In this document: positions 1 through 64,000 of the stretch, piece by piece
Position numbering within the stretch: the stretch's first letter is position 1
Layout of the letters: each line of letters begins with the position of its first letter
NCBI RefSeq assembly: GCF_900099775.1
Contig: NZ_FMTM01000010.1
Location: forward strand, 62,001 to 126,000
DNA length: 64,000 nt
Direction of reading: 5' to 3'
Origin: Rhizobium mongolense subsp. loessense
Lineage (GTDB): Bacteria; Pseudomonadota; Alphaproteobacteria; Rhizobiales; Rhizobiaceae
Translations under genes and position numbers: made by a program
Notes under the pieces: model-generated
What the model saw: only the letters and a program-made list of their open reading frames with translations
What the model was told of the DNA's origin: nothing
Databases searched by the model: none

Positions 1-778
1 ATTGGGCGCGCACGCCGTGGTCGAAAATCTTGCCGGTCATAAGTTCGGTGATGCGCGACTGCGTCATGCCTTCGGCCGGATAGACGCCGACGAGCATGCC
101 GTCGCGCAGCACGGTGATACGGTCCGATATTTCCAGCACCTCGGCCAATCGGTGGCTGACGAAGACGACGGCTACGCCCGAGGCGGAAAGATTACGGACG
201 ATCTCAAGCAGATGGTCGGTTTCTGACTGCGTCAGCGAAGCCGTCGGCTCGTCCATGAAGACGACCTTTGCCTCGCCGACCAAGGCTCGGGCGATCGCCA
301 CGATCTGCCGCTGGGCGACAGCGTATTCGCGCAGCGGCAGATCGACGTCGAGCGTAACGCCGAGGCGCGCCAACACGCGTTCGGCGGTCTCGCGCATGGC
401 CCTGTGGTTGACGCGGCGCGGGCGATGGCCGAGCACGGTCTGGAAAGCGATGTTTTCTGCCACCGACATTTCCGGGAAGAGTGCGAGATCCTGCCAGATC
501 ACCTGTATGCCGGAGGCTTGGGCCGTGACCGGCGACATATGCGTATAGGGCTGGCCGTCATACTCGATTGCTGCACCGGCCTGCGGCCGATAGACCCCGG
601 TGATGACCTTGATGAGGGTACTCTTGCCGGAGCCGTTTTCGCCGGCAAGGCAATGCACCTCGCCCGGTCGCACCTCGAAGGAGACGTCGCGGAGCGCGCG
701 CACACCGCCGAAGGTCATGTTGATGTTCTTCATCGACAACAGAGGTCGTTGGACGTCTGCGCCAGTTGGAGATTCCAT
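1..778 (-). CDS. Sugar ABC transporter ATP-binding protein (CUT2/RbsA-MglA type), partial
   Basis: Cytoplasmic ATPase of a monosaccharide importer; only the N-terminal ~259 codons lie in the window and the reading frame runs off the left edge. Reading the minus strand from ATG at 778 gives Walker A GENGSGKST, a degenerate ABC signature REYAVAQRQ, Walker B VVFMDEPTAS and the H-loop FVSHRL, in the right order for the first nucleotide-binding domain of a double-domain CUT2 ATPase. The departure from LSGGQ is usual in this family. It lies 90 bp downstream of the periplasmic binding protein on the same strand, so the pair is very probably one operon, with a permease expected beyond the edge. The sugar cannot be read from the sequence. 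Confidence 0.9.
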   Translation of the reverse strand, partial: MESPTGADVQRPLLSMKNINMTFGGVRALRDVSFEVRPGEVHCLAGENGSGKSTLIKVITGVYRPQAGAAIEYDGQPYTHMSPVTAQASGIQVIWQDLALFPEMSVAENIAFQTVLGHRPRRVNHRAMRETAERVLARLGVTLDVDLPLREYAVAQRQIVAIARALVGEAKVVFMDEPTASLTQSETDHLLEIVRNLSASGVAVVFVSHRLAEVLEISDRITVLRDGMLVGVYPAEGMTQSRITELMTGKIFDHGVRAQ

Positions 779-868
779 GTCGCGCCTGCCGTTGTGGTCC
801 GCCGGTGCTCGCAGTCCACCGAGCCAGCCGAAGCCAGCCCGGCGGTCTGGGAGGTGCCTTCGAAAGGT

Positions 869-1852
869 TTAGAGGCCCATGGCCGCGAGTTCGTCGACCG
901 TATCCTTGTTGATGGTCACGAGCTGGTCGACGATAATATCATTTCCCGTCGGGTTGATCTTCCCAAGGCCCTCGATCTCGTCACCCGCCTTGATCTTCTC
1001 GCCCTTCATGAGCTTGTCGGCGAGTGTCACGAAGACTTCGCCGGCCTGTTTCGGATTCCACATGAAGCCGCCGGAAATCGCGTCGGATTTAATGAGTTTC
1101 TGGCCCTGGCCCGGCGAGAATGGCCCCAGTACGAAGATCTCGCCAACCTTGCGGCGCTCTTCCACGGCACGGCCGGCGCCGATCGGGCCCTGGCTGCCGA
1201 AGGCGAGGAAGCCCTTGAGGTCGGGATTGGCTGAAATCAGGTCGAGCGCAGTTGACCGGCTCTTGTCCGCATCTTCAGCAACGCCGTAGCGCTCGCCGAC
1301 CACTTCCATCTCCGGATATTTCTCTTTGAGATAGGCAATCGCCGCATCGGCCCAGGCATTGTGCAGCGGCACGGTGAGCGAGCCGACGAAAACCGCATAT
1401 TTGCCCTTGCCGCCCATCTTCTTTGCAAGAAGCTCGGCATGCGCTTCGCCGAATCCGTTGGCCGAGGCGAGTTCGAAATTCCAATCCGCGCCCTTTTGAC
1501 CGGGTGATTCATGCGTGATGACAATAATGCCGTTTTCCTTGGCCTTGCTGAGAACCGGCTCCAGGACTTTCGCATCGTTGGGCACGACGCCGATCACCTT
1601 GACGCCCTGGGCGATGAGATCCTCGATGGCGCGCACCTGCAGCGCCGGGTCGGCACTTGTCGGGCCAATCATGAAGGCATCGATACCGAGCGCGGCACCC
1701 TTCTCCTTGATGCCGGCTTCCATCGCGTTGAACCACGGGATGCCGCCGATCTTGACGACGACACCGACCTTTCCGGCCTCCTGCCCAAGGGCGCCGAAAG
1801 CGGCTGCGAGCGACAGCGAGGCCGCGAATGCGGCAACAAGCAATTTCCTCAT
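869..1852 (-). CDS. Periplasmic sugar-binding protein of CUT2 ABC transporter
   Basis: Type I periplasmic binding protein (ribose/AI-2/rhamnose-binding fold), 327 aa. I chose the ATG at 1852 because it is preceded by GGAGGAGGAACAAG, a strong ribosome binding site, and begins a classic signal peptide (MRKLLVAAFAASLSL, cleavage near AFGALGQ-EA). The mature protein starts with KVGVVVKIGGIPWFNAMEAG and contains the hinge-type segments expected of the family (GVKVIGVVPND, GFLAFGSQGPIGAG). A 23-residue upstream extension of the open frame is not needed. The gene is first in the minus-strand operon with the ATPase, opposite a LacI-type regulator, whose operator lies about 155 bp upstream of the start. 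Substrate unknown. Confidence 0.9.
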   Translation of the reverse strand: MRKLLVAAFAASLSLAAAFGALGQEAGKVGVVVKIGGIPWFNAMEAGIKEKGAALGIDAFMIGPTSADPALQVRAIEDLIAQGVKVIGVVPNDAKVLEPVLSKAKENGIIVITHESPGQKGADWNFELASANGFGEAHAELLAKKMGGKGKYAVFVGSLTVPLHNAWADAAIAYLKEKYPEMEVVGERYGVAEDADKSRSTALDLISANPDLKGFLAFGSQGPIGAGRAVEERRKVGEIFVLGPFSPGQGQKLIKSDAISGGFMWNPKQAGEVFVTLADKLMKGEKIKAGDEIEGLGKINPTGNDIIVDQLVTINKDTVDELAAMGL

Positions 1853-1984
1853 CTTGTTCCTCCTCCATCGTTTCGAGATGGGCACAGGGGCCTGCTGAAG
1901 ACCGCCGGCCTCCCGTTGCAAGTAACTGGCGGAGAATGTGAATTCCCGCCTCCCTTCGAAACCGCCTCCTCAAGCGGCACCACG

Positions 1985-2027
1985 TTGCACAATCGATATT
2001 TCTCTTTTGCACAATCGATAGTGCAAA
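1985..2027. promoter_or_regulatory. Phased LacI-type operator pair between sugar ABC operon and its regulator
   Basis: TTGCACAATCGATA occurs at 1985–1998 and again at 2007–2020, exactly 22 bp (about two helical turns) apart. The second copy is extended by GTGCAAA to form a 22-bp near-perfect palindrome at 2006–2027 (arms TTTGCAC and GTGCAAA, centre ATCGAT). It sits in the 261-bp gap between the divergent binding-protein and regulator genes, where the regulator should act. The assignment to the adjacent LacI protein is inferred from position and symmetry. Confidence 0.75.
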
Positions 2028-2113
2028 GACTATCGGTCAGAGTTATACTTTCGTCAAGCGGAAACGCCTTTCGCCGCTTCGAAATCGGCACTAAGGAAAT
2101 CCGAGGGTTTTGA

Positions 2114-3172
2114 ATGAAGAACGGCATGAGGAAGAAGGCGACGATTTACGATCTGTCGGTGCTGTCGGGCAGCTCGCCCTCGACAGTCAGTGCCGTGCTG
2201 AATGGCACCTGGCGCAAACGGCGCATCAAGGAAGCGACCGCCGCACTGATCCGCGAGCTTGCAGAGAAGTACCAGTACACTGCAAACCGTCAGGCCCAGG
2301 GGCTACGCAGTTCCCGGTCCGGCCTGGTCGGTCTGCTTTTGCCGGTCCACGACAACCGCTACTTCTCTTCTATGGCCCAAACTTTTGAGGCGCACGTGCG
2401 CAGCAAGGGCCAGTGCCCGATCGTCGTCAGCGCCAGCCGCGATCCCCAGGAAGAGCGCGAAACGGCAGCGACGCTCATTTCCTATTCGATTGACGAGCTC
2501 TTCATCTGCGGTGCGACCGATCCAGACGGCGTACACGAGGTCTGCGAGAAGGCAGGGCTGAAGCATATCAACATCGACCTTCCAGGCAGCAAGGTTCCCT
2601 CCGTCATCAGCGACAACTACGAGGGCGGGCGGATGCTGACAGAAGCGATCATCCGCCAATTTCCGGCAGATAAGCCCCTTGCACCCGAAGAGCTCTACCT
2701 CTTCGGCGGCCGCAACGACCATGCGAGCCACGAGCGCATCCGAGGCTTTCGCGCCGTCAAACGCGAGCTGCTCGCAGGCGACCCCGACATTTGCATTCAA
2801 ACGACGGGCTACTCGCCAAACAACACGCGCCTCGCCTTCGAAGCCTTCTACGAGCGGGAAGGGCGGCTGCCGCGCGCTCTCTTCGTGAATTCGTCCATCA
2901 ACTTCGAAGGTTTCCTCCGTTTCATGGCGGGTCATCCACACGAGACCTTCTCCGACATGGTGGTCGGCTGCTACGACTACGATCCCTTCGCCTCTTTCCT
3001 GCCCTTTCCCGTGATCATGATAAGGCAGGATATCGAGAGCATGCTGGCAAAGGCGTTCGAGGTCATGAAAGAGCCGCGTCCCGCGCCAACCGTTCACATG
3101 ATCCGGCCGGAACTCGTCAAACCCCGCACGGCGCTGGCCGGCCCTCTCGACGCATTGAAGGACATCGACTGA
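2114..3172 (+). CDS. LacI-family transcriptional regulator
   Basis: DNA-binding repressor, 352 aa. The N-terminal helix-turn-helix reads ATIYDLSVLSGSSPSTVSAVLN, followed by the hinge (YQYTANRQAQGLRSSRSG) and a periplasmic-binding-protein-like effector domain beginning LVGLLLPVHDNRYFSSM. Length is typical of the family. ATG at 2114 is used; a second ATG four codons on (2126) is a plausible alternative start. Divergent from the CUT2 sugar transporter with the operator pair between them, so it probably represses the transporter in response to its sugar. The effector-domain sequence is somewhat unlike the canonical LacI core (for example the C-terminal part lacks the common VIGFDD motif), and the ligand is not identifiable. 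Confidence 0.9.
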   Translation: MKNGMRKKATIYDLSVLSGSSPSTVSAVLNGTWRKRRIKEATAALIRELAEKYQYTANRQAQGLRSSRSGLVGLLLPVHDNRYFSSMAQTFEAHVRSKGQCPIVVSASRDPQEERETAATLISYSIDELFICGATDPDGVHEVCEKAGLKHINIDLPGSKVPSVISDNYEGGRMLTEAIIRQFPADKPLAPEELYLFGGRNDHASHERIRGFRAVKRELLAGDPDICIQTTGYSPNNTRLAFEAFYEREGRLPRALFVNSSINFEGFLRFMAGHPHETFSDMVVGCYDYDPFASFLPFPVIMIRQDIESMLAKAFEVMKEPRPAPTVHMIRPELVKPRTALAGPLDALKDID

Positions 3173-3438
3173 ACGGTCTTGGGCTCTGGCGCGCCTGATA
3201 GCACGGCAGCGCTCCATCTGAAATTTCTGCGACTTCTCGCGATACGCCACCGACAAACAGACGTTGCGGGAGGGCAACCTTTGGGTGGCGTGCTCCTCTC
3301 ATCGATCCTTCCGACCTTTACGGCCACTCTGCCGGCCTGGCGGGCGTGGTAGGCAAACATCGTATGGCACTAGAATGCAGCGGGGCGACTCCACGCCAAC
3401 CAGCACAAAATGTGTGGCCTGAGACCCCGTCGCAAGCG

Positions 3439-3669
3439 CTACGTGAATGCGACCAGTAATAGGAACGCTGCTCCGGCCGCTATCATGCCCACACCCAGCC
3501 AGTTCCTCGTCAATCCTAGAAATCGAACCCCTTGGCTCCTGGGTTCCAATGTCCGCCCGCTAAGGGATGATTGGTGAGGGTCGCTGAGAGGCCGTCGGCC
3601 AAGAGCCTCCCGACACAGGAGGAGTATGCCGCATATGATGAGAATGGCGCCAATCGAGATTATCCACAC
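3439..3669 (-). CDS. Small two-helix membrane protein, GTG start
   Basis: Predicted 76-aa inner-membrane protein of unknown function. The open frame is longer upstream, but a GTG at 3669 is preceded by AGGAGGAGACC, much the best ribosome binding site, and the protein then opens directly with a hydrophobic helix (WIISIGAILIICGILLL), a short polar loop rich in Ser/Arg, and a second C-terminal helix (GVGMIAAGAAFLLLVAF). The upstream in-frame extension is charged and has no start signal. I recognise no family. Flanked by non-coding DNA on both sides. The 266 bp to its left (3173–3438) shows nothing I can interpret. Confidence 0.55.
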   Translation of the reverse strand: MWIISIGAILIICGILLLCREALGRRPLSDPHQSSLSGRTLEPRSQGVRFLGLTRNWLGVGMIAAGAAFLLLVAFT

Positions 3670-3723
3670 GGTCTCCTCCTCTTGATCTCGCCTCATAAAG
3701 TACCAAACTTCCGTGGGGCATAA

Positions 3724-3870
3724 CTGTTCCTCTTTGCGCTTGCGAGTATCATTCACCTGCCGCCGCTCGAAGCCGACAAAGTCAGCTGGTGGCAGTCGGC
3801 GATTGGCCCACGTCGTGTTGCTTGGCTTGATCAGGAGAATGTCCGGGCTGCCCTCTCGCATGCAAGCTGA
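3724..3870 (+). other. Short coding-like stretch, possible gene remnant
   Basis: A 48-codon open stretch bounded by TAA at 3721 and TGA at 3868 reads FLFALASIIHLPPLEADK followed by VSWWQSAIGPRRVAWLDQ, with a hydrophobic start and ordinary codon use. There is no ATG; a CTG follows the upstream stop directly. It could be the 3' end of a decayed gene or chance. I do not recognise the product. Confidence 0.2.
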
Positions 3871-3908
3871 CGACAAAGCTTGCCCAACCTAACCTGGAAA
3901 GGCACTTC

Positions 3909-4232
3909 GTGAGTTTCAGACCACCACGATCGTTCTCGGATCGGCCGAATTCCGCATTCAGCCCCTTGGAATACGAACTTGCCTCGGAGCGGGCCGATGC
4001 ACTTGGTCGCCAGGGCCGTAAAGTCGAGGCAGCGCTTGCAAAGCTTGCCGCCTCGACAAAGAGCGATAGTCGCACAGCTGATCGAGAAGACCTCCTGAAT
4101 GACGCCTCGGAGGCTGTCTGGGCATTGTTCATTCAGCGGGAGATCTGCGGACTGAGCAACAACTGGGACCTCGTCACACAATATGGTATTCCCGGCGAAG
4201 TGCTCGCGAGGGTTGGGGCCATACGGCGATGA
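3909..4232 (+). CDS. Conserved small rhizobial protein (DUF6665-like)
   Basis: Predicted 107-aa soluble protein. GTG start at 3909, with GGAAAGG about 7 nt upstream. The sequence opens SFRPPRSFSDRPNSAFSPLE and ends with WALFIQREICGLSNNWDLV and YGIPGEVLARVGA, segments that I associate with a short conserved alphaproteobacterial family now called DUF6665; the family name is from memory and should be checked. Composition is helical and charged with no signal peptide or membrane segment. No function is known to me, and the flanking genes (small membrane protein, decayed membrane-protein gene) give no hint. Confidence 0.65.
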   Translation: MSFRPPRSFSDRPNSAFSPLEYELASERADALGRQGRKVEAALAKLAASTKSDSRTADREDLLNDASEAVWALFIQREICGLSNNWDLVTQYGIPGEVLARVGAIRR

Positions 4233-4277
4233 CCTCATCAGGCCCGCCCCTATCCGAGAGCAAAAGACGTGTTTCGT

Positions 4278-4744
4278 TCAAGGCGAACCGGTCCGTCGCC
4301 AGGAAAGCACTGACAACGTCGTGAGACAAAGCGCTACAAACACAAACACTGAATTTGCCGCGTGAGAATACTCCCATTGCTATCTGAGCGTTGCCCAATT
4401 TTCGGGAGGTGTTTTCCAGTTGTTCGTGGCCTGATTGGCAGCAAACGTCCAAAGAAAGAATATCGCAAACACCAGGGTAAAACAGAGTGCGGCAGCTACG
4501 GAAAGCCTAATGGCCATTTCTGCGAGCGAACAATGACAGCGAGCAGAGCATTGATCGCCACCGCCGCAACCCAGAGCAAACCCAGAATAGCCCAGCCATC
4601 GTAGATGGCTTGGACGGTGAAATATTCGGATTGCGGCAGCGCGATCTTGTTGGGTAGGGCGGCAAGATGCGCGCCCGAGGGGATAAGCGCGAGCGCCGAA
4701 ATGACGATGGCGAGAAACTGAGCGGCCCTAATTGTCGTGAGAAT
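4278..4744 (-). pseudogene. Decayed four-helix-type membrane protein gene (frameshift plus stop)
   Basis: The minus strand encodes a membrane protein in two frames. The first part (about 4744–4508) reads IRAAQFLAIVISALALIPSG, AHLAALPNKIALP, then a second helix ending NALLAVIVRSQKWPL, after which the frame stops at 4496. One base-shift later the second part continues LSVAAALCFTLVFAIFFLWT, FAANQATNNWKTPPENWATL, an in-frame TAG at 4382–4380, then QWEYSHAANSVFVFVALCLT and a stop at 4278. Together they reproduce a continuous small integral membrane protein (DUF1772-like as I remember it, name uncertain). A one-base deletion near 4508 and the TAG break it. No clear start codon survives upstream of IRAAQF. 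Confidence 0.7.
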
Positions 4745-5034
4745 GCCTCTTTCCGTCAAAAACCGGCTCCGCAATGAGAAGTTCCGGGCAAAAGCGACCT
4801 GGGGGCATTGCATCAGTGGCGGCAGAACCGGCCAAATGTGGCTCTGTCGCAGAACTGAACCGTGGGAATTTCGCCGGTCAGATTGAAATCCCTGTCAGAC
4901 AAGCGCGAAGACGTACCATGAACCGCGCAGAGCCCGGGTCAATGAGATCATGCAATGGCAGTACTCGCCCTATACCGGAGCTTCAGCTGACGTCGCCAAG
5001 CGGCTGCCGCCGCGATGTATCGCTACGGCCTCCA

Positions 5035-5808
5035 TTAAACGTTGCGTGCCGCGAGGATCCAGTCTGCCGCAGCAGAAATATCGTCGACCGTCACGGTTGG
5101 CGAAGGCTTGTATCGTGTGTCGTCGCCGCGACGATACTTGCCTGTGCGCACGAGCACCGCTTTGGAAAGCCCAGCCTGCAAGGCACCTGCGACGTCCGTT
5201 TCCGCGTCGTCGCCCACCATGACGGCCTTTGTCTTCGGGCAATTCATGCTGGCGAGCGCGCACAGGAAGAATTCGGGCGCCGGCTTTCCCAGGATAATGG
5301 CACGCCTCTGACTTGCGAACTCCAGTGCCGCGATGAAGGCGCCCGCGTCGAGACTGAGTTTGCCGTCAACATCCTGGAAAGCCCGGTTTGGCGCGAGCCC
5401 CAGGAATTCCGCGCCTGTGACCAGCTCGCGAAATGCGGCATTCAAGGTTTGGTAATCGAAAGCATCGCCGGCGTCGCCGACAACAAGAGCCTTGTGGGGC
5501 CTTCCTGCCAGGCCGTGGAAATCCAGCGCAAGATCGGGATGCACCAACAGATATGGCGATCGATCGTGCTTATCGAGCCACTCGCGAGCGGCTTGCGCCG
5601 GGGTGAAGAGCTCATCGCTTGTGGCGTAAAGTCCAAGTTCTGCAAGTCGCTTCAAGAGCGCCTGCTTATTCGAGCGTGTCGTATTGCTCACGAACCGGAT
5701 GAGTAGGCCGGCTTCGCGCAAGCGCGCAACAGCATCGGTGGCGCCCGGTATGACTTCCTCGCCGTCATAGATAACGCCAGCGAGATCCAGAAGTACTCCG
5801 CTGATCAT
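5035..5808 (-). CDS. HAD-IIA family phosphatase, LHPP/TIGR01458-like
   Basis: Cytoplasmic haloacid-dehalogenase-superfamily hydrolase, 257 aa, close in layout to the LHPP (phospholysine phosphohistidine inorganic pyrophosphate phosphatase) subfamily. Motif I is LLDLAGVIYDG near residue 7, motif II FVSNTTRSNKQ near 40, motif III lysine in GKPAPEFFLCAL near 180 and motif IV MVGDDAETDVAGALQAGL near 200. In motif I the second aspartate of the HAD DxD is replaced by alanine (DLAG); LHPP proteins likewise lack it (DISG). Substrate unknown. Standing alone on the minus strand; the adjacent 4814–5034 holds nothing I can support. Confidence 0.85.
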   Translation of the reverse strand: MISGVLLDLAGVIYDGEEVIPGATDAVARLREAGLLIRFVSNTTRSNKQALLKRLAELGLYATSDELFTPAQAAREWLDKHDRSPYLLVHPDLALDFHGLAGRPHKALVVGDAGDAFDYQTLNAAFRELVTGAEFLGLAPNRAFQDVDGKLSLDAGAFIAALEFASQRRAIILGKPAPEFFLCALASMNCPKTKAVMVGDDAETDVAGALQAGLSKAVLVRTGKYRRGDDTRYKPSPTVTVDDISAAADWILAARNV

Positions 5809-6243
5809 GGACCCAGAATGAACGCCGAAGCATCTGGCGTCAAATTAAGGAATTTCGCCGCTAATCTCATCGCGAATCCGCGGGCTGCAGGGAAGTCACT
5901 GGTCTTTTCACTCAACCGCCTGACTTTCGCGGCCGAATCCGCGTCCGCCCGATGGCCGTCGGTGATATTTGCAGCGAGGGAAAATCCACAGAATGGCGAG
6001 GATCGCCGTTTTTGAAGGCGCAGCGCGCAATGCTGCCCATTTTCACGCACGCCTGCATCAACCGCTATATCGCGCTCATCAGCCGCATTGGTTTTCGAAG
6101 AGCACGAGCTCTCCGGCAGCATATTGTAATCGCTCCGTCATGCTGCAGGAGAAGATGGAGGTACTGTGGCTTCAAAATCCCGTCATATCGGCATGAAATA
6201 CATTGCAATGCGTGGCATGATGCCGGGCACATCGGAGAGAGAT
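5809..6243. other. Intergenic region upstream of PPK2
   Basis: About 435 bp between the divergent HAD phosphatase and PPK2 genes. Several open frames run through it on both strands but none has a ribosome binding site, recognisable motif or consistent codon use. I see no convincing operator, terminator or RNA signature. Confidence 0.4.
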
Positions 6244-7164
6244 ATGAATACGCCAAAGGATGATCTCGATAAACCAGACTGGCTGGAAGCCGAATTGGCC
6301 GATACGCTCGACGAAGACTACGAACTCGAGCTCTCCGAACCGGCGCTGTCGGAAGAAATCCGCAAGATCTATCGCACATCGCATCCGCCCCCGATGCCGC
6401 GTGTCGATTACTTCCGCGCGCTTCTGGCGCTGCAGGCCGAGCTGATCAAATTGCAGGACTGGGTCTCCTATCATAGGGAGAAGGTCGTCGTGATCTTCGA
6501 GGGACGCGACTCGGCCGGCAAGGGCGGCGTGATCAAGCGCATCACGCAAAGGCTCAACCCTCGCGTTGTGAGAGTGGTGGCGCTGCCGGCTCCTTCGGAC
6601 CGAGAGAAAACCCAATGGTATTTCCAGCGTTACGTGCCACATCTGCCGGCCGGTGGAGAGATCGTGCTCTTCGACAGATCCTGGTATAACCGGTCCGGCG
6701 TTGAGCGCGTCATGGGTTTTGCGACCGAAGACCAGGTGGAACAATTCTTCAACGATGTGCCCGAGTTCGAGCGCATGCTGGTGCGCTCCGGCATCCGGCT
6801 GATCAAATACTGGTTCTCGATCACTGACGAGGAACAGCAGATGCGTTTTTTGATGCGCATCCACGATCCGCTGAAGCAGTGGAAGCTGTCGCCGATGGAC
6901 TTGCAATCGCGTGTGCGCTGGGAAGCTTATACCAAGGCAAAGGAAGAGACCTTCGCCCGCACGAATATCGCTGAGGCGCCCTGGTACATCGTCGAGGGCA
7001 ACGACAAGAAGCGGGCCCGCCTCAACTGCATCGACCACCTGCTTACGCAGGTTCCCTACGAAGACGTGCCACATGAGGACATCACGCTCCCAGAGCGCGT
7101 GTTTAACCCCGACTACGAACGCAAGGTCCTCCCGCCGGAGCTCTACGTGCCGCCGAAATACTGA
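6244..7164 (+). CDS. ppk2: Polyphosphate kinase 2 (PPK2)
   Basis: Uses inorganic polyphosphate to phosphorylate nucleotides (or the reverse). 306 aa from ATG 6244, which follows GGAGAGAG at proper spacing; the open frame extends 26 codons upstream without such a site. Walker A is FEGRDSAGKGG (about residues 85–95), the lid/arginine region includes NPRVVRVVALPAPSDRE, and Walker B is VLFDRSWYNRSGVERVMGF (aspartate ~144). Single-domain PPK2 architecture with a ~60-residue acidic N-terminal extension typical of rhizobial class I members. Whether ADP, GDP or AMP is the preferred acceptor cannot be decided by eye. Confidence 0.93.
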   Translation: MNTPKDDLDKPDWLEAELADTLDEDYELELSEPALSEEIRKIYRTSHPPPMPRVDYFRALLALQAELIKLQDWVSYHREKVVVIFEGRDSAGKGGVIKRITQRLNPRVVRVVALPAPSDREKTQWYFQRYVPHLPAGGEIVLFDRSWYNRSGVERVMGFATEDQVEQFFNDVPEFERMLVRSGIRLIKYWFSITDEEQQMRFLMRIHDPLKQWKLSPMDLQSRVRWEAYTKAKEETFARTNIAEAPWYIVEGNDKKRARLNCIDHLLTQVPYEDVPHEDITLPERVFNPDYERKVLPPELYVPPKY

Positions 7165-7382
7165 GGCCAGCCCAAAGGCATCAAAGACACTGTGCGGATC
7201 GCGCAGCCGTCCTGGCCGCTGGCTCGTCTACTGGTCCTGCAAGGGGCACGTGACGCTGTGGAAAAAGGCTTCCGTCTGCGTAGAGAGGACGGGTATCGTG
7301 TCGCCTGCTGCACAATCGGCACGAACACGGCAGCGTTGTCGTCGTCGCCAGGGGTCATCACGTACATCCGGGCACAATTTGC

Positions 7383-7709
7383 CTACTGCTGCTTCGGAAG
7401 ATCCGGCGGGATTATGGGGGTGTTGCCAATAGGCGGCGCAGGCTTGACAAGATCTGCGTCGCCGATGGACGGCGGTACTAGCACGCCGTTGCAATCAGAC
7501 AGTTTCGAGGTATCCGACCTATTCGTAAATCCTGAATTTGAATTGCCGTTCTCAAGGGGGCGCGCCCGGTTTTGCTGCTGATCAGGCGCCTGGCAGCGAT
7601 CCGACTGACCGGCGATGGGTTGGGCAAGCGCCAATCCGCACAGAAGTCCGACGGCACATGCGCCGATGCGCTTCGTGCAATTGACGACATTTTCTTGAAT
7701 GGAGAGCAT
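7383..7709 (-). CDS. Small exported hypothetical protein
   Basis: 108-aa predicted secreted protein. ATG at 7709 has AAGGAGGG just upstream and begins a signal peptide (basic TKR, then GACAVGLLCGLALAQPIAGQ). The mature part is low-complexity and polar with two cysteines, and ends in a proline-rich tail, DLVKPAPPIGNTPIIPPDLP. I recall similar short periplasmic proteins with the C-x-G-V-L...PP...P-x-P tail in rhizobia but know no function. The 218 bp between PPK2 and its stop shows no recognisable feature. Confidence 0.65.
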   Translation of the reverse strand: MLSIQENVVNCTKRIGACAVGLLCGLALAQPIAGQSDRCQAPDQQQNRARPLENGNSNSGFTNRSDTSKLSDCNGVLVPPSIGDADLVKPAPPIGNTPIIPPDLPKQQ

Positions 7710-7880
7710 GAACCCTCCTTCATTCGTTTGTCGTGGAAACACTTTGGAATATCGAATGTTCCAGTTGTATCCGCGCGGCGGTCAATCGACGGGAAACGCC
7801 CGATTTTGCGGCCGATGCTTTTGTCCCTGCCAGCATCGAAGCGCATGCTGGTTGACGGTCGAAGCAGCGCCGCCAGTTTG

Positions 7881-8033
7881 TCAGCTCGGCTCGACCTGCT
7901 GGATGCGGCTTCGGGATCGTTGCCAAAGCCGTTCGGTGACATACGGCATAAGATAGGGTGTGGCGCGATCGAAGCCGTAGACCCAGTCGGGGAAATGGCC
8001 ACGTCCTGGATATAGGCTCCCATCAACGTCGAG
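7881..8033 (-). other. Possible coding remnant
   Basis: A short minus-strand stretch ending in TGA at 7881 reads LDVDGSLYPGRGHFPDWVYG, then FDRATPYLMPYVTERLW, with codon use like real local genes but without any start codon; two stops lie directly upstream. It may be the 3' end of a lost gene. I do not recognise the product. The rest of the 7710–8144 gap shows nothing supportable. Confidence 0.2.
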
Positions 8034-8144
8034 CGAGAGACAGATTCACTATTCGATTGACACCATAAGAGCCGCCGTTCAGGTTCGGCACCGATGAAAG
8101 CGAGCGCTACCTACACCTATTGAAAACCCTGAGAAGGCCAAGAC

Positions 8145-8879
8145 ATGACCATCACTCTTTCCGGCAAGACCGTTCTGATCACAGCGGCAGCGCAAGGCAT
8201 CGGCCGTGCCAGTGCAGTCGCCTTTCAGCAGGCCGGGGCCAAGGTTCACGCGACGGATATCAATACGAATGCGCTGGCAACGCTGGCCGCCGACACCGGG
8301 GTGTCGACGCACCAGTTGAACGTGCTCGACGAGGTGGCCGTGAAGGCATTGGTCGCTGAAATCGGCGTCGTCGACGTGCTCTTCAATTGCGCCGGCTTCG
8401 TGCATGCCGGATCCATTTTGGAAATGCAGGATGCCGACCTGGAATTCGCTTTCGACCTCAATGTCAAGGCGATGATCCGCACGATACGCGCCGTGCTTCC
8501 CGGCATGCTGGAGCGGAAGGACGGGTCGATCATCAACATGGCTTCGGTTGCCTCCAGCATCAAGGGTGTGCCGAACCGCTTTGCCTATGGCGTCACAAAA
8601 GCGGCGGTGATTGGCCTTACGAAATCGGTTGCCGCCGACTACGTGGCCGAAGGCGTCCGCTGCAATGCCATTTGCCCCGGCACGGTCGAAAGCCCCTCGC
8701 TGCAGGACCGCATGCGCGCGCAGGGCGACTATGATGCGGCACGCGCTGCTTTCATTTCTCGCCAGCCGATGGGCCGTCTCGGCACGCCGGAAGAGGTTGC
8801 CGACCTTGCCGTCTATCTTGCCGGTGCTACCTATACCAGCGGACAGGCCTACGCGATCGACGGCGGCTGGACGATCTGA
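8145..8879 (+). CDS. SDR-family dehydrogenase, probable 2-keto-3-deoxy-L-fuconate dehydrogenase
   Basis: Cytoplasmic NAD(P)-dependent short-chain dehydrogenase, 244 aa. Cofactor motif TAAAQGIGRA (residues ~12–21), the NAG-type loop NCAGFVHAG (~85), catalytic Ser in INMASVASSIKG, and YxxxK in FAYGVTKAA (~147). ATG is preceded by GAGAAGG. It sits 26 bp before a fuconate dehydratase and upstream of a fuconolactonase, the same set as in the non-phosphorylated L-fucose route of Xanthomonas, where an SDR oxidises 2-keto-3-deoxy-L-fuconate. L-fucose 1-dehydrogenase is an alternative role for the same fold. Confidence 0.8.
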   Translation: MTITLSGKTVLITAAAQGIGRASAVAFQQAGAKVHATDINTNALATLAADTGVSTHQLNVLDEVAVKALVAEIGVVDVLFNCAGFVHAGSILEMQDADLEFAFDLNVKAMIRTIRAVLPGMLERKDGSIINMASVASSIKGVPNRFAYGVTKAAVIGLTKSVAADYVAEGVRCNAICPGTVESPSLQDRMRAQGDYDAARAAFISRQPMGRLGTPEEVADLAVYLAGATYTSGQAYAIDGGWTI

Positions 8880-8905
8880 CCGCCCGGCCAGTTCGGGAGG
8901 AACCC

Positions 8906-10183
8906 ATGACAGGCATTACCGGCCTTCGTGTCTTTGATCTTCGCTTTCCCACTTCGCAAAGCCTCGACGGCTCCGATGCGATGAATCCGGACCCGGACTA
9001 TTCGGCCGCCTACGTTGTTCTGAATACGGACGAGCCGGGGCTTTCAGGCCACGGGCTCACCTTCACGATCGGCCGCGGCAACGACATCTGCTGCCTGGCA
9101 ATAAAGGCGATGGAGCATTTGATTGTCGGCGCAGATCTTAGCAAGGTTCTTGCCAATCCAGGTGGATTCTGGCGGCATCTGACAGGCGACAGCCAGCTTC
9201 GCTGGATTGGTCCGGACAAGGGCGCCATCCATTTGGCGACGGGGGCCGTGGTCAACGCCGTCTGGGATCTCCTCGCGAAGCAGGCGGGAAAACCTGTGTG
9301 GCGGCTGGTGGCGGAGATGGGGGCGGAGGAAATCGCAGACATCGTCGACTACCGCTACCTCACCGACGTGCTGACGCGCGACGAGGCGGTCACGATCCTG
9401 AAACGTGCCGAGGCGGGGAAGGCCGAGCGGATCGCAACGCTCGAGAAAGAAGGTTACGCCTGCTACACGACCTCTGCCGGCTGGCTCGGATATGAGGATG
9501 CAAAGCTGCGCCGTCTCTGCCAGGAAGCGATAGACGCAGGTTTCAACCATGTAAAGATGAAGGTCGGCCGCGATCTCCAGGATGATATCCGCCGTCTGCG
9601 TATCGCCCGCGAGGTGATTGGCCCGGATCGTTACCTGATGATCGATGCCAATCAGGTCTGGGAGGTCAAGCAGGCGATCGACTGGGTGAAGGAGCTAGCC
9701 TTCGCCAAGCCCTACTTCATCGAGGAGCCGACAAGTCCCGACGACGTGGCCGGACACCGGAAAATTCGTGAGGCAATCCGACCGGTCAAGGTTGCAACCG
9801 GCGAGATGTGCCAAAACCGGATCATGTTCAAGCAATTCATCGCCGAAGGCGCGATCGACATCGTGCAGATCGATGCCTGCCGCATGGGCGGCCTGAACGA
9901 GGTGCTGGCCGTGCTGCTGATCGCCGCAAAATACCGTCTGCCGGTCTGGCCGCATGCGGGCGGCGTCGGCCTTTGCGAATATGTGCAACATCTGTCAATG
10001 ATCGACTATGTTGCCGTGTCCGGTAGCAAGGACGGCCGCGTGATCGAATATGTCGATCATTTGCACGAACACTTCCTCGACCCGTGCGTGATCAGGGACG
10101 CGGCCTATATGCCGCCGTCAAAGCCTGGTTTTTCAATTGAAATGAAGGCGCAGTCGATCACCGACTACACCTTCAAGGGCTGA
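8906..10183 (+). CDS. L-fuconate dehydratase (enolase superfamily)
   Basis: Mandelate-racemase-like enolase-superfamily dehydratase, 425 aa, converting L-fuconate to 2-keto-3-deoxy-L-fuconate with Mg2+. Visible signatures: HVKMKVGRDL (KxK general base), metal ligands in MIDANQVW, YFIEEPTSPDD and KVATGEMCQN, the Asp in QIDACRMGG, and the catalytic histidine of WPHAGGVGLCEYVQHLSM, which is characteristic of fuconate dehydratases. Start ATG follows GGGAGG. It is probably co-transcribed with the preceding SDR gene (26-bp gap). A related 6-deoxy-sugar acid dehydratase cannot be excluded. Confidence 0.88.
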   Translation: MTGITGLRVFDLRFPTSQSLDGSDAMNPDPDYSAAYVVLNTDEPGLSGHGLTFTIGRGNDICCLAIKAMEHLIVGADLSKVLANPGGFWRHLTGDSQLRWIGPDKGAIHLATGAVVNAVWDLLAKQAGKPVWRLVAEMGAEEIADIVDYRYLTDVLTRDEAVTILKRAEAGKAERIATLEKEGYACYTTSAGWLGYEDAKLRRLCQEAIDAGFNHVKMKVGRDLQDDIRRLRIAREVIGPDRYLMIDANQVWEVKQAIDWVKELAFAKPYFIEEPTSPDDVAGHRKIREAIRPVKVATGEMCQNRIMFKQFIAEGAIDIVQIDACRMGGLNEVLAVLLIAAKYRLPVWPHAGGVGLCEYVQHLSMIDYVAVSGSKDGRVIEYVDHLHEHFLDPCVIRDAAYMPPSKPGFSIEMKAQSITDYTFKG

Positions 10184-10187
10184 TATT

Positions 10188-11201
10188 TCAGGCAGCGCGC
10201 TGCTCTGTGCTCTGAATGGCGGCGAGCTTCCAGTCGCTGCCGGTCCTGCGTACAAAGGTCCAGATTTCAGTGCTTTCGCCGGGGTGGCGATCGTCACCGG
10301 AAACGACGCGGCCGCTGTCACGATCGACCATCGCGTCGATCGACGAATAGCGCATTGCAAGCGTTGCGTAATCCTGACCGTCCTCGCGCCAGGCTTCGGC
10401 AATGTCACCCTGCAGCAGCTTGACGTCAGAGACGCGGTTGCGCACGCCATTGGTGGCATTTTCGCCGAGTTCTTCGGCGAGATAGGACATGGCTTCGGGC
10501 GTTGTGAGCTTGCGCAGCGTATTATAGTCCTCGGCGCCGTAGGCGGTCTGCACCTTGGTCAGCAACTCCTCGAACTGATCCAGATCGGCCTGCGCCAATC
10601 CGATTTCGTCACTTGGTCTGTCGTTGCGCTGCTGCTGTTGCTGTTGGTAGCCCGCAGCACCTGAGCCGATCGCCGGAATGCTAAACGACGAATTGCTGTT
10701 AGACGACATGTTGCTGTAGGACGAGGCACTCCGGCTGCCTGCCGCACCGTAGGACGGCTGGCGTCGATTGGCAAAGAAGCGCATGGCAAGCATGACTGCG
10801 CCGAAGATCAGGGCAATCTGCAGCAGCATGCCGAGGAACCCGAAGCCGCCGCCGAAACCGTGGCCGAGCAGCATGCCGAGCAGGCCGCCGGCGATCAGGC
10901 CGCCAATCATCGAACGGCCAAAGCCGCCGAAAAGACCGCCGGAACGTTGAGCGTTGACCGGCTGTTGGGCGGTCGCGGGCGTCTGTGGGCGCGGCGTCAT
11001 CGAACGTTCCATCGGCGCGGCCGGAGCAGGCGCGGTTCGTGTGACCGGCGGCGCCTGGAAGGTGCGCGTTCCGCGGCTGCCGAACCCGCCAAAACCTCCG
11101 GCGCGGCGCGCCTCGGCATCGCTATAGGCAGCAAAAACGGTAGCGCTCGTCAGAACGGCGATCGCCGCAATCTTGGCAAAACGCGAAACGGCACTCTGCA
11201 T
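10188..11201 (-). CDS. Tim44-like domain membrane protein
   Basis: 337-aa envelope protein. An internal ATG at 11201 (AGGAGAT at 5 nt) opens a signal/anchor segment (FAKIAAIAVLTSATVFAAYS), followed by a Gly/Arg-rich and Pro/Gln-rich low-complexity stretch, two glycine-rich transmembrane segments (MIGGLIAGGLLGMLLGHGFG; FLGMLLQIALIFGAVMLAM), a Ser/Asn and poly-Gln linker, and a C-terminal Tim44-like domain (about 235–337; EDYNTLRKLTTPEAMSYLAE ... ESTEIWTFVRR). Bacterial Tim44-like proteins are membrane-tethered and poorly understood. It is convergent with the dehydratase with only 4 bp between, splitting the sugar cluster. Confidence 0.85.
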   Translation of the reverse strand: MQSAVSRFAKIAAIAVLTSATVFAAYSDAEARRAGGFGGFGSRGTRTFQAPPVTRTAPAPAAPMERSMTPRPQTPATAQQPVNAQRSGGLFGGFGRSMIGGLIAGGLLGMLLGHGFGGGFGFLGMLLQIALIFGAVMLAMRFFANRRQPSYGAAGSRSASSYSNMSSNSNSSFSIPAIGSGAAGYQQQQQQRNDRPSDEIGLAQADLDQFEELLTKVQTAYGAEDYNTLRKLTTPEAMSYLAEELGENATNGVRNRVSDVKLLQGDIAEAWREDGQDYATLAMRYSSIDAMVDRDSGRVVSGDDRHPGESTEIWTFVRRTGSDWKLAAIQSTEQRAA

Positions 11202-11286
11202 CATATCTCCTGTCATGCAACAACCATGGCATGTTTGCGAGCTAATATAGGTGTTCTCCTGGCAATTTGAAGTTCGCCGACCCGAC

Positions 11287-11745
11287 TTATTGGCAGACAT
11301 CGACCCATTTGGCGCTGGTGAGTTCGGCAAGCCGCTCCGTCGCGATACGGACCGCCGAATGCGTGGAACCGGCGGCGGGCACGACTTCGTCGAAACGCCT
11401 CAATGAAACATCGCAGTAGACTGGAATTGGGGCGGGCAATCCAAAGGGGCAGACGCCGCCCACCGGATGGCTGGTAGCTTCCAGGACTTCTTGCGGTCCC
11501 AGCATGCGGCCCTTGCCGCCGAATGCATCCTTGAATTTCCGGTTGTCGAGACGAGCCGTGCCGCTTGCGACAACGAGCATCGTCTCATCCCCGACCCTGA
11601 GGCAGATCGTTTTGGCGATCTGCCCCGGCTCGACCCGGTGCGCTTCGGCCGCAAGCGCGACCGTCGAAGAGCTTTCGGCGGTTTCGATGATTTCAATCTC
11701 AGGTGCATTTGCGCTGAAGAATGCGCGGACGGACTCAAAGCTCAT
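11287..11745 (-). CDS. YbaK/ProX-type aminoacyl-tRNA deacylase
   Basis: Small trans-editing protein of the YbaK/prolyl-tRNA-editing fold, expected to hydrolyse mischarged tRNA. About 152 aa from ATG 11745; a GTG six codons upstream (11763) is an alternative with no better site. Family features: HRVEPGQIAKTICLRVGDE with the conserved lysine, LDNRKFKDAFGGKGRML, and the signature THPVGGVCPFG-like segment SHPVGGVCPFGLP. Divergent from the fuconolactonase gene (about 140 bp between starts) and downstream-adjacent to the Tim44-like gene on the same strand. Which tRNA it edits is unknown. Confidence 0.88.
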   Translation of the reverse strand: MSFESVRAFFSANAPEIEIIETAESSSTVALAAEAHRVEPGQIAKTICLRVGDETMLVVASGTARLDNRKFKDAFGGKGRMLGPQEVLEATSHPVGGVCPFGLPAPIPVYCDVSLRRFDEVVPAAGSTHSAVRIATERLAELTSAKWVDVCQ

Positions 11746-11904
11746 GGGCGGATCCAGGACCACAATGATCGGGATTTAAATGAGCTTGGAAAGTATCTGA
11801 TGCTCGAGGAATTTCAATCGCGTTTCGAACCTGGATGCACTTGCGATCCGGCCCGTTTTCTGACCTTCTTTGTCGCGCCTAGAGACGTTTAAGGGAGGAG
11901 AGCG

Positions 11905-12738
11905 ATGCGGCGCGTTGATTGCCATATGCATTTCTGGACGCTGGCGATGGAGCCTTACTATTCGCTCTGGATGTCGCCGGATGACAAGGTGCTCTATCGT
12001 GACTATGGGCCACGCGATGCCGTTCCGATGATGGAGAAGAACAATGTCGAGAGCGTCGTTGTCGTTTCGGCTGCGTCTTCTGCTCATGAAACCGGCTATC
12101 TTCTCGGCCTTGCCGACGGGCGGGATTTCATCAAGGGCGTTGTTGCCTGGCTTGATCTTCTCGCGCCGACGGCGGCCGACGACCTGGGCGGCTGGGCACG
12201 CTTTGCGAAGCTGAAGAGCATCCGTCCCTATCTTCAGGATCTGCCTGAAGAGGATTGGATCCTGAAGAAAGAACTCGATCCTGCTTTGCGCGCCATGCTC
12301 GACCACGGATTGCGGTTTGACGCATTGATCAAGCCTCGGCATATCCTCAACACGGTGAGGTTCATCGAGCGCTATCCCGATCTGCCGGTGATCATCGACC
12401 ACATGGCCAAGCCCGAAATCGGAAGAGGCAATTTTGAACCCTGGCGGCGCGACATGGAACACTTCCGTGATCTCGACCATGTCCATTGCAAGATTTCCGG
12501 TATTCTCACCGAGGACGGGCCGGATTGGACACCGGAGCGGCTTCAACCCTATCTCGAGGCGGTATTCGACATTTTCGGACCCGATCGCCTCGTCTTCGGC
12601 AGCGACTGGCCGGTCGTCAATCTCGTCGCGGATTACAGCCGCTGGATCGCGACGCTCGACCACGCCATGCAGAGCCTGCCTGCTGCCGATCAGCAAAAGA
12701 TCTGGGCATCAAACGGCGAGCGATTTTACGGGCTTTGA
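11905..12738 (+). CDS. Amidohydrolase, probable L-fucono-1,5-lactonase
   Basis: 277-aa metal-dependent TIM-barrel amidohydrolase of the COG3618 lactonase group. N-terminal VDCHMHFWTL carries the HxH metal/active-site motif; further conserved points are LPVIIDHMAKPEI, the HCKISGILTE strand, and the C-terminal LVFGSDWPVV aspartate. GGGAGGAG precedes ATG. Together with the SDR and fuconate dehydratase 1.7–3.8 kb upstream on the same strand it supplies the lactone-hydrolysis step of oxidative L-fucose breakdown. L-rhamnonolactone or galactonolactone would also fit the family. Confidence 0.82.
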   Translation: MRRVDCHMHFWTLAMEPYYSLWMSPDDKVLYRDYGPRDAVPMMEKNNVESVVVVSAASSAHETGYLLGLADGRDFIKGVVAWLDLLAPTAADDLGGWARFAKLKSIRPYLQDLPEEDWILKKELDPALRAMLDHGLRFDALIKPRHILNTVRFIERYPDLPVIIDHMAKPEIGRGNFEPWRRDMEHFRDLDHVHCKISGILTEDGPDWTPERLQPYLEAVFDIFGPDRLVFGSDWPVVNLVADYSRWIATLDHAMQSLPAADQQKIWASNGERFYGL

Positions 12739-12792
12739 CACGGCCGACATGAAGCGTATCGCGCAGCGCTATTGCCCCCGGTTTTCTATTGC

Positions 12793-13137
12793 CAACCGGC
12801 GCCATTTCTGGTCGTGATCGGGATTGCTTCCCGCGCGCGATTTTCGCCGGCGCGCATGCTACTTACCGGTATCGCCATCGGCGCCTTCCGATGGCCGTCG
12901 TAACGATTGTCCTCGCGCAAGGCGACATGCGCGGCTACATCCTTCTCACGATGGCTTTCGGGACCGATAAGCCGGGCAGGGCCGTTCGAGGCATGGACAA
13001 AGTGACGGTATTGGCCGGTCTGGCAGCGCCGCTAGCCCTCCGGAGCCGATGGTTGACCATCCTGCCGCTCGGTGGTTCGGCCGCGCGCGCCTTCGGCCTG
13101 TCGGCCAGGGTGAGCCGTCTGGTGCTAGCAACTAAGC
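12793..13137 (+). pseudogene. Relic of a FecCD-type ABC permease
   Basis: Two adjacent frames together resemble the middle of a FecCD (iron-siderophore/cobalamin) permease. Frame 1 reads VIGIASRARFSPARMLLTG then IAIGAF; near 12890 the frame breaks and continues AVVTIVLAQGDMRG, KVTVLAGLAAPLALRSRWLT and ILPLGGSAARAFGLSARVSR, matching the typical RLxxLxLGxxxARxLGxxVxR segment. There is no start, no upstream helices and no C-terminal half, so this is a truncated, frameshifted remnant rather than a gene. No partner binding protein or ATPase survives beside it. The identification is from motif memory only. Confidence 0.5.
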
Positions 13138-13187
13138 GTCAAGCGAACGGCGTGCTGGAGTCGCTACCCATGCGCATCACTGTTTGT

Positions 13188-13225
13188 GGAAAAGTAAAAG
13201 CGGAGCGGCTCTCGCCGATCCGCTT
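13188..13225 (-). terminator. Rho-independent terminator of the TerC-family gene
   Basis: On the minus strand, AAGCGGA–TCGGCGAGAGCCGC–TCCGCTT forms a nested stem-loop (7-bp outer and 4-bp inner stem around GAGA) about 28 bp beyond the stop at 13254, followed by TTTTACTTTT. Confidence 0.75.
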
Positions 13226-13253
13226 AAAAGGGCAATTGCGTCGCCTCTTTAGG

Positions 13254-13868
13254 CTAGAGATGTGGCCACACTTCCAGGACGCCGCGATGAATCATGTCGA
13301 GGGAGACATAAAGGATGATGAGCAGGCCGACATAGGCGATCCAGCGATGGCGGTTGAGCAGGCGGGCGATGATGTTCGCCGCGACACCCATCATGGCGAT
13401 CGAAAGCGCAAGGCCCAGGATAAGCACGGTCGGGTGGTCGCGTGCAGCACCGGCAACGGCCAGCACGTTGTCGAGCGACATCGACACGTCGGCGACGACG
13501 ATCTGGGTTGCAGCCTGCATGAAGGTCTTCTTAGGTCCGGTGGACGCCTCGCCTTCCAGACCGATCTCCCCGCCGTTTGCGTGCTGGGAACGAAGCTCGC
13601 GCCACATCTTCCAGCAGACCCAGAGCAGGAGCAGGCCACCGGCAAGCAGCAGGCCGACGATGCTCAAGAGCTGAACTGTCACGGATGCAAATAGAATGCG
13701 CAGAATGGTGGCGGCAAGAATGCCGACCAGAATGGCCTTCTTGCGCTGTGCGACCGGAAGCCCGGCTGCAGCAAGACCAATGACGACGGCATTGTCGCCG
13801 GCAAGAACAAGATCGATTGCGATGACCTGCAGGAGTGCAGTCAGGCCCGCAGCAGTAAAGATTTCCAT
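13254..13868 (-). CDS. TerC-family integral membrane protein (YjbE/Alx type)
   Basis: 204-aa polytopic inner-membrane protein. Family hallmarks are the acidic membrane motifs VLAGDNAVVIGLAAAGLP near residue 21 and ADVSMSLDNVLAVAGAA near 126, separated by a cytoplasmic loop; about seven hydrophobic segments are visible. Members of this family have been linked to manganese export and metal or tellurite resistance. ATG at 13868. Monocistronic: a clear terminator follows. The upstream sequence does not show a recognisable yybP-ykoY manganese riboswitch. Confidence 0.88.
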   Translation of the reverse strand: MEIFTAAGLTALLQVIAIDLVLAGDNAVVIGLAAAGLPVAQRKKAILVGILAATILRILFASVTVQLLSIVGLLLAGGLLLLWVCWKMWRELRSQHANGGEIGLEGEASTGPKKTFMQAATQIVVADVSMSLDNVLAVAGAARDHPTVLILGLALSIAMMGVAANIIARLLNRHRWIAYVGLLIILYVSLDMIHRGVLEVWPHL

Positions 13869-14010
13869 GGAAACGTCCCCAGAATGCCTTCGAGAAGCGT
13901 GCTAGTGTCCCCGGAACGCCACGTCAACCATGAATGACGCAAGGTCAAGAAAATGCGAAGCGGGGAAGCGCTCTGTCCCCAAGTTTTTAGGGGCGCGCCT
14001 ACCAGCAAAT

Positions 14011-14316
14011 TCAGTGCTTCAGCTTGATGATGATCTCCCGGTATTCGTCGGCAATGGCAATCGCTGCCTTTACAACGACCGGACTGATCGATTTGTGGTC
14101 AATCGCCAGCCGGCAGGTTTCGAACACGCCGCGCAGTTCGTTTTCGATATCCGAGAGATGTGGATATTTCTGCACCAGAAGATGAGGTAGAACCTTAGCC
14201 TTTTCCTTCATAGGTTTGGTTTCATTGGAAAACATCTGCGGATCCGCGATGACTTCCCGGATTGCATCTTCGAGACGCCATGTCGCACCAATCATGTCCG
14301 TGACTGACACCGTCAT
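14011..14316 (-). CDS. Small hypothetical protein
   Basis: 101-aa predicted cytoplasmic protein of unknown function. ATG at 14316 is preceded by AGGAGAAG; the longer open frame upstream lacks a start signal. Helical, charged sequence (MTVSVTDMIGATWRLEDAI ... KVLPHLLVQKYPHLSDIENE ... AIADEYREIIIKLKH), no signal peptide or membrane segment. It lies between the TerC-family gene and the cyd operon on the same strand, 140 bp after cydX, and could be read through from cyd. No family recognised. Confidence 0.6.
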   Translation of the reverse strand: MTVSVTDMIGATWRLEDAIREVIADPQMFSNETKPMKEKAKVLPHLLVQKYPHLSDIENELRGVFETCRLAIDHKSISPVVVKAAIAIADEYREIIIKLKH

Positions 14317-14460
14317 ATCTTCTCCTGCCCACGCGCCATTCTTCCGATGGGTATTAAGACGCAATCCTTGTGCCAGATTGACCAAAGGCGCTGCGGGCAC
14401 GGGACGGCGGTGTGGCAGGCTGCGTTCAGGGCCGGAATTTTGGCCTGACCTTTCTGTTTG

Positions 14461-14571
14461 TCATTGTTTCTTTTTCTTGGCCTCGTCGTCGACCAGCTCG
14501 TACCACATGGCGTTGAGGACGGCGAAGGCGGCCGCCAGCGGCAGCCCGAGCATCCATGCGAAATACCACAT
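14461..14571 (-). CDS. cydX: Cytochrome bd oxidase small subunit CydX
   Basis: 36-aa single-helix protein, MWYFAWMLGLPLAAAFAVLN then AMWYELVDDEAKKKKQ, matching the CydX/YbgT pattern (MWYFxWxLG...N...W.E). It stabilises the haem d site of the cytochrome bd quinol oxidase in the inner membrane. Start ATG lies 13 bp after the cydB stop with GGAGACAAG upstream. Too short for usual gene callers. Confidence 0.92.
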   Translation of the reverse strand: MWYFAWMLGLPLAAAFAVLNAMWYELVDDEAKKKKQ

Positions 14572-14584
14572 CGTCTTGTCTCCT

Positions 14585-15736
14585 TCAGTAGGCGTGTCCG
14601 CTTTTGTCGGTAACCGACTTTTCGTCGACTTTGCCCCACAGCACTTTGTAGACCCAGGCAGTATAAGCGGCGACGATCGGCAGAAAGATCAGCGAAACGA
14701 CGAGCATGATGAAAAGCGTCATATGGCTTGAGGAAGCATCCCAGACCGTGAGGCTTGATCGCGGATCGAGCGAGGAGGGCAGAATGAAGGGAAACATCGA
14801 GACGCCGACCGTTGCGATGATGCCGAAGATCGAGAGCTTGCTGAAGAGCAGGGTCGAGACCTCGCGCCTCGCCCGCATTGCAGCAAACGAAAGTGCCGCA
14901 CCCAGCAGGCCGAGTAGCGGAGCAATCAGCAGCCACGGATGGGTGTTGTAGTTCGCAAGCCACGAACCGTCGTGCTGCGCCGTTTTCAAGAGCGGATTTG
15001 ACGGACCGGCCGGGCTGATGGTGCTGGTGATGCGATAGCCATCGATGCCGAGCGCCAGGAAGAGGCCGCCAAGGGCAAAGAGTACGATAACGCAAAGGGC
15101 AGCGATGCTTCCATAGTTTCTGGCGCGCTCGGCAACGGGACCGCTCGCCTTCAGCACCAGCCAGGATGCGCCGTGCAGGACGAGCATGGCGACCGAAAGC
15201 AGGCCGCAAAGCAGCGCATATGGATTGAGAAGGCCGAAGAACGAGCCTTCGTAAAAAATGCGCATGTCGTCGGCAAAACGGAAGGGCACCCCCTGCAGTA
15301 CATTGCCGACGGCAACGCCGAAGATCAGCGACGGCACGAAGCCGCCGATGAACAGCGCCCAGTCCCAGTTGTTGCGCCAGCGCGCACTATCGCGCTTCGA
15401 ACGGTACTTGAAGCCGACCGGGCGCAAGATGAGCGCAAGGAGGATCGCAAACATGGCGAGATAAAAGCCCGAGAAGGAAACGGCATAGAGCGGCGGCCAC
15501 GCAGCGAAGATGGAGCCGCCCCCAAGGATCAGCCAGACCTGATTGCCTTCCCAGACCGGGCCGATCGTGTTGATTGCGATACGGCGTTCCGTGTCGGTCT
15601 TCGCGACGAAGGGCAACAGCGTACCGACACCCAGATCGAAGCCGTCCGTTGCCGCAAAGCCGATCAGCAATATGCCGAGCAGCAGCCACCAGATGAAGCG
15701 TAGGGTTTCGTAGTCGATGAGTTCATGAAGGATCAT
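14585..15736 (-). CDS. cydB: Cytochrome bd quinol oxidase subunit II
   Basis: 383-aa inner-membrane subunit of the high-affinity terminal oxidase. Start ATG at 15736 gives the canonical opening MILHELIDYETLRFIWWLLL and follows a GGAG that lies within the cydA stop region; a GTG three codons earlier overlaps the cydA stop (GTGA) and could couple translation. Family marks: GFAATDGFDLGVG, the quinol-oxidase segment IGPVWEGNQVWLILGGGSIF, eight or nine hydrophobic helices. Fourth gene of the regulator-cydDCABX run. Confidence 0.95.
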   Translation of the reverse strand: MILHELIDYETLRFIWWLLLGILLIGFAATDGFDLGVGTLLPFVAKTDTERRIAINTIGPVWEGNQVWLILGGGSIFAAWPPLYAVSFSGFYLAMFAILLALILRPVGFKYRSKRDSARWRNNWDWALFIGGFVPSLIFGVAVGNVLQGVPFRFADDMRIFYEGSFFGLLNPYALLCGLLSVAMLVLHGASWLVLKASGPVAERARNYGSIAALCVIVLFALGGLFLALGIDGYRITSTISPAGPSNPLLKTAQHDGSWLANYNTHPWLLIAPLLGLLGAALSFAAMRARREVSTLLFSKLSIFGIIATVGVSMFPFILPSSLDPRSSLTVWDASSSHMTLFIMLVVSLIFLPIVAAYTAWVYKVLWGKVDEKSVTDKSGHAY

Positions 15737-15741
15737 GGCGA

Positions 15742-17322
15742 TCACTCCGCTGCTGGTACGAGGGTTTCGGAAACAAGTGCAGCGTCCGGCTCCTCATCCG
15801 GATCAGGCCCTTGCCGGATCGCTTTGATCATCAGGCTCATTTCGACGACGATGAGCGTCGTATAAAGTGCGGCAAAGCCGATGATGGTGAGGAGCACCGT
15901 GCTTGCCCCCAGGCTGGAAACTGCCATCGCCGTCGGCAGCACCCCTTCGATGACCCAGGGCTGGCGGCCGATCTCGGCGACGATCCAGCCCGCCTCGATG
16001 GCGATCCAAGGAAGGGGTATGGCGAAAACGGCGACCTTCAGGAGCAGCGGATATTTGTCGAGGTGGCGGCGGGCCGACAGCCAGAAAAAGACCGCCGTCA
16101 GCAGGATGAAGAACATGCCAAGCCCGACCATGATGCGGAACGACCAGAAAAGGGTCGGTACATGCGGGATCGTGTCGCGTGCAGCCTGGGCAATCTGTTC
16201 ATCTGTTGCCTGGCGCGGATCATCGACATAGCGCTTCAATAAAAGCGCATAGCCGAGCTGGTGGCCTAGGTCGGCGAAGGAGCTACGAACCTCCTGCGCG
16301 ATGCCGTTTGGTGTTGAAGCCGCGCGGATTTGCATCAGCGCATCGTAGGCCTTGATGCCTTCGCGGATACGGGTTTCGGCCTGCTGTTCAAGCTTGTCGA
16401 TCCCTGGAATTTCGGTGGTCAGCGAGCGTGTCCCGATCAGCCCCATGACCCATGGAATATGGACGGCGAAATGCGTCTCACGCGATTGCTGGTCTGGAAA
16501 GCCGAAGGCCGTGAAGGCTGCAGGCGCCGGTTCGGTTTCCCACATAGCCTCGATTGCGGCGAGCTTCATCTTTTGGTTTTCCGTTGCCAGATAGCCGCTC
16601 TCGTCGCCGAGTACGACTACCGAGAGAGCCGAGGCAAGTCCGAAGGAGGCGGCAACCGTCATCGAGCGCTTGGCAAGCTCGATATGGCGGCCTTTCAGCA
16701 GGTACCAAGCTGAGACGCCAAGCACGAAGATCGAGGCACAGACGTAGCCGGCAGAAACCGTATGCACGAACTTCGCCTGCGCGACGGGATTGAAGACCAC
16801 GTCGAAGAAGCTCGTAATCTCCATGCGCATGGTCTGCGGATTGAGCGCCGAGCCGACCGGGTTCTGCATCCAACCATTGGCGATCAGGATCCACAGTGCC
16901 GAGAAGTTGGAGCCGAGCGCCACGGCCCAGGTCGCAACCAGATGCCCCACTTTGGACAGCTTGTCCCAACCGAAGAAGAAGAGGCCGACGAAAGTCGCCT
17001 CCAAAAAGAAGGCCATCAGCCCTTCGATGGCCAGCGGCGCACCGAAGATGTCGCCGACATAATAGCTGTAGTAGCTCCAGTTCATACCGAACTGGAACTC
17101 CATGACGATGCCGGTCGCCACGCCCAGTACGAAGTTGATTCCGAAGAGCGTGCCCCAGAATTTCGTCATCTGCCGCCAGATCTGTCTGCCGGTCATCACA
17201 TAGGTCGTTTCCATGATCGCGAGCAGCACCGACAGACCGAGCGTCAGCGGCACGAACAGGAAGTGATAAAGCGCCGTCAGGGCGAACTGGAAGCGCGATA
17301 GCGCGACGATATCTAGTTCCAT
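15742..17322 (-). CDS. cydA: Cytochrome bd quinol oxidase subunit I
   Basis: 526-aa haem-bearing subunit. The start MELDIVALSRFQFALTALYH supplies His20 (haem b595 ligand in the family); the second family histidine is in AKFVHTVSAGYV and the axial methionine region is RIMVGLGMFFILL. The periplasmic Q-loop contains GDESGYLATENQKMKLAAIE, the quinol-binding signature KLAAIE. Long Q-loop form, comparable to E. coli CydA. 70 bp after cydC; overlaps the alternative cydB GTG start. Predicted to oxidise ubiquinol at low oxygen. Confidence 0.96.
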   Translation of the reverse strand: MELDIVALSRFQFALTALYHFLFVPLTLGLSVLLAIMETTYVMTGRQIWRQMTKFWGTLFGINFVLGVATGIVMEFQFGMNWSYYSYYVGDIFGAPLAIEGLMAFFLEATFVGLFFFGWDKLSKVGHLVATWAVALGSNFSALWILIANGWMQNPVGSALNPQTMRMEITSFFDVVFNPVAQAKFVHTVSAGYVCASIFVLGVSAWYLLKGRHIELAKRSMTVAASFGLASALSVVVLGDESGYLATENQKMKLAAIEAMWETEPAPAAFTAFGFPDQQSRETHFAVHIPWVMGLIGTRSLTTEIPGIDKLEQQAETRIREGIKAYDALMQIRAASTPNGIAQEVRSSFADLGHQLGYALLLKRYVDDPRQATDEQIAQAARDTIPHVPTLFWSFRIMVGLGMFFILLTAVFFWLSARRHLDKYPLLLKVAVFAIPLPWIAIEAGWIVAEIGRQPWVIEGVLPTAMAVSSLGASTVLLTIIGFAALYTTLIVVEMSLMIKAIRQGPDPDEEPDAALVSETLVPAAE

Positions 17323-17391
17323 TGTTTTTTCTTCCCACGGTCTGACAGGATGTCGAACGGGCGCCGCCGGCGTCCGCGGTTAGCGCACCAT

Positions 17392-19080
17392 TCAATCCGG
17401 CCTTAGCCGCTCGAGCGCTCTTTCGAACGCCGCCTCTCCACGGCGCGATAGTTCTATAATACGACCGCCTTCGATGACTGCGATCTGATCGGCGATCGCA
17501 GCCTCCCGGCGGGCATGGCATGCAATGACGAGGGAACGGCCACACGCCCGTTCCTTGAGGCGGGACATGACGTCGCCTGCCGTTGCGCTGTCGAGACCTT
17601 CCGTCGCCTCATCGAGCAGCCACAGCGGCGTGTCGCGAAGGAAGAGGCGTGCAAGCGCCAGACGACGGGCCTGGCCGCCCGAAAGACCGAAACCGCCTTC
17701 GCCAAGAGGTGTGCCGAGCCCCTTCGGCAGAGCCTCGACATCCGAAAGCAGCCCCGCGGCGACAAGCGCTTCGCGCAATTCCACCTCGCTCGCCTCAGGC
17801 TTGGCGAGCCGCAGATTGCCTTCGAGCGTATCCTGAAAGAGTTCGGTCCTTTGCGTCAGAAGCGTCGCATCGACGCATGCAGCAGTCCCAACGCGCGGCT
17901 CCACTTCATCTGCAAGCAGCGAAAGCAGTGTCGATTTTCCGGCACCGCTCGGGCCGATGACGGCCAATGCTTCACCCAACCGCAATTCCAAGCTGATTGC
18001 GTGGAGCGCATCTCCGGCGGAGCCGTCATGTCTGACGCTTACCTCCTGCAGACAAAGGGCGATGCCGGCTTCAGGGGCACCTCGTTTTTGTCGCGACGTC
18101 TCTTCAGTCAGGCGCGGACCGATCCGCTTGGCTGCGACCAGGACACGGCCAAATTCAAGGGCGCCGCGCCGCAGGGCCGTGAAGGGTTCGACGGCTGCAA
18201 AGGCAATCAGCAGCCCCAACGCGGCAACCGGTGCAGTGATCGCCTCTACTTCGGCAAGCGCCGATACCGCAAGAAGCGAGCCGGCGAGCAAGATCGCCGT
18301 GACGAGGCCGAACGTCAGGGTGACGCCCGTTTCGATCCGATTTAGATGACGATCGGCCCTGGCGGTATAGCGATCGGCTGCGAGAACGGACGCGCATTGC
18401 GCTTCCATGCGCGATGCCATCAGGAGGTCCGTCTGGCCGGCGGTCAGGTCGATGGCGCGCGAGCGAAGCGCCTCGATGCCGTACGCGCGGCGCCGGGCAG
18501 GCTTTCGGGCAAGGCCGCCTGCGGCGATCGGAACGCAGATGCCGGACCCAAGCAAAATCGCGCCGACCGTGAGCCCGAAGGCGGGGTGCATGATGCCCAG
18601 CGTGACGACGGAGACAGTCGCGGCGCCGATCGCGGCACCCATCGGAACGAGAATTCTGAGGTAGAGCGATTCCAGCGCATCGATATCAGCCGTCAGGCGA
18701 AATAGCGCTTTGGAGGGCCGGCGGAGAAGATTGCATGCAGCATCAGGTCCCGCCCAGCCGCGAAAAAGCGTCTCACGAAGCGCCGCCAATATGCCCAGCG
18801 TTGCATCATGCGTCGTCATCCGCTCGCCGTAGCGCGCCGCCGTACGGCTGATTGCAAGCAAGCGGATTGCGGCCGCCGGCGCAAAGACGTCGAAGGCGAC
18901 GGCTGCCGCAGATAGGCCGGCAATCGACGCAGCAGTGATGAACCAGCCCGACAAACCGAGCAGGGCAAGGCCCGCAATGACCGTGACGGCAGAAAGCAAG
19001 GCACCGGCCAAGAGCCGACGCGGCCGTTCAGAAAAGAAAAGCTTGAGGATCGGCGCAAGGATCCGGATCAGTTTTCTCAT
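17392..19080 (-). CDS. cydC: ABC exporter subunit CydC
   Basis: 562-aa fused membrane/ATPase half-transporter; with CydD exports glutathione/cysteine (and binds haem), needed for cytochrome bd assembly. N-terminal six-helix region begins ILAPILKLFFSERPRRLLAG; the ATPase has Walker A GPSGAGKSTLLSLL, signature FGLSGGQARRLALARL and Walker B LWLLDEATEGLD. Its ATG overlaps the cydD stop as TAATG, indicating coupled translation. Confidence 0.93.
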   Translation of the reverse strand: MRKLIRILAPILKLFFSERPRRLLAGALLSAVTVIAGLALLGLSGWFITAASIAGLSAAAVAFDVFAPAAAIRLLAISRTAARYGERMTTHDATLGILAALRETLFRGWAGPDAACNLLRRPSKALFRLTADIDALESLYLRILVPMGAAIGAATVSVVTLGIMHPAFGLTVGAILLGSGICVPIAAGGLARKPARRRAYGIEALRSRAIDLTAGQTDLLMASRMEAQCASVLAADRYTARADRHLNRIETGVTLTFGLVTAILLAGSLLAVSALAEVEAITAPVAALGLLIAFAAVEPFTALRRGALEFGRVLVAAKRIGPRLTEETSRQKRGAPEAGIALCLQEVSVRHDGSAGDALHAISLELRLGEALAVIGPSGAGKSTLLSLLADEVEPRVGTAACVDATLLTQRTELFQDTLEGNLRLAKPEASEVELREALVAAGLLSDVEALPKGLGTPLGEGGFGLSGGQARRLALARLFLRDTPLWLLDEATEGLDSATAGDVMSRLKERACGRSLVIACHARREAAIADQIAVIEGGRIIELSRRGEAAFERALERLRPD

Positions 19081-20783
19081 TACTCAGCAGCCTCTTTTAA
19101 GAACGGTGCATCGATGACGATCCTGCGGTCCATGCGCGCAGCAAGACGCGCGTCATGCGTGGCAACGACAAGCGTTCTCCCGCTGGCAAGGGCAATCAGG
19201 CTTTCCGTGATCTCCGCAGCAGTCACGGCGTCGAGATGCGCCGTCGGTTCGTCCGCCAGGATGATGCGAATGAAAGGATTGGCGGCCGCCCGTGCGATGG
19301 CAAGTCGCAACGCTTCGCCGCCGGAAAGGCCGGCCCCGCCTTCGCCGAGCGGCCGCTTGCCGTAGGCGGCCGCAACGCCGTCCAGTTTGGCAAGCGCCAA
19401 AGCCTCCTGGAGAACGCAGCAATGCCTGTCCAGCAAGACATTGCCGGCCAAGCTTCCGGCAAATATATGCGGCGTCTGGCCGATCCATGCCATGGTGCTG
19501 CGCACGCCTGCATCGATGGACCGGCCATCAATCAGCACTTGACCCGTCTGAGGTGCTGCCAGACCGGCGATCAGCGCAAGCAGCGTGGATTTTCCGGCGC
19601 CGCTCGCGCCTGCAAGCGCGACATGCTCACCGTCTGTGATAAGACAGTTGAAGCCGGTAAGCGCGGAAGGCCGCGAGCAATCGTAACGGAAGCTGACATC
19701 GTTGAATTCAATGTCGAGCCGGTCAACGCCCGGCGCCGGGCCGGTGCTCTGCGTATCGACGATCTCAATGCCGCCGCACGCGCCGAGGCTCTCGAGCGCC
19801 TTTATCGCCGCTTCTCCGGCGGCACGGTCATGCCAAACGGAGGAAAGTTCGCGCAAGGGCTCGAAAAAGGCGGGTGCGAGAAGGAGTATGAAAAGGCCTT
19901 CGGCCAGGCTGAGCTTGCCCGACCATGTCCCGAAGTGGATTTCGCCGAGGAGGCTGAAGCCCACATAGACCGCGACCATTGCGACGCCGAGCGCAGCAAA
20001 GAGCTCCAGCACGGCAGAGGAGAGAAAGGCGATTTTGAGCACCGCCATCGTGCGTGTCTTGAGGTCTTCAGCATCTGCCCGCAGCCGCGTAGCAGTCAGG
20101 CCGACTGCACCAAACGAGCGGATCGTGGCCAGTCCACGGAGCCGGTCGAGAAGGAATGCATTGAGCCTGCCTGTTGCAGCGAGCTGCTTTTCGCTCGCCG
20201 CCTGTGCGCGCCAGCCGATGAGTGCCATGAAAAGCGGAACAAGCGGCACTGCAATCAAGAGCACGAGCGCGGCAACCCAGGAGGTCGCTAGCACGCAAAC
20301 AAGGATGACGAGAGGGGTGACTCTCGCTTTGAAGCGAGCGGGAAAAAAGCGCGCGAGGTAGGGAATGACAAGTTCCGCCTGCTCGCCGAGAATGCTCGCA
20401 ACCTGCCCGGAAGCAGGACGCGTGCCGTCGATCGGCGATCGCCGGGCGAGCGCTGCAACGGCAACCCGTCTCCTCAAACTCAGCGCGGTGCGCGCGCTGT
20501 CGAGGGCAAGCTGGCCGCCAACCGCGTCAAGCAGCGCCTTTGCAATACCGAGTACCAACACGAAAAAGGCAGGCCCAAGCACATCACGAAAACCATCGCC
20601 ATCTGCCATGCCGCCGACGGCATATGCGAGCAGACTGGCTTGCGGGATCCATAAGAGAGCGCCAGCGGTTTGAAGCAAAGCGGCATGACGAAGACCTAAG
20701 GGCCGGGCCGAGCGGGCCGGCAAGCCAGTTGCTGGCGCTGCGGCTGCATGCGCTTTTCCCTCGTCGAAGAAAGCACTCCCCAT
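19080..20783 (-). CDS. cydD: ABC exporter subunit CydD
   Basis: Half-transporter partner of CydC, about 567 aa from ATG 20783; the open frame extends 41 codons upstream into the regulator gene, but the chosen start falls 4 bp after the regulator stop and leads directly into the Ala-rich N-terminus and first helices. ATPase motifs: Walker A GASGAGKSTLLALIAGL, signature GLSGGEALRLAIARA, Walker B ILADEPTAHLD. Tight spacing to the upstream GbsR/MarR-like gene places that regulator in the same transcript. Confidence 0.92.
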   Translation of the reverse strand: MGSAFFDEGKAHAAAAPATGLPARSARPLGLRHAALLQTAGALLWIPQASLLAYAVGGMADGDGFRDVLGPAFFVLVLGIAKALLDAVGGQLALDSARTALSLRRRVAVAALARRSPIDGTRPASGQVASILGEQAELVIPYLARFFPARFKARVTPLVILVCVLATSWVAALVLLIAVPLVPLFMALIGWRAQAASEKQLAATGRLNAFLLDRLRGLATIRSFGAVGLTATRLRADAEDLKTRTMAVLKIAFLSSAVLELFAALGVAMVAVYVGFSLLGEIHFGTWSGKLSLAEGLFILLLAPAFFEPLRELSSVWHDRAAGEAAIKALESLGACGGIEIVDTQSTGPAPGVDRLDIEFNDVSFRYDCSRPSALTGFNCLITDGEHVALAGASGAGKSTLLALIAGLAAPQTGQVLIDGRSIDAGVRSTMAWIGQTPHIFAGSLAGNVLLDRHCCVLQEALALAKLDGVAAAYGKRPLGEGGAGLSGGEALRLAIARAAANPFIRIILADEPTAHLDAVTAAEITESLIALASGRTLVVATHDARLAARMDRRIVIDAPFLKEAAE

Positions 20784-20787
20784 GGCG

Positions 20788-21360
20788 CTAGCTCTTGTTC
20801 GCAGGCCGTCGGCCACGGCCGAGTGAAACCACCCGGTCCTTGGCTTCGAGAAGCTTCGTAACCTTTGCTCCCAAAGAGAGTAGCGCTGCGAGGCGCTCTG
20901 TTTCAAGTTGTTTCACGTCCTCATACCAATGCGTCAGCTGCTCGATGAGACCGTGCATTTCGCTCATCCGCTCCTGGGCAAAGCGTTCGGCTTCGCTCGC
21001 CGGCCTTTGCATGAGGATTTCACGCAGAACCGAGAGTGTTGGATCGACCTCGCGCTTTTTCCGCTCTTCAGCAAGCGTGCGCAGGATAAGCCAGACATCG
21101 TCAGGCGTGGTGAAAAAATCCCTGCGGTCGTCAGGTCTATGTTTCAAAAGCACAAGGTTCCATGCCTGCAGCTCCCGCAGGCTCATCGAAACATTCGATC
21201 TCGAGATGCCGAGCGCGTCGACGATCTCATCGGCGCAAAGCGGCGAGGGCGAAACATAAAGAAGCGCATAGATCTGGCCGACCGTGCGATTGATGCCCCA
21301 ACGCGAGCCCATCTCACCGAAATGCAAAACGAAGGATTGAACGAGCGGTGGAAGATTCAT
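20788..21360 (-). CDS. GbsR/MarR-like transcriptional regulator heading the cyd operon
   Basis: 190-aa winged-helix protein. ATG at 21360 gives MNLPPLVQSFVLHFGEMGSR, the usual opening of the GbsR-type (PadR/MarR-like) group, followed by the DNA-binding helices PLCADEIVDALGISRSNVSM and the wing RPDDRRDFF. The longer frame to 21492 runs through the promoter and palindrome and is not coding. First gene of the regulator-cydDCABX run, with a perfect 18-bp palindrome just downstream of its -10 box, so autoregulation of the oxidase operon is likely. No cysteine cluster that would indicate an Fe-S sensor is visible; the signal is unknown. Confidence 0.85.
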   Translation of the reverse strand: MNLPPLVQSFVLHFGEMGSRWGINRTVGQIYALLYVSPSPLCADEIVDALGISRSNVSMSLRELQAWNLVLLKHRPDDRRDFFTTPDDVWLILRTLAEERKKREVDPTLSVLREILMQRPASEAERFAQERMSEMHGLIEQLTHWYEDVKQLETERLAALLSLGAKVTKLLEAKDRVVSLGRGRRPANKS

Positions 21361-21383
21361 TGCCGATTCCGTTGTTTCTATGA

Positions 21384-21431
21384 TTTCAGAAATTTCTGAA
21401 ACTACTATACACCGGTTTTCGCAGCTCTCAA
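21384..21431 (-). promoter_or_regulatory. cyd operon promoter with perfect palindromic operator
   Basis: On the minus strand, TTGAGA (21431–21426), a 16-bp spacer and TATAGT (21409–21404) form a good sigma-70-like promoter. Immediately downstream lies TTTCAGAAATTTCTGAAA (21401–21384), an 18-bp perfect palindrome covering the expected transcription start, 23 bp ahead of the regulator ATG. Position suggests repression by the regulator that it precedes. Confidence 0.75.
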
Positions 21432-21624
21432 TCGAGCAAACCAGGGCTGCGGCAATTTGGTTGCAGGCCGAGCTCAGCCTGCTGAGCGTCACGACTCCAT
21501 TACCTTGTCACGATGTCCAGTCGGAACCAGAGGCTCTTTTTGCTGGCCGCGTGCCGTCCCTTGATGAAAAGAGCAGCGCAAAAACGATAGAGAAACGTAG
21601 AGCGCCGAATGGCAGATTGGCGGG

Positions 21625-22557
21625 CTAGGTTCTGAACGCTGCGCGCTTGTCGTATCTTGCAACGCGTGAAAGGAGGTAATCGATCTCCGCCTTTGCCCTC
21701 TGCGAAATGCTTCCCGCGGGCTTGCGCTGGGAATCGCTGGCGATTGCGCCGCGCTTCTTGAGGACATATTTGCGTATGGCAAGGCCAACGCCCTGCTGCT
21801 GCTCATAGCGCACGAGCGGCAGATGTGCATCGAAGAGGTCATGTGCCGCCTCGCGATTTCCGGCCCGCTGGAAATTCACGACGTCGACCAGCATATCCGG
21901 GAAGGCATAACCGGTCATCGCGCCATCGGCGCCGCGCTCCATCTCGAAATCGAGAAACAATCCGCCGTTGCCACAAAGGATCGAAATGTCGCGCATCTCG
22001 CTCGCCTTTTGCGCTGCCCGCAACTGGGAAATCTTCTCAAGGCCCGGCCAGTCCTCGTGCTTCAGCATCACGCAAGATGGATGATTGTTGACGATCTTCT
22101 GGATGACGCCAGGCGTCATCACCACGGTCAGCGTCAGCGGATAGTCCTGGATGACGAAAGGAATATCCTCGCCGATCGCCTCGACCGCCTGGGCATAGTA
22201 GCCGATGATTTGATCGTCCGTGCGAAGCGATGGCTGTGGGGCGATCATGACGCCCTGAGCACCGAGATCCATGGCGCCACGCGCAAGTGAGCGCATCGCC
22301 GCAAAGCCCGGCGCCGAGACGCCGACGATCACCGGAACGCCTGCGCGCTTCACGACCTGCCGGGTGATTGCAAGCGACTCCTCCGGCTCAAGCTTCGGTG
22401 CTTCGCCCATGATGCCGAGAATGGTAAGCCCGCTCACGCCGCAGCCGAGATAGAAATCGGTGAGCCGGTCGACTGACACCGTGTCCAGCCGTCCGTCCGG
22501 ATGAAAAGGCGTTGCGGCGATGGCATAGACGCCCTTGGCTGTATGATCGAGCTTCAT
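21625..22557 (-). CDS. Dihydrodipicolinate synthase/N-acetylneuraminate lyase family protein
   Basis: 310-aa class I aldolase-fold lyase/synthase. Conserved features are GVYAIAATPFHPDG at the N-terminus, GIMGEAPKL where DapA has GTTGE, the tyrosine in FVIQDYPLTL and the Schiff-base lysine in CVMLKHEDWPG. The altered substrate loop argues against true DapA and for a sugar-acid or hydroxy-acid lyase/dehydratase. GGAGAG precedes the ATG. It stands alone on the minus strand, convergent with nothing and head-to-head with DUF2938; the 190 bp to the cyd promoter hold no recognisable feature. Confidence 0.82.
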   Translation of the reverse strand: MKLDHTAKGVYAIAATPFHPDGRLDTVSVDRLTDFYLGCGVSGLTILGIMGEAPKLEPEESLAITRQVVKRAGVPVIVGVSAPGFAAMRSLARGAMDLGAQGVMIAPQPSLRTDDQIIGYYAQAVEAIGEDIPFVIQDYPLTLTVVMTPGVIQKIVNNHPSCVMLKHEDWPGLEKISQLRAAQKASEMRDISILCGNGGLFLDFEMERGADGAMTGYAFPDMLVDVVNFQRAGNREAAHDLFDAHLPLVRYEQQQGVGLAIRKYVLKKRGAIASDSQRKPAGSISQRAKAEIDYLLSRVARYDKRAAFRT

Positions 22558-22719
22558 TACGCACTCTCCCTTTTGGCCGGAACTTAGGGGTAGTCATCGT
22601 TCCGATCAATTGAAATGCGCCGTTTGCGCCGCGATCCGACGTAACTGTAAGAGTGCTGTTGCAGGGCCTGCCGCGCGTGTTTAAGACAGTCCAGCAATCT
22701 ACGACTCTGGATCTTATTC

Positions 22720-23199
22720 ATGTTCGATATTTTATGGCGCGGCATTGCAATGGGGATCGGTGCGACGATCCTCATGGATATTTGGGCAATCGTGCTTTTC
22801 CAGGCCTTCGGTCAGGCGCCTGCCAACTGGGCGCCTGTCGGACGGTGGTTCTGGCACCTTGGGCGCGGCAAGGTATTTCACGACAGTATCGCCGAAGCAG
22901 AGCCCTATAGGCACGAGCTGGCACTGGGGTGGATCGGCCATTATGCGACCGGCATCATCTATGGCCTTGCTCTTGCGGCTATCACGGGGCCATCCTGGCT
23001 GGCAGCGCCGACTTTCCTCCCCGCCTGGATCCTTGGTATTGTCACGGTCGGGGCCGGCTGGTTCCTGCTGCAGCCCGGGCTTGGCATCGGCTGGGCCGCG
23101 TCGAGGTCGCCGAACCCGAACAAGGTGCGCGCGCTCAATCTGATCGCCCATACCGTCTTTGCCATTGGGCTCTACGGCACGGCGCTTTTGATCGCCTAA
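22720..23199 (+). CDS. DUF2938 membrane protein
   Basis: 159-aa predicted four-helix inner-membrane protein matching my memory of DUF2938: IGATILMDIWAIVLF near the start, WAPVGRWFWHLGRGKVFHDS, the loop ELALGWIGHYATGIIYGLAL, and GLGIGWAASRSPNPNKVRAL near the C-terminus. Function unknown. It ends 25 bp before cobF on the same strand, so it may be co-transcribed with the cobalamin genes, although no link to cobalamin is established. Confidence 0.8.
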   Translation: MFDILWRGIAMGIGATILMDIWAIVLFQAFGQAPANWAPVGRWFWHLGRGKVFHDSIAEAEPYRHELALGWIGHYATGIIYGLALAAITGPSWLAAPTFLPAWILGIVTVGAGWFLLQPGLGIGWAASRSPNPNKVRALNLIAHTVFAIGLYGTALLIA

Positions 23200-23224
23200 C
23201 GGCGCAAGACCGCAAGGAGGCTCA

Positions 23225-23983
23225 GTGAAGCATATTTACGCGATCGGCATTGGCACCGGAAACCCGGAGCACATGACCATTCAGGCGATCAACGCCATGA
23301 ATGCTGCAGATTTGGTCTTCATCCCCACAAAAGGTGCACAGAAGGAAGAGCTTGCCGATGTCCGCCGCGAAATCTGCAAGCGGTATCTCAAGCAGAGGGA
23401 TGGCAAGATCATCGAATTTGCGGTGCCGCTTCGCGAGACGAAGGAGCGTGGCTATGGTCAAAGCGTCGATGAATGGCACGCCGCGATTGCTGCCACCTAT
23501 CGTCAACTGATCAGCGAGTTGCCTGAAAATGGCACGGGTGCTTTCCTCGTATGGGGCGATCCGAGCCTTTACGACAGCACGTTGCGCATCCTGGAACGGG
23601 TGCGGGATAAAGTGGCATTCGATCTCACCGTCATCCCGGGCATTACCAGCATTCAGGCGCTTGCAGCCAGCCACCGCATCCCTATCAATCTCGTCGGCAA
23701 GCCGGTGGAAATTACGACCGGCCGAAGGCTTGCCGAAGAGGGGCTTAAGACGGAAAGTACGGTTGTAATGCTCGACGGCACCCAGGCGTTTACGAAGATC
23801 GACGACCCGGATGCGGAGATCTTCTGGGGAGCCTATCTTGGCACGCAGGACGAAATCATCCGTGCCGGGCGGCTTAGCGACGTCGCCGATGACATCGTGA
23901 GGACCCGGGCCCAAGCGCGCGAACGGCACGGTTGGATCATGGATATCTACCTGCTGCGCAAAGGTCGCGACTTTCAGGATTAG
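23225..23983 (+). CDS. cobF: Precorrin-6A synthase (deacetylating) CobF
   Basis: 252-aa SAM-dependent methyltransferase that methylates C-1 of precorrin-5 with loss of acetate in aerobic cobalamin synthesis. GTG start preceded by AAGGAGG. Tetrapyrrole methylase marks: IGIGTGNPEHMTIQAINAMN at the N-terminus, LVWGDPSLYDSTLRILE, VIPGITSIQALAASHRIP. First cob gene of the cluster cobFGHIJ–K–LM. Confidence 0.95.
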   Translation: MKHIYAIGIGTGNPEHMTIQAINAMNAADLVFIPTKGAQKEELADVRREICKRYLKQRDGKIIEFAVPLRETKERGYGQSVDEWHAAIAATYRQLISELPENGTGAFLVWGDPSLYDSTLRILERVRDKVAFDLTVIPGITSIQALAASHRIPINLVGKPVEITTGRRLAEEGLKTESTVVMLDGTQAFTKIDDPDAEIFWGAYLGTQDEIIRAGRLSDVADDIVRTRAQARERHGWIMDIYLLRKGRDFQD

Positions 23984-24084
23984 TCCAGTGGATTAGTCGG
24001 GCCGCTTTACCGCAAGGGTGCGGCCCCGTAAAGGCATGGATGAAAGGACGCGCCATGGGCCTTGCCGGCGAAAGAGAGATCGAC

Positions 24085-25419
24085 ATGGAAGGGCGCGCCA
24101 TTGGTGCACCAGGCTCGCGCCGAGGCGCCTGTCCGAGCCTTGCTGCGCCGATGGCGACCGGCGACGGCCTTCTCGTACGGTTGCGGCCGGCCGGCGGCGC
24201 GCTAACGCCTTCGCAATTGAATATGCTTGCAGCCTCCGCCGCGGCATACGGCAATGGCGTTCTGGAAATTTCTGCGCGGGGAAGTCTGCAAATCCGCGGC
24301 CTGCGGCCGGAAACTGTCGGGCGGCTCGCCACTGATGTTGATGCGGCCGGGATCCTTGTTCCAGCAGGTCCGCCGATCGAGCTATCGCCGCTGCATGGCA
24401 TCGATCCGGGTGAGATAGGAAGTGCCGCCGCGATCGAAGCCCGGTTGCGAGGTGAGCTCAAGATTATGCTGTCTTCACCACTTCTGGCCCCAAAGCTCTC
24501 CATCATCGTCGATGGTGGAGGACGTTTCGGTCTATCCGGTCTTTCGGCCGATATCCGTGTTGTCGCTCTGGACGAAAGCCGCTGGCTGGTCGCGATAAAC
24601 GGCGATGCAAAAACGGCAAAGCCGGTTTGTATCGGTTCAGCCGACGACGCCGCCCGGGCGGTCGGGCAATTGCTGGCGATACTCATGGAAATTGGCAAGA
24701 ATTCTCGAACGGGCGACATTGGACCGCTTGCATTGCGCGATGTGTTCCCAGCAATGGACGCGCAATTGGCCGCTGGGCCACATTCGCAAATGCCGAGGCC
24801 CGGCCTTCATCAGCTTTCCGATCACAGCCCGGTCCTTGGCCTCAGACCGCGCTTCGGCCAGATCAAGGCAAACGACCTGTCAAGATTTCTGGGAGAAGTC
24901 GAGCGCCTCGGTGCAGCGGAAATTCGCCTGGCACCGGGCCGCCAGTTCTTCGTGACGGGCTGTAGCACAGAGGAGGCGAAGGCGTTGCAGGCAGCTGCAA
25001 AGGGGTATGGCCTCAGCTCCGATCCGGATGATCCATCTGCAAATATTGCCGCTTGCGCCGGGGCGGGCGCCTGCGCCTCGGGCTTTTATGAAACGAGGGT
25101 GCGGGCACAGCATTTACTGCAGCATTCACCGGTTCTTTTCGATGGATCGCTGATGTTTCATCTCTCGGGTTGTTCCAAGGGATGCGCCCATCCGCGACCG
25201 GCGCTGGCGCTGACTGGAATGGCGAGCGGTTATGGTATTGTGTTGAGCGGATATGCAGGCGACAGCCCCGATGCAACGATTGCTGGCGGCGAGATCGATT
25301 TCGCTATAGAGAAGCTCGCCCGGCTTGTCGGGAAGAACAAGAGCGCTGATGAATCGGCTGCTGCCTGCCTAACGCGGCTCGGCCCCCAGACGATCGTGAA
25401 GGCGCTGAAACAGGAATAG
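24085..25419 (+). CDS. cobG: Precorrin-3B synthase CobG
   Basis: About 444-aa iron-sulfur monooxygenase of the sulfite/nitrite-reductase fold, which hydroxylates precorrin-3A (ring contraction step 1). Start set at ATG 24085 (GAAAGAGAG upstream), leading into the conserved RRGACPSLAAPMATGDGLLV; in-frame ATGs at 24040 and 24055 are alternatives. Duplicated ferredoxin-like half repeats carry LEISARGSLQIRGL, and the C-terminal cysteines ACAGAGACASGF and LSGCSKGCAHP are the Fe4S4/sirohaem-type ligands. 101 bp from cobF. Confidence 0.93.
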   Translation: MEGRAIGAPGSRRGACPSLAAPMATGDGLLVRLRPAGGALTPSQLNMLAASAAAYGNGVLEISARGSLQIRGLRPETVGRLATDVDAAGILVPAGPPIELSPLHGIDPGEIGSAAAIEARLRGELKIMLSSPLLAPKLSIIVDGGGRFGLSGLSADIRVVALDESRWLVAINGDAKTAKPVCIGSADDAARAVGQLLAILMEIGKNSRTGDIGPLALRDVFPAMDAQLAAGPHSQMPRPGLHQLSDHSPVLGLRPRFGQIKANDLSRFLGEVERLGAAEIRLAPGRQFFVTGCSTEEAKALQAAAKGYGLSSDPDDPSANIAACAGAGACASGFYETRVRAQHLLQHSPVLFDGSLMFHLSGCSKGCAHPRPALALTGMASGYGIVLSGYAGDSPDATIAGGEIDFAIEKLARLVGKNKSADESAAACLTRLGPQTIVKALKQE

Positions 25420-25421
25420 GT

Positions 25422-26054
25422 ATGCCAGATTACGACTATATTCGCAGCGGCGAGGCGATCTACGAACGCTCCTTTGCGATTATCCGCAGCGAAGCGGACC
25501 TCTCGCGCTTTTCGTCGGAAGAAGCCGAGATTGCCGTGCGCATGATCCATGCCTGCGGGCTGGTCGAAGCCGCCACACATTTCGACTTCTCGCCAAATTT
25601 CGTCTTTGCAGCGCGCGGCGCGCTCCAAAAGGGCGCACCGATTTTCTGCGACGCGGAAATGGTGGCTCATGGCATCACGCGCGCCAGGCTGCCAGAAAAG
25701 AACGACGTGATCTGCACTCTGCGCGACCCGCGCACCCCTGAAATGGCAGCAGCAAGCGGCAACACGCGTTCGGCGGCGGCCATCGACCTTTGGGTCGATC
25801 GTCTGGCCGGCAGCGTTGTCGCGATAGGCAACGCTCCAACGGCACTCTTCCACCTTCTTGAACTGCTGCGCGCCGGCGCACCAAAGCCGGCTGCCATCAT
25901 CGGTATGCCGGTCGGCTTCGTCGGTGCGGCAGAATCCAAGGACGCGTTGGCGGAAAATTCTTATGGCGTGCCCTTTGCGATCGTTCGCGGCCGCCTGGGC
26001 GGCAGTGCGATGACGGCGGCCGCAATCAACGCGCTGGCGAGGTCGGGACTATGA
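25422..26054 (+). CDS. cobH: Precorrin-8X methylmutase CobH
   Basis: 210-aa enzyme moving the C-11 methyl to C-12, forming hydrogenobyrinic acid. The catalytic histidine lies in VRMIHACGLVEAATHFDF (about residue 43), and GMPVGFVGAAESK with GVPFAIVRGRLGGSAMTAAA are the usual C-terminal signatures. Two bases after the cobG stop; overlaps cobI by ATGA. Confidence 0.96.
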   Translation: MPDYDYIRSGEAIYERSFAIIRSEADLSRFSSEEAEIAVRMIHACGLVEAATHFDFSPNFVFAARGALQKGAPIFCDAEMVAHGITRARLPEKNDVICTLRDPRTPEMAAASGNTRSAAAIDLWVDRLAGSVVAIGNAPTALFHLLELLRAGAPKPAAIIGMPVGFVGAAESKDALAENSYGVPFAIVRGRLGGSAMTAAAINALARSGL

Positions 26055-26782
26055 GCAGACCCAGCCGTCTGATCGGCGTCGGCACGGGCCCAGGCGACCC
26101 GGATCTGCTGACCATCAAGGCAAAGAAGGCGATCGAAGCTGCTGACGTCATTGCCTATTTCGCCAAACAGGGCAGGGCCGGCAACGGCCGGGCGGTCGTC
26201 GAGCACCTGATCGGTCCCGAGACAGAACTGCTGCCGCTCTATTATCCGGTTACCACTGAAATCGAAAAGAGTGACGCGCTCTATCAAAGCCAGATCACCG
26301 CCTTTTACGATGATTCTGCAGCCCTGGTCGCAGCCTACCTCGATGCAGGGAAAACCGTTGCGGTCCTCAGCGAAGGCGATCCGATGTTCTACGGATCTTA
26401 TATGCACCTGCATGTGCGCCTCGCCGATCGCTATCCGACCGAGGTGATCCCGGGCATCAGCGCCATGTCCGGCTGCTGGTCGCTTGCCGGCATGCCGATC
26501 GTCCAAGGTGACGATGTGCTTTCCGTGCTGCCGGGCACCATGGCCGAAGCGGAACTGACGCGACGGCTTGGCGATACCCAGGCAGCCGTCATTATGAAGG
26601 TCGGCCGCAATCTTCCGAAGATCCGCCGCGCTCTCGAAGCGGCAGGGCGTCTCGGTCAAGCCGTCTATGTCGAGCGTGGGACGATGGCGAATGCCGCCAT
26701 GCTGAAGCTTGTGGAACGGCCGGAGGGTGAGGCGCCGTATTTCTCGCTTGTGCTGGTACCAGGCTGGGAGGCTAACCGATGA
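26051..26782 (+). CDS. cobI: Precorrin-2 C20-methyltransferase CobI
   Basis: 243-aa SAM-dependent methylase acting on precorrin-2. N-terminal IGVGTGPGDPDLLTIKAKKA, central VAVLSEGDPMFYGSYMHLHV and EVIPGISAMSGCWSLAGMPI are diagnostic. Start overlaps the cobH stop (ATGA) and its stop overlaps cobJ likewise, so the three are translationally coupled. Confidence 0.96.
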   Translation: MSRPSRLIGVGTGPGDPDLLTIKAKKAIEAADVIAYFAKQGRAGNGRAVVEHLIGPETELLPLYYPVTTEIEKSDALYQSQITAFYDDSAALVAAYLDAGKTVAVLSEGDPMFYGSYMHLHVRLADRYPTEVIPGISAMSGCWSLAGMPIVQGDDVLSVLPGTMAEAELTRRLGDTQAAVIMKVGRNLPKIRRALEAAGRLGQAVYVERGTMANAAMLKLVERPEGEAPYFSLVLVPGWEANR

Positions 26783-27543
26783 GTGGAATCCTGTTTGTCA
26801 TTGGCACCGGTCCTGGCAACCCAGAGCAGATGACGCCGCAAGCGCATTCAGCCGTTTCGGCATCGACCGATTTCTTCGGCTATGGTCCCTATCTCGACCG
26901 GCTGCAACTCGGTGCCCATCAAATCCGCCATCCCTCCGACAATCGCGAGGAGATGAGGCGGGCAGGGGATGCTTTGACGATGGCGGCAGGCGGCCGCAAG
27001 GTCTGTATCGTCTCCGGCGGCGATCCCGGTGTTTTCGCCATGGCCGCGGCAGTCTGCGAGGCAATCGACACAGGTCCGGCGGAGTGGCGTTCCGTCGAGC
27101 TGGTCGTCGTCCCGGGCATTACCGCGATGCTTGCGGTTGCAGCGCGTGTCGGCGCCCCGCTCGGCCACGATTTCTGCGCGATCTCGCTTTCGGATAACCT
27201 CAAATCCTGGGAGATCATCGAAAAGCGCCTGACGCTGGCTGCAAAGGCGGGCTTCGTGATTGCCCTTTACAATCCAATCAGCAAAGCGCGGCCCTGGCAG
27301 CTCGGCAAGGCCTTTGAACTGCTGCGCGCACATCTGCCGCGGCAGACGCCGGTGATCTTCGGCCGCGCCGCCGGACGTCCCGATGAGCGGATCATCATTC
27401 AGCCCCTCGGTGACGCCCACGCTTCCGTTGCGGATATGGCGACCTGCATCATCATCGGGTCGCCGGAAACACGGATTATTTCGGGCGGCGGCAGGCCCGA
27501 ACTCGTCTATACCCCCCGTTCCATGGCGGGAGGAAACAAGTGA
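26779..27543 (+). CDS. cobJ: Precorrin-3B C17-methyltransferase CobJ
   Basis: 254-aa SAM-dependent methylase that contracts the ring and methylates C-17. Motifs: VIGTGPGNPEQMTPQAHSAV, ICIVSGGDPGVFAMAA-type segment (CIVSGGDPGVFAMAAAVC), VVPGITAMLAVAARVGAPLG, and FVIALYNPISKARPWQLGKA typical of CobJ. Its last 37 bp overlap the 3' end of cobK on the opposite strand. Confidence 0.96.
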   Translation: MSGILFVIGTGPGNPEQMTPQAHSAVSASTDFFGYGPYLDRLQLGAHQIRHPSDNREEMRRAGDALTMAAGGRKVCIVSGGDPGVFAMAAAVCEAIDTGPAEWRSVELVVVPGITAMLAVAARVGAPLGHDFCAISLSDNLKSWEIIEKRLTLAAKAGFVIALYNPISKARPWQLGKAFELLRAHLPRQTPVIFGRAAGRPDERIIIQPLGDAHASVADMATCIIIGSPETRIISGGGRPELVYTPRSMAGGNK

Positions 27544-28277
27544 CCGATCGCGCCGAGCGCTTCCTCGACGGTTTCCACCGCTCTCATGGCAGGCGCGGGC
27601 GCACGGGCGATCATGAAGACCTCAATGCCGAGGTGGCGAGCCGCCTCGATTTTCGCGTAGGTCGCCCAGCCGCCGCTGTTTTTGGCAACGATCGCATCGA
27701 TGCGGTGAGAGGCAAGAAGCGCGGCCTCGCCGTCCACATCGAAGGGGCCGCGATCGAGAATATATTCGACGTTTGCAATATTGAGCGGCGGGATGACCGG
27801 GTCGACGCTGCGAACAAGATAGAAATGATGTGCCGCCGCCTCGGCACAGTGCGCCTCCTGACGCCCGATCGCCAGGAAGACGCGGCGGGCGGCAGGTCCA
27901 AGCGCGGCGATGGCCTGCGGGATGTTTCTGCTGGCGGTCCATTTGTCGCCCGGCCGCTCGATCCATTCGGACCGGCGAAGGGCAAGTGCCGCAATTCCGG
28001 AAAGTCGTGCTGCGTCGAAGGCATTGGCGGAGATGCGGGCGGCAAAGGGATGTGTCGCATCGACGAGAAGGTCAAATCCTTTGTCGCGCAGGAAAGAAGC
28101 AAGGCCCTCCGCTCCGCCGAAACCACCAGTGCGAACGGGAACAGGCTGGATCGATGGTTTTTCCGTGCGGCCGGCCAAAGACAAAAGGATGTCAAAACCG
28201 GCCTTCTTGGAGAGCATCTGCGCCAAAGCACGCGCTTCACTCGTTCCGCCCAGTATCAGCACGCGGATTTTTGCCAT
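27507..28277 (-). CDS. cobK: Precorrin-6A reductase CobK
   Basis: About 256-aa NADPH-dependent reductase. ATG at 28277 opens [20 protein letters not shown], the Rossmann GGTxEA signature; later DLLVDATHPFAARISANAF and VFLAIGRQEAHCAEAAAH are conserved. It is inverted relative to the other cob genes, as reported for the rhizobial/Pseudomonas denitrificans cobF–M region. Its start codon overlaps that of cobL in a shared CATG, and its 3' end overlaps cobJ, so it must be expressed from within cobL or the sequence between. Confidence 0.95.
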   Translation of the reverse strand: MAKIRVLILGGTSEARALAQMLSKKAGFDILLSLAGRTEKPSIQPVPVRTGGFGGAEGLASFLRDKGFDLLVDATHPFAARISANAFDAARLSGIAALALRRSEWIERPGDKWTASRNIPQAIAALGPAARRVFLAIGRQEAHCAEAAAHHFYLVRSVDPVIPPLNIANVEYILDRGPFDVDGEAALLASHRIDAIVAKNSGGWATYAKIEAARHLGIEVFMIARAPAPAMRAVETVEEALGAIGHLFPPAMERGV

Positions 28278-29508
28278 GTCTGATATGCCTAGCCACACCC
28301 CGAAACCCTGGCTAACCATTATCGGTATCGGCGAGGATGGTCCAGAAGGACTTGGCGATCACGCCAAGCGCCTGATCCTGGCCGCGCCCGCCGTCTTCGG
28401 AGGCGAACGGCACCATGCGCTGATGGATAGTCTGATTGCGGGCGAGCGGCTCGTCTGGCAAAGCCCCTTTGAGAAGTCGATCGACGCGATCCTTAGGCGG
28501 CGCGGCACACCGGTCGTCGTACTCGCTTCCGGTGACCCATTTCTATTTGGTGTCGGCGCGACACTCTCGCGGCATGTGAATGCCGAGGAGATGCGCACCA
28601 TTCCAGCTCCGTCGGCCTTCAGCATGGCCGCGTCCCGTCTCGGCTGGCCATTGCAGGAAACCGCCTGCCTCTCGCTTCATGGCCGTTCCATCCATCTCAT
28701 CCGCCCCCATTTGCATTCCGGACGGCGCATTATTGCGCTGACTTCCGACGGGAAGGGGCCCGGGGAACTGGCTGTGCTGCTGTCAAACAGCGGCTTCGGC
28801 CATTCCCGCATAACCGTTCTGGAGGCGCTCGGCGGCGCGCGCGAGCGTATCCTCAGCACGTCTGCAGAAAACTTCCAGTTTAGAGATATCGACCCTCTCA
28901 ATGTCTGCGCCATCGAGGTTAAGGCAGGAATAGAAGCTCGCGTCCTGCCTTTTGCAACCGGCCTGGAAGACGAGCTGTTTGAACATGACGGGCAGATCAC
29001 CAAGCGCGAAATCCGCACTCTGACGCTATCGGCACTTGCGCCGCGCCATGGGGAACTGCTGTGGGATATCGGGGCCGGCTCGGGTTCGATCGGCATCGAG
29101 TGGATGCTCTGCGACCCATCACTGAAGACGGTCGCTATTGAGCAATCGCCAGATCGCGTCAGCCGGATCGCGCGCAATGCCTCTGCGCTGGGCGTGCCGG
29201 GCCTTGCCGTTGTCGAGGGAACAGCCCCTGCAGCTTTCAGCGGATTGCCGGAACCTGACGCCATATTTGTCGGCGGAGGCGGCAGCGAGCCGGGCGTCAT
29301 GGATGCCGCAATCGTCTCGCTCAAGAGCGGCGGGCGCCTTGTCGCCAACGCGGTGACACTGGAAATGGAGGCCGTTCTGCTTGCCGAACAGGCCAGGCGC
29401 GGCGGCTTCCTGACAAGGATCGAGATTTCCCGAGCCGGCCCCCTCGGCGCAATGAGCGGCTGGCGCCCGGCAATGCCCGTGGCGCAATGGCGCTGGATCA
29501 AGGACTAA
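28276..29508 (+). CDS. cobL: Precorrin-6Y C5,15-methyltransferase (decarboxylating) CobL
   Basis: About 410-aa bifunctional protein: N-terminal CobI-like methylase ([40 protein letters not shown]) and C-terminal CbiT-like methylase/decarboxylase ([39 protein letters not shown]). ATG at 28276 overlaps the cobK ATG on the other strand; ATG 28285 is an alternative. Neither has an obvious ribosome binding site, which fits possible readthrough coupling or a leader-poor transcript. Confidence 0.94.
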
Positions 29509-29510
29509 AA

Positions 29511-30269
29511 ATGACGGTTCACTTCATCGGAGCAGGCCCAGGTGCAGCCGATCTCATCACCGTTCGCGGCCGCGACCTCATTGGCAGATGCCAGGTATGC
29601 CTTTATGCCGGATCGATCGTATCCCCGGAACTGCTCAAATACTGCCCGCCTGATGCGCGCATCATCGATACCGCGCCGATGTCGCTCGATGAGATCGAGA
29701 CGGAATATCTGCGTGCGGCCAACGCAGGAGAGGATGTGGCTCGTCTGCACTCCGGCGATCTTTCCGTCTGGAGCGCTGTCGCTGAGCAGGTTCGGCGCCT
29801 TGACAAGCATGGCATCGCCTACACGATGACACCGGGCGTTCCGGCCTTTGCTGCTGCGGCCTCCGCGCTTGGCCGGGAACTGACAATTCCGGCCGTTGCC
29901 CAGAGCCTGGTGCTGACCCGCGTCTCGGGCCGCGCTTCGCCGATGCCGAATGAGGAAACGCTTGCCAGGTTTGGTGCGACGGGTTCGACGCTTGCAATCC
30001 ATCTGGCAATTCATGCACTCAGCCAGGTCGTTCAAGAACTGACACCGCTTTATGGCGCTGATTGTCCTGTTGCGATCGTCGTCAAAGCGTCCTGGCCGGA
30101 CGAGCGCGTCCTGCATGGCACGCTTGCTGACATCGAGGCGAGGGTCGCCCTCGAACCGATCGAGCGCACGGCGATCATCTTCGTCGGTCGAACGCTTGCT
30201 GTAGGCGATTTTCGCGAAAGCGCCCTTTACGATGCCTCCTACCAGCGGCGGTTCAGGGGCAGGCAATAG
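29511..30269 (+). CDS. cobM: Precorrin-4 C11-methyltransferase CobM
   Basis: 252-aa SAM-dependent methylase. ATG 29511 lies 2 bp after the cobL stop with AAGGA upstream; an earlier in-frame ATG inside cobL is ignored. Signature [20 protein letters not shown] at the start, [38 protein letters not shown] and [20 protein letters not shown]. Last gene of the cob cluster, ending at a perfect palindrome. Confidence 0.96.
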
Positions 30270-30500
30270 CGAGCCGGAATTCCGGCTCGCCATCCACGCT
30301 CAGAGCCTTGCCGACAGATAGTTCGGCTGCGAAAGGCTCGAAGGAGAAGGGACCTGTGTCGTTAGCCTGGAAGAGCGCGCAGATCTGCCCGGCCTTGTCG
30401 AGGCGGTCGCAGGCGTCGACGAGAACTCGAGTGCAGATGGCGCATGAGCCTTGCGGTTGATGAGTGTCTCGACCACCTCGAAATCTGGCGCATTTGTCTA
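30254..30500 (-). pseudogene. Unrecognised coding remnant downstream of cobM
   Basis: Minus-strand sequence shows protein-like codon use in two joined frames: APDFEVVETLINRKAHA, then after a shift CAICTRVLVDACDRLDKAGQ, ICALFQANDTGPFSFEPFAA and [20 protein letters not shown] to a stop overlapping the cobM end. A stop lies directly upstream of the first part and there is no start codon. It looks like the 3' part of a broken gene. I do not recognise the family. Confidence 0.3.
30269..30290. repeat. 22-bp perfect palindrome at the cobM stop
   Basis: GCGAGCCGGAA followed directly by its complement TTCCGGCTCGC gives an 11-bp-arm perfect inverted repeat starting in the cobM stop codon. There is no T-run on either side, so it is not a standard intrinsic terminator, but could form a 3'-end hairpin or stop point for cob transcripts. 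Confidence 0.6.
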
Positions 30501-30528
30501 TACAAAATGCGAGGAAATCGTCGTGGCT

Positions 30529-31104
30529 TCAGATGGCGGTGATGCTGATCAAATAGCAGGTCGCGGCACCAGCAAGCGTCAACGCGGCGCGGCAAGGAGC
30601 CTCGATCATCAATACGTCGCCGGCATAAATCATGCCGTTTTCTTCGGCCAATTCGAATGCTGCTTCGCCTTCGTGGCACAGCACAAGCGATATTGCGGCC
30701 GGTAGAGAGCCGCTCCAACTGCGCTCGATATGCAGCCTTTCGACCTTGTGCATAAAGGCGTCGCGCCGCGTCATGACATTGAGGTCGGTGATCGGTCCCG
30801 CCATAAGCTGTGCCGTCACGGCAATGTCGGCTGCAAAAGCAAATGGCGGGCTCTGCTGCGCCAAGACCACAGGCTCATGCCCGTCGATCTCCAGCATCAT
30901 GCCAGTGCCGGACAGGATTGAAAGTGTGCGGTCGATGCCGGGAAAGATCGAAAACGGTCCATCGAAAGCAACCGTGGCCATGCTGACCCGCCAGTCGAAA
31001 TCGCCGAGGGTTGCCCCTTGCGGCGAAACGGCCACCTCCACTGTCTCGCCGCCGCCGTTCTTCCACGGCATGCGCCGGTGATTGGCCGCGCGAAGGATCT
31101 GCAT
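30529..31104 (-). CDS. hutD: HutD family protein
   Basis: 191-aa cupin-fold protein of the HutD family, thought to limit excessive histidine breakdown by binding a pathway intermediate. N-terminal MQILRAANHRRMPWKNGGGE with the conserved WKNGGG motif; DFDWRVSMATVAFDGPFSIF and GIDRTLSILSGTGM are typical. Starts 3 bp after the hutU stop; last gene of the hutIHUD run. Confidence 0.9.
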   Translation of the reverse strand: MQILRAANHRRMPWKNGGGETVEVAVSPQGATLGDFDWRVSMATVAFDGPFSIFPGIDRTLSILSGTGMMLEIDGHEPVVLAQQSPPFAFAADIAVTAQLMAGPITDLNVMTRRDAFMHKVERLHIERSWSGSLPAAISLVLCHEGEAAFELAEENGMIYAGDVLMIEAPCRAALTLAGAATCYLISITAI

Positions 31105-31107
31105 GGT

Positions 31108-32781
31108 TCAATCCCCCAAGATCCCCGGCAATCTCAGCCCCTTCTCCTTGGCGCAATCAAGCGCGATATCGTAGCCCGCGTCGGCATGGCGCATGACGCC
31201 GGTTGCCGGGTCGTTCCAAAGTACGCGTTCGATGCGGCGCGCCGCATCGTCGGTGCCGTCGCAGCAGATGACCATGCCTGAATGTTGCGAATAGCCCATG
31301 CCGACGCCGCCGCCGTGATGGAGCGAAACCCAAGTTGCGCCGGAGGCGGTGTTCAAAAGAGCGTTCAACAGCGGCCAGTCGGAGACGGCATCAGAACCAT
31401 CCTTCATCGCTTCCGTCTCGCGGTTCGGGGATGCAACCGAGCCGGAATCGAGGTGATCGCGGCCGATAACGATCGGCGCCTTTAACTCGCCGCTCCTCAC
31501 CATCTCGTTGAAGGCAAGGCCGAGACGATGGCGGTCGCCAAGGCCGACCCAGCAGATGCGCGCTGGCAGACCCTGGAAGGCGATACGCGCGCGGGCCATG
31601 TCCAGCCAGTTGTGCAGGTGCTTGTTGTCCGGCAGCAATTCCTTCACCTTGGCGTCGGTCCTGTAGATATCCTCAGGATCGCCCGAGAGTGCCGCCCAGC
31701 GAAAGGGACCGATGCCGCGGCAAAAGAGCGGGCGGATATAGGCAGGCACAAAGCCGGGGAAGGCGAAGGCGTTCTCGAGACCCTCATCTTGAGCAACCTG
31801 CCGGATATTGTTGCCGTAATCGAGCGTGGGAATACCTGCATCCCAAAATGCGATCATCGCTTCGACATGCTCGCGCATAGAGGCGCGAGCCGCTCTTTCG
31901 ACAGCCTTCGGATCGCTTTCGCGCATCGCTTTCCATTGCGCGATCGTCCATCCTTTCGGTAAGTATCCGTTGATCGGGTCGTGCGCTGATGTTTGGTCGG
32001 TGACAATATCCGGGCGGATGCCGCGGCGGACCATTTCAGGCAGGATTTCGGCGGCGTTGCCGAGCAGACCGACCGATTTGGCTTCGCCCGCCTTGGTCCA
32101 GCCGCCGATCATTTCGAGGGCTTCGTCCAGCGTTTCGGCCTTGGCATCGAGATATCGAGTACGCAGGCGGAAATCGATCGAGTCCGGATTGCACTCGACG
32201 GCAAGGCAGCAGGCACCTGCCATCACGGCAGCGAGCGGCTGCGCACCACCCATGCCGCCAAGGCCACCGGTCAAAATCCATTTGCCCTTGAGGTTGCCGC
32301 CATAATGCTGCCGGCCCGCCTCGACAAAGGTTTCATAGGTCCCCTGGACGATGCCTTGTGTGCCGATATAGATCCATGATCCTGCCGTCATCTGGCCATA
32401 CATCGCCAAGCCCTTCTTATCGAGCTCGTTGAAGTGGTCCCAAGTCGCCCAGTGCGGCACGAGGTTGGAATTGGCGATCAGGACGCGCGGTGCATCCTTG
32501 TGTGTGCGGAAGACGCCGACCGGCTTGCCGGACTGCACCAGAAGCGTCTCGTCTTCGCTAAGCGTCTTCAACGTCGCGACGATGCGGTCGAAATCCTCCC
32601 AGGTGCGGGCAGCGCGGCCGATGCCGCCATAGACGACGAGTTCGTTCGGATTTTCTGCCACATCTGGATCTAGATTGTTCATCAGCATGCGAAGCGGCGC
32701 TTCGGTCATCCAGCTCTTGGCATTGAGCTCCGGTCCGCGAGGTGCCCGGATTTCGCGGATGTTGTGACGGGGATTGTTCAT
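31108..32781 (-). CDS. hutU: Urocanate hydratase HutU
   Basis: 557-aa NAD-containing enzyme converting urocanate to imidazolonepropionate. Signatures: [13 protein letters not shown] (NAD binding), [57 protein letters not shown] near the active-site region, and [17 protein letters not shown]. Full family length. Separated from hutH by only one base, so there is no room for hutG between them. Confidence 0.97.
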
Positions 32782-32782
32782 C

Positions 32783-34318
32783 TCAGATCTCCAGGGACGG
32801 AAGGATGTTTTCGGAAACCGACGCGTTCAATACGCCGGTTGCAACAAGTTCGCTGACGGCTTGCAGGTCGCCCGCCATGTAGCGATCGACCTCCAGCGTC
32901 GGCACCACATTGCGGACGGCAGCGATCGCCTTTTGCAGTTCAGGGCTGGTTGCAAGCGGTGTGCGCAATTCTACGCCTTGTGCGGCCGTCAATGCCTCGA
33001 TGCCGACGATGCCGAAGAGGTTTTCGGTCATCTGCAATAGACGGCGTGCACCATGGCAGGCCATGGAAACATGGTCTTCCTGGTTCGCCGAGGTCGGCGT
33101 CGAGTCGACGGAAGCTGGATGCGACATCTGCTTGTTTTCCGACATCAGCGCGGCAGAGGTGACCTCCGCAATCATCAGACCGGAATTGAGCCCCGGCTTC
33201 TTGGCGAGGAAGGCTGGAAGCCCGTAAGACAGAGCCGGATCGACGAGAAGCGCGATGCGGCGCTGCGAAATTGCACCGACCTCGCAAACCGCAAGCGCGA
33301 TCTGATCGGCGGCGAAGGCGATCGGCTCGGCATGGAAGTTGCCACCGGAAACGACGGAGTTGTCGGAAAGCACCAACGGATTGTCGGTCACTGCATTGGC
33401 TTCGATTTCGAGCGTGCGTGCGACCGACCGGAGAAGATCGAGGCAGGCGCCATCGACTTGCGGCTGACAACGAATGCAATAGGGATCCTGCACGCGCTCG
33501 TCGCCCTCTATATGACTTTCACGGATAACGGAGCCTTCAAGCAGCGCCCGCAAGGCCGCGGCCGTATCGATCTGGCCGCGATGACCGCGAAGCGTGTGGA
33601 TATCCGGATGGAACGGTGCCGAAGAGCCCATGGCCGCATCGGTGGACATGGCGCCGGTGATCAGGGCCGCATGGGCGGCACGATGCGCACGAAATAGGCC
33701 GGCAAGTGCAAGCGCAGTCGAGGTCTGCGTGCCATTGATCAGCGCAAGGCCTTCTTTTGCGGCGAGAACGACCGGCGTAAGCCCCGCCTTGTTCAAGGCT
33801 TCCGCGCCTGGAAGCCGCTCGCCTTTGAAGTAGGCTTCGGCCTCTCCCATCATTACGGCCGCCAGATGCGCAAGCGGCGCAAGATCGCCCGAGGCGCCGA
33901 CGGAACCTTTTTCCGGAATGACCGGTATGACGCCCTTGTCGAGCATTGCTTCGATCAGCCGCACCAGCTCAAGTCGAACGCCGGAGGCGCCGCGGCCGAG
34001 TGACACGAGCTTCAGCGCCATGACGAGACGCACGATATTTTCGGGTAGCGGCGCGCCCACACCACAGCAATGCGAGAGGATGAGATTGCGCTGAAGTGTG
34101 GCGACATCGGCACTGTCGATCTTAATCGAAGCGAGTTTTCCGAAACCGGTATTGATGCCGTAGACCGGCGCATTGCCGGCGGCGATCTCGGCTATACGCG
34201 CCGCCGCCTTGTTTATGCCGGCATCAAATGCGGGATCGAGTTCTGCCGATTCGCCGGTCCAGTAAATTTTTTCCAGCTGTTTCAGCGAAACGGAGCCTGG
34301 ATGGAGAATGATGGTCAA
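32783..34318 (-). CDS. hutH: Histidine ammonia-lyase HutH
   Basis: 511-aa homotetrameric lyase making urocanate from histidine. The MIO prosthetic group arises from Ala142-Ser143-Gly144 in [29 protein letters not shown] carries the active-site tyrosine (Tyr53). Length and residue numbers match the Pseudomonas putida enzyme. Start overlaps the hutI stop (ATGA). Confidence 0.97.
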
Positions 34319-35565
34319 CGGTCGATCCTTTCGCCCTTGAAGACACGCGCAAAGAGCGGGTTGTACCCGATGCGATAGACAAGTTCGGCCGGGCTCTCGA
34401 TCTCCCAGATGGCAAGATCGGCGGATTTTTCGGCCTGTATTGTTCCCGTTTCGGCAAGAAGGCCGAGTGCGCGAGCGCCTTCACGTGTGGCCCCTGCAAT
34501 ACACTCCTCAACCGTCAGGCCGAAGAGCGTCGCCGACATATTCATCGTCAAAAGCAGGGAGGTGAGAGGCGATGTGCCCGGGTTGCAATCCGTCGCGACC
34601 GCGATCGGAACACCGGCGGCGCGCAGCGCCTTTACGGGTGGCTTCTGTTTTTCGTTGATGGAATAAAATGCGCCGGGCAGCAATACCGCGACGGTTCCGG
34701 CTGCCGCCATGGCGACCACGCCGTCGTCGTCGAGATATTCGAGATGATCCGCCGAAAGCGCACCATACTCAGCGGCAAGTGCAGCTCCACCAAGATTGGA
34801 CAACTGCTCGGCATGCAGCTTCACCGGAAGGCCAAGCGCCTCGGCGCGATCAAAGACAAGGCCGATCTCTTCCGTTGAGAAGGCGATGCCTTCGCAGAAC
34901 CCATCGACGGCATCGATGAGGCCTTTGCCGTGTGCCTCTTCAAGCGCGGGCAGCACGACTTCGGTTATGTAGTCGCTATTGCGGTCCTTGTATTCGGCGG
35001 GTGTCGCATGGGCGCCGAGATAACTCGTCTTGACGCGCACCGGACGCATACTGCCGAGAACACGGGCAGCCTCGAGCATCTTCACTTCGCCAGCGATGCT
35101 GAGACCGTAGCCCGACTTGATCTCGATCGTCGTCACCCCCTCGCAAAGCAATGTATCGAGGCGGGGCAGGGAAGCTTGCACAAGGCCTTCGACAGAAAGC
35201 GCATTCGTCGCCTTGACCGAGGAGACGATGCCGCCGCCAGCGCGGGCAATCTCTTCATAGGTCGCGCCCTCAAGGCGCATTTCGAATTCGCGCGCCCGGT
35301 TGCCGCCATGAACGATGTGGGTGTGGCAATCGACGAGCCCCGGCGTCACCCAGCGACCCTCAAGGTCGATGATTTGGGCACGTTCGATGACGGAAACCGG
35401 CAATTCGCCCTCCGGGCCGGCATAGCGGATTCGGCCGTTTTCAGTGACGATTGCGCCTTTTTCAACGATACCCAGCCCCGGCTTACCCGGATCGAGCGTC
35501 GCGAGCCGGCCATTTCGCCAGAGGCTCGGTCGCTGCTCCCGCGTAAAAAGATTGTTCCCGCTCAT
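34315..35565 (-). CDS. hutI: Imidazolonepropionase HutI
   Basis: 416-aa zinc amidohydrolase opening imidazolonepropionate to formimidoylglutamate. ATG 35565 is chosen; the open frame continues 43 codons upstream through the HutC operator and cannot be coding. Metal motif [17 protein letters not shown], later [21 protein letters not shown] and [13 protein letters not shown]. First gene of the minus-strand hut operon. Confidence 0.96.
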
Positions 35566-35594
35566 CAGCTTTACGCCTTTCCTTCGCTCGAAAC

Positions 35595-35606
35595 ATGTAT
35601 ATACAT
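35595..35606. promoter_or_regulatory. Probable HutC operator
   Basis: ATGTATATACAT, a perfect 12-bp palindrome, lies in the 119-bp gap between divergent hutI and hutF. It matches the TGTATATACA-like core known for HutC sites in Pseudomonas and Brucella. It can serve both operons. Confidence 0.82.
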
Positions 35607-35684
35607 AATAATCGGGTGACAAGTGGAAATTTGGGCGTTTCCATGGAAAAGAAAGATGGAAGGCGAACGGGAAGGGAAAAGGCG

Positions 35685-37031
35685 ATGACGACACTTCATG
35701 CGGCGACTGCGCTCCTGCCTAAGGGGTGGCAAAGCGACGTGCGTCTCACAATTGATGGCGGCATTATCGCGAAGATTGAGGTCGACGCGAAGGCCGAGGC
35801 GGGCGACGAGTGCCACAAGCTCCTCGTTCCTGCGATGCCCAACCTGCACAGCCATGCCTTCCAGCGCGCCATGGCGGGCCTTGCTGAAGTCCGTGGTCCT
35901 GCAAGCGACAGCTTCTGGAGTTGGCGGACGGTCATGTACAGGTTCGCGCATTCGATGACGCCGGAGCATGTCCAGGCCGTTGCCGCACAGCTTTACATGG
36001 AAATGCTTGAAGCCGGTTTCTCGCGCGTCGGCGAATTCCACTATCTGCATCATGACAAGGACGGCAGTCCTTATGCCAATATTGCGGAGTTGGCGGAACG
36101 CATCGGCGCGGCGAGCGAGACGGCCGGTATCGGCCTGACATTGCTGCCGGTCTTTTACGCGCATTCGAGCTTCGGTGGTGCTGCTCCCCTCGAAGGCCAG
36201 CGGCGCTTCATCAACTCGCTTGAGAGCTTCGGCAAGCTGATGGAGCGGGCTCACACGATCACCCGCAAGCTGGAAGGCGCAAAGATTGGGATTGCGCCAC
36301 ACAGCCTTCGCGCCGTCACGCCTGATGAGTTGGCAAAGCTTTTGCCGCTTGCAGAAGGCGGTCCGGTCCATATCCACGTCGCCGAACAGGTCAAGGAAGT
36401 GGACGATTGCATCGCCTGGTCAGGCGCAAGACCGATCGAGTGGCTCCTTGAGCATGCGCCCGTCGACGACCGCTGGTGCCTCATCCATGCTACCCACATG
36501 ACCGAGGACGAAACGCGGCGTATGGCAAAAAGCGGATCGGTCGCCGGTCTCTGCCCCATCACTGAAGCCAATCTGGGCGACGGAGTTTTTCCGGCGCCGA
36601 TCTTTCTCGAAGAGGGCGGGCGTTATGGCATTGGTTCGGACTCGAATGTGCAGATAACGCTTCCGGGGGAGCTTCGCCAGCTCGAATATTCCGAGCGCCT
36701 GAATCTTCAGGCCCGCAACGTGATTGCACAAACCAGCGGCTCGACGGGCCGCACGCTGTTCGATCACGCGCTTTTAGGTGGTGGGACCGCGCTCGGTGCT
36801 GCCGCGGGCCTGGCCGAAGGCAATTACGCGGATATCGTCGCGCTTGACTGCAGCACGGTGCCTTATCTCGCACATGATCAAATCCTCGACCACTGGATAT
36901 TTGCCGGCAGCGTCGCTGTCGATTGCCTCTGGGCGCTTGGCCGCAAGCAGGTCGAAGCCGGCCGTCATCGGCAACGCGAGGCGATCAGTCGACGTTTCCG
37001 CGCTGTGATGAACGAAATGCTTGCCGCCTAA
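35685..37031 (+). CDS. hutF: Formimidoylglutamate deiminase HutF
   Basis: 448-aa amidohydrolase releasing ammonia from N-formimidoyl-glutamate to give N-formylglutamate. ATG 35685 follows GGGAAAAGG; the frame upstream overlaps the operator. HxH motif [41 protein letters not shown], and [20 protein letters not shown]. Its product needs HutG (N-formylglutamate deformylase), which is not in this window. 52 bp before hutC. Confidence 0.95.
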
Positions 37032-37083
37032 GGCTTTCCTTGCTGCTGCATTCGCAATAAGCAGGTGGCGCGAAGCGGAGAGA

Positions 37084-37800
37084 ATGATGAACGACAGCAA
37101 GGATGCGACCCTGCATCAGCGCATCTTGAGCGAGATCGAAGGTCGCATCGTTTCGGGCGAGTGGCCGCCGGGTTATCGCATCCCCTTCGAGGTCGATCTC
37201 GCTGCGCAATACGATTGCTCACGAATGACCGTCAACAAAGTGCTGACGCAGCTGGCCAAAGCCGGGTTGATCGAGCGGCGCAAGAAGTCCGGCAGCTTCG
37301 TCACCCAGCCGCAGGCGCAGTCCGCTGTGCTGGAAATCCACGACATCAAGGCAGAAGTTCAATCGCTGAATTTACCGTATGCCTATTCGGTCACAAAAAA
37401 CGCGAGCCGCAAAACAAAGGCGGATGACAAACTCGATCTTCCGGCCGGTGGTCTCGTTAAAGAGGTCGTTTGCGTCCATTTTGCGGGCACCCGGCCTTTC
37501 TGCCTGGAACAGCGTCTCATCAATCTTGGCACCGTTCCGGAAGCGGGTGATGCCAACTTCGGCGCAGTCGCGCCTGGCCCCTGGCTTCTAAAGCAAGTTC
37601 CTTGGAGCAGGGCGGAGCACAAGATTTACGCCTTTGCGGCCGGTGCTGAGGAAGCCGCAGCGCTCGACATTCCCCGCTCTGCGGCGTGCCTCGTTATCGA
37701 GCGTCGCACCTGGAGCAGTGCCGGGCCTGTGACGCATGTGCGCCTTACCTATCCCGGCGACCGCCATGCGCTCGTTGCCCGTTTCAGCCCGGCCTCCTGA
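37084..37800 (+). CDS. hutC: Histidine utilisation repressor HutC (GntR family)
   Basis: 238-aa repressor. ATG 37084 (GGAGAGA upstream; ATG 37087 next codon). GntR winged helix: LHQRILSEIEGRIVSGEWPP, GYRIPFEVDLAAQYDCSRMT, VNKVLTQLAKAGLIERRKKS; C-terminal UTRA effector domain with RPFCLEQRLINLGTVPEA. Expected to bind urocanate and leave the palindrome between hutI and hutF. Placed after hutF, thus likely autoregulated. Confidence 0.93.
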   Translation: MMNDSKDATLHQRILSEIEGRIVSGEWPPGYRIPFEVDLAAQYDCSRMTVNKVLTQLAKAGLIERRKKSGSFVTQPQAQSAVLEIHDIKAEVQSLNLPYAYSVTKNASRKTKADDKLDLPAGGLVKEVVCVHFAGTRPFCLEQRLINLGTVPEAGDANFGAVAPGPWLLKQVPWSRAEHKIYAFAAGAEEAAALDIPRSAACLVIERRTWSSAGPVTHVRLTYPGDRHALVARFSPAS

Positions 37801-37876
37801 GAATTCGCAGCAGGTCTATTGCGAATCATCCCACAAATAGCGGAAGTAAACATCAAGATGACTTCCGGCCGATAAG

Positions 37877-38995
37877 ATGCGCTACGAAATCGACAATACC
37901 CTGTTGAAGAGCCTGCTGCCCGCATTCGCGCTGGCGGAGGATATGCTGGCCAGGCTGGATGAGAGGGTGGCCCGTTCTCCGGTCGGCGCTGGTTTTGCCG
38001 AGCGCGGCCACTTTTTCGACGCCGCAAGCGCGCTGTGGGTTGCTGGAGAACTCGTGCATGTCGAAGATCTGGTGCTGCATGACGCGCATATGGACAGCCG
38101 GACGCCGAGCCACGAGCTGACGATTGCCCATGCCGTGCTGCGCGCACGGCGTCGCATCTGGACGGCCGACCCCATCTGGGCGCTGAGTGGCGCCGGACTG
38201 AATGTACTTGCCGGCGCCGGTTTAGAGGATGCCGGTCGGGCACCCGAGGCAAGGAGCACGCTGGCGTCTTCTGAAGAAGAAAAGGACGAAGGCGAAGCGC
38301 TGCTGTCGATGGAACTTGCCGAGATCGACGCCGTACTGGCGCGCTCTCAGCGATTGCTCGACACTCACCTCGGCAGAGGTTCTAAGGTGGAAGAAAGGCC
38401 GAAGGAGACGCCGGCCGATCCGCTTGGCCTGCTTGGCGACGATGAATGGGACGAGGCCCAGCGTCTATCCGATTGGCGTGCGGTTATTCCACTCGCCGAG
38501 GAGTTGCCTTCCGCATTGGGCGCAGCCGTCCTTTTCGAGGCCTGGGAGAGAACCGAACCGCTTCGGCGGCAGCACTGGCTGGGTGGGCTTTTAGTTTCGA
38601 GCTATCTACGATCGCGTGGCAAGGTCGCCTCCCATCTCTTTTCATTCTATGCCGGATTGAAGGTAATCCGCCATGAGCGGCGCCGCTCGCGCGACCGGGC
38701 GACGCGGCTGCTCGCCTTCCTGGAGGCAATGCGTGAGAGTGCGGCGGCTGGCCTGAAGGATATGGATCGTTTGTCCCTTGCCCGCACCCAGATGGAACTG
38801 CGGTTCAGGGATCGCCGCTCGAACAGCAGCCTGCCGCAGCTTGCGGAATTCGTCCTTTCGCGGCCCATGGTCTCCTCGACGATGGTTGCCCGTCAGTTGC
38901 GGGTGACGAGCCGGGGCGCACTCAATCTTCTCAACGAGATCGGCATCCGCGAGATCACCGGCCGCGGACGCTACCGCGCCTGGGGTATCATCTGA
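37877..38995 (+). CDS. DUF1612 and helix-turn-helix protein (RHE_PE00001 family)
   Basis: 372-aa protein of a rhizobial family annotated as DUF1612 plus HTH, often on plasmids or in accessory DNA. N-terminal LLPAFALAEDMLARLDERVA and FFDAASALWVAGELVHVEDL, followed by an acidic linker (SSEEEKDEGEALLSMELAE), a basic segment HERRRSRDRATRLLAFLEAM, and a C-terminal helix-turn-helix MVSSTMVARQLRVTSRGALN. DNA binding is plausible; role unknown. 76 bp after hutC, ended by its own strong terminator. Confidence 0.8.
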   Translation: MRYEIDNTLLKSLLPAFALAEDMLARLDERVARSPVGAGFAERGHFFDAASALWVAGELVHVEDLVLHDAHMDSRTPSHELTIAHAVLRARRRIWTADPIWALSGAGLNVLAGAGLEDAGRAPEARSTLASSEEEKDEGEALLSMELAEIDAVLARSQRLLDTHLGRGSKVEERPKETPADPLGLLGDDEWDEAQRLSDWRAVIPLAEELPSALGAAVLFEAWERTEPLRRQHWLGGLLVSSYLRSRGKVASHLFSFYAGLKVIRHERRRSRDRATRLLAFLEAMRESAAAGLKDMDRLSLARTQMELRFRDRRSNSSLPQLAEFVLSRPMVSSTMVARQLRVTSRGALNLLNEIGIREITGRGRYRAWGII

Positions 38996-39004
38996 CGCAA
39001 AATG

Positions 39005-39039
39005 AAGACGGCCGGGCATGAGGCCCGGCCGTCTTTTTT
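39005..39039 (+). terminator. Strong rho-independent terminator
   Basis: AAGACGGCCGGGC, a 5-nt loop and the complementary GCCCGGCCGTCTT, then a T-run (TTTTTT). It follows the DUF1612 gene by 10 bp. The reverse strand reads TTCATTTTG after the stem, so it may also work weakly for the convergent BI-1 gene. Confidence 0.93.
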
Positions 39040-39121
39040 CAGTGAACGCCCGGCCCGCCATCCTGTCTCAGACTACGGACCGAGCGTTCTTGCGCTTCCA
39101 TTGCCCCCAGAAGCGCAGTCT

Positions 39122-39838
39122 TTATTCCCGCTCGCCCGTGAAGTTGAGCAGGAGCTGGAAGATGTTCACGAAGTTCAGATAGAGCGAGAGCGCGCCGAAG
39201 ACAGCAAGCTTCTGGTTCGATTCCTGATCGTGATTTTCCGAATACTGTTCCTTGATGTTCTGCGTGTCCCAGGCGGTCAGGCCGACGAAGACGACGATAC
39301 CGATCACCGAAATGGCGAACTGCAGCGCGCTCGAACCCAGGAAGAGGTTGACGATGCTGGCGATGATGACGCCGATCAGGCCCATGATGAGAAACGAGCC
39401 GAAGCGGGAAAGATCACGCTTTGTCGCGTAGCCATAGAGACTGGTCGCGCCGAACATCGTCGCGGCGATGAAGAAAGTGCGCGCGATGCTCGTGCCGGTA
39501 AAGACCAGAAACACCGAGGCAAGCGACAGTCCCATCACCGCGCAGAACGCCCAGAAAGTCATCTGCGCAGCACTTGCCGACATCGTCTGGATGCGGAACG
39601 TGAAGAAGAAGACGAAGGCAAGCGGTGCGAGCATCACCACCCACTTCAAGGGTGACTGGAAGATCGGGACGTAAAGAGCCGGCGTGCTGCCGACGATGAA
39701 GGCGACGATCCCGGTGATGACCAGGCCGAGACCCATGTAGTTATAGACGCGCAGCATATGCTGGCGGAGGCCTTCGTCCAAGATAGCCTGCGAGCCTGCG
39801 GCGGAGCCGTAGCCGTATCGCGGATTGTTCGGATTCAT
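39122..39838 (-). CDS. Bax inhibitor-1/YccA family membrane protein
   Basis: 238-aa inner-membrane protein with seven hydrophobic segments and a Tyr/Gly-rich N-terminal tail. Family marks: HMLRVYNYMGLGLVITGIVA near residue 30, SLASVFLVFTGTSIARTFFI, and the C-terminal VGLTAWDTQNIKEQYSEN with the conserved Asp. Bacterial members have been implicated in calcium flux and FtsH-linked membrane-protein turnover. An 8-bp stem at 39091–39117 lies after its stop. Confidence 0.92.
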   Translation of the reverse strand: MNPNNPRYGYGSAAGSQAILDEGLRQHMLRVYNYMGLGLVITGIVAFIVGSTPALYVPIFQSPLKWVVMLAPLAFVFFFTFRIQTMSASAAQMTFWAFCAVMGLSLASVFLVFTGTSIARTFFIAATMFGATSLYGYATKRDLSRFGSFLIMGLIGVIIASIVNLFLGSSALQFAISVIGIVVFVGLTAWDTQNIKEQYSENHDQESNQKLAVFGALSLYLNFVNIFQLLLNFTGERE

Positions 39839-39859
39839 GTTGATCTCCTCGGGTTGACA

Positions 39860-40627
39860 CTAGTAGAGCGAACGGGCGAGCCCTTCGGCAGCCCGGTCGA
39901 GTTCAAGTTCCTTGTCGCTGGCAATCAGCGCATAGGCGACCTCGCCGATTTGCCAGTAAGCAGCCTCGGCATTGTCGAGCGCCAGATGGCTGACCGGCTG
40001 AACGGCAAACGCCCCGGGCCGCACGGCAAAAAGCGAAAGCCGCTTTCCGTCCGGTTCCCGGATTGCCATTTCGACACTTGGGCCGAACTCAGACGGAAAG
40101 ATCTGGACATCGGAAACCTTCCAGTCTTTTGGGAGCTCTGGCATCGCGATTGCGGTCGCCGCACGAATGTCGTCGGCATTATATTGCGCCGCCGGCTGCG
40201 AGAGCATCGTTTCGCGAAGCTTGGCTGTCTGGTAGGCGCGCACTGCATCCTCGACGTAGGGCGGGGCCGGAACGGATGCGGCCACCTCCGTCGCCGTAAA
40301 GGCACCAAAGGATGTATGCGCCACCCAGCCTGCCATCACGAGCACGCCGACGGCGGCAATCCGCTGAACCGAATGCAGGATACGGCCGTAGGAAAGTCCC
40401 CGCTCTAGCCGCCGTGCGGCATCGCGTATTTCGATCCGGCCAAAGGCGTTTTCTCCGGCAAGCGCCAGACGAAGCTCGCCCTTGATGCTGAGATCTGCCA
40501 TGACCTTTGCTGCAATCGCCGGATTCTCAGACAGATAAGACTCCACCTGGATGCGGCGCGCCACGTCCAGTTCGCCATCCACATAGGCGTCGAGATCGGC
40601 ATCGATGATCGGATCAACTGCTTTCAT
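39860..40627 (-). CDS. Transmembrane anti-sigma factor
   Basis: 255-aa membrane protein with an N-terminal cytoplasmic anti-sigma-type domain (DADLDAYVDGELDVARRIQV, ESYLSENPAIAAKVMADL), one transmembrane helix (IAAVGVLVMAGWVAHTSFGAF) and a periplasmic domain. It lacks the HxxxCxxC zinc motif of ZAS anti-sigma factors. Its start overlaps the sigma-factor stop by 14 bp, the classic coupled arrangement. The signal sensed is unknown. Confidence 0.85.
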   Translation of the reverse strand: MKAVDPIIDADLDAYVDGELDVARRIQVESYLSENPAIAAKVMADLSIKGELRLALAGENAFGRIEIRDAARRLERGLSYGRILHSVQRIAAVGVLVMAGWVAHTSFGAFTATEVAASVPAPPYVEDAVRAYQTAKLRETMLSQPAAQYNADDIRAATAIAMPELPKDWKVSDVQIFPSEFGPSVEMAIREPDGKRLSLFAVRPGAFAVQPVSHLALDNAEAAYWQIGEVAYALIASDKELELDRAAEGLARSLY

Positions 40628-41153
40628 TGCCGTTCCTTCCGATTAACTTCAGGTGCGAGGCGCGCGGCGTCGCTGCCTCGAATTCACGAAGCTGGGCCCG
40701 GGCGCGCGAGATCCGCGACATCAGCGTTCCGACCGGGATGCCGAGCGAGGCTGCAGCTTCTTGGTAGGAAAGATCCTCGATCGCAACGAGATGCAGTGCT
40801 TCGCGCTGTTCTTCCGGCAGGTCGAAGAAAGCATCGCGGACCTGCTGAAGACGCACAGCGTGTTCCTGTCCTGCCGGCAGCGACTGGTCTGCCTCGATGG
40901 CTGCCTGGTCATGCCGGCGCGTTATGGACCGGTTCTGACGAACCCGGTCGATATGGGCGTTGTGGAGAATGGAAAGCAGCCAGGTCCTGAGGTTGCCGCC
41001 GCGCCTAAAGCTCTGCCGCTTCTCGAAGGCACGCACAAGCGCATCATGGACAAGATCTTCGGCGTCATCCGAATTGCGCACCAACGCACGCGCATAGCGC
41101 CTCAGCGCCGCGAGCTGCCCGATGACGTCGAATGGCCGTTCTTTCCGTTCCAT
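40614..41153 (-). CDS. ECF sigma factor
   Basis: 179-aa RNA polymerase sigma factor of the extracytoplasmic-function class. Region 2: YARALVRNSDDAEDLVHDAL, VRAFEKRQSFRRGGNLRTWL; region 4: LPEEQREALHLVAIEDLSYQ, EAAASLGIPVGTLMSRISRA. ATG 41153 is chosen because the longer frame to 41222 runs through the promoter elements. There is no ribosome binding site: a CGTATA box ends only 7 bp upstream, suggesting a leaderless or near-leaderless mRNA. Confidence 0.92.
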   Translation of the reverse strand: MERKERPFDVIGQLAALRRYARALVRNSDDAEDLVHDALVRAFEKRQSFRRGGNLRTWLLSILHNAHIDRVRQNRSITRRHDQAAIEADQSLPAGQEHAVRLQQVRDAFFDLPEEQREALHLVAIEDLSYQEAAASLGIPVGTLMSRISRARAQLREFEAATPRASHLKLIGRNGNESS

Positions 41154-41160
41154 GATTGAG

Positions 41161-41188
41161 TATACGACTGTCCGTGAGGTTTTATTCC
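41161..41188 (-). promoter_or_regulatory. Putative autoregulated ECF promoter
   Basis: Minus strand: GGAAT (41188–41184), 17-bp spacer, CGTATA (41166–41161), followed by CTCAATC and the sigma ATG. This resembles GGAA(C/T)-N16/17-CGT(T/A) ECF promoters and suggests self-activation with a start point at or next to the ATG. Confidence 0.65.
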
Positions 41189-41221
41189 AATTCTTCGAAA
41201 GTTTTTTAACGGGCGCTCTCA

Positions 41222-41449
41222 ATATGCGAAGCGGAAATCGTCAATCCGCTGGCTGAAGAGTTGGCTGCCACGAAGCGTATCAACAAGACCGCGGCCGTGC
41301 GGCTCGCACTTGAAAACGGGCTTGGCCGCACAGATGAAAAGCTCCCTCCGTGAGCGTTTAACGCCACTGCAGGAAAAGATCGCCCCCATCGGGACAGCGC
41401 CGTCGTTCTCGATAAGACGTTCTTCGACGATCTCACCGGCGAATACTGA
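41222..41449 (+). pseudogene. Decayed VapB-type antitoxin gene
   Basis: Frame fragments reproduce a PSK/VapB antitoxin: EIVNPLAEELAATKRINKTA and AVRLALENGLGRTDEKLP, then after a shift LRERLTPLQEKIAPIG, then after another shift DKTFFDDLTGEY and a stop at 41447. These match the usual ribbon-helix-helix antitoxin order (LAxELA...T.AVxxALE...LxERLxxLxxxIA...DEILGYD-like tail). The reading frame is broken at least twice and the ATG at 41224 is out of frame. Confidence 0.65.
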
Positions 41450-41847
41450 TATTCGTCGATGCGCCGGCCATCATTGCACCGCTCTTGCAAGGACAGAAAT
41501 GGGTAGTTTCGCGAGAGCCCTCGATGAGGTTCCTCGCGGGCAGAGCGCTCGTCACTTCCGTCGTTGCCGTGTGGGAGGCGTCGGCCGTCATCCATCGTAA
41601 GAAACAGATTCCGATGGCTAAAGCCGAGGCTTAGATCCGGGAATTTCTACGGCTTGCAGAGATCGCATTCGTATCGATAACGCTTGGCGAAAACACCATT
41701 GCCCTCAGCGCCTTGAAAATATGGACGCCATCGTTATCGGGCTGCTAACCGCAACAGTCCTCAATCTGGCTGATTGTTTTCACTATCCTGGCGAAGGATG
41801 CCGGTTTCGCGCTGACCGACCTCAAGGCAATTGGTCCTGATTTCTAG
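41446..41847 (+). pseudogene. Decayed VapC-type PIN toxin gene
   Basis: Directly overlaps the antitoxin stop, as VapC starts do, but with CTG where ATG is expected: IFVDAPAIIAPLLQGQ, then ALVTSVVAVWEASAVIHRKK and QIPMAKAEA, an in-frame TAG at about 41632, IREFLRLAEIAFVSITLGEN, a shifted VLNLADCFHY (the conserved NxxDC PIN motif) and a last frame AKDAGFALTDLKAIG ending at 41847. The early catalytic Asp (FVDA) is present but the gene cannot make a full PIN domain. Confidence 0.65.
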
Positions 41848-42239
41848 ACAGTTTTTCCATCCGACAACTCCTCAAGAATTGGACAATCCGGCCGGCCGTT
41901 GCCGTGGCAGGCATGCACCAGATGCTCCAGCGTCCGGCGCAGTTCCATCAACTCGCGGATCTTGCGATCAATCTCATTGAGCTTGCCTTGGGCGATCTCC
42001 TTCACATCGGCGCTTGCCCGGCTTTTGTCCTCGTAGAGCGCCAAGAGCTGGCGGCATTCCTCGACGGAGAAACCCAAGCCACGCGAGCGCTGGAGGAAAC
42101 GCAGCTTATGGACATCGGCTGCGGCATAGTCGCGGTAGCCGTTTCCGCCCCTGTCGGGGCGGATCAGGCCGATATCCTCGTAGTATCGGATGGTCTTCGA
42201 TGGCAGACCGGACCGGTCCGATGCTTCGCCGATGTTCAT
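41844..42239 (-). CDS. hmrR: MerR-family copper-responsive regulator HmrR/CueR
   Basis: 131-aa activator. MerR helix-turn-helix NIGEASDRSGLPSKTIRYYE, long dimerisation helix, and the metal-binding loop CHGNGRPDC (two Cys spaced by seven), typical for Cu(I)/Ag(I)/Au(I) sensors. 12 bp after the copper ATPase on the same strand, with AGAGG before the ATG. It would twist the 19-bp-spacer promoter upstream of the ATPase into activity and so regulate itself. Confidence 0.93.
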   Translation of the reverse strand: MNIGEASDRSGLPSKTIRYYEDIGLIRPDRGGNGYRDYAAADVHKLRFLQRSRGLGFSVEECRQLLALYEDKSRASADVKEIAQGKLNEIDRKIRELMELRRTLEHLVHACHGNGRPDCPILEELSDGKTV

Positions 42240-42251
42240 CCTCTTGTCCTT

Positions 42252-44762
42252 TCAGAGTTTCTGGAGCCTCAGTCTCAACGCGTTGCCGATCACGGAGACC
42301 GACGAAAGGCTCATGGCGGCTGCGGCAATCATCGGCGAGAGCAGTAGGCCGAAGACCGGGTAGAGCACGCCTGCTGCAACGGGCACGCCAAGCGCATTAT
42401 AGCCGAAGGCGAAGCCGAGATTTTGGCGGATGTTGCCCATTGTCGCCTCCGCCAGCCGCCGGGCACGCACGATTCCGTTGAGGTCACCCTTCACCAAGGT
42501 AATGCCGGCGCTTTCCATCGCAACATCTGCGCCCGTTCCCATGGCGATGCCGACATCTGCAGCTGCAAGCGCCGGAGCGTCATTCACGCCGTCGCCGGCC
42601 ATTGCAACGACCGCGCCCTTTGCATGCAGTTCGTCGATCAGCGCCTTCTTGCCTTCCGGCAATACGTCGGCGCGCACTTCATCGATCCCGAGGCTTTTTG
42701 CGACGGCGCTTGCCGTGCGCTCGTTGTCGCCGGTCGCCATGATGATGCGCAGCCCGCTTTCGTGCAACGCGCCGATCGCCTCGGCCGTTGTCGCCTTGAT
42801 GCGATCGGCAACCGCAACGAAACCCGCAAGGCTGCCGTCGATGGTGACGAACATCACGGTCTTGCCTTCGTCACGCAAGGCGCGGGTCCTTTCGGCAAGC
42901 GGCGCGGGATCGATACCGAGATCACCCATCATCGCGGTGTTGCCGAGCGCCACGGCCGTATTGTCGGCATTGCCTTTTACGCCTTTGCCGGTCACAGCCT
43001 CGAAGCCGGTGACCTCAACCAGTTTGACGTTCCGCTCTTCTGCGCCGGCGACGATCGCTTCGGCAAGCGGATGTTCGGAACCGCGCTCCAGGCTCGCCGC
43101 CAGCAGCAGCAGCCGTTCCTCGCTTACGGCGTCCATCGGCACGACGTCGGTTAGACGCGGCTTGCCTTCGGTCAATGTGCCCGTCTTGTCGACGATCAAC
43201 GTATCGACCTTCGAAAAACGCTCCAGTGCTTCAGCATCCTTGATCAGCACGCCCTCCTGCGCGCCACGGCCGGTCGCAATCATGATCGACATCGGCGTCG
43301 CAAGGCCAAGCGCGCACGGGCAGGCGATGATGAGCACGGCAACTGCAGCAAGCAGTCCATGCGCCATCGACGGCTCCGGCCCGAAAATGGCCCAGGCGAG
43401 GAAGGCAACAATCGCGATTACAACGACGGCAGGTACGAAAATGGCCGAGACCCGGTCAACTGCACCCTGGATCGGCGCACGCGAGCGCTGTGCCTTGGCG
43501 ACCATATCGACGATACGCGACAAGGTTGTTTCCTCGCCCACCCGCTCGGCCGTCATTACGAACGTGCCGTTGCGGTTGATCGTGCCGCCGGTGACAGCAT
43601 TGCCTTTTGTCTTTTCAACGGGAAGCGGCTCACCGGTGATCATCGATTCATCGACGGTTGATTGCCCTTCGCTGAGCGACCCATCGACCGGTACGCGCTC
43701 GCCCGGCCGTACCCGCAGCCGGTCACCGCTTGCGATCTCGTCCACTTCGATGTCCGTTTCGCTGCCGTCGGCATTAAGGCGGCGCGCCGTCTTTGGCGCA
43801 AGGTTGAGCAGTGCCCTGATGGCTGAGCCAGTCCGCTCGCGCGCCTTCAGTTCCAGAACCTGTCCGACGAAGACCAGCGCCACGATGACGGCAGCCGCCT
43901 CGAAATAGACAGGCACCGTCTCGTCGTGCCCCCTGAAACCCATGGGAAAGAGGCCGGGCGCAAGCGTCGCGACGACGCTGTAGACATAAGCGGTACCGAC
44001 GCCGAGGCCGATCAGCGTCCACATGTTCGGGCTGCGGTTGAGGAGTGAGTTCCAGGCCCGGCGGAAGAAGGGCAGGGCCGCCCAGAGCACGACAGGGGTT
44101 GCGAGCAAGAGTTCGGTGAAACTCACCAGCGGTTCGCCGATCGCATCGCGCAACGGCAGTCCGATCATCGGACCCATGCTGAGCACGAGCAGCGGAATGG
44201 CCAACACGGCGCTGATCCAGAGCCTCCGCGTGAAATCGGCAAGCTCCGGGTTCGGACCCTCTTTGGCTGGTGGAATACCCATCGGTTCCAACGCCATGCC
44301 GCATTTCGGGCAGTCGCCAGGATGATCGCTGACGATTTCCGGATGCATGGGGCAGGTATATTGGGTACCCTTGGGCATAGGCTTCGGCGCTTGCGGTTTT
44401 TCCTGACGAGAGATTTCTGGGTCGGCCTCGAACTTTGCCTTGCACCTGGCCGAGCAGAAGTAGAGTTTATCGCCGTCGTGCTTCAGGAAATGCTGCGCTG
44501 TGGCGCGATCGACGGACATGCCGCAAACCGGATCCTTCGCCGTCAGATAATCGTCCGGACTGGCTTCGAATCTCTTCCGGCAACCGTCGCTGCAGAAATG
44601 ATAAGTATGGCCCTGGTAATTGAGGCTCGGTTTGCCCGCGTTCGGATCAACTGTCATGCCGCAGACCGGATCGCGTGCCAAAGCGGCGCCGAGATTGTCC
44701 AGGCTTTGGTGGCAGGAGCAACTGCTACTTCCGTGATGACGATGATGATCAAGCGTATTCAT
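42252..44762 (-). CDS. Copper-exporting P1B-type ATPase with YHS metal-binding domains
   Basis: 836-aa inner-membrane Cu+ pump (CopA/ActP type). Instead of HMA domains its N-terminus has a His-rich start (DHHRHHG), two YHS segments ([38 protein letters not shown]) and a heavy-metal-binding segment [20 protein letters not shown]. ATPase core: translocation CPC in [13 protein letters not shown], phosphorylation [20 protein letters not shown], nucleotide-binding [23 protein letters not shown] precedes the ATG. Confidence 0.95.
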
Positions 44763-44797
44763 AGGCTTCTCCTTTGCCCGGACAGGCAGTGGATAGG

Positions 44798-44828
44798 CTT
44801 ATGAACCTTCCAGCAACTGGAAGGTCAA
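44798..44828 (-). promoter_or_regulatory. HmrR/CueR-type promoter with 19-bp spacer
   Basis: Minus strand: TTGACC (44828–44823), 19-bp spacer, CATAAG (44803–44798). The spacer contains the dyad CCTTCCAG–TTG–CTGGAAGG, the classic CueR/HmrR copper operator (44805–44825). It lies 36 bp ahead of the copper ATPase ATG. Confidence 0.93.
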
Positions 44829-44837
44829 GCGATAATT

Positions 44838-47357
44838 TCATCGTGCTTCGTCGGTTGCGACAGGTTCGATGAGCGCCACAGGCTGGCTGCCAAGGAGCGC
44901 CGAAAGTGGCAGCTCGCCTCGCGGATCCAGAATTCGGCCGGTCAGGAGATCGCAGCGGCGACCTTCAAGGAAGGCCGGGACCTGGATTGCCGTATCGTTC
45001 CAGAATTCCGGACCGGCGAATAAAACGCCTGGATCGAGCCAGCCGAGCATCGACCGTGGAACGACGGTCATCGCATAGGTTCCGTTCAACTCTCGCGCAA
45101 AGGCAACAACATGATCCTTGCGGCTGCCTGACACCTTGAGCGGAACATAGTTGCCTTTCGCAAAAAGCTCCGGCTGCCGCTTTCGAAGATGAAGACCGAT
45201 CTGGACGATGCGCTGTTTCAGCGCAGGCACCGTCAGACTTGCAATTGGCGTTCCTTCCGAGAGGCTGGAAGACAACGCCGTCATGTCGACAGGCCTGCGG
45301 TTATCAGGATCGACGAAGCTCAAATCCAAAAGCTCGGCCCCCTGATAAATATCTGGAACGCCGGGCGCCATCAGCTTAATCAGCGTCTGTGACAGGCTGT
45401 TTAGATAGCCGGCCTCGATGAAGGGCCGCATTACCGCTCCGAAATCCTCGTGGAAGACGAGATTGGTCGATGAAAGCAACGCTGTTGCATAAGCTTTCAC
45501 TGCCGCCTCGTATCCCGCATGCGGCTCATTCCAGCTCGTGCCGAGCTTTGCTTCACGGATCGCCTTTTCTGCAAAGGCCGTGAAGCGCCCGATCAGCGCT
45601 TCGGCCTTTCCGTTTAAGAAATCCTCCGGCCATATCCCGGCAAGCGCCTGGTAGAGCATCCATTCGACATTCGGATCCGGCGTCAGTCCGCCCGGCAGTT
45701 CGATCAGACGGTCGCGGTTCATCTCGCGCCAGCGTTCCACCGCCTGCGCCCAGACATCGGCTCCTTCACTCAAGGTATAAAGCCTTGCACGCGCGTCCTC
45801 GCCGCGCTTGGTATCGTGCGTCGACGTCGTCGAGAGCCCGTGCGGATTAAGTTGCGCGCGCTTAAGCATCAGCGCATGGAAAGCCTCGACGCCGCCCGGC
45901 TTGATATCCGGATCGCCGCCGACTTCGTTTACGGCAAGCAATCGGTTGTAGCGATAAAAGTGCGTGTCCTCCATTGCCTTGGCCATGACCGGTCCGCTCA
46001 ACTGCTGGAAACGGCGACGAAATTCTTTCGCCGCTGCTTCGCGTATCTCACCTTTCAACAGCCTTGCCACAACGTCGATCGCCCGCCGGTCGGCAAGCTT
46101 TTCAGCCGCGCTGGAAATGACCCTGCTGAGCACGTCCGCGTCCCGTGCTTCAAGCGGACCCTTGCTGCCATAGATGCGATAGACGGGAAAGGCGATCAGC
46201 GATTCGTGGATAGCTGCCGCAATTGCGGCGCGCTCAAGGTCGGGATAAAGTCCATGGACGATCTTCACCAGCCGCGTCGTCTCGCCTTCGAAGTTCCGCT
46301 CCACCATCAATTGCTTGGCCGCGCGAAGACCAGCGGCTATATCGGCCATATCCGGGGCAATATTCGCATAGGCAGTACCAAGCTGCTGCAGGCCGTCGCC
46401 GTCGACGAAGAGATGGCCGAGTGCCGCAATGAATTCGTAGCCGGTGGTCCCGGCGATCGGCCAGCTTGCGGGCAGTGTCTCGTCATGGCCGAGGATCTTC
46501 TCGACGACTATATAGGTCTTGGATCCTGTCTCAGTGCGGAGCCTTTGCAGATATTGCTTCGGATCGGCCAAGCCATCGATATGGTCGAGCCGCAAACCCA
46601 CTACCTGCCCGGACCGAACGAGTTCGAGAATGAGGCGATGGCTGTCTTCGAAAACCTGCTCGTCCTCAACGCGCAGGCCGACGAGACCCGCTACTTCGAA
46701 GAACCGCCGGTAGCTCAGATGTCTGGCCGCCTCTTTCCAATATGTCAGCCGCCAATGCTGGGCCTGGTGTAGGCTGACGATCAGCTCTTGGTCTATTGCG
46801 AGGTCGACCAGCGCCGGCTCATCTGCGCTTGCTGGAACAAGATTGATGCTGTCGGGATTTAAGGGCAAAAGCGTATCGCAGTAGCCAAGTGTCAGTTCGC
46901 CGCTTTCCGGATCGCGCTTAAGCCGCAACTCGCCATCCGACAGTGCATCTTTGAACGGCTTGCCGAGGATCGGCAGGGTGAGCCGTTCGCTCCAGTCGAT
47001 ATCGAAATGACGCGCATAGGGGCTTTCCCGGCCGAGCTTCAACACGCTTCGCCACCAGGGATTTTCCGTCGAGGCGGCCATATGGTTCGGCACAATGTCG
47101 AGGATGAGGCCGAGCCCGGCGTCTTTCAAAGCATCGCTCAAGCGGTCAAAGCCCTCACGTCCGCCGATTGCTGGCTCGATTTCATTGACATCCGTTACGT
47201 CATAACCATGCGTCGAACCTCTCGTCGCGGTAAAGATCGGCGAAGCGTAAAGATGGCTGATCCCAAGGGCTTTGAGATAGGGCACACATTCGATGGCCCG
47301 GTCGAATGTCATGCCGTTGCGGAATTGAACGCGGTATGTCGATGTCGGAAGCATCAT
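44838..47357 (-). CDS. treY: Maltooligosyltrehalose synthase TreY
   Basis: 839-aa GH13 enzyme that isomerises the reducing end of maltodextrins to a trehalose linkage. ATG 47357 (or the next ATG 47354) follows GGCAGGCG; start MMLPTSTYRVQFRNGMTF is typical. Family regions: YLKALGISHLYASPIFTATR, GSTHGYDVTDVNEIEPAIGG, LILDIVPNHMA, VVGLRLDHIDGLADPKQYLQ (nucleophile Asp), VEKILGHDETLP (acid Glu), LSTTSTHDTKRGEDARAR. The usual partner treZ and glgX are not in the window. Confidence 0.95.
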   Translation of the reverse strand: MMLPTSTYRVQFRNGMTFDRAIECVPYLKALGISHLYASPIFTATRGSTHGYDVTDVNEIEPAIGGREGFDRLSDALKDAGLGLILDIVPNHMAASTENPWWRSVLKLGRESPYARHFDIDWSERLTLPILGKPFKDALSDGELRLKRDPESGELTLGYCDTLLPLNPDSINLVPASADEPALVDLAIDQELIVSLHQAQHWRLTYWKEAARHLSYRRFFEVAGLVGLRVEDEQVFEDSHRLILELVRSGQVVGLRLDHIDGLADPKQYLQRLRTETGSKTYIVVEKILGHDETLPASWPIAGTTGYEFIAALGHLFVDGDGLQQLGTAYANIAPDMADIAAGLRAAKQLMVERNFEGETTRLVKIVHGLYPDLERAAIAAAIHESLIAFPVYRIYGSKGPLEARDADVLSRVISSAAEKLADRRAIDVVARLLKGEIREAAAKEFRRRFQQLSGPVMAKAMEDTHFYRYNRLLAVNEVGGDPDIKPGGVEAFHALMLKRAQLNPHGLSTTSTHDTKRGEDARARLYTLSEGADVWAQAVERWREMNRDRLIELPGGLTPDPNVEWMLYQALAGIWPEDFLNGKAEALIGRFTAFAEKAIREAKLGTSWNEPHAGYEAAVKAYATALLSSTNLVFHEDFGAVMRPFIEAGYLNSLSQTLIKLMAPGVPDIYQGAELLDLSFVDPDNRRPVDMTALSSSLSEGTPIASLTVPALKQRIVQIGLHLRKRQPELFAKGNYVPLKVSGSRKDHVVAFARELNGTYAMTVVPRSMLGWLDPGVLFAGPEFWNDTAIQVPAFLEGRRCDLLTGRILDPRGELPLSALLGSQPVALIEPVATDEAR

Positions 47358-47430
47358 TTTCGCCTGCCGTTCCGGAGGAGACGGCCCGGAACGGTGACAA
47401 CGGGCCCTTTGTTCCCCCCAATTCCAAGGT

Positions 47431-49512
47431 TTAGTCGATGAAGACACCGACGCTTGCCGCACGGCCCATCGCATCGATCACCGTCAGTTTCGAGTAACCG
47501 CCACCATCCGGCATCCATTGGTTGGTGCGGCGGCGAGAAAGATCGGGCAGCGGCTTGCCGTTTGCAAGCCAGCGGAACGGCGCTCGGCCGCCCTGCAGTT
47601 TCAACATCAAGGGTGACAGATCACCGCTTCTTGCGCCGAGGTCGACATGCGCGCCCTCCGGTGGATAGACGATCTGCGGTGCCTGTTCGCGACTGGAGTT
47701 GGAAAGCAATCCGCTGGCATTTATCGAAAAACGCCGCTGGCTCACCGGCAGATCCGCCTGGGCGATGCGCACTGCGCCAGAGGGCGGGCGCGGCAAAGGT
47801 GTGGTTGCGATGCTCGACCTTGCAAAGGCCTCAAACAGGATAGGGGCTGCCGTGCCGTAACCGGTCGAACCCGGCACCGCGCCATTGTCCGGCCTTCCGA
47901 CCCAGACACCGAGCACATACCGCCCATCGTAGCCGACCGACCATGCGTCGCGATAGCCGTAGCTGGTCCCCGTCTTGTAGGCGATGCCGCGCTGGGGGGC
48001 GCCTGCCGGTGGGATGACGCTGGAAAGAATATCCGAAACATTCCAAACGGCGACCGGCTCCAGCAATGGCTCGCCGTCTATCTTGCCGGGCTTTGCAGTT
48101 ACGCCGTCGCCGATGCGAACCGGCTCGCCTTTGTTGGCAAGCGCCGTATAAAGCTGCACGAGGTCTTTCAACGTGATGCCTACGCCGCCGAGCCCGATCG
48201 CCAGACCCGGCGCTTCGTTCGGCGGCAGGATGGGGCGAACGCCGGCGCGGCGGAAGCGCATCAAAAGCCGCGCCGGATTGACGGCGTCAAGCAGCCTGAC
48301 GGCCGGCACATTCAACGAAAGCTGCAATGCCTCGCGGACCGTTACGTCGCCTTGATAGCTCATGTCGAAATTGCGCGGCCGGTAACCGAAGAAATCTGCC
48401 GGCCGGTCCTCAATGATCGTTTCCTGGCTGACCAGTCCCTGCTCGAAGGCAAGACCATAGATGAAGGGTTTCAGTGTCGAACCGGGTGAGCGGTTGACAC
48501 GCGTCATGTCGATCCAGCCGGAACGGCTCGCATCGAAATAGTCCGCCGAGCCCACTTCGCCGACGATTTCGCCGGTGCGCGCATCGGCCATCACCATTGC
48601 GAGAGAAAGCTTCGGACGAAGTTTCATCGCGGCACTTTTCGCCGTTGCTTCGAGCCCTGCCTGTATCTGCTTCTTCAGCGTCGTGCGATGCTCGCGCTCG
48701 TTCGGCTTGCTGCGAAGCGCTGCTTCGGCAAGATGCGCGGCAAGGGCTGGCAACTGCATGCGCGTTGCCGGCACGAGTGTCGCCTCGGCGCGCTCGGCCT
48801 CTCCCTCGCCGATGGCTTCGACCACGGCGGCGCGCTTCAGAACGCGCTTTCGTGCCGCTTCCGCTGCCGCCAGATTCCTGTCGGGGCGTCGTCGTTCAGG
48901 AAGCTGGGGGAGGGCAACGAGGAGGGCAGCCTGCGCCACCGTCAGCCGCTTTGGCTCCTTGCCGAAATAGGCAAGGCTTGCGGCGCGCACGCCTTCCAGA
49001 TTGCCGCCATAGGGCGCATGCGTCAGATAAAGATCGAGGATCTCTTCCTTCGAAAGCCGCCGCTCGATCTGGACGGCGCGTATCACCTGCAGGATTTTCG
49101 CCGAAAGCGAACGTCCGGCGCGCGGTTCGATCAGTCGCGCCACCTGCATGGAAAGCGTCGAGGCGCCGGAAACGATGCGGCCGTTGGTAACCAGCTGCAG
49201 GCCCGCGCGCCCGATCGCCAGCGGATCGATGCCGTGGTGCTCGTAGAAGCGCCGGTCCTCATAGGCGATCAGCATGCGTATGAATTGCGGGTCGACATCC
49301 GCGACAGTGGTCTTCAAACGCCAACCGCCTTCCAGCGTCGCAAAGGCGCGCAGCAACTGACCATCTGCATCGAGCACTTCGACCGAAGCCTCACCGGTCT
49401 TTTCGAGAGGTGGCGGAAAGACCCTGTCGGCAGCGTCCAGCGCAAAGATAACCGCGCCGGCAAGAATGAAACCGACCGCAGTTGCAATCGTGAGCTTGCG
49501 CCAGAGCCGCAT
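47431..49512 (-). CDS. pbpC: Penicillin-binding protein 1C
   Basis: 693-aa bifunctional peptidoglycan synthase. N-terminal membrane anchor (ATAVGFILAGAVIFALDAA), GT51 glycosyltransferase motif LIAYEDRRFYEHHGIDPLAI, transpeptidase SxxK in SPGSTLKPFIYGL, SxN in LQLSLNVPAVRL, KTG in IAYKTGTSYGYRDAWSVG, and a C-terminal PBP1C extension. Its ATG overlaps the alpha-2-macroglobulin stop (TAATG), so the two are co-translated, an association widely seen in Gram-negative bacteria. Confidence 0.95.
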   Translation of the reverse strand: MRLWRKLTIATAVGFILAGAVIFALDAADRVFPPPLEKTGEASVEVLDADGQLLRAFATLEGGWRLKTTVADVDPQFIRMLIAYEDRRFYEHHGIDPLAIGRAGLQLVTNGRIVSGASTLSMQVARLIEPRAGRSLSAKILQVIRAVQIERRLSKEEILDLYLTHAPYGGNLEGVRAASLAYFGKEPKRLTVAQAALLVALPQLPERRRPDRNLAAAEAARKRVLKRAAVVEAIGEGEAERAEATLVPATRMQLPALAAHLAEAALRSKPNEREHRTTLKKQIQAGLEATAKSAAMKLRPKLSLAMVMADARTGEIVGEVGSADYFDASRSGWIDMTRVNRSPGSTLKPFIYGLAFEQGLVSQETIIEDRPADFFGYRPRNFDMSYQGDVTVREALQLSLNVPAVRLLDAVNPARLLMRFRRAGVRPILPPNEAPGLAIGLGGVGITLKDLVQLYTALANKGEPVRIGDGVTAKPGKIDGEPLLEPVAVWNVSDILSSVIPPAGAPQRGIAYKTGTSYGYRDAWSVGYDGRYVLGVWVGRPDNGAVPGSTGYGTAAPILFEAFARSSIATTPLPRPPSGAVRIAQADLPVSQRRFSINASGLLSNSSREQAPQIVYPPEGAHVDLGARSGDLSPLMLKLQGGRAPFRWLANGKPLPDLSRRRTNQWMPDGGGYSKLTVIDAMGRAASVGVFID

Positions 49513-52500
49513 TATCGTGCTGCGACAACCTCCATCTTGCCGGTCGCGGTGCGAGCCGAATATTCGGGGCGGTACATATCTTCAACGGTCGCCGCCGGAT
49601 GGTCGTAAACGCCCGGGGTGACGGCCCGCACGATATAGGCGACGTTGATTTCACGGTTGTCGTCCGAAGTCCGGTTGAAGGCCGCAACGAAGCGATCGTT
49701 GCGGAATTCGGTGTGCGCCGTCGTCTGTTCGCCGATCCAGTCGAAATTGGTGAGCTGAGCGCTGTCGACCAGGCTCGGATTATCGATCTGGAGGCCCGCA
49801 GGCAGCAGATCGGTCATGACGATACGCGACGGCCAGGCGTTGGTTTCGGTCACCTGCAGCACGACCACATAACGCTCGTTCTGCTGCGCCTCGCTGATAT
49901 TCACCGGCTCGCCATCAAGCGTGTAATAGGTGCGCTCGATGGCAAAGCCGTTGCCGCCGGCAGGCAGCGGCGTGACGGGTGCTGCGACTGTCGTGACGAC
50001 CGCCGATACCGGATCGGTCATGGCGCTCGTCAGCGTCAGGGGATTGTTCATCAGCGCCTCGCCGCTCATCTTCGCCATGTAGGCACCGCTATGCAGAGCG
50101 CCGTTGACGTCCACCTTCAGCGAATCATCGCCGCTCTGGATCGCGCGCGCGGCAAGCAGCGTCCAGGCCTGTTCCTGGGTGCTCGTCCACTTGCTGCGGT
50201 CCCATTCCCTGCCGACGGCCTTTGCCAGTTCCGGAATGACTGGCGGGACAGGGCGACTTTCGGCCGCAAGTGCCAGGATGGCCGCACCGTCGCGCAGGAT
50301 CGAGCCGTAGTCGGTGCGCGAAAGATTGACGCGATGAATGATGGAATTCTCGGTCATCTGCAAAGCGTCGACGAAGATATTCTTCGAACGCGTCGCATCT
50401 CCGTAAAGTGCCAATGACGCAGCGATATGCGCCTTGGCAAGCGGCGTCGGAAAGTCGTTGATCATCGTATCGGCGTAGTAGCGCAGATCGCTGATCGAGG
50501 CCTTCCTGTTGCGGGCAAGAACATAGATTGCATAGGCAATTTGATCGCCTTGCGTCTTGACGTTGACGTCGTAGCTCAGCGCGTTCTGCAGGTTCTCGAG
50601 CGCTTGGACAAGCGCACGGTCGGGCACGTCGTACTTCTCTTCACGCGCCCTTGTCAGGAAATCCGTGACATAGGAATCGAGCCAGAGGTCGCCCGAATCC
50701 GGTCCCCAAAGGCCGAAGCTGCCCGCCGATGCCTGATAGGACAGCACACGATAGATCGCATCCTGGACGCGCTTCTTGACGTCTGCATCGTCTTCGAGCC
50801 CGTTTTGTTTTGAAAGCTCGCTGAGATAAAGAAGCGGCAGCGCGCGGCTCGTCGTCTGTTCGGCGCAGCCGAAAGGATAACGGTCGAGTGACATCAGCAG
50901 TGCGGGAATGTCGAAGGCGGCCGAACGCGTGACGTTGACGCTGACCGAGGCGCCCGGCAGAACGCTGTTGGCCAGAAGTTCCTTGTCGACCCTCAGTTTC
51001 GCCCCCGGTTTTAAGGCGATGACGCGCCTTTCGGTCACGGGCAGTGACGATGGTCGGACCGGTACGTCGACCGTCTGATCAAGCGACAGTCCAGATGCAT
51101 CCGACAGGTTGATCGAAACAGCGCCGTTGCCGGGCTGCTTGCCGATCACCGACAGCGTGATGTCGGATTTCGCGCCGGCATCCAGATGGATCGTCCGCGA
51201 GGCTGCGGCCTCCTCGATGCCGACGGCTTCGTTGCCGGTCAGCTGCAGTTCGAAATCGCCGGCCGGCGCATCGGTATTGGCGATGTCGAGGCGCAGTTCC
51301 GCCTTGTCGCCAGGCGCCAGGAATTTCGGCAGGCTGGCGGTGACGACCACCGGATCGCGGATGACGATATCCTTGACGGCGTGGCCGACCCCATCCTTCG
51401 ACCAGGCAACGGCCATGACACGCGCCGTGCCGTTGAATTGTGGAATGTCGAAGCTGACATTCGCCTTTCCATCGGCGTCAAGCTTCACCGGACCGGAGAA
51501 GAAGGCGACGAGCTTTTGCGTCGGCGGGCTGCCTTGCAGCGCCACCGCGCCGCCATCGCCGCCGGTTCTGAGCTTGCCTGTCGCGCCGAGCGAACCGTCA
51601 ATCAGGCGGCCATAGAGGTCGCGGATTTCAAGACCGAGCTGGCGCTGGCCGAAATACCAGTCCTCGGGATTGGGCGCCTCGTAGCGCGTCAGGTTGAGAA
51701 TGCCGACATCGACGGCCGCAACCGTGACGTAAGCATCCTCATTGGCTCCAGCACCGGTCACCGCAAGGCTGATGTTCAGCGGTGCGCGCGGCAGCATCTT
51801 TTCCGGGACATCGACTACGACCTGCAGCGCGCGCTGCTCGGGATCGACCGTCAGCCATTTGATGCCGATCGAGCGCATCGGCATATGGCTGTCCTGTGCG
51901 TCGCCCGGGCGGAAGAGGGTTGCCGTCACATAGGCGCCGGCGCCCCATTCGGCGGTGACTGGGATCTCCACTTCGCCTCCAGTCTCGCCGATCGTCGCAT
52001 TTTGTACGGCAACGAGGTTTTCCGTTCCGGCCGTTACCATCAACTCGCCGCCATAACGGGAAGAAACCTTGAGCTTCGCCGTCTCGCCGACCATGTAGCT
52101 CTCTTTGTCGAGCGCGATCTCAAGGCCGTCCGGCGTTTCGGTCGAGACAGCCTCCACCATCCAGCCAGCGTCGAATTCGACGCTGGATGTCGGGCCGTCG
52201 GCGTGCGGGCTTTCGACTTCAAGTCGGTAGCGGCCCCAGCCGACCTGCGACGCTATCTTGCCGCCGTCCAAGCCGGCATCAGTCGTGCCGCTGGCAAGCT
52301 GGCGCGCATTGAAAGCGGTTTCGTATTTCCATGCCGTGCCTTCCCGATACCATTGGTATTCGCGCTGAAGGAGTGAAAGCTTCCAGCGCAGCCCCTTCAT
52401 TTCCTGCTTCTGGCCGTCGGCCGAGACGCCGATGACGTTGAAGCTGGCGATCGAATTCTCGGCTACATCGCCCGAAAATTCAGGCTTGATGCCGATCATC

Positions 52501-54980
52501 GGTCCCTGGTTTTTGACCGGGATCACCAGCGAGCGCTCCAGCGCCCGGCCGCCCGTTTCTTGCATGCGGATATAGACCGTCGCGTTCAACAACTGCGTGG
52601 TTGCTGGAAGATCACCGACCGCAAGATCTGTCGTTGCTTGGCCGTTCTCGTCCAATTGCGGCAGGCCTTCGATCGCCTGGCGGCTTTCCTCGTTCGCCTC
52701 CTCGTCAGAAAGACCAAAGACGTAACCCGGAAAGGTTTGGCTTTCGCGCGTCGGCTTGATGACGACATCGCCTTCGAGCGTCAGGCCGGCTGCCGGCGCG
52801 CCGTAGAGATATTTGCCGCTGATGAACATCGTTGCCGGCGTATCGGGACCGATTTCCTTGGCTTCTGTCTTCAGCTCCAGGTCGGTGCGATCGGGAACGA
52901 AATCGTCGACGAGGAATGTTCTGGTGCCGATTGGCGACCCCTTGGGGTCGGTATGGACGTTCATTGTCCAACTGCCGCGCATGGCATTTTCCTGGATCGG
53001 GAGATCGATCAAATAGCCGCCGACGTCGCTGCTTTGGCGGACGATGCGCCGGTCTTCGACGCCATCGGGACGCATGAAGATGAAGGTCAGCGGCAGCTTC
53101 TCGATCGCCTTTCCATCCGTATCGCGGGCAAGCGCGGTGGCATGCACGGTTTCGCCCACCCGATAGATCCCGCGCTCGGTCCAGGTCATGACATCGATCG
53201 CTCCGGGCGAGGCTCGTCCTGTCACGCCGCGATCGGACAAGTCGAAGCCTGCGCGCGTCAAATCGAGGAAGACGTAGTCGGACGCCCCGTTGCGAGCAGC
53301 CAGGACGGCTGGAGTGAGTGCTGCCGTGCCGCGCAGCAGCCCGGCAGTGAAGGTGGCTCGGCCGGTTTCATCGGTCGTCGCGGTATCCAGAACTTCGTTG
53401 TTCTTGGCAAGCAGTTGCAGCTCGACACCGGCGATCGGCTTGGCGGAAGAGAGCGAGCGCGTAAAGACGTTGAGTCCGTCGGTTCCGGCGTAGGTAGTAA
53501 CGCCGATATCGGAAACGACGAACCATTGTGTCGCCTTGGAATCCCACTCGTTTTCCGGCTTGTCGGCAGGCGAGGCGATCAGCACATAGATGCCCGGCTT
53601 ACGCTCGGGCAGGGCTTCATCAACGGGAAAGCTGGTAACGACATCCTTGTTGAGATCGTTGGCGATCTCGATTGAACCTTCCCACACGAGCTCGCCGCTT
53701 TCATCCTGAATGCGCTGCGCGCTATAGCCGTCGAGCTGCGTCAGGAACTGTGAACTGGTGAGAAGCGGCGCAATACCGCGATCGCCAATACGGTAGAGCT
53801 TGAGGTTGGCAGTTTCGATATTGACGCTGACGAGCGGAATGCCGCGGCGCGCCGTCGAAGGCAGCACGAAGCTATCGCCGGTAAACCGCACCATTTGACT
53901 GCGGTCCTTGACGTAGACATCGAGGCTGACGGGTGCGTCCAGGACCTCGTCGACGGACGAAGGAAGACCGGTGCGGAAGCCAATCTTGTAGGTTTCGCCG
54001 TGACCCAGGCCCTCGACGCAGATCTGCTTGTCCTTGGCTTCCAGCGCATTGGGGGGTTGTCCGTTCAGCGTCACGAACGGTGCATAGTCGACCGTCTTGA
54101 CGAGGGATTCGGAGAACGTCACGCAGGCACGCGGCGTTGCGCTGTCGGCATCGACATTGTGTTCGGTGATGCGGAAGCCCTGTTCCGACTTGAGCTTGAG
54201 ATAGGCCCCCTGGACTTCCCTGGAGCTTGCCAGCGCAAGGCTTGCCTTATAGGCGTTGAGGGCCGCGCGGAAATTCGAATTCTTGGCGAGCGAGGTCGCA
54301 AGCACGGCAAGAGCATCGGCCCGCTTTGAGGCTGTGCGCGTCAGTTCGTAACCGTTCAACCCATCGAGAAGTGCCTGGCCGAAGGCCTGGCTGCCAGTGC
54401 CGCCGAGCGAATTTGCGGCGCGAGCCGTCTCCAGCCAGAGATCGGCATCGTCGGGTGTCAGCGCCAGCGCGCGATGAAAAGCGTCGATCGCGCTTGCGAG
54501 GTTGTTGGCGGTAAGATCAAGGCGCGCCGTTGCTGTCAGGCTGTCGACGGTCTGGCCCGGCTGAGCGTCGGCGAGTGCCAGATTGGCCTTGAAGTCGCGC
54601 GCTTGTTGGATGATGTCTTCCGAGAGAAAGCTGAGGCGAGGGGGTGCACCGATATCGGGCTCGCGCGGTCCGGCCGCTGTTTCGACGATCCGACCGGCAA
54701 TTGCGCCTGGAAAAGCGTTCATCGTCTTGAAGTCGGACTTCAGGAAGCACCATTTCACCTTCGGGTTATAGGTGAAAGCCTTACAGCTCTTGTCGCCAAT
54801 GCACGAGGTCTTGCATTGTTCGAGGGAAACGTTCTGCTCCGTCCGCAGATCAAAGCCGAAGAAGTCGGCGTCCTTGATCGTCTGGATATCGCGCTTGGTC
54901 TCCGCAGCTGTCGCGGGAAGGCTGACCGCGATGGCAAAAAATGCAATGGCGGCGGATGCGAAAAACGAGCGTACAGACAT
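49512..54980 (-). CDS. Bacterial alpha-2-macroglobulin with N-terminal PAN-like segment
   Basis: About 1822-aa periplasmic protease trap. ATG 54980 begins a signal peptide (MSVRSFFASAAIAFFAIAVS, cleavage near ATA-AE). Residues ~35–95 hold a cysteine pattern LEQCKTSCIGDKSCKAFTYN ... WCFLKSD typical of PAN/Apple domains, followed by a TPR-like stretch, MG domains, and the thioester GCAEQ with Cys at about residue 1372. No lipobox, unlike E. coli YfhM, so it may be soluble. Paired with pbpC, suggesting defence during cell-wall breach and repair. Confidence 0.92.
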   Translation of the reverse strand: MSVRSFFASAAIAFFAIAVSLPATAAETKRDIQTIKDADFFGFDLRTEQNVSLEQCKTSCIGDKSCKAFTYNPKVKWCFLKSDFKTMNAFPGAIAGRIVETAAGPREPDIGAPPRLSFLSEDIIQQARDFKANLALADAQPGQTVDSLTATARLDLTANNLASAIDAFHRALALTPDDADLWLETARAANSLGGTGSQAFGQALLDGLNGYELTRTASKRADALAVLATSLAKNSNFRAALNAYKASLALASSREVQGAYLKLKSEQGFRITEHNVDADSATPRACVTFSESLVKTVDYAPFVTLNGQPPNALEAKDKQICVEGLGHGETYKIGFRTGLPSSVDEVLDAPVSLDVYVKDRSQMVRFTGDSFVLPSTARRGIPLVSVNIETANLKLYRIGDRGIAPLLTSSQFLTQLDGYSAQRIQDESGELVWEGSIEIANDLNKDVVTSFPVDEALPERKPGIYVLIASPADKPENEWDSKATQWFVVSDIGVTTYAGTDGLNVFTRSLSSAKPIAGVELQLLAKNNEVLDTATTDETGRATFTAGLLRGTAALTPAVLAARNGASDYVFLDLTRAGFDLSDRGVTGRASPGAIDVMTWTERGIYRVGETVHATALARDTDGKAIEKLPLTFIFMRPDGVEDRRIVRQSSDVGGYLIDLPIQENAMRGSWTMNVHTDPKGSPIGTRTFLVDDFVPDRTDLELKTEAKEIGPDTPATMFISGKYLYGAPAAGLTLEGDVVIKPTRESQTFPGYVFGLSDEEANEESRQAIEGLPQLDENGQATTDLAVGDLPATTQLLNATVYIRMQETGGRALERSLVIPVKNQGPMIGIKPEFSGDVAENSIASFNVIGVSADGQKQEMKGLRWKLSLLQREYQWYREGTAWKYETAFNARQLASGTTDAGLDGGKIASQVGWGRYRLEVESPHADGPTSSVEFDAGWMVEAVSTETPDGLEIALDKESYMVGETAKLKVSSRYGGELMVTAGTENLVAVQNATIGETGGEVEIPVTAEWGAGAYVTATLFRPGDAQDSHMPMRSIGIKWLTVDPEQRALQVVVDVPEKMLPRAPLNISLAVTGAGANEDAYVTVAAVDVGILNLTRYEAPNPEDWYFGQRQLGLEIRDLYGRLIDGSLGATGKLRTGGDGGAVALQGSPPTQKLVAFFSGPVKLDADGKANVSFDIPQFNGTARVMAVAWSKDGVGHAVKDIVIRDPVVVTASLPKFLAPGDKAELRLDIANTDAPAGDFELQLTGNEAVGIEEAAASRTIHLDAGAKSDITLSVIGKQPGNGAVSINLSDASGLSLDQTVDVPVRPSSLPVTERRVIALKPGAKLRVDKELLANSVLPGASVSVNVTRSAAFDIPALLMSLDRYPFGCAEQTTSRALPLLYLSELSKQNGLEDDADVKKRVQDAIYRVLSYQASAGSFGLWGPDSGDLWLDSYVTDFLTRAREEKYDVPDRALVQALENLQNALSYDVNVKTQGDQIAYAIYVLARNRKASISDLRYYADTMINDFPTPLAKAHIAASLALYGDATRSKNIFVDALQMTENSIIHRVNLSRTDYGSILRDGAAILALAAESRPVPPVIPELAKAVGREWDRSKWTSTQEQAWTLLAARAIQSGDDSLKVDVNGALHSGAYMAKMSGEALMNNPLTLTSAMTDPVSAVVTTVAAPVTPLPAGGNGFAIERTYYTLDGEPVNISEAQQNERYVVVLQVTETNAWPSRIVMTDLLPAGLQIDNPSLVDSAQLTNFDWIGEQTTAHTEFRNDRFVAAFNRTSDDNREINVAYIVRAVTPGVYDHPAATVEDMYRPEYSARTATGKMEVVAAR

Positions 54981-55288
54981 AGGTTCCCCCCGGTCGCTGG
55001 CGCTGGATTGGGGCACTCTCCTGCGGCCGAAAAGACTTGTCAATACAACTTCAAATTTAGAGCTGCTTTTTATCAAAGGCTTACGTCGATCTTAATGTTT
55101 CATTAGGATTAACAATGACTTAAATAAAAAATAATGCGTATCGGCCCGGAACATATCCCGCCCTTGCCCGTTATCCGCTCAAGTTCCGCCGGCCAAGGCC
55201 GACTGGTGCGAAGTTTTTCGCGTGCCCGGGCCGGCAAGGGCGCGTCTGGCCACGAATGTTTTGCGTAAGCTGGCTACAGGATAACCTC

Positions 55289-55687
55289 ATGAACCAGAGA
55301 GTATTGATCGTAGAGGACGAGTTCTTGATCGCCCTCGACCTTGAAGCAACCGTTCAAGCCATGGGCATGGAAGTGACGGGGCTTGCCGCAAACAAGGAAC
55401 AGGCGTTGCGTTTTGCGCCGACGGCGGACGTCGCCTTTGTCGACGTCAACCTGTCGGATGGTGCGACTGGGCCGGAAATCGGCCGCCGGTTGGCGGAAGA
55501 CCACGGCATTGCCGTTGTCTTTATGACAGGCAACCCGGAGATGGTGGCAGGAGGCGTCAAGGGGACGCTCGGCGTCGTCAAAAAGCCGGTCAAGCCGTCC
55601 GTCGTCGAACAGTCGCTGAAGTATGCCGTCGCACGCCGCACTGGCGCGCTCGCTGCCGTTCCATCGCAGATGCTGGTCTTTGCCTGA
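55289..55687 (+). CDS. Single-domain response regulator
   Basis: 132-aa CheY-like receiver without output domain. ATG 55289 (AGGATAACC upstream) gives MNQRVLIVEDEFLIALDLEA; acidic pocket EDE, phospho-acceptor Asp in VAFVDVNLSDGATG, Thr in VVFMTGNPE and Lys in VVKKPVKPSVV. Orphan here: no histidine kinase nearby. Convergent with the TetR gene (3 bp between stops). Rhizobial proteins of this form often act in general-stress or phosphorelay pathways. Confidence 0.88.
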   Translation: MNQRVLIVEDEFLIALDLEATVQAMGMEVTGLAANKEQALRFAPTADVAFVDVNLSDGATGPEIGRRLAEDHGIAVVFMTGNPEMVAGGVKGTLGVVKKPVKPSVVEQSLKYAVARRTGALAAVPSQMLVFA

Positions 55688-55690
55688 CAC

Positions 55691-56386
55691 TCAGCCGCTG
55701 ACGGCCGCAAGATCTCGGCGCTTGGCGGACGTCGCCGTGCCATAGGCGCGAAGGAACGTCCTGACCGCATTGCGGGCGGCACTTTCGAGTTGCTCATCAC
55801 TCGGCGTTTGCCCGAACAGCATCATGATCTGCAGATCCGCATTCCCGAGAGCGAGGAATTGTCGCGCCGCCACATCGAAGTCCTCGATCTTCAGCGCACC
55901 ACTGGCGCTCAACCGCGCAAACAGAGCACCGAGCGCGGAAATGATCCGGCCTGGGCCCTGCTGGCGCCAGGTCTCGAAAAGATGCGGATAGCGCTCACCT
56001 TCGTTCTGGACGAGACGACGCAGGAACTTTCCGTCCTGGTTGCAGATGCAGTTCTTGTTGATCCGGATCGCAAAGGCGACAAGGTCTTCTTCCAAATTGT
56101 CGGCATTGACCGGAAATGTTGCCAGCATCGAAAAAATCATCGAATTGGCGCGCTTCAGCACGTCGTCTACGACGGCGACGAACAAAGTCTCTTTCTCGCA
56201 ATAGTGATTATAGATCGTTTGGCGCGAGACATTGGCCTCAACCGCAATCTCGTCGATGCTTGCCCCTGCAAAGCCCTGGCGGCAGAATACATCCGCGGCT
56301 GCTTCCAGTATGGAAGCTCGCTTCTTGAACTGGCCGCGCTGGGTCGGCCCATCCACTCTCTTTTCGGGTGGCGCGAGATTTTTCAT
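55691..56386 (-). CDS. TetR-family regulator
   Basis: 231-aa repressor. ATG 56386 chosen; the frame upstream to 56425 runs into the operator. HTH: ASILEAAADVFCRQGFAGAS, IDEIAVEANVSRQTIYNHYC; the C-terminal ligand domain ends with a basic tail. Divergent from a Bcr/CflA exporter with an inverted repeat between them, so it probably represses the pump until a toxic ligand binds. Confidence 0.9.
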   Translation of the reverse strand: MKNLAPPEKRVDGPTQRGQFKKRASILEAAADVFCRQGFAGASIDEIAVEANVSRQTIYNHYCEKETLFVAVVDDVLKRANSMIFSMLATFPVNADNLEEDLVAFAIRINKNCICNQDGKFLRRLVQNEGERYPHLFETWRQQGPGRIISALGALFARLSASGALKIEDFDVAARQFLALGNADLQIMMLFGQTPSDEQLESAARNAVRTFLRAYGTATSAKRRDLAAVSG

Positions 56387-56414
56387 CGCTCTAAGGATAA
56401 TGCGTCTTGACGTT

Positions 56415-56446
56415 TTAGACAACACTGTCTAATTTTACACGCGTGT
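56415..56446. promoter_or_regulatory. Probable TetR operators
   Basis: TTAGACA–ACAC–TGTCTAA (56415–56432) is a perfect inverted repeat, 29 bp upstream of the TetR ATG; four bases on, ACACGCGTGT (56437–56446) is a 10-bp perfect palindrome. Both lie in the divergent gap to the MFS gene. Confidence 0.65.
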
Positions 56447-56599
56447 CCAAAATACTTGACACGTCGGTTCGCATTCGCTGACGCTTCTCCCAAGCGCGTC
56501 GCAGCTTGCAGCCGCCCCTCATTTGAACCCTTCGAGAGCAACGCGGCGGAGAGACCCAGTCCGCTTCCTTCGCTGCGCATTTTATGAAAGATCATCAAA

Positions 56600-57799
56600 A
56601 TGACCGCTTCATTCTTTCGCATTGCGCTCATCCTTGGGCTTTTGTCAGCCATAGGTCCCTTTGCCATCGACATGTACCTTCCGGCGCTGCCTTCGATCGG
56701 CGCCGATCTGGGCTCGGATAACAACATCACCCAGTTGAGCCTTCTGTCGTTCTTCATTTCCTTTGCGCTGGCCCAGCTGCTTTACGGTCCGCTGTCGGAC
56801 ATGTGGGGTCGCAAGCTGCCACTTTACCTGGGCATCGGCATCTTCACCGTTGCCAGCATCGGCTGCGCGCTGGCGCAAGACATAGAAACGCTGATCGCCT
56901 TCCGCTTTATCCAGGGCATCGGCGGTGCGGCCGGCATGGTCATACCCCGCGCTGTTGTTCGTGACATGCACACCGGCGTTCAGGCAGCCCGTCTAATGTC
57001 GCTTCTCATGCTCGTCTTTTCAATTTCCCCCATTCTTGCTCCGCTGGCCGGCAGTGCGGTCATCGAGTTCTACGGCTGGCGCGGTGTCTTCTGGGCGGTG
57101 ACGATCGCGGCCTTCATCGGGCTCGTGCTGCTTGCCACACAGCTTGACGAGACTCGTCCGACGAAGGATCGCAAGGGCAGTAGCCTCGGCAGCGCGATGT
57201 CTGCCTATGGCTTCCTTTTGCGCGACAGGAACTTCTTGACGCTCACCTTCATTGGCGGTCTTGGGATCTCGAGCTTCCTCGTCTATCTCGCCAACTCTCC
57301 ATTCGTGCTCATCCAGCACTACGGCCTGACGCCGACGCAGTACAGCTTCGCCTTCTCCGTCAACGCCGTGTCCTTCTTCGCCGTTTCGCAGGCGACCGGC
57401 TGGCTCGGCGAGCGCTTCGGCCTCGTTCGCGTCATGCGCTCAGCCGTCACCTTCTATTGCCTCGTCATGGTCGTGATGGCCGTCGTAATGGCGGCGGGCA
57501 TCAACCAGCTTCCGGTGATGGCCGTCTTCCTTTTCATCGGATATGGCTTTCTCGGACTTGTCATTCCAACGAGCGCGGTTCTTGCTCTGGAGGATCACGG
57601 TCAGATCGCAGGTACGGCCTCGTCATTGATGGGGACGTTGCACTTCGTCATTGCCGCTGTCGCAATGGTGGTGTCCAGCCTGTTTGCCGATGGTACGGCC
57701 GTTCCGATGGCAGCAGGCATTGCGACCTGCGCGCTGCTTGCCTTCGTCCTGACCCAGGCAACGCTTGGCCGCCGCGCCGCCGCAGCACCGGCTGAATGA
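56600..57799 (+). CDS. Bcr/CflA-family multidrug efflux MFS transporter
   Basis: 399-aa 12-helix inner-membrane exporter. Opening IALILGLLSAIGPFAIDMYL and PALPSIGADLG are typical of the drug:H+ antiporter-1 Bcr group; motif A reads YGPLSDMWGRKLPLYLGIGI, and motif C-like IQGIGGAAGMVIPRAVVRDM. Controlled in all likelihood by the divergent TetR gene. Substrate unknown. Confidence 0.92.
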   Translation: MTASFFRIALILGLLSAIGPFAIDMYLPALPSIGADLGSDNNITQLSLLSFFISFALAQLLYGPLSDMWGRKLPLYLGIGIFTVASIGCALAQDIETLIAFRFIQGIGGAAGMVIPRAVVRDMHTGVQAARLMSLLMLVFSISPILAPLAGSAVIEFYGWRGVFWAVTIAAFIGLVLLATQLDETRPTKDRKGSSLGSAMSAYGFLLRDRNFLTLTFIGGLGISSFLVYLANSPFVLIQHYGLTPTQYSFAFSVNAVSFFAVSQATGWLGERFGLVRVMRSAVTFYCLVMVVMAVVMAAGINQLPVMAVFLFIGYGFLGLVIPTSAVLALEDHGQIAGTASSLMGTLHFVIAAVAMVVSSLFADGTAVPMAAGIATCALLAFVLTQATLGRRAAAAPAE

Positions 57800-57835
57800 C
57801 GATTGCGGCCGCGTTTCCAAATGACGCGGCCCATT

Positions 57836-58873
57836 TCATGGATTGAGGAAAAAGGCGTCGCTTTCGCCTGGGACCAGTTCCAGCGGCCAGATCGTGTTGC
57901 GCGCGCCCTTCGGATAAAATTTCGCAAAAGCGGGCATGGTCGCAAGCAGCGTTTCGGCCAGTTCGACGCCGAGATCGCGCAACGACATGCGGAAGCAGGT
58001 GAGGGCAGGTTGCAGGAATTTGGCGCGTGGCTCCTCACGGAAGCCGATCACTGCCAGATCGCGCCCTGGTACGACGCCTGCCTCGACCAAGCGTCTGTAA
58101 AGACCAATCGCCATCAACTCGTAGATCAGGATGATCGCTGTCGGCTTGTTGTCCAAGAGCAGCAATTCGTGTCCGGCCTGGTAGCCACCTTGTTCGCTCG
58201 ATTTGACGCGGATGACGAGCTTGGGATCATACGGGATGCCGTGGCGCTCAAGCGACTGCTGGTATGCATCGACGAAGACATAGCCGAGATTGATATCGCT
58301 CGAAGGTGCTGCGATCGCGATCCTACGATGCCCCTTGGCCACCAGGCGGTCGACCGCCGATGCCGCCACGCCCTCGAAATCAAGATCGATCCAGGTGTAG
58401 TTGCCGCCCGATGAGCTTCGTCCGAGCGCGACGAAAGGAATCTTGGCTTTCACCAGAAGATCGATGCGCCTGTCGATCCGCTGCGTCGCTGAAATAATCA
58501 TCGCGTCGACGACGCGCCGCGCCACCATGCGCTTCAGATATTCATAGGGATCCTCGTCGCTGGGGCAGGGCAGCATCACGAGGTCGAGCTTGTGCCGCGC
58601 AAGTACGCTTTGAAGACCGCCGGTGAGGCCGAGAAAAAAGTTGTCGCTATTTTCGACGGTTTCCTTGCTGGATTCGATCATCAATCCGATAACGTTGGTC
58701 GTGCCCTGCCTCAGGCTGCGGCCGGACTGATTTGCCACATAGCCGAGCTCTTCGGCAGCCGCCAGCACGCGCTTGCGCGTTTCCTCGTTGACGTCCGGTT
58801 TGTCGTTTAGCGCGCGGGAAACCGTCCCGATCGAAATGTCGAGATGCTTGGCAAGCTGTCGGATCCCCTTCAT
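57836..58873 (-). CDS. LacI-family transcriptional regulator
   Basis: 345-aa repressor. HTH KGIRQLAKHLDISIGTVSRA with hinge GYVANQSGRSLRQGTTNVIG; effector domain with VVDAMIISATQRIDRRIDLL, GHRRIAIAAPSS and DLAVIGFREEPRAKFL. Convergent with the MFS gene (36 bp). Upstream 58874–59119 contains no transporter or enzyme gene, so the target operon is not evident; a GGAA–TGCGT–TTCC dyad about 65 bp upstream could be an autoregulatory site. Confidence 0.9.
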   Translation of the reverse strand: MKGIRQLAKHLDISIGTVSRALNDKPDVNEETRKRVLAAAEELGYVANQSGRSLRQGTTNVIGLMIESSKETVENSDNFFLGLTGGLQSVLARHKLDLVMLPCPSDEDPYEYLKRMVARRVVDAMIISATQRIDRRIDLLVKAKIPFVALGRSSSGGNYTWIDLDFEGVAASAVDRLVAKGHRRIAIAAPSSDINLGYVFVDAYQQSLERHGIPYDPKLVIRVKSSEQGGYQAGHELLLLDNKPTAIILIYELMAIGLYRRLVEAGVVPGRDLAVIGFREEPRAKFLQPALTCFRMSLRDLGVELAETLLATMPAFAKFYPKGARNTIWPLELVPGESDAFFLNP

Positions 58874-59119
58874 CGGCTGCGTTCTTCCTCCCCGATAAAA
58901 ACGCGTGATCTGCTCTTATTGCCACAGGAATGCGTTTCCGCAAAGCGGCCGCGGTCCCGCTCCTGGGCGGCAGCGGTGTGCGGGATAGACGTCAGATCCG
59001 GCGCGAGACGAAGATGCCGCATCGTTTTCGCGGCTGCCAGCCGACGTCCATGGTATGTCCTCATCGCGATTTCGGCAGGCAAACACCAGCCCCGGCGGCC
59101 TGGCCGCCAGGGCTGGAAG

Positions 59120-59359
59120 TCATCTTGTGTTGGGCCAGATGCTCCGAAATCTCGCCGCCCCGTATGCGTCCTCGGCCTCCGGAAGGCCGATATCGCGGCG
59201 CATACGATCTGACAGTTGGGAGACCTGGTCCACCGTTTGGTGATGCCTCCAGGCGGCCAGAACCAGCGCGCGCGCTGTCCTCCAGACGCCAAATTTCTGG
59301 TAAAGTTCATCGACGGTCGCCGAAAGGGTTTCAGCAACTATTACTTGTGCTTCGCGCAT
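59120..59359 (-). CDS. DUF1127 (YjiS-like) small protein
   Basis: 79-aa protein ending in the DUF1127 pattern QVSQLSDRMRRDIGLPEAED. The N-terminal half (ARALVLAAWRHHQTVDQ) is basic-aromatic. Small DUF1127 proteins in alphaproteobacteria have been linked to RNA maturation and phosphate/C-N control. ATG 59359 lacks a strong ribosome binding site. Confidence 0.7.
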   Translation of the reverse strand: MREAQVIVAETLSATVDELYQKFGVWRTARALVLAAWRHHQTVDQVSQLSDRMRRDIGLPEAEDAYGAARFRSIWPNTR

Positions 59360-59815
59360 GATTTTTTCGTCCCGGCGCGCTCAAGCAGCCAGGTCCTCTC
59401 GAAAGTTAAAAAGACACACGGAGGCGAACGTGGAACACACGCAGTCGTTCGGCGGTCCGGCTCACGTCAGGTCAGGTTGGGGAATGCCAAAATGGCAGTA
59501 ATCCGCGGTTTATACGGCCTCGGAGGAGTGTCGGCCCGGATTGGATGCGCAACGCATCGACGTCTTGCGAGCCATCCCGCCAGCGGGGCGTATAAACACG
59601 AGAATGGGATTCATTTCACGCCTCCTCTGATTAAATTTGCGAGATGGACATATATTTGCATAACGGCGGATGATCAGCAATATTAAATCTGGAATTGTAG
59701 CTATCACTTGAGAAGTTTGTTGCATAACGGCAACACGCCATCGTGCGACACCTCTGTCGGCGGCATCGAGAGTGACCTTCGGCGAATGGCGGGTGCCACG
59801 CATCGAGCACTGGGG
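59360..59815. other. Intergenic region with short repeats and a small ORF
   Basis: Apart from the 34-codon ORF listed separately, this AT-richer stretch holds TTGCATAACGGC twice (59656–59667 and 59720–59731); the second is inside the inverted repeat TGTTGC–ATAACG–GCAACA (59718–59735). No gene-length coding sequence is recognisable. Confidence 0.5.
59510..59614 (-). CDS. Possible 34-aa small protein
   Basis: ATG 59614 is preceded by AGAGGAGG at ideal spacing, much stronger than for most genes here. The product MNPILVFIRPAGGMARKTSM plus 14 residues is short and basic, without a recognised family. AT-rich sequence upstream could hold a promoter. It may be a genuine small protein or leader peptide. 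Confidence 0.35.
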   Translation of the reverse strand: MNPILVFIRPAGGMARKTSMRCASNPGRHSSEAV

Positions 59816-60859
59816 TCAGGGGGTGAAGCTGTCGCGGACGATAAGTTCCGGAATGACCCTCTCGTAAGCAGGTGGCAGGTCCGGGCTGGCAAGCCGACGC
59901 TCGACGAGGTCGACGGCACGCTGTGCCATGACGACCGGATCCTGGCGGAAAGTCGTAAGCCGGTAGCTGAGCCAGGCCGCCGCCGGCACATCATCAAAGC
60001 CGATCACGGCGACGTCATCCGGTATCCGCAAGCCGAGCGTCTTTCGGACATGATCCATCAATCCGAAGGCAATCAAATCGTTGGCGCAATAAACCGCATC
60101 GGGTCTTTCGGCCCGGGAGAAGAGTTGACGCGCGGCATCGATGCCGCTGTCATAGTCGGAATCTATGCCGCGTCCGACCGAGACCGAAGCGCCGAACTCC
60201 TCGGCTGCCGCCAGGAAGGCATCCTCGCGCTCTGCAATGCTGGACGTTGCCGAATGCGACGCTGCAACGGCAAGCCGACGGTATCCCTTGTCAAAGAAGG
60301 CCGCCGCTGCCTTGCGGGACGCTTCGGCGTTTCCGGCACTCACATGATCCGCATCCGGTTCGGTGCGGCCGATGACCACCAGCGGCTGGCCGTTGCGATG
60401 CGCGATATCTAAGAAGCTCGCGGGTGGGGATCCGGAAAGAATGATCGTTGCTTCGGCGCGGTGGCCGATCAACATCTTCTGCGCTGCAAGCAGTTCATCC
60501 TCGGTCTGGCCGGTGTTGATCAGGATCGGGATACTGCCCCGCTTTATCAGCGCCTTTGCAAGTGCTGCGGCCAGATGGGCGCGAAAGCCGACTTCCGGCC
60601 GCGTCGCAACGATGCCGACCAGGCGGCTTTGATTTGCAAGGACGCCGCGTGCCAGATCGTTGACATGATAGCCAAGCTCCTCGGCGGCCTTGTGCACCCG
60701 CTCGCGGGTGGCGGGCGCAACGCTTGCGCCTGGAGTGAACGTCCTTGAAACAGCGGAGCGTGATACGCCCGCAAGCTCTGCGACTTGATCTGCGCTGACA
60801 AATCGCATGCGCTCCTTGCGCTTGGTCTTGTTTCCGTCGTTCGTCGGGCCGGCTTTCAT
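59816..60859 (-). CDS. LacI-family regulator of the adjacent sugar operon
   Basis: 347-aa repressor from ATG 60859 (AAAGGAA upstream; ATG 60865 is the alternative). HTH VSADQVAELAGVSRSAVSRT, hinge HVNDLARGVLANQSRLVGIV, effector domain with DAVYCANDLIAFGLMDHVRK and VAVIGFDDVPAAAWLSYRLT. Divergent from the Gfo/Idh–isomerase–binding protein operon, whose promoter contains two operators. Confidence 0.92.
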   Translation of the reverse strand: MKAGPTNDGNKTKRKERMRFVSADQVAELAGVSRSAVSRTFTPGASVAPATRERVHKAAEELGYHVNDLARGVLANQSRLVGIVATRPEVGFRAHLAAALAKALIKRGSIPILINTGQTEDELLAAQKMLIGHRAEATIILSGSPPASFLDIAHRNGQPLVVIGRTEPDADHVSAGNAEASRKAAAAFFDKGYRRLAVAASHSATSSIAEREDAFLAAAEEFGASVSVGRGIDSDYDSGIDAARQLFSRAERPDAVYCANDLIAFGLMDHVRKTLGLRIPDDVAVIGFDDVPAAAWLSYRLTTFRQDPVVMAQRAVDLVERRLASPDLPPAYERVIPELIVRDSFTP

Positions 60860-61155
60860 TGGCATTTCCTTTGTCCACCCGCGAAAGTACGTCTGCCGCC
60901 AGGAACCGCTTGATCATTAGCATAAGCATGCGCCGGTGCATCACTGCAATCTGAGGTGCACTGACGCTTGCCGTGTGAAGAGGGGTCGTCGTGTTTGCCC
61001 TCATCGCCGTGCACCTGGTTTGAGGTTTAGTAAAATGTCCGTTTGACAGCCAGATGATGGGCCCCCATGACCGTGCTGCATTGCAATGTGGATTTGCCTA
61101 AGATCGCGCATTTAAAGCTGTTTTCCGCAGCATCTCGTCCCCGCATCGCCCTCTA
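60860..61155. other. Intergenic region between LacI regulator and sugar operon promoter
   Basis: No coding stretch is recognised here. It presumably contains the regulator's own promoter, but I cannot point to clear boxes. Confidence 0.4.
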
Positions 61156-61199
61156 TTGACAGCAAGAAACGTTTCCGCTTAGTATCGTAAACGTTTACG
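61156..61199 (+). promoter_or_regulatory. Sugar operon promoter with two LacI operators
   Basis: TTGACA (61156–61161), 18-bp spacer, TAGTAT (61180–61185). GAAACGTTTC (61166–61175) lies between the boxes, and CGTAAACGTTTACG (61186–61199) directly after the -10. Both are perfect palindromes with the central ACGT of LacI/GalR sites and their centres are 22 bp apart. Confidence 0.82.
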
Positions 61200-61245
61200 G
61201 ACACGCCGACGAGGAATTGCTGGACGCGCGCCGCGGGAGGAAATC

Positions 61246-62280
61246 GTGACATTGAATGCAGTTCTGTGCGGTTGCGGAGCCATGTCCAAAGGCTGGCTGC
61301 GCGCCTTAAAGGAAACCCCGACTCTAGCCGAAACGATCGCGGTCACCGGCCTCGTCGATGTGAATCTGGCTGCGGCCGAAGCGCTCACCTCGGAGTTCGG
61401 CCTGAACAACGCCTCCATCGGCACCGATCTTTCCAACGTTATTGCAAAGGCGAGGGCGGATATCGTCTTCGACGTCGTCATCCCGGCTGCCCGTTTCAAT
61501 GTCGTCTCTACGGCGCTTAAGGCGGGATGCCACGTGCTAAGCGAAAAGCCGATGGCTACCTCGCTGGCGGAAGGAGCCGCCCTGATCGATCTTGCGGCAG
61601 AGGCCGGCAAGATCCATGCGATCATCCAGAACCGACGCTTCATTTCCGGTGTTCGCCGCATGCGCCGTTTTGTCGAAAGCGGTGCAATCGGCGATGTGAC
61701 CGGGATCCATTGCGACTTCTTCGTAGCCCCGCATTTCGGCGGCTTCCGCGAGGACATGGACAATGTCCTGCTTCTCGACATGGCGATCCATACCTTCGAT
61801 GCCGCACGATTTGTCGCCGGCAAGAAGCCGCTCGCCGTCTATTGCGTCGAGCGCAATCCAAAAGGGTCGTGGTATCGTCACGGCGCCTCTGCCAACGCCA
61901 CCTTTGAATTCTCCGACGATGTCGTTTTCACCTATCGCGGCTCCTGGTGTGCCGAAGGCCAGCGTACGAGCTGGGAGAGCCAGTGGCGTCTCGTCGGCTC
62001 CAAGGGAATGCTGACTTGGGACGGGGATGAAACATTCCGTGCCGCGGTTGCCGGCGAAGAGACGGGCTTGCTTCGCGGCTTTACGCCGGTCGATGTTCCT
62101 GGGCCGGAGCGGGACGAGGAGACGCGCGGCCATGCCAGCGTCATTGCCGGTTTCGTGGACGCCATCCGGACCGGCAAGCAGCCGGAAACGGCAAGCAGCG
62201 ACAACATTAGAAGCCTTGCCATGGTCTTCGGCGCGATCGAGAGCGCTAGAACCGGCAAACGCGTTGAAATTTCAGCATAA
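61246..62280 (+). CDS. Gfo/Idh/MocA-family sugar oxidoreductase
   Basis: 344-aa NAD(P)-dependent dehydrogenase. GTG start with GGGAGGAAATC upstream. Rossmann start LNAVLCGCGAMSKGWLRALK, the family EKP motif in GCHVLSEKPMATSLAEGA, and LLDMAIHTFDAARFVAGKKP containing the catalytic-type D...H. Possibly oxidises a sugar or inositol derivative brought in by the downstream ABC system. 11 bp before the isomerase gene. Confidence 0.9.
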   Translation: MTLNAVLCGCGAMSKGWLRALKETPTLAETIAVTGLVDVNLAAAEALTSEFGLNNASIGTDLSNVIAKARADIVFDVVIPAARFNVVSTALKAGCHVLSEKPMATSLAEGAALIDLAAEAGKIHAIIQNRRFISGVRRMRRFVESGAIGDVTGIHCDFFVAPHFGGFREDMDNVLLLDMAIHTFDAARFVAGKKPLAVYCVERNPKGSWYRHGASANATFEFSDDVVFTYRGSWCAEGQRTSWESQWRLVGSKGMLTWDGDETFRAAVAGEETGLLRGFTPVDVPGPERDEETRGHASVIAGFVDAIRTGKQPETASSDNIRSLAMVFGAIESARTGKRVEISA

Positions 62281-62291
62281 GGAATGAGATC

Positions 62292-63194
62292 GTGAGCAAT
62301 CCTGCAAAATCCATACGTATCGGAACTATGGTCAGCGCGTCCAAGGGCGGCGCCGACAAGCGCATCGGCCAGATCGCCGATATGGGGTTTGAGAGCTTCG
62401 AGCCCTTCTTCTGGCAGACGACCAACGGCCAGGATCTCGCCGAGCTCGGCAAACGCTCCCGCGACGCGATCGGCGATCGGGACATTACAATCTCGACGCT
62501 CGGCATGTTCGGCAATCCGCTAGAAGAAACCGATATCGACTTGCAGACCCTGCGGGGCTGGAAGGAGTGCATCGACAATGCCCATCATTTTGGTGCCACC
62601 TGCGTTGCCGGCTTTACCGGCCGCATTCGAGGCAAACCGCTGACCGACAGCCTGCCGCGCTACAAGCAGATCTGGAGCGAGCTTGCCAAGCGCGCCGCCG
62701 ACAAGGGCATCAAGATCGCCTTCGAAAACTGCGCGATGGACGGCAACTGGGCAACCGGTGATTGGAACATCGCGCATAATCCGGATGCCTGGGAGCTGAT
62801 CTTCAATGAGACGCCGGACGACAATATCGGCCTTGAGTGGGAACCCTGCCACCAGATGGTCTATCTGATCGAGCCGCTGCCGCAGATCCGAAAGTGGGCA
62901 AAGAAAATCTTCCATGTCCACGGCAAGGATGCGACGATCCGCTGGGATGTCATCAAGGAGCATGGCATCTTCGGCAAGGAAAAGTTCGTCTTCATGCGCA
63001 CGCCGGGTTTCGGCGACAGCAACTGGACGGACATCATTTCGGAGCTGCGTCTGGCCGGCTGGTCGGGCTCGATCGATATCGAAGGCTGGCACGATCCGGT
63101 TTACCGCGACGTGCTGGAGATGACGGGTCAGGTCTACGCATTGAATTATCTGAAGCATGCCCGGGGCGGCGATTTCGTCGCCGATCCGGTTTGA
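62292..63194 (+). CDS. Sugar phosphate isomerase/epimerase family protein
   Basis: 300-aa xylose-isomerase-like TIM barrel. GTG start with AAGGAATGA upstream. Metal and substrate ligands are likely in KIAFENCAMDGNW, NIGLEWEPCHQMVYLIEP, KIFHVHGKDATIRWDV and SIDIEGWHDPVYRD. Such proteins often act with Gfo/Idh/MocA dehydrogenases on keto-sugars; the exact substrate is unknown. Confidence 0.88.
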   Translation: MSNPAKSIRIGTMVSASKGGADKRIGQIADMGFESFEPFFWQTTNGQDLAELGKRSRDAIGDRDITISTLGMFGNPLEETDIDLQTLRGWKECIDNAHHFGATCVAGFTGRIRGKPLTDSLPRYKQIWSELAKRAADKGIKIAFENCAMDGNWATGDWNIAHNPDAWELIFNETPDDNIGLEWEPCHQMVYLIEPLPQIRKWAKKIFHVHGKDATIRWDVIKEHGIFGKEKFVFMRTPGFGDSNWTDIISELRLAGWSGSIDIEGWHDPVYRDVLEMTGQVYALNYLKHARGGDFVADPV

Positions 63195-63259
63195 TCATAC
63201 CGCGCCCGGCAAGGAGGATTTTGCCGGGCAGTCGGGGATAACCACAAAGGAGGAGAACC

Positions 63260-64000
63260 ATGGCTATCCGTAAATTCGCAGTTCTGGGCGCTTTGGCACT
63301 TGCCGGCGTCTCGCTCTTCGGTCTTTCAGCCAAGGCCGAAGACGTTACCATCAGCGTCTGGTCGCTTGATCGCGACATTCAACCCGCGCCCAATCTCGTC
63401 AAGGAATTCAACGCCCAGAACAACGGCATTAAGATCGAGTACCGCCTGATCCAGTTCGATGACGTCGTCACCGAAGCGATGCGCGCCTATGCCTCCGGGC
63501 AGGCGCCTGACATCATTGCCGTCGACAATCCGGAACATGCGATGTTCGCTTCGCGTGGCGCCTTCCTCGATCTGACCGACATGATCGCGAAGTCGACCGT
63601 GATCAAGCCGGAGAATTATTTTCCCGGGCCGCTGAAGTCGGTCGAATGGGACGGGAAATTTTATGGCGTGCCGAAAGCGACCAATACGATCGCCCTCTAC
63701 TACAACAAGGATATGTTCAAGGCAAAGGGCCTCGACCCGAACAAGCCGCCGCAGACCTGGGACGAGCTCGTTGAAGACGCGCGCAAACTGACCGATCCGG
63801 CCAAGAACGTCTACGGCCTGGCCTTCTCTGCAAAAGCCAACGAGGAGGGCACCTTCCAGTTCCTTCCCTGGGCCCAAATGGGCGGCGGCGGCTACGAAAA
63901 CATCAATGCCGACGGTGCGGTCAAGGCGCTTGAGACCTGGAAGACCATCATGGACGAGAAGCTTGCCTCGCCGGATACACTGACGCGCGGCCAGTGGGAC
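63260..64000 (+). CDS. CUT1-type sugar ABC transporter substrate-binding protein, partial
   Basis: First 247 codons; the frame runs off the right edge. ATG 63260 follows AAGGAGGAGAACC. Signal peptide [20 protein letters not shown], cleavage near AKA-ED, then [70 protein letters not shown] – the family 1 binding protein pattern. Third gene of the operon; permeases and ATPase expected beyond. Confidence 0.92.

Follow-up and report, generated by a model that had tools for sequence, protein, structure and literature searches.

The sigma factor gene and its likely operon

The locus lies in a 64-kb window, by which the whole stretch of DNA analysed is meant, and contains on the minus strand a gene for an ECF sigma factor of 179 aa with an ATG start (40614..41153). 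The protein consists of sigma regions 2 and 4 only (Sigma70_r2, PF04542, and r4_2, PF08281), which at this length identifies it as an ECF sigma factor, and it scores 290 bits on NF009164 (PRK12511), where the cut-off is 185. A second gene on the same strand (39860..40627) overlaps the sigma gene by 14 bp and encodes an anti-sigma-like protein of 255 aa, with a single hydrophobic stretch near residue 90 in the hydropathy profile. No Pfam match was found for this gene, and its match to NCBIfam NF010501 is weak and below the cut-off; in R. johnstonii and R. etli it is annotated as 'anti-sigma factor', the function predicted for it here. The third gene, encoding a Bax inhibitor-1/YccA-type membrane protein (39122..39838, minus strand; PF01027, E 1e-64), has its own Shine-Dalgarno-like sequence and is likely to be cotranscribed with the other two.

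Three sets of homologues were compared. The first comprises 80 loci of the genus, the best of 355 matches, of which 65 carry the name Rhizobium and 15 are labelled 'Rhizobiales bacterium'; R. mongolense is the closest, at 99% identity. The second holds 41 rows from the family and the third 14 further rows, taken from plasmids of Phyllobacterium, Microvirga, Paracoccus, Haematobacter, S. meliloti and Ensifer and from eight class-level genomes; two of these further rows are Rhizobiaceae plasmids (L219, L220), and L215 is almost identical to L149. In the resulting total of 135 rows, three family rows duplicate rows among the 80 and one is the window's own gene. The anti-sigma-like gene follows the sigma gene in all of the best 80 of 355 matches, in 41/41 family loci and in all 14 further rows, while the Bax-inhibitor gene adjoins in 80/80, 37/41 and 12 of them, respectively. 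Among the four family loci lacking an adjacent Bax-inhibitor gene, two (G504, G370) have it in longer stretches and one (G434) has none; the fourth is G459. Shine-Dalgarno-like 4-mers precede the Bax-inhibitor gene in 80/80 and the anti-sigma-like gene in 78/80 of these best matches, as raw counts with no chance rate attached.

Some features of the surroundings can be added. Upstream of the operon lie cueR and a gene for a copper-type P-ATPase (41844-44762, minus strand), which are kept within 3 kb in 52 and 51, respectively, of the best 80 of 355 loci. Between the sigma gene and cueR, a decayed relic resembling a toxin-antitoxin pair and split by stops occupies 41210-41745 on the plus strand; it includes a piece like the Rv0623 antitoxin, which stays below cut-off at E 4e-5, and another with a weak PIN-like match (E 0.09), for which AraC_N scores slightly higher. 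On two Paracoccaceae plasmids (L217, L218) an annotated DUF2076 gene comes next after the Bax-inhibitor gene, in the same orientation, and open reading frames resembling it were seen by eye at L203 and L204.

Distribution of the gene

The sigma gene is present in 60/60 genomes of the genus, and its distribution is patchy. With a cut-off of E 1e-35 or better outside the genus, a homologue was detected in 41 of 199 family genomes, representing 29 of 109 genera. At the class level, 9 of 289 genomes, the genome under study included, hold a homologue at 1e-38. The exact 7-nt form of the promoter arrangement described below, with GGAAT, occurs in three of the 289 class genomes. Two of these three (L112, L113) were rejected as chance, the frames behind them being only 21 and 2 codons long.

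The promoter and its distance from the start codon

On the minus strand, the sigma gene is preceded by the -35 element GGAAT (41184..41188) and, after a 17-nt spacer, by the -10 element CGTATA (41161..41166). The 7-nt gap CTCAATC (41154..41160) separates the latter from the ATG (41151..41153). The preliminary description of this DNA, which had reported a GGAAT-N17-CGTATA promoter ending 7 bp before the ATG, is thus borne out to the base (41188-41184, 41166-41161 and ATG at 41153). An A/T-rich tract upstream of the -35 element (41199..41208, minus strand) might act as an UP element; in the alignment of the best 80 of 355 homologues, columns -55 to -46 are enriched in A or T. The exact motif occurs once in the window, and the other nine of the ten matches found there carry two mismatches, which is about the chance level (chance mean 6.8 for all matches). 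In the 6.73-Mb genome, GGAAT-N16/17-CGTATA has two sites, against one for the reversed control. A simple scan of 41100-41450 found no housekeeping promoter just upstream of the sigma gene; it also listed two minus-strand sites that resemble terminators.

The same boxes, the same spacer length and the same 7-nt gap are found in 80/80 of the best 80 of 355 matches, where the information per column reaches 2.0 bits in the -35 and -10 elements and drops to 0.67 in the spacer and to 0.33 at -75 to -37, the DNA upstream of the -35 being scrambled among loci. In the other two sets the gap varies slightly, measuring 6 nt in 26, 7 in 14 and 8 in one of the 41 family rows, and 6 nt in 10, 7 in two and 9 in two of the 14 further rows, the last being two Paracoccaceae rows. 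Every one of the 135 homologue rows thus has an ATG 6-9 nt past the -10 box, as counted by a script that accepted only ATG and gaps of 4-9 nt and found one in every row. The result was the same when the boxes were placed first, apart from four family rows (L121, L129, L143, L146), where another in-frame start codon (GTG, TTG or ATG) lies between the -10 and the ATG used for the count. The boxes are less uniform at this distance: GGAAT occurs in 23/41 family and 2/14 further rows and is otherwise mostly replaced by GGATG, GGATT or GGAAG, one row (L217) being without a clean -35, and CGTATA occurs in 36/41 and 10/14. Since this close spacing is also kept by relatives in other genera, the layout of promoter and ATG looks functional rather than accidental.

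Across the three sets, a pyrimidine occupies position -1 in 80/80 (again the best 80 of 355), 39/41 and 12/14 rows, and the first in-frame start past the -10 is an ATG in 80/80, 38/41 and 14/14. Shine-Dalgarno-like 4-mers fall inside the gap in only 2/80, 2/41 and 3/14 rows, and would there be too close to the start to serve. In one genome (L267, G487) the promoter is kept together with an ATG 7 nt downstream, yet the following frame is not this sigma factor.

Where transcription should begin

A guide to the position of the start site is provided by the ECF-dependent promoters of S. meliloti, which are printed up to the mapped start in Table 1 of PMC6180224; the last printed base was read as the start, which the lower-case type of the final bases and the table's footnote support. 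The ten promoters of the ECF26 group with a GAAT box in that table start, counted from the G of GAAT, at 32 (one), 33 (three), 34 (five) or 36 (one). Promoters with RpoD or RpoH motifs, rpoE6 and RpoE2-type promoters were left out of this count; the box of SMc02156 is ambiguous. At the locus studied here the A of the ATG stands at 35, and in the 6-nt form at 34. S. meliloti favours purines as the first transcribed base (PMC3616915). Because the ten published starts lie at 32-36 and the A of the ATG at 35, the sigma mRNA is predicted to be leaderless or nearly so, with a leader of 0-4 nt.

The 5' end thus probably falls on the A of the ATG or within a few nt of it, at the 3' edge of the gap, in agreement with the earlier proposal that transcription begins at or next to this A: the ten S. 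meliloti starts, transferred to this promoter, fall on the A or within 1-3 nt of it. With such a 5' end the sigma gene would have no usable Shine-Dalgarno sequence. The absence of a ribosome binding site, likewise proposed before, is also what the geometry suggests, a leader of at most 7 nt having no room for a Shine-Dalgarno sequence at usable spacing. An AUG start and a predicted leader free of a Shine-Dalgarno sequence, two features of leaderless messages, are both found here, and the position of the ATG fits a third, a start of transcription on the first base of the AUG. Among the 16 Sigma70_r2 genes of the genome, this is the only one with a GGAA/CGT-type match at most 10 nt from its start; a looser ECF-like match is present at one other sigma gene (L164), 22 nt ahead of the ATG.

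It is possible, though less likely than not, that the message is not truly leaderless and carries a very short leader, with a start 1-4 nt before the ATG and a ribosome that uses this near-leaderless form. The published ECF26-group starts do range over 32-36 (PMC6180224), their modal position, 34, falls on the C at -1 in the 7-nt form, and most of the best 80 of 355 loci have purines at -4 and -3. Against this, the invariant combination of a pyrimidine at -1 and an A at +1 in those 80 loci favours a start on the A, and the 6-nt form has the A of the ATG on the modal position itself.

A leaderless or near-leaderless message is the preferred reading, and the conserved closeness of promoter and ATG may also be asked to mean less than it seems. 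It could reflect compaction or shared ancestry, with selection acting on the core promoter and the short gap having no translational role. Small gap changes (6, 7, 8 and 9 nt) do occur, all the rows are related, and outside the genus only homologues at E 1e-35 or better were covered. However, not one of the 135 rows needed a gap above 9 nt, although the sequence upstream of the -35 is scrambled in the best 80 of 355, and terC, the second putative target discussed below, has a gap of 78-109 nt. Compaction or shared ancestry on its own is rather doubtful.

Proposed self-activation and the terC site

The preliminary description had also taken the gene to be self-activated. Its promoter, GGAATA...CGTATA, fits the ECF26 consensus (-35 GGAATA, -10 GT, as in section 7 of PMC6180224). 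The motif stands upstream of this gene in the homologues, and the main clade conserves a single further site, so that self-activation is supported indirectly and self-recognition is best regarded as putative. In this genome the exact motif is found before the sigma gene and before terC, and nowhere else; a search allowing one mismatch listed the same two sites and no further target, with two hits for the reversed control. Across the genus, GGAATAA-N15-CGTATA occurs in 48/60 genomes, with a single hit in 60 for the reversed control. The main clade was defined as the 37 genus genomes closest to the window, with a sigma gene at E <1e-95, and each of them has the exact pattern exactly twice, the second site lying in 37/37 before terC (PF03741), whose ATG is 78-109 nt away. 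Of the remaining 23 genus genomes, only G024 has a second exact site, and the rest have one or none. The extra exact sites in G024, G502, G467 and G439 are by none of the genes for sigma, anti-sigma, bax, cueR, copA or terC.

Outside the genus, the site was found within 300 nt upstream in none of 27 close terC homologues, one of which (L196) has a loose match at 232 nt, and the putative target terC is for this reason clade-specific. The link to TerC nonetheless appears in several forms. In G365, a TerC-type paralogue with a longer frame (56% identical) is preceded by GGATTAA...CGTATA at a distance of 203 nt from the aligned start, a site that resembles the sigma promoter of the same genome, and in two other genera (G416, G396) a TerC-type gene of 519-524 aa lies inside the sigma gene cluster.

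With regard to the terC leaders themselves, a box resembling CTTG-N-TACAT, with the look of a housekeeping promoter, was noted by eye downstream of the ECF site (L082:1501-1607 and 36 more), as were short inverted repeats near the Shine-Dalgarno sequence. A structured leader was considered and rejected, since none of three Rfam matches in six loci reached the gathering score. The gene probably has a housekeeping promoter to which an ECF promoter has been added.

Variation in the -35 element offers a further view of recognition. In a sample of 63 rows (12 from the genus, 37 from the family and 14 further), Gly149 of the sigma factor is found in 11/11 GGATT rows, 5/13 GGATG rows and none of 39 rows with A at base 4 of the -35, one of the latter being GCAAG. 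Six other GGATG rows have Val145, and two have neither residue. Residue 149 belongs to what we take, from the sigma-E structure, to be the DNA-reading helix for the -35. This residue was picked after the fact, three other columns contrast more by one measure and ten by another, and on the tree the pattern amounts to 6-7 changes with only two supported independent pairs, so that significance is out of reach; the joint variation of -35 base 4 and residue 149 is no more than suggestive.

These observations bear on whether the promoter, though real, is chiefly read by another ECF sigma factor, such as a paralogue or the general stress factor, in which case the loop would not be self-activating. 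The 16 Sigma70_r2 genes of the genome provide candidates. Nevertheless, the exact motif in the main clade stands only before this sigma gene and terC. In the family, GGAWTAA-N15-CGTATA was found in three of 158 family genomes without a detected homologue, against four for the reversed control, and in 13 of the 41 with a homologue, where it is mostly the sigma promoter itself. One of the three sites in homologue-free genomes, that of G487, looks like a relic of the sigma promoter. The suggestive variation of the -35 along with the helix expected to read it also speaks against another reader, which we judge improbable.

A longer TTG start (41220..41222, minus strand), giving a 202-aa ORF, would place the promoter inside the gene, as had been pointed out before, and would make the motif a chance occurrence. 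The frame is indeed open to 41222 in this genome, but such a longer protein is very unlikely, since 53 of the best 80 of 355 homologues have no in-frame start upstream of the ATG and the starts annotated in PLSDB for the orthologues in R. johnstonii 3841 and R. etli CFN 42, with a CDS of 540 bp, fit the ATG; moreover, three of those 80 have an in-frame stop at most 35 nt upstream of the ATG, the upstream DNA is poorly conserved, and the TTG itself is not conserved.

Relation to known systems

Self-activated ECF sigma factors and leaderless mRNAs are each already known. The sigma factor described here appears to be ECF26-like, and it shares several traits with RpoE1, RpoE4 and RpoE6 of S. meliloti (PMC6180224), which likewise use promoters with a GGAATA -35 and a GT-type -10. 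The S. meliloti factors have a membrane anti-sigma factor encoded downstream, as is predicted here for the anti-sigma-like gene, their regulons are mostly small, and the RpoE1 and RpoE6 operons are reported or argued to be self-activated, as is proposed for this one. Conversely, their -10 is CGTCT- or CGTTC-like in place of CGTATA, sections 6 and 7 of that paper make no mention of a Bax-inhibitor gene, and the words leaderless and TerC are absent from its text.

Leaderless messages are common in the relative S. meliloti 1021, in which 171 mapped start sites coincide with the first base of an AUG start codon (PMC3616915). These leaderless mRNAs have been mapped, whereas that of the present operon is predicted, and a conserved self-activated sigma operon is not discussed in the portions of that paper available here.

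Probable orthologues have been mentioned in passing. The R. leguminosarum sigma gene pRL110007, probably the orthologue judging by position, is given in the relevant part of PMC1557990 as having no orthologue in S. meliloti or A. tumefaciens; a 61% homologue is present on a plasmid of one S. meliloti strain. The R. etli ECF factor PE00004 is expressed during growth arrest (PMC3188799), where the passages available mention it once and do not characterise it. It is probably the R. etli orthologue, the tag having been matched through the position of the sigma gene as fourth CDS of p42e. The orthologue is not named among the sigma factors over-expressed after saline shock in the corresponding passages of PMC4167512. 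Among the literature matches listed, there was no description of this system of sigma, YccA and TerC; as far as they show, the new elements are the conservation of the tight layout throughout the homologues examined and a small regulon of YccA and TerC.

A proposed mechanism and its significance

Taken as a whole, we consider it likely, from the comparison of sequences, that an ECF26-like sigma factor reads its own promoter, that its message is leaderless or has a leader of 1-4 nt, and that terC is switched on with it in the main clade. RNA polymerase carrying the sigma factor would bind GGAAT-N17-CGTATA and start transcription on the A of the ATG or within about 3 nt of it, and sigma would then be translated without a Shine-Dalgarno sequence from the resulting mRNA. 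The two downstream genes, for the membrane anti-sigma-like protein and the YccA-type membrane protein, would use their Shine-Dalgarno-like sequences. An envelope or membrane signal would release sigma from the anti-sigma factor, and the freed sigma would amplify expression of the operon and also switch on terC in the main Rhizobium clade. More tentatively, the leaderless start itself may have been selected: in alphaproteobacteria with this operon the sigma gene, unlike its two operon partners, would have been held without a Shine-Dalgarno leader, with leaderless initiation, for example during growth arrest, setting the ratio of sigma to anti-sigma and hence the switching threshold, and with the YccA- and TerC-type proteins guarding the inner membrane; this we hold to be possible, on the doubtful side.

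The analysis outlines a concrete two-promoter regulon, made up of its own operon and terC, for a sigma factor that the literature found here hardly covers; the likely targets are membrane proteins of the YccA and TerC types. The tight and probably leaderless layout extends to all homologues examined, in 29 genera of the family and some beyond. It offers a natural and testable case in which the mode of translation may be under selection inside a proposed positive feedback loop.
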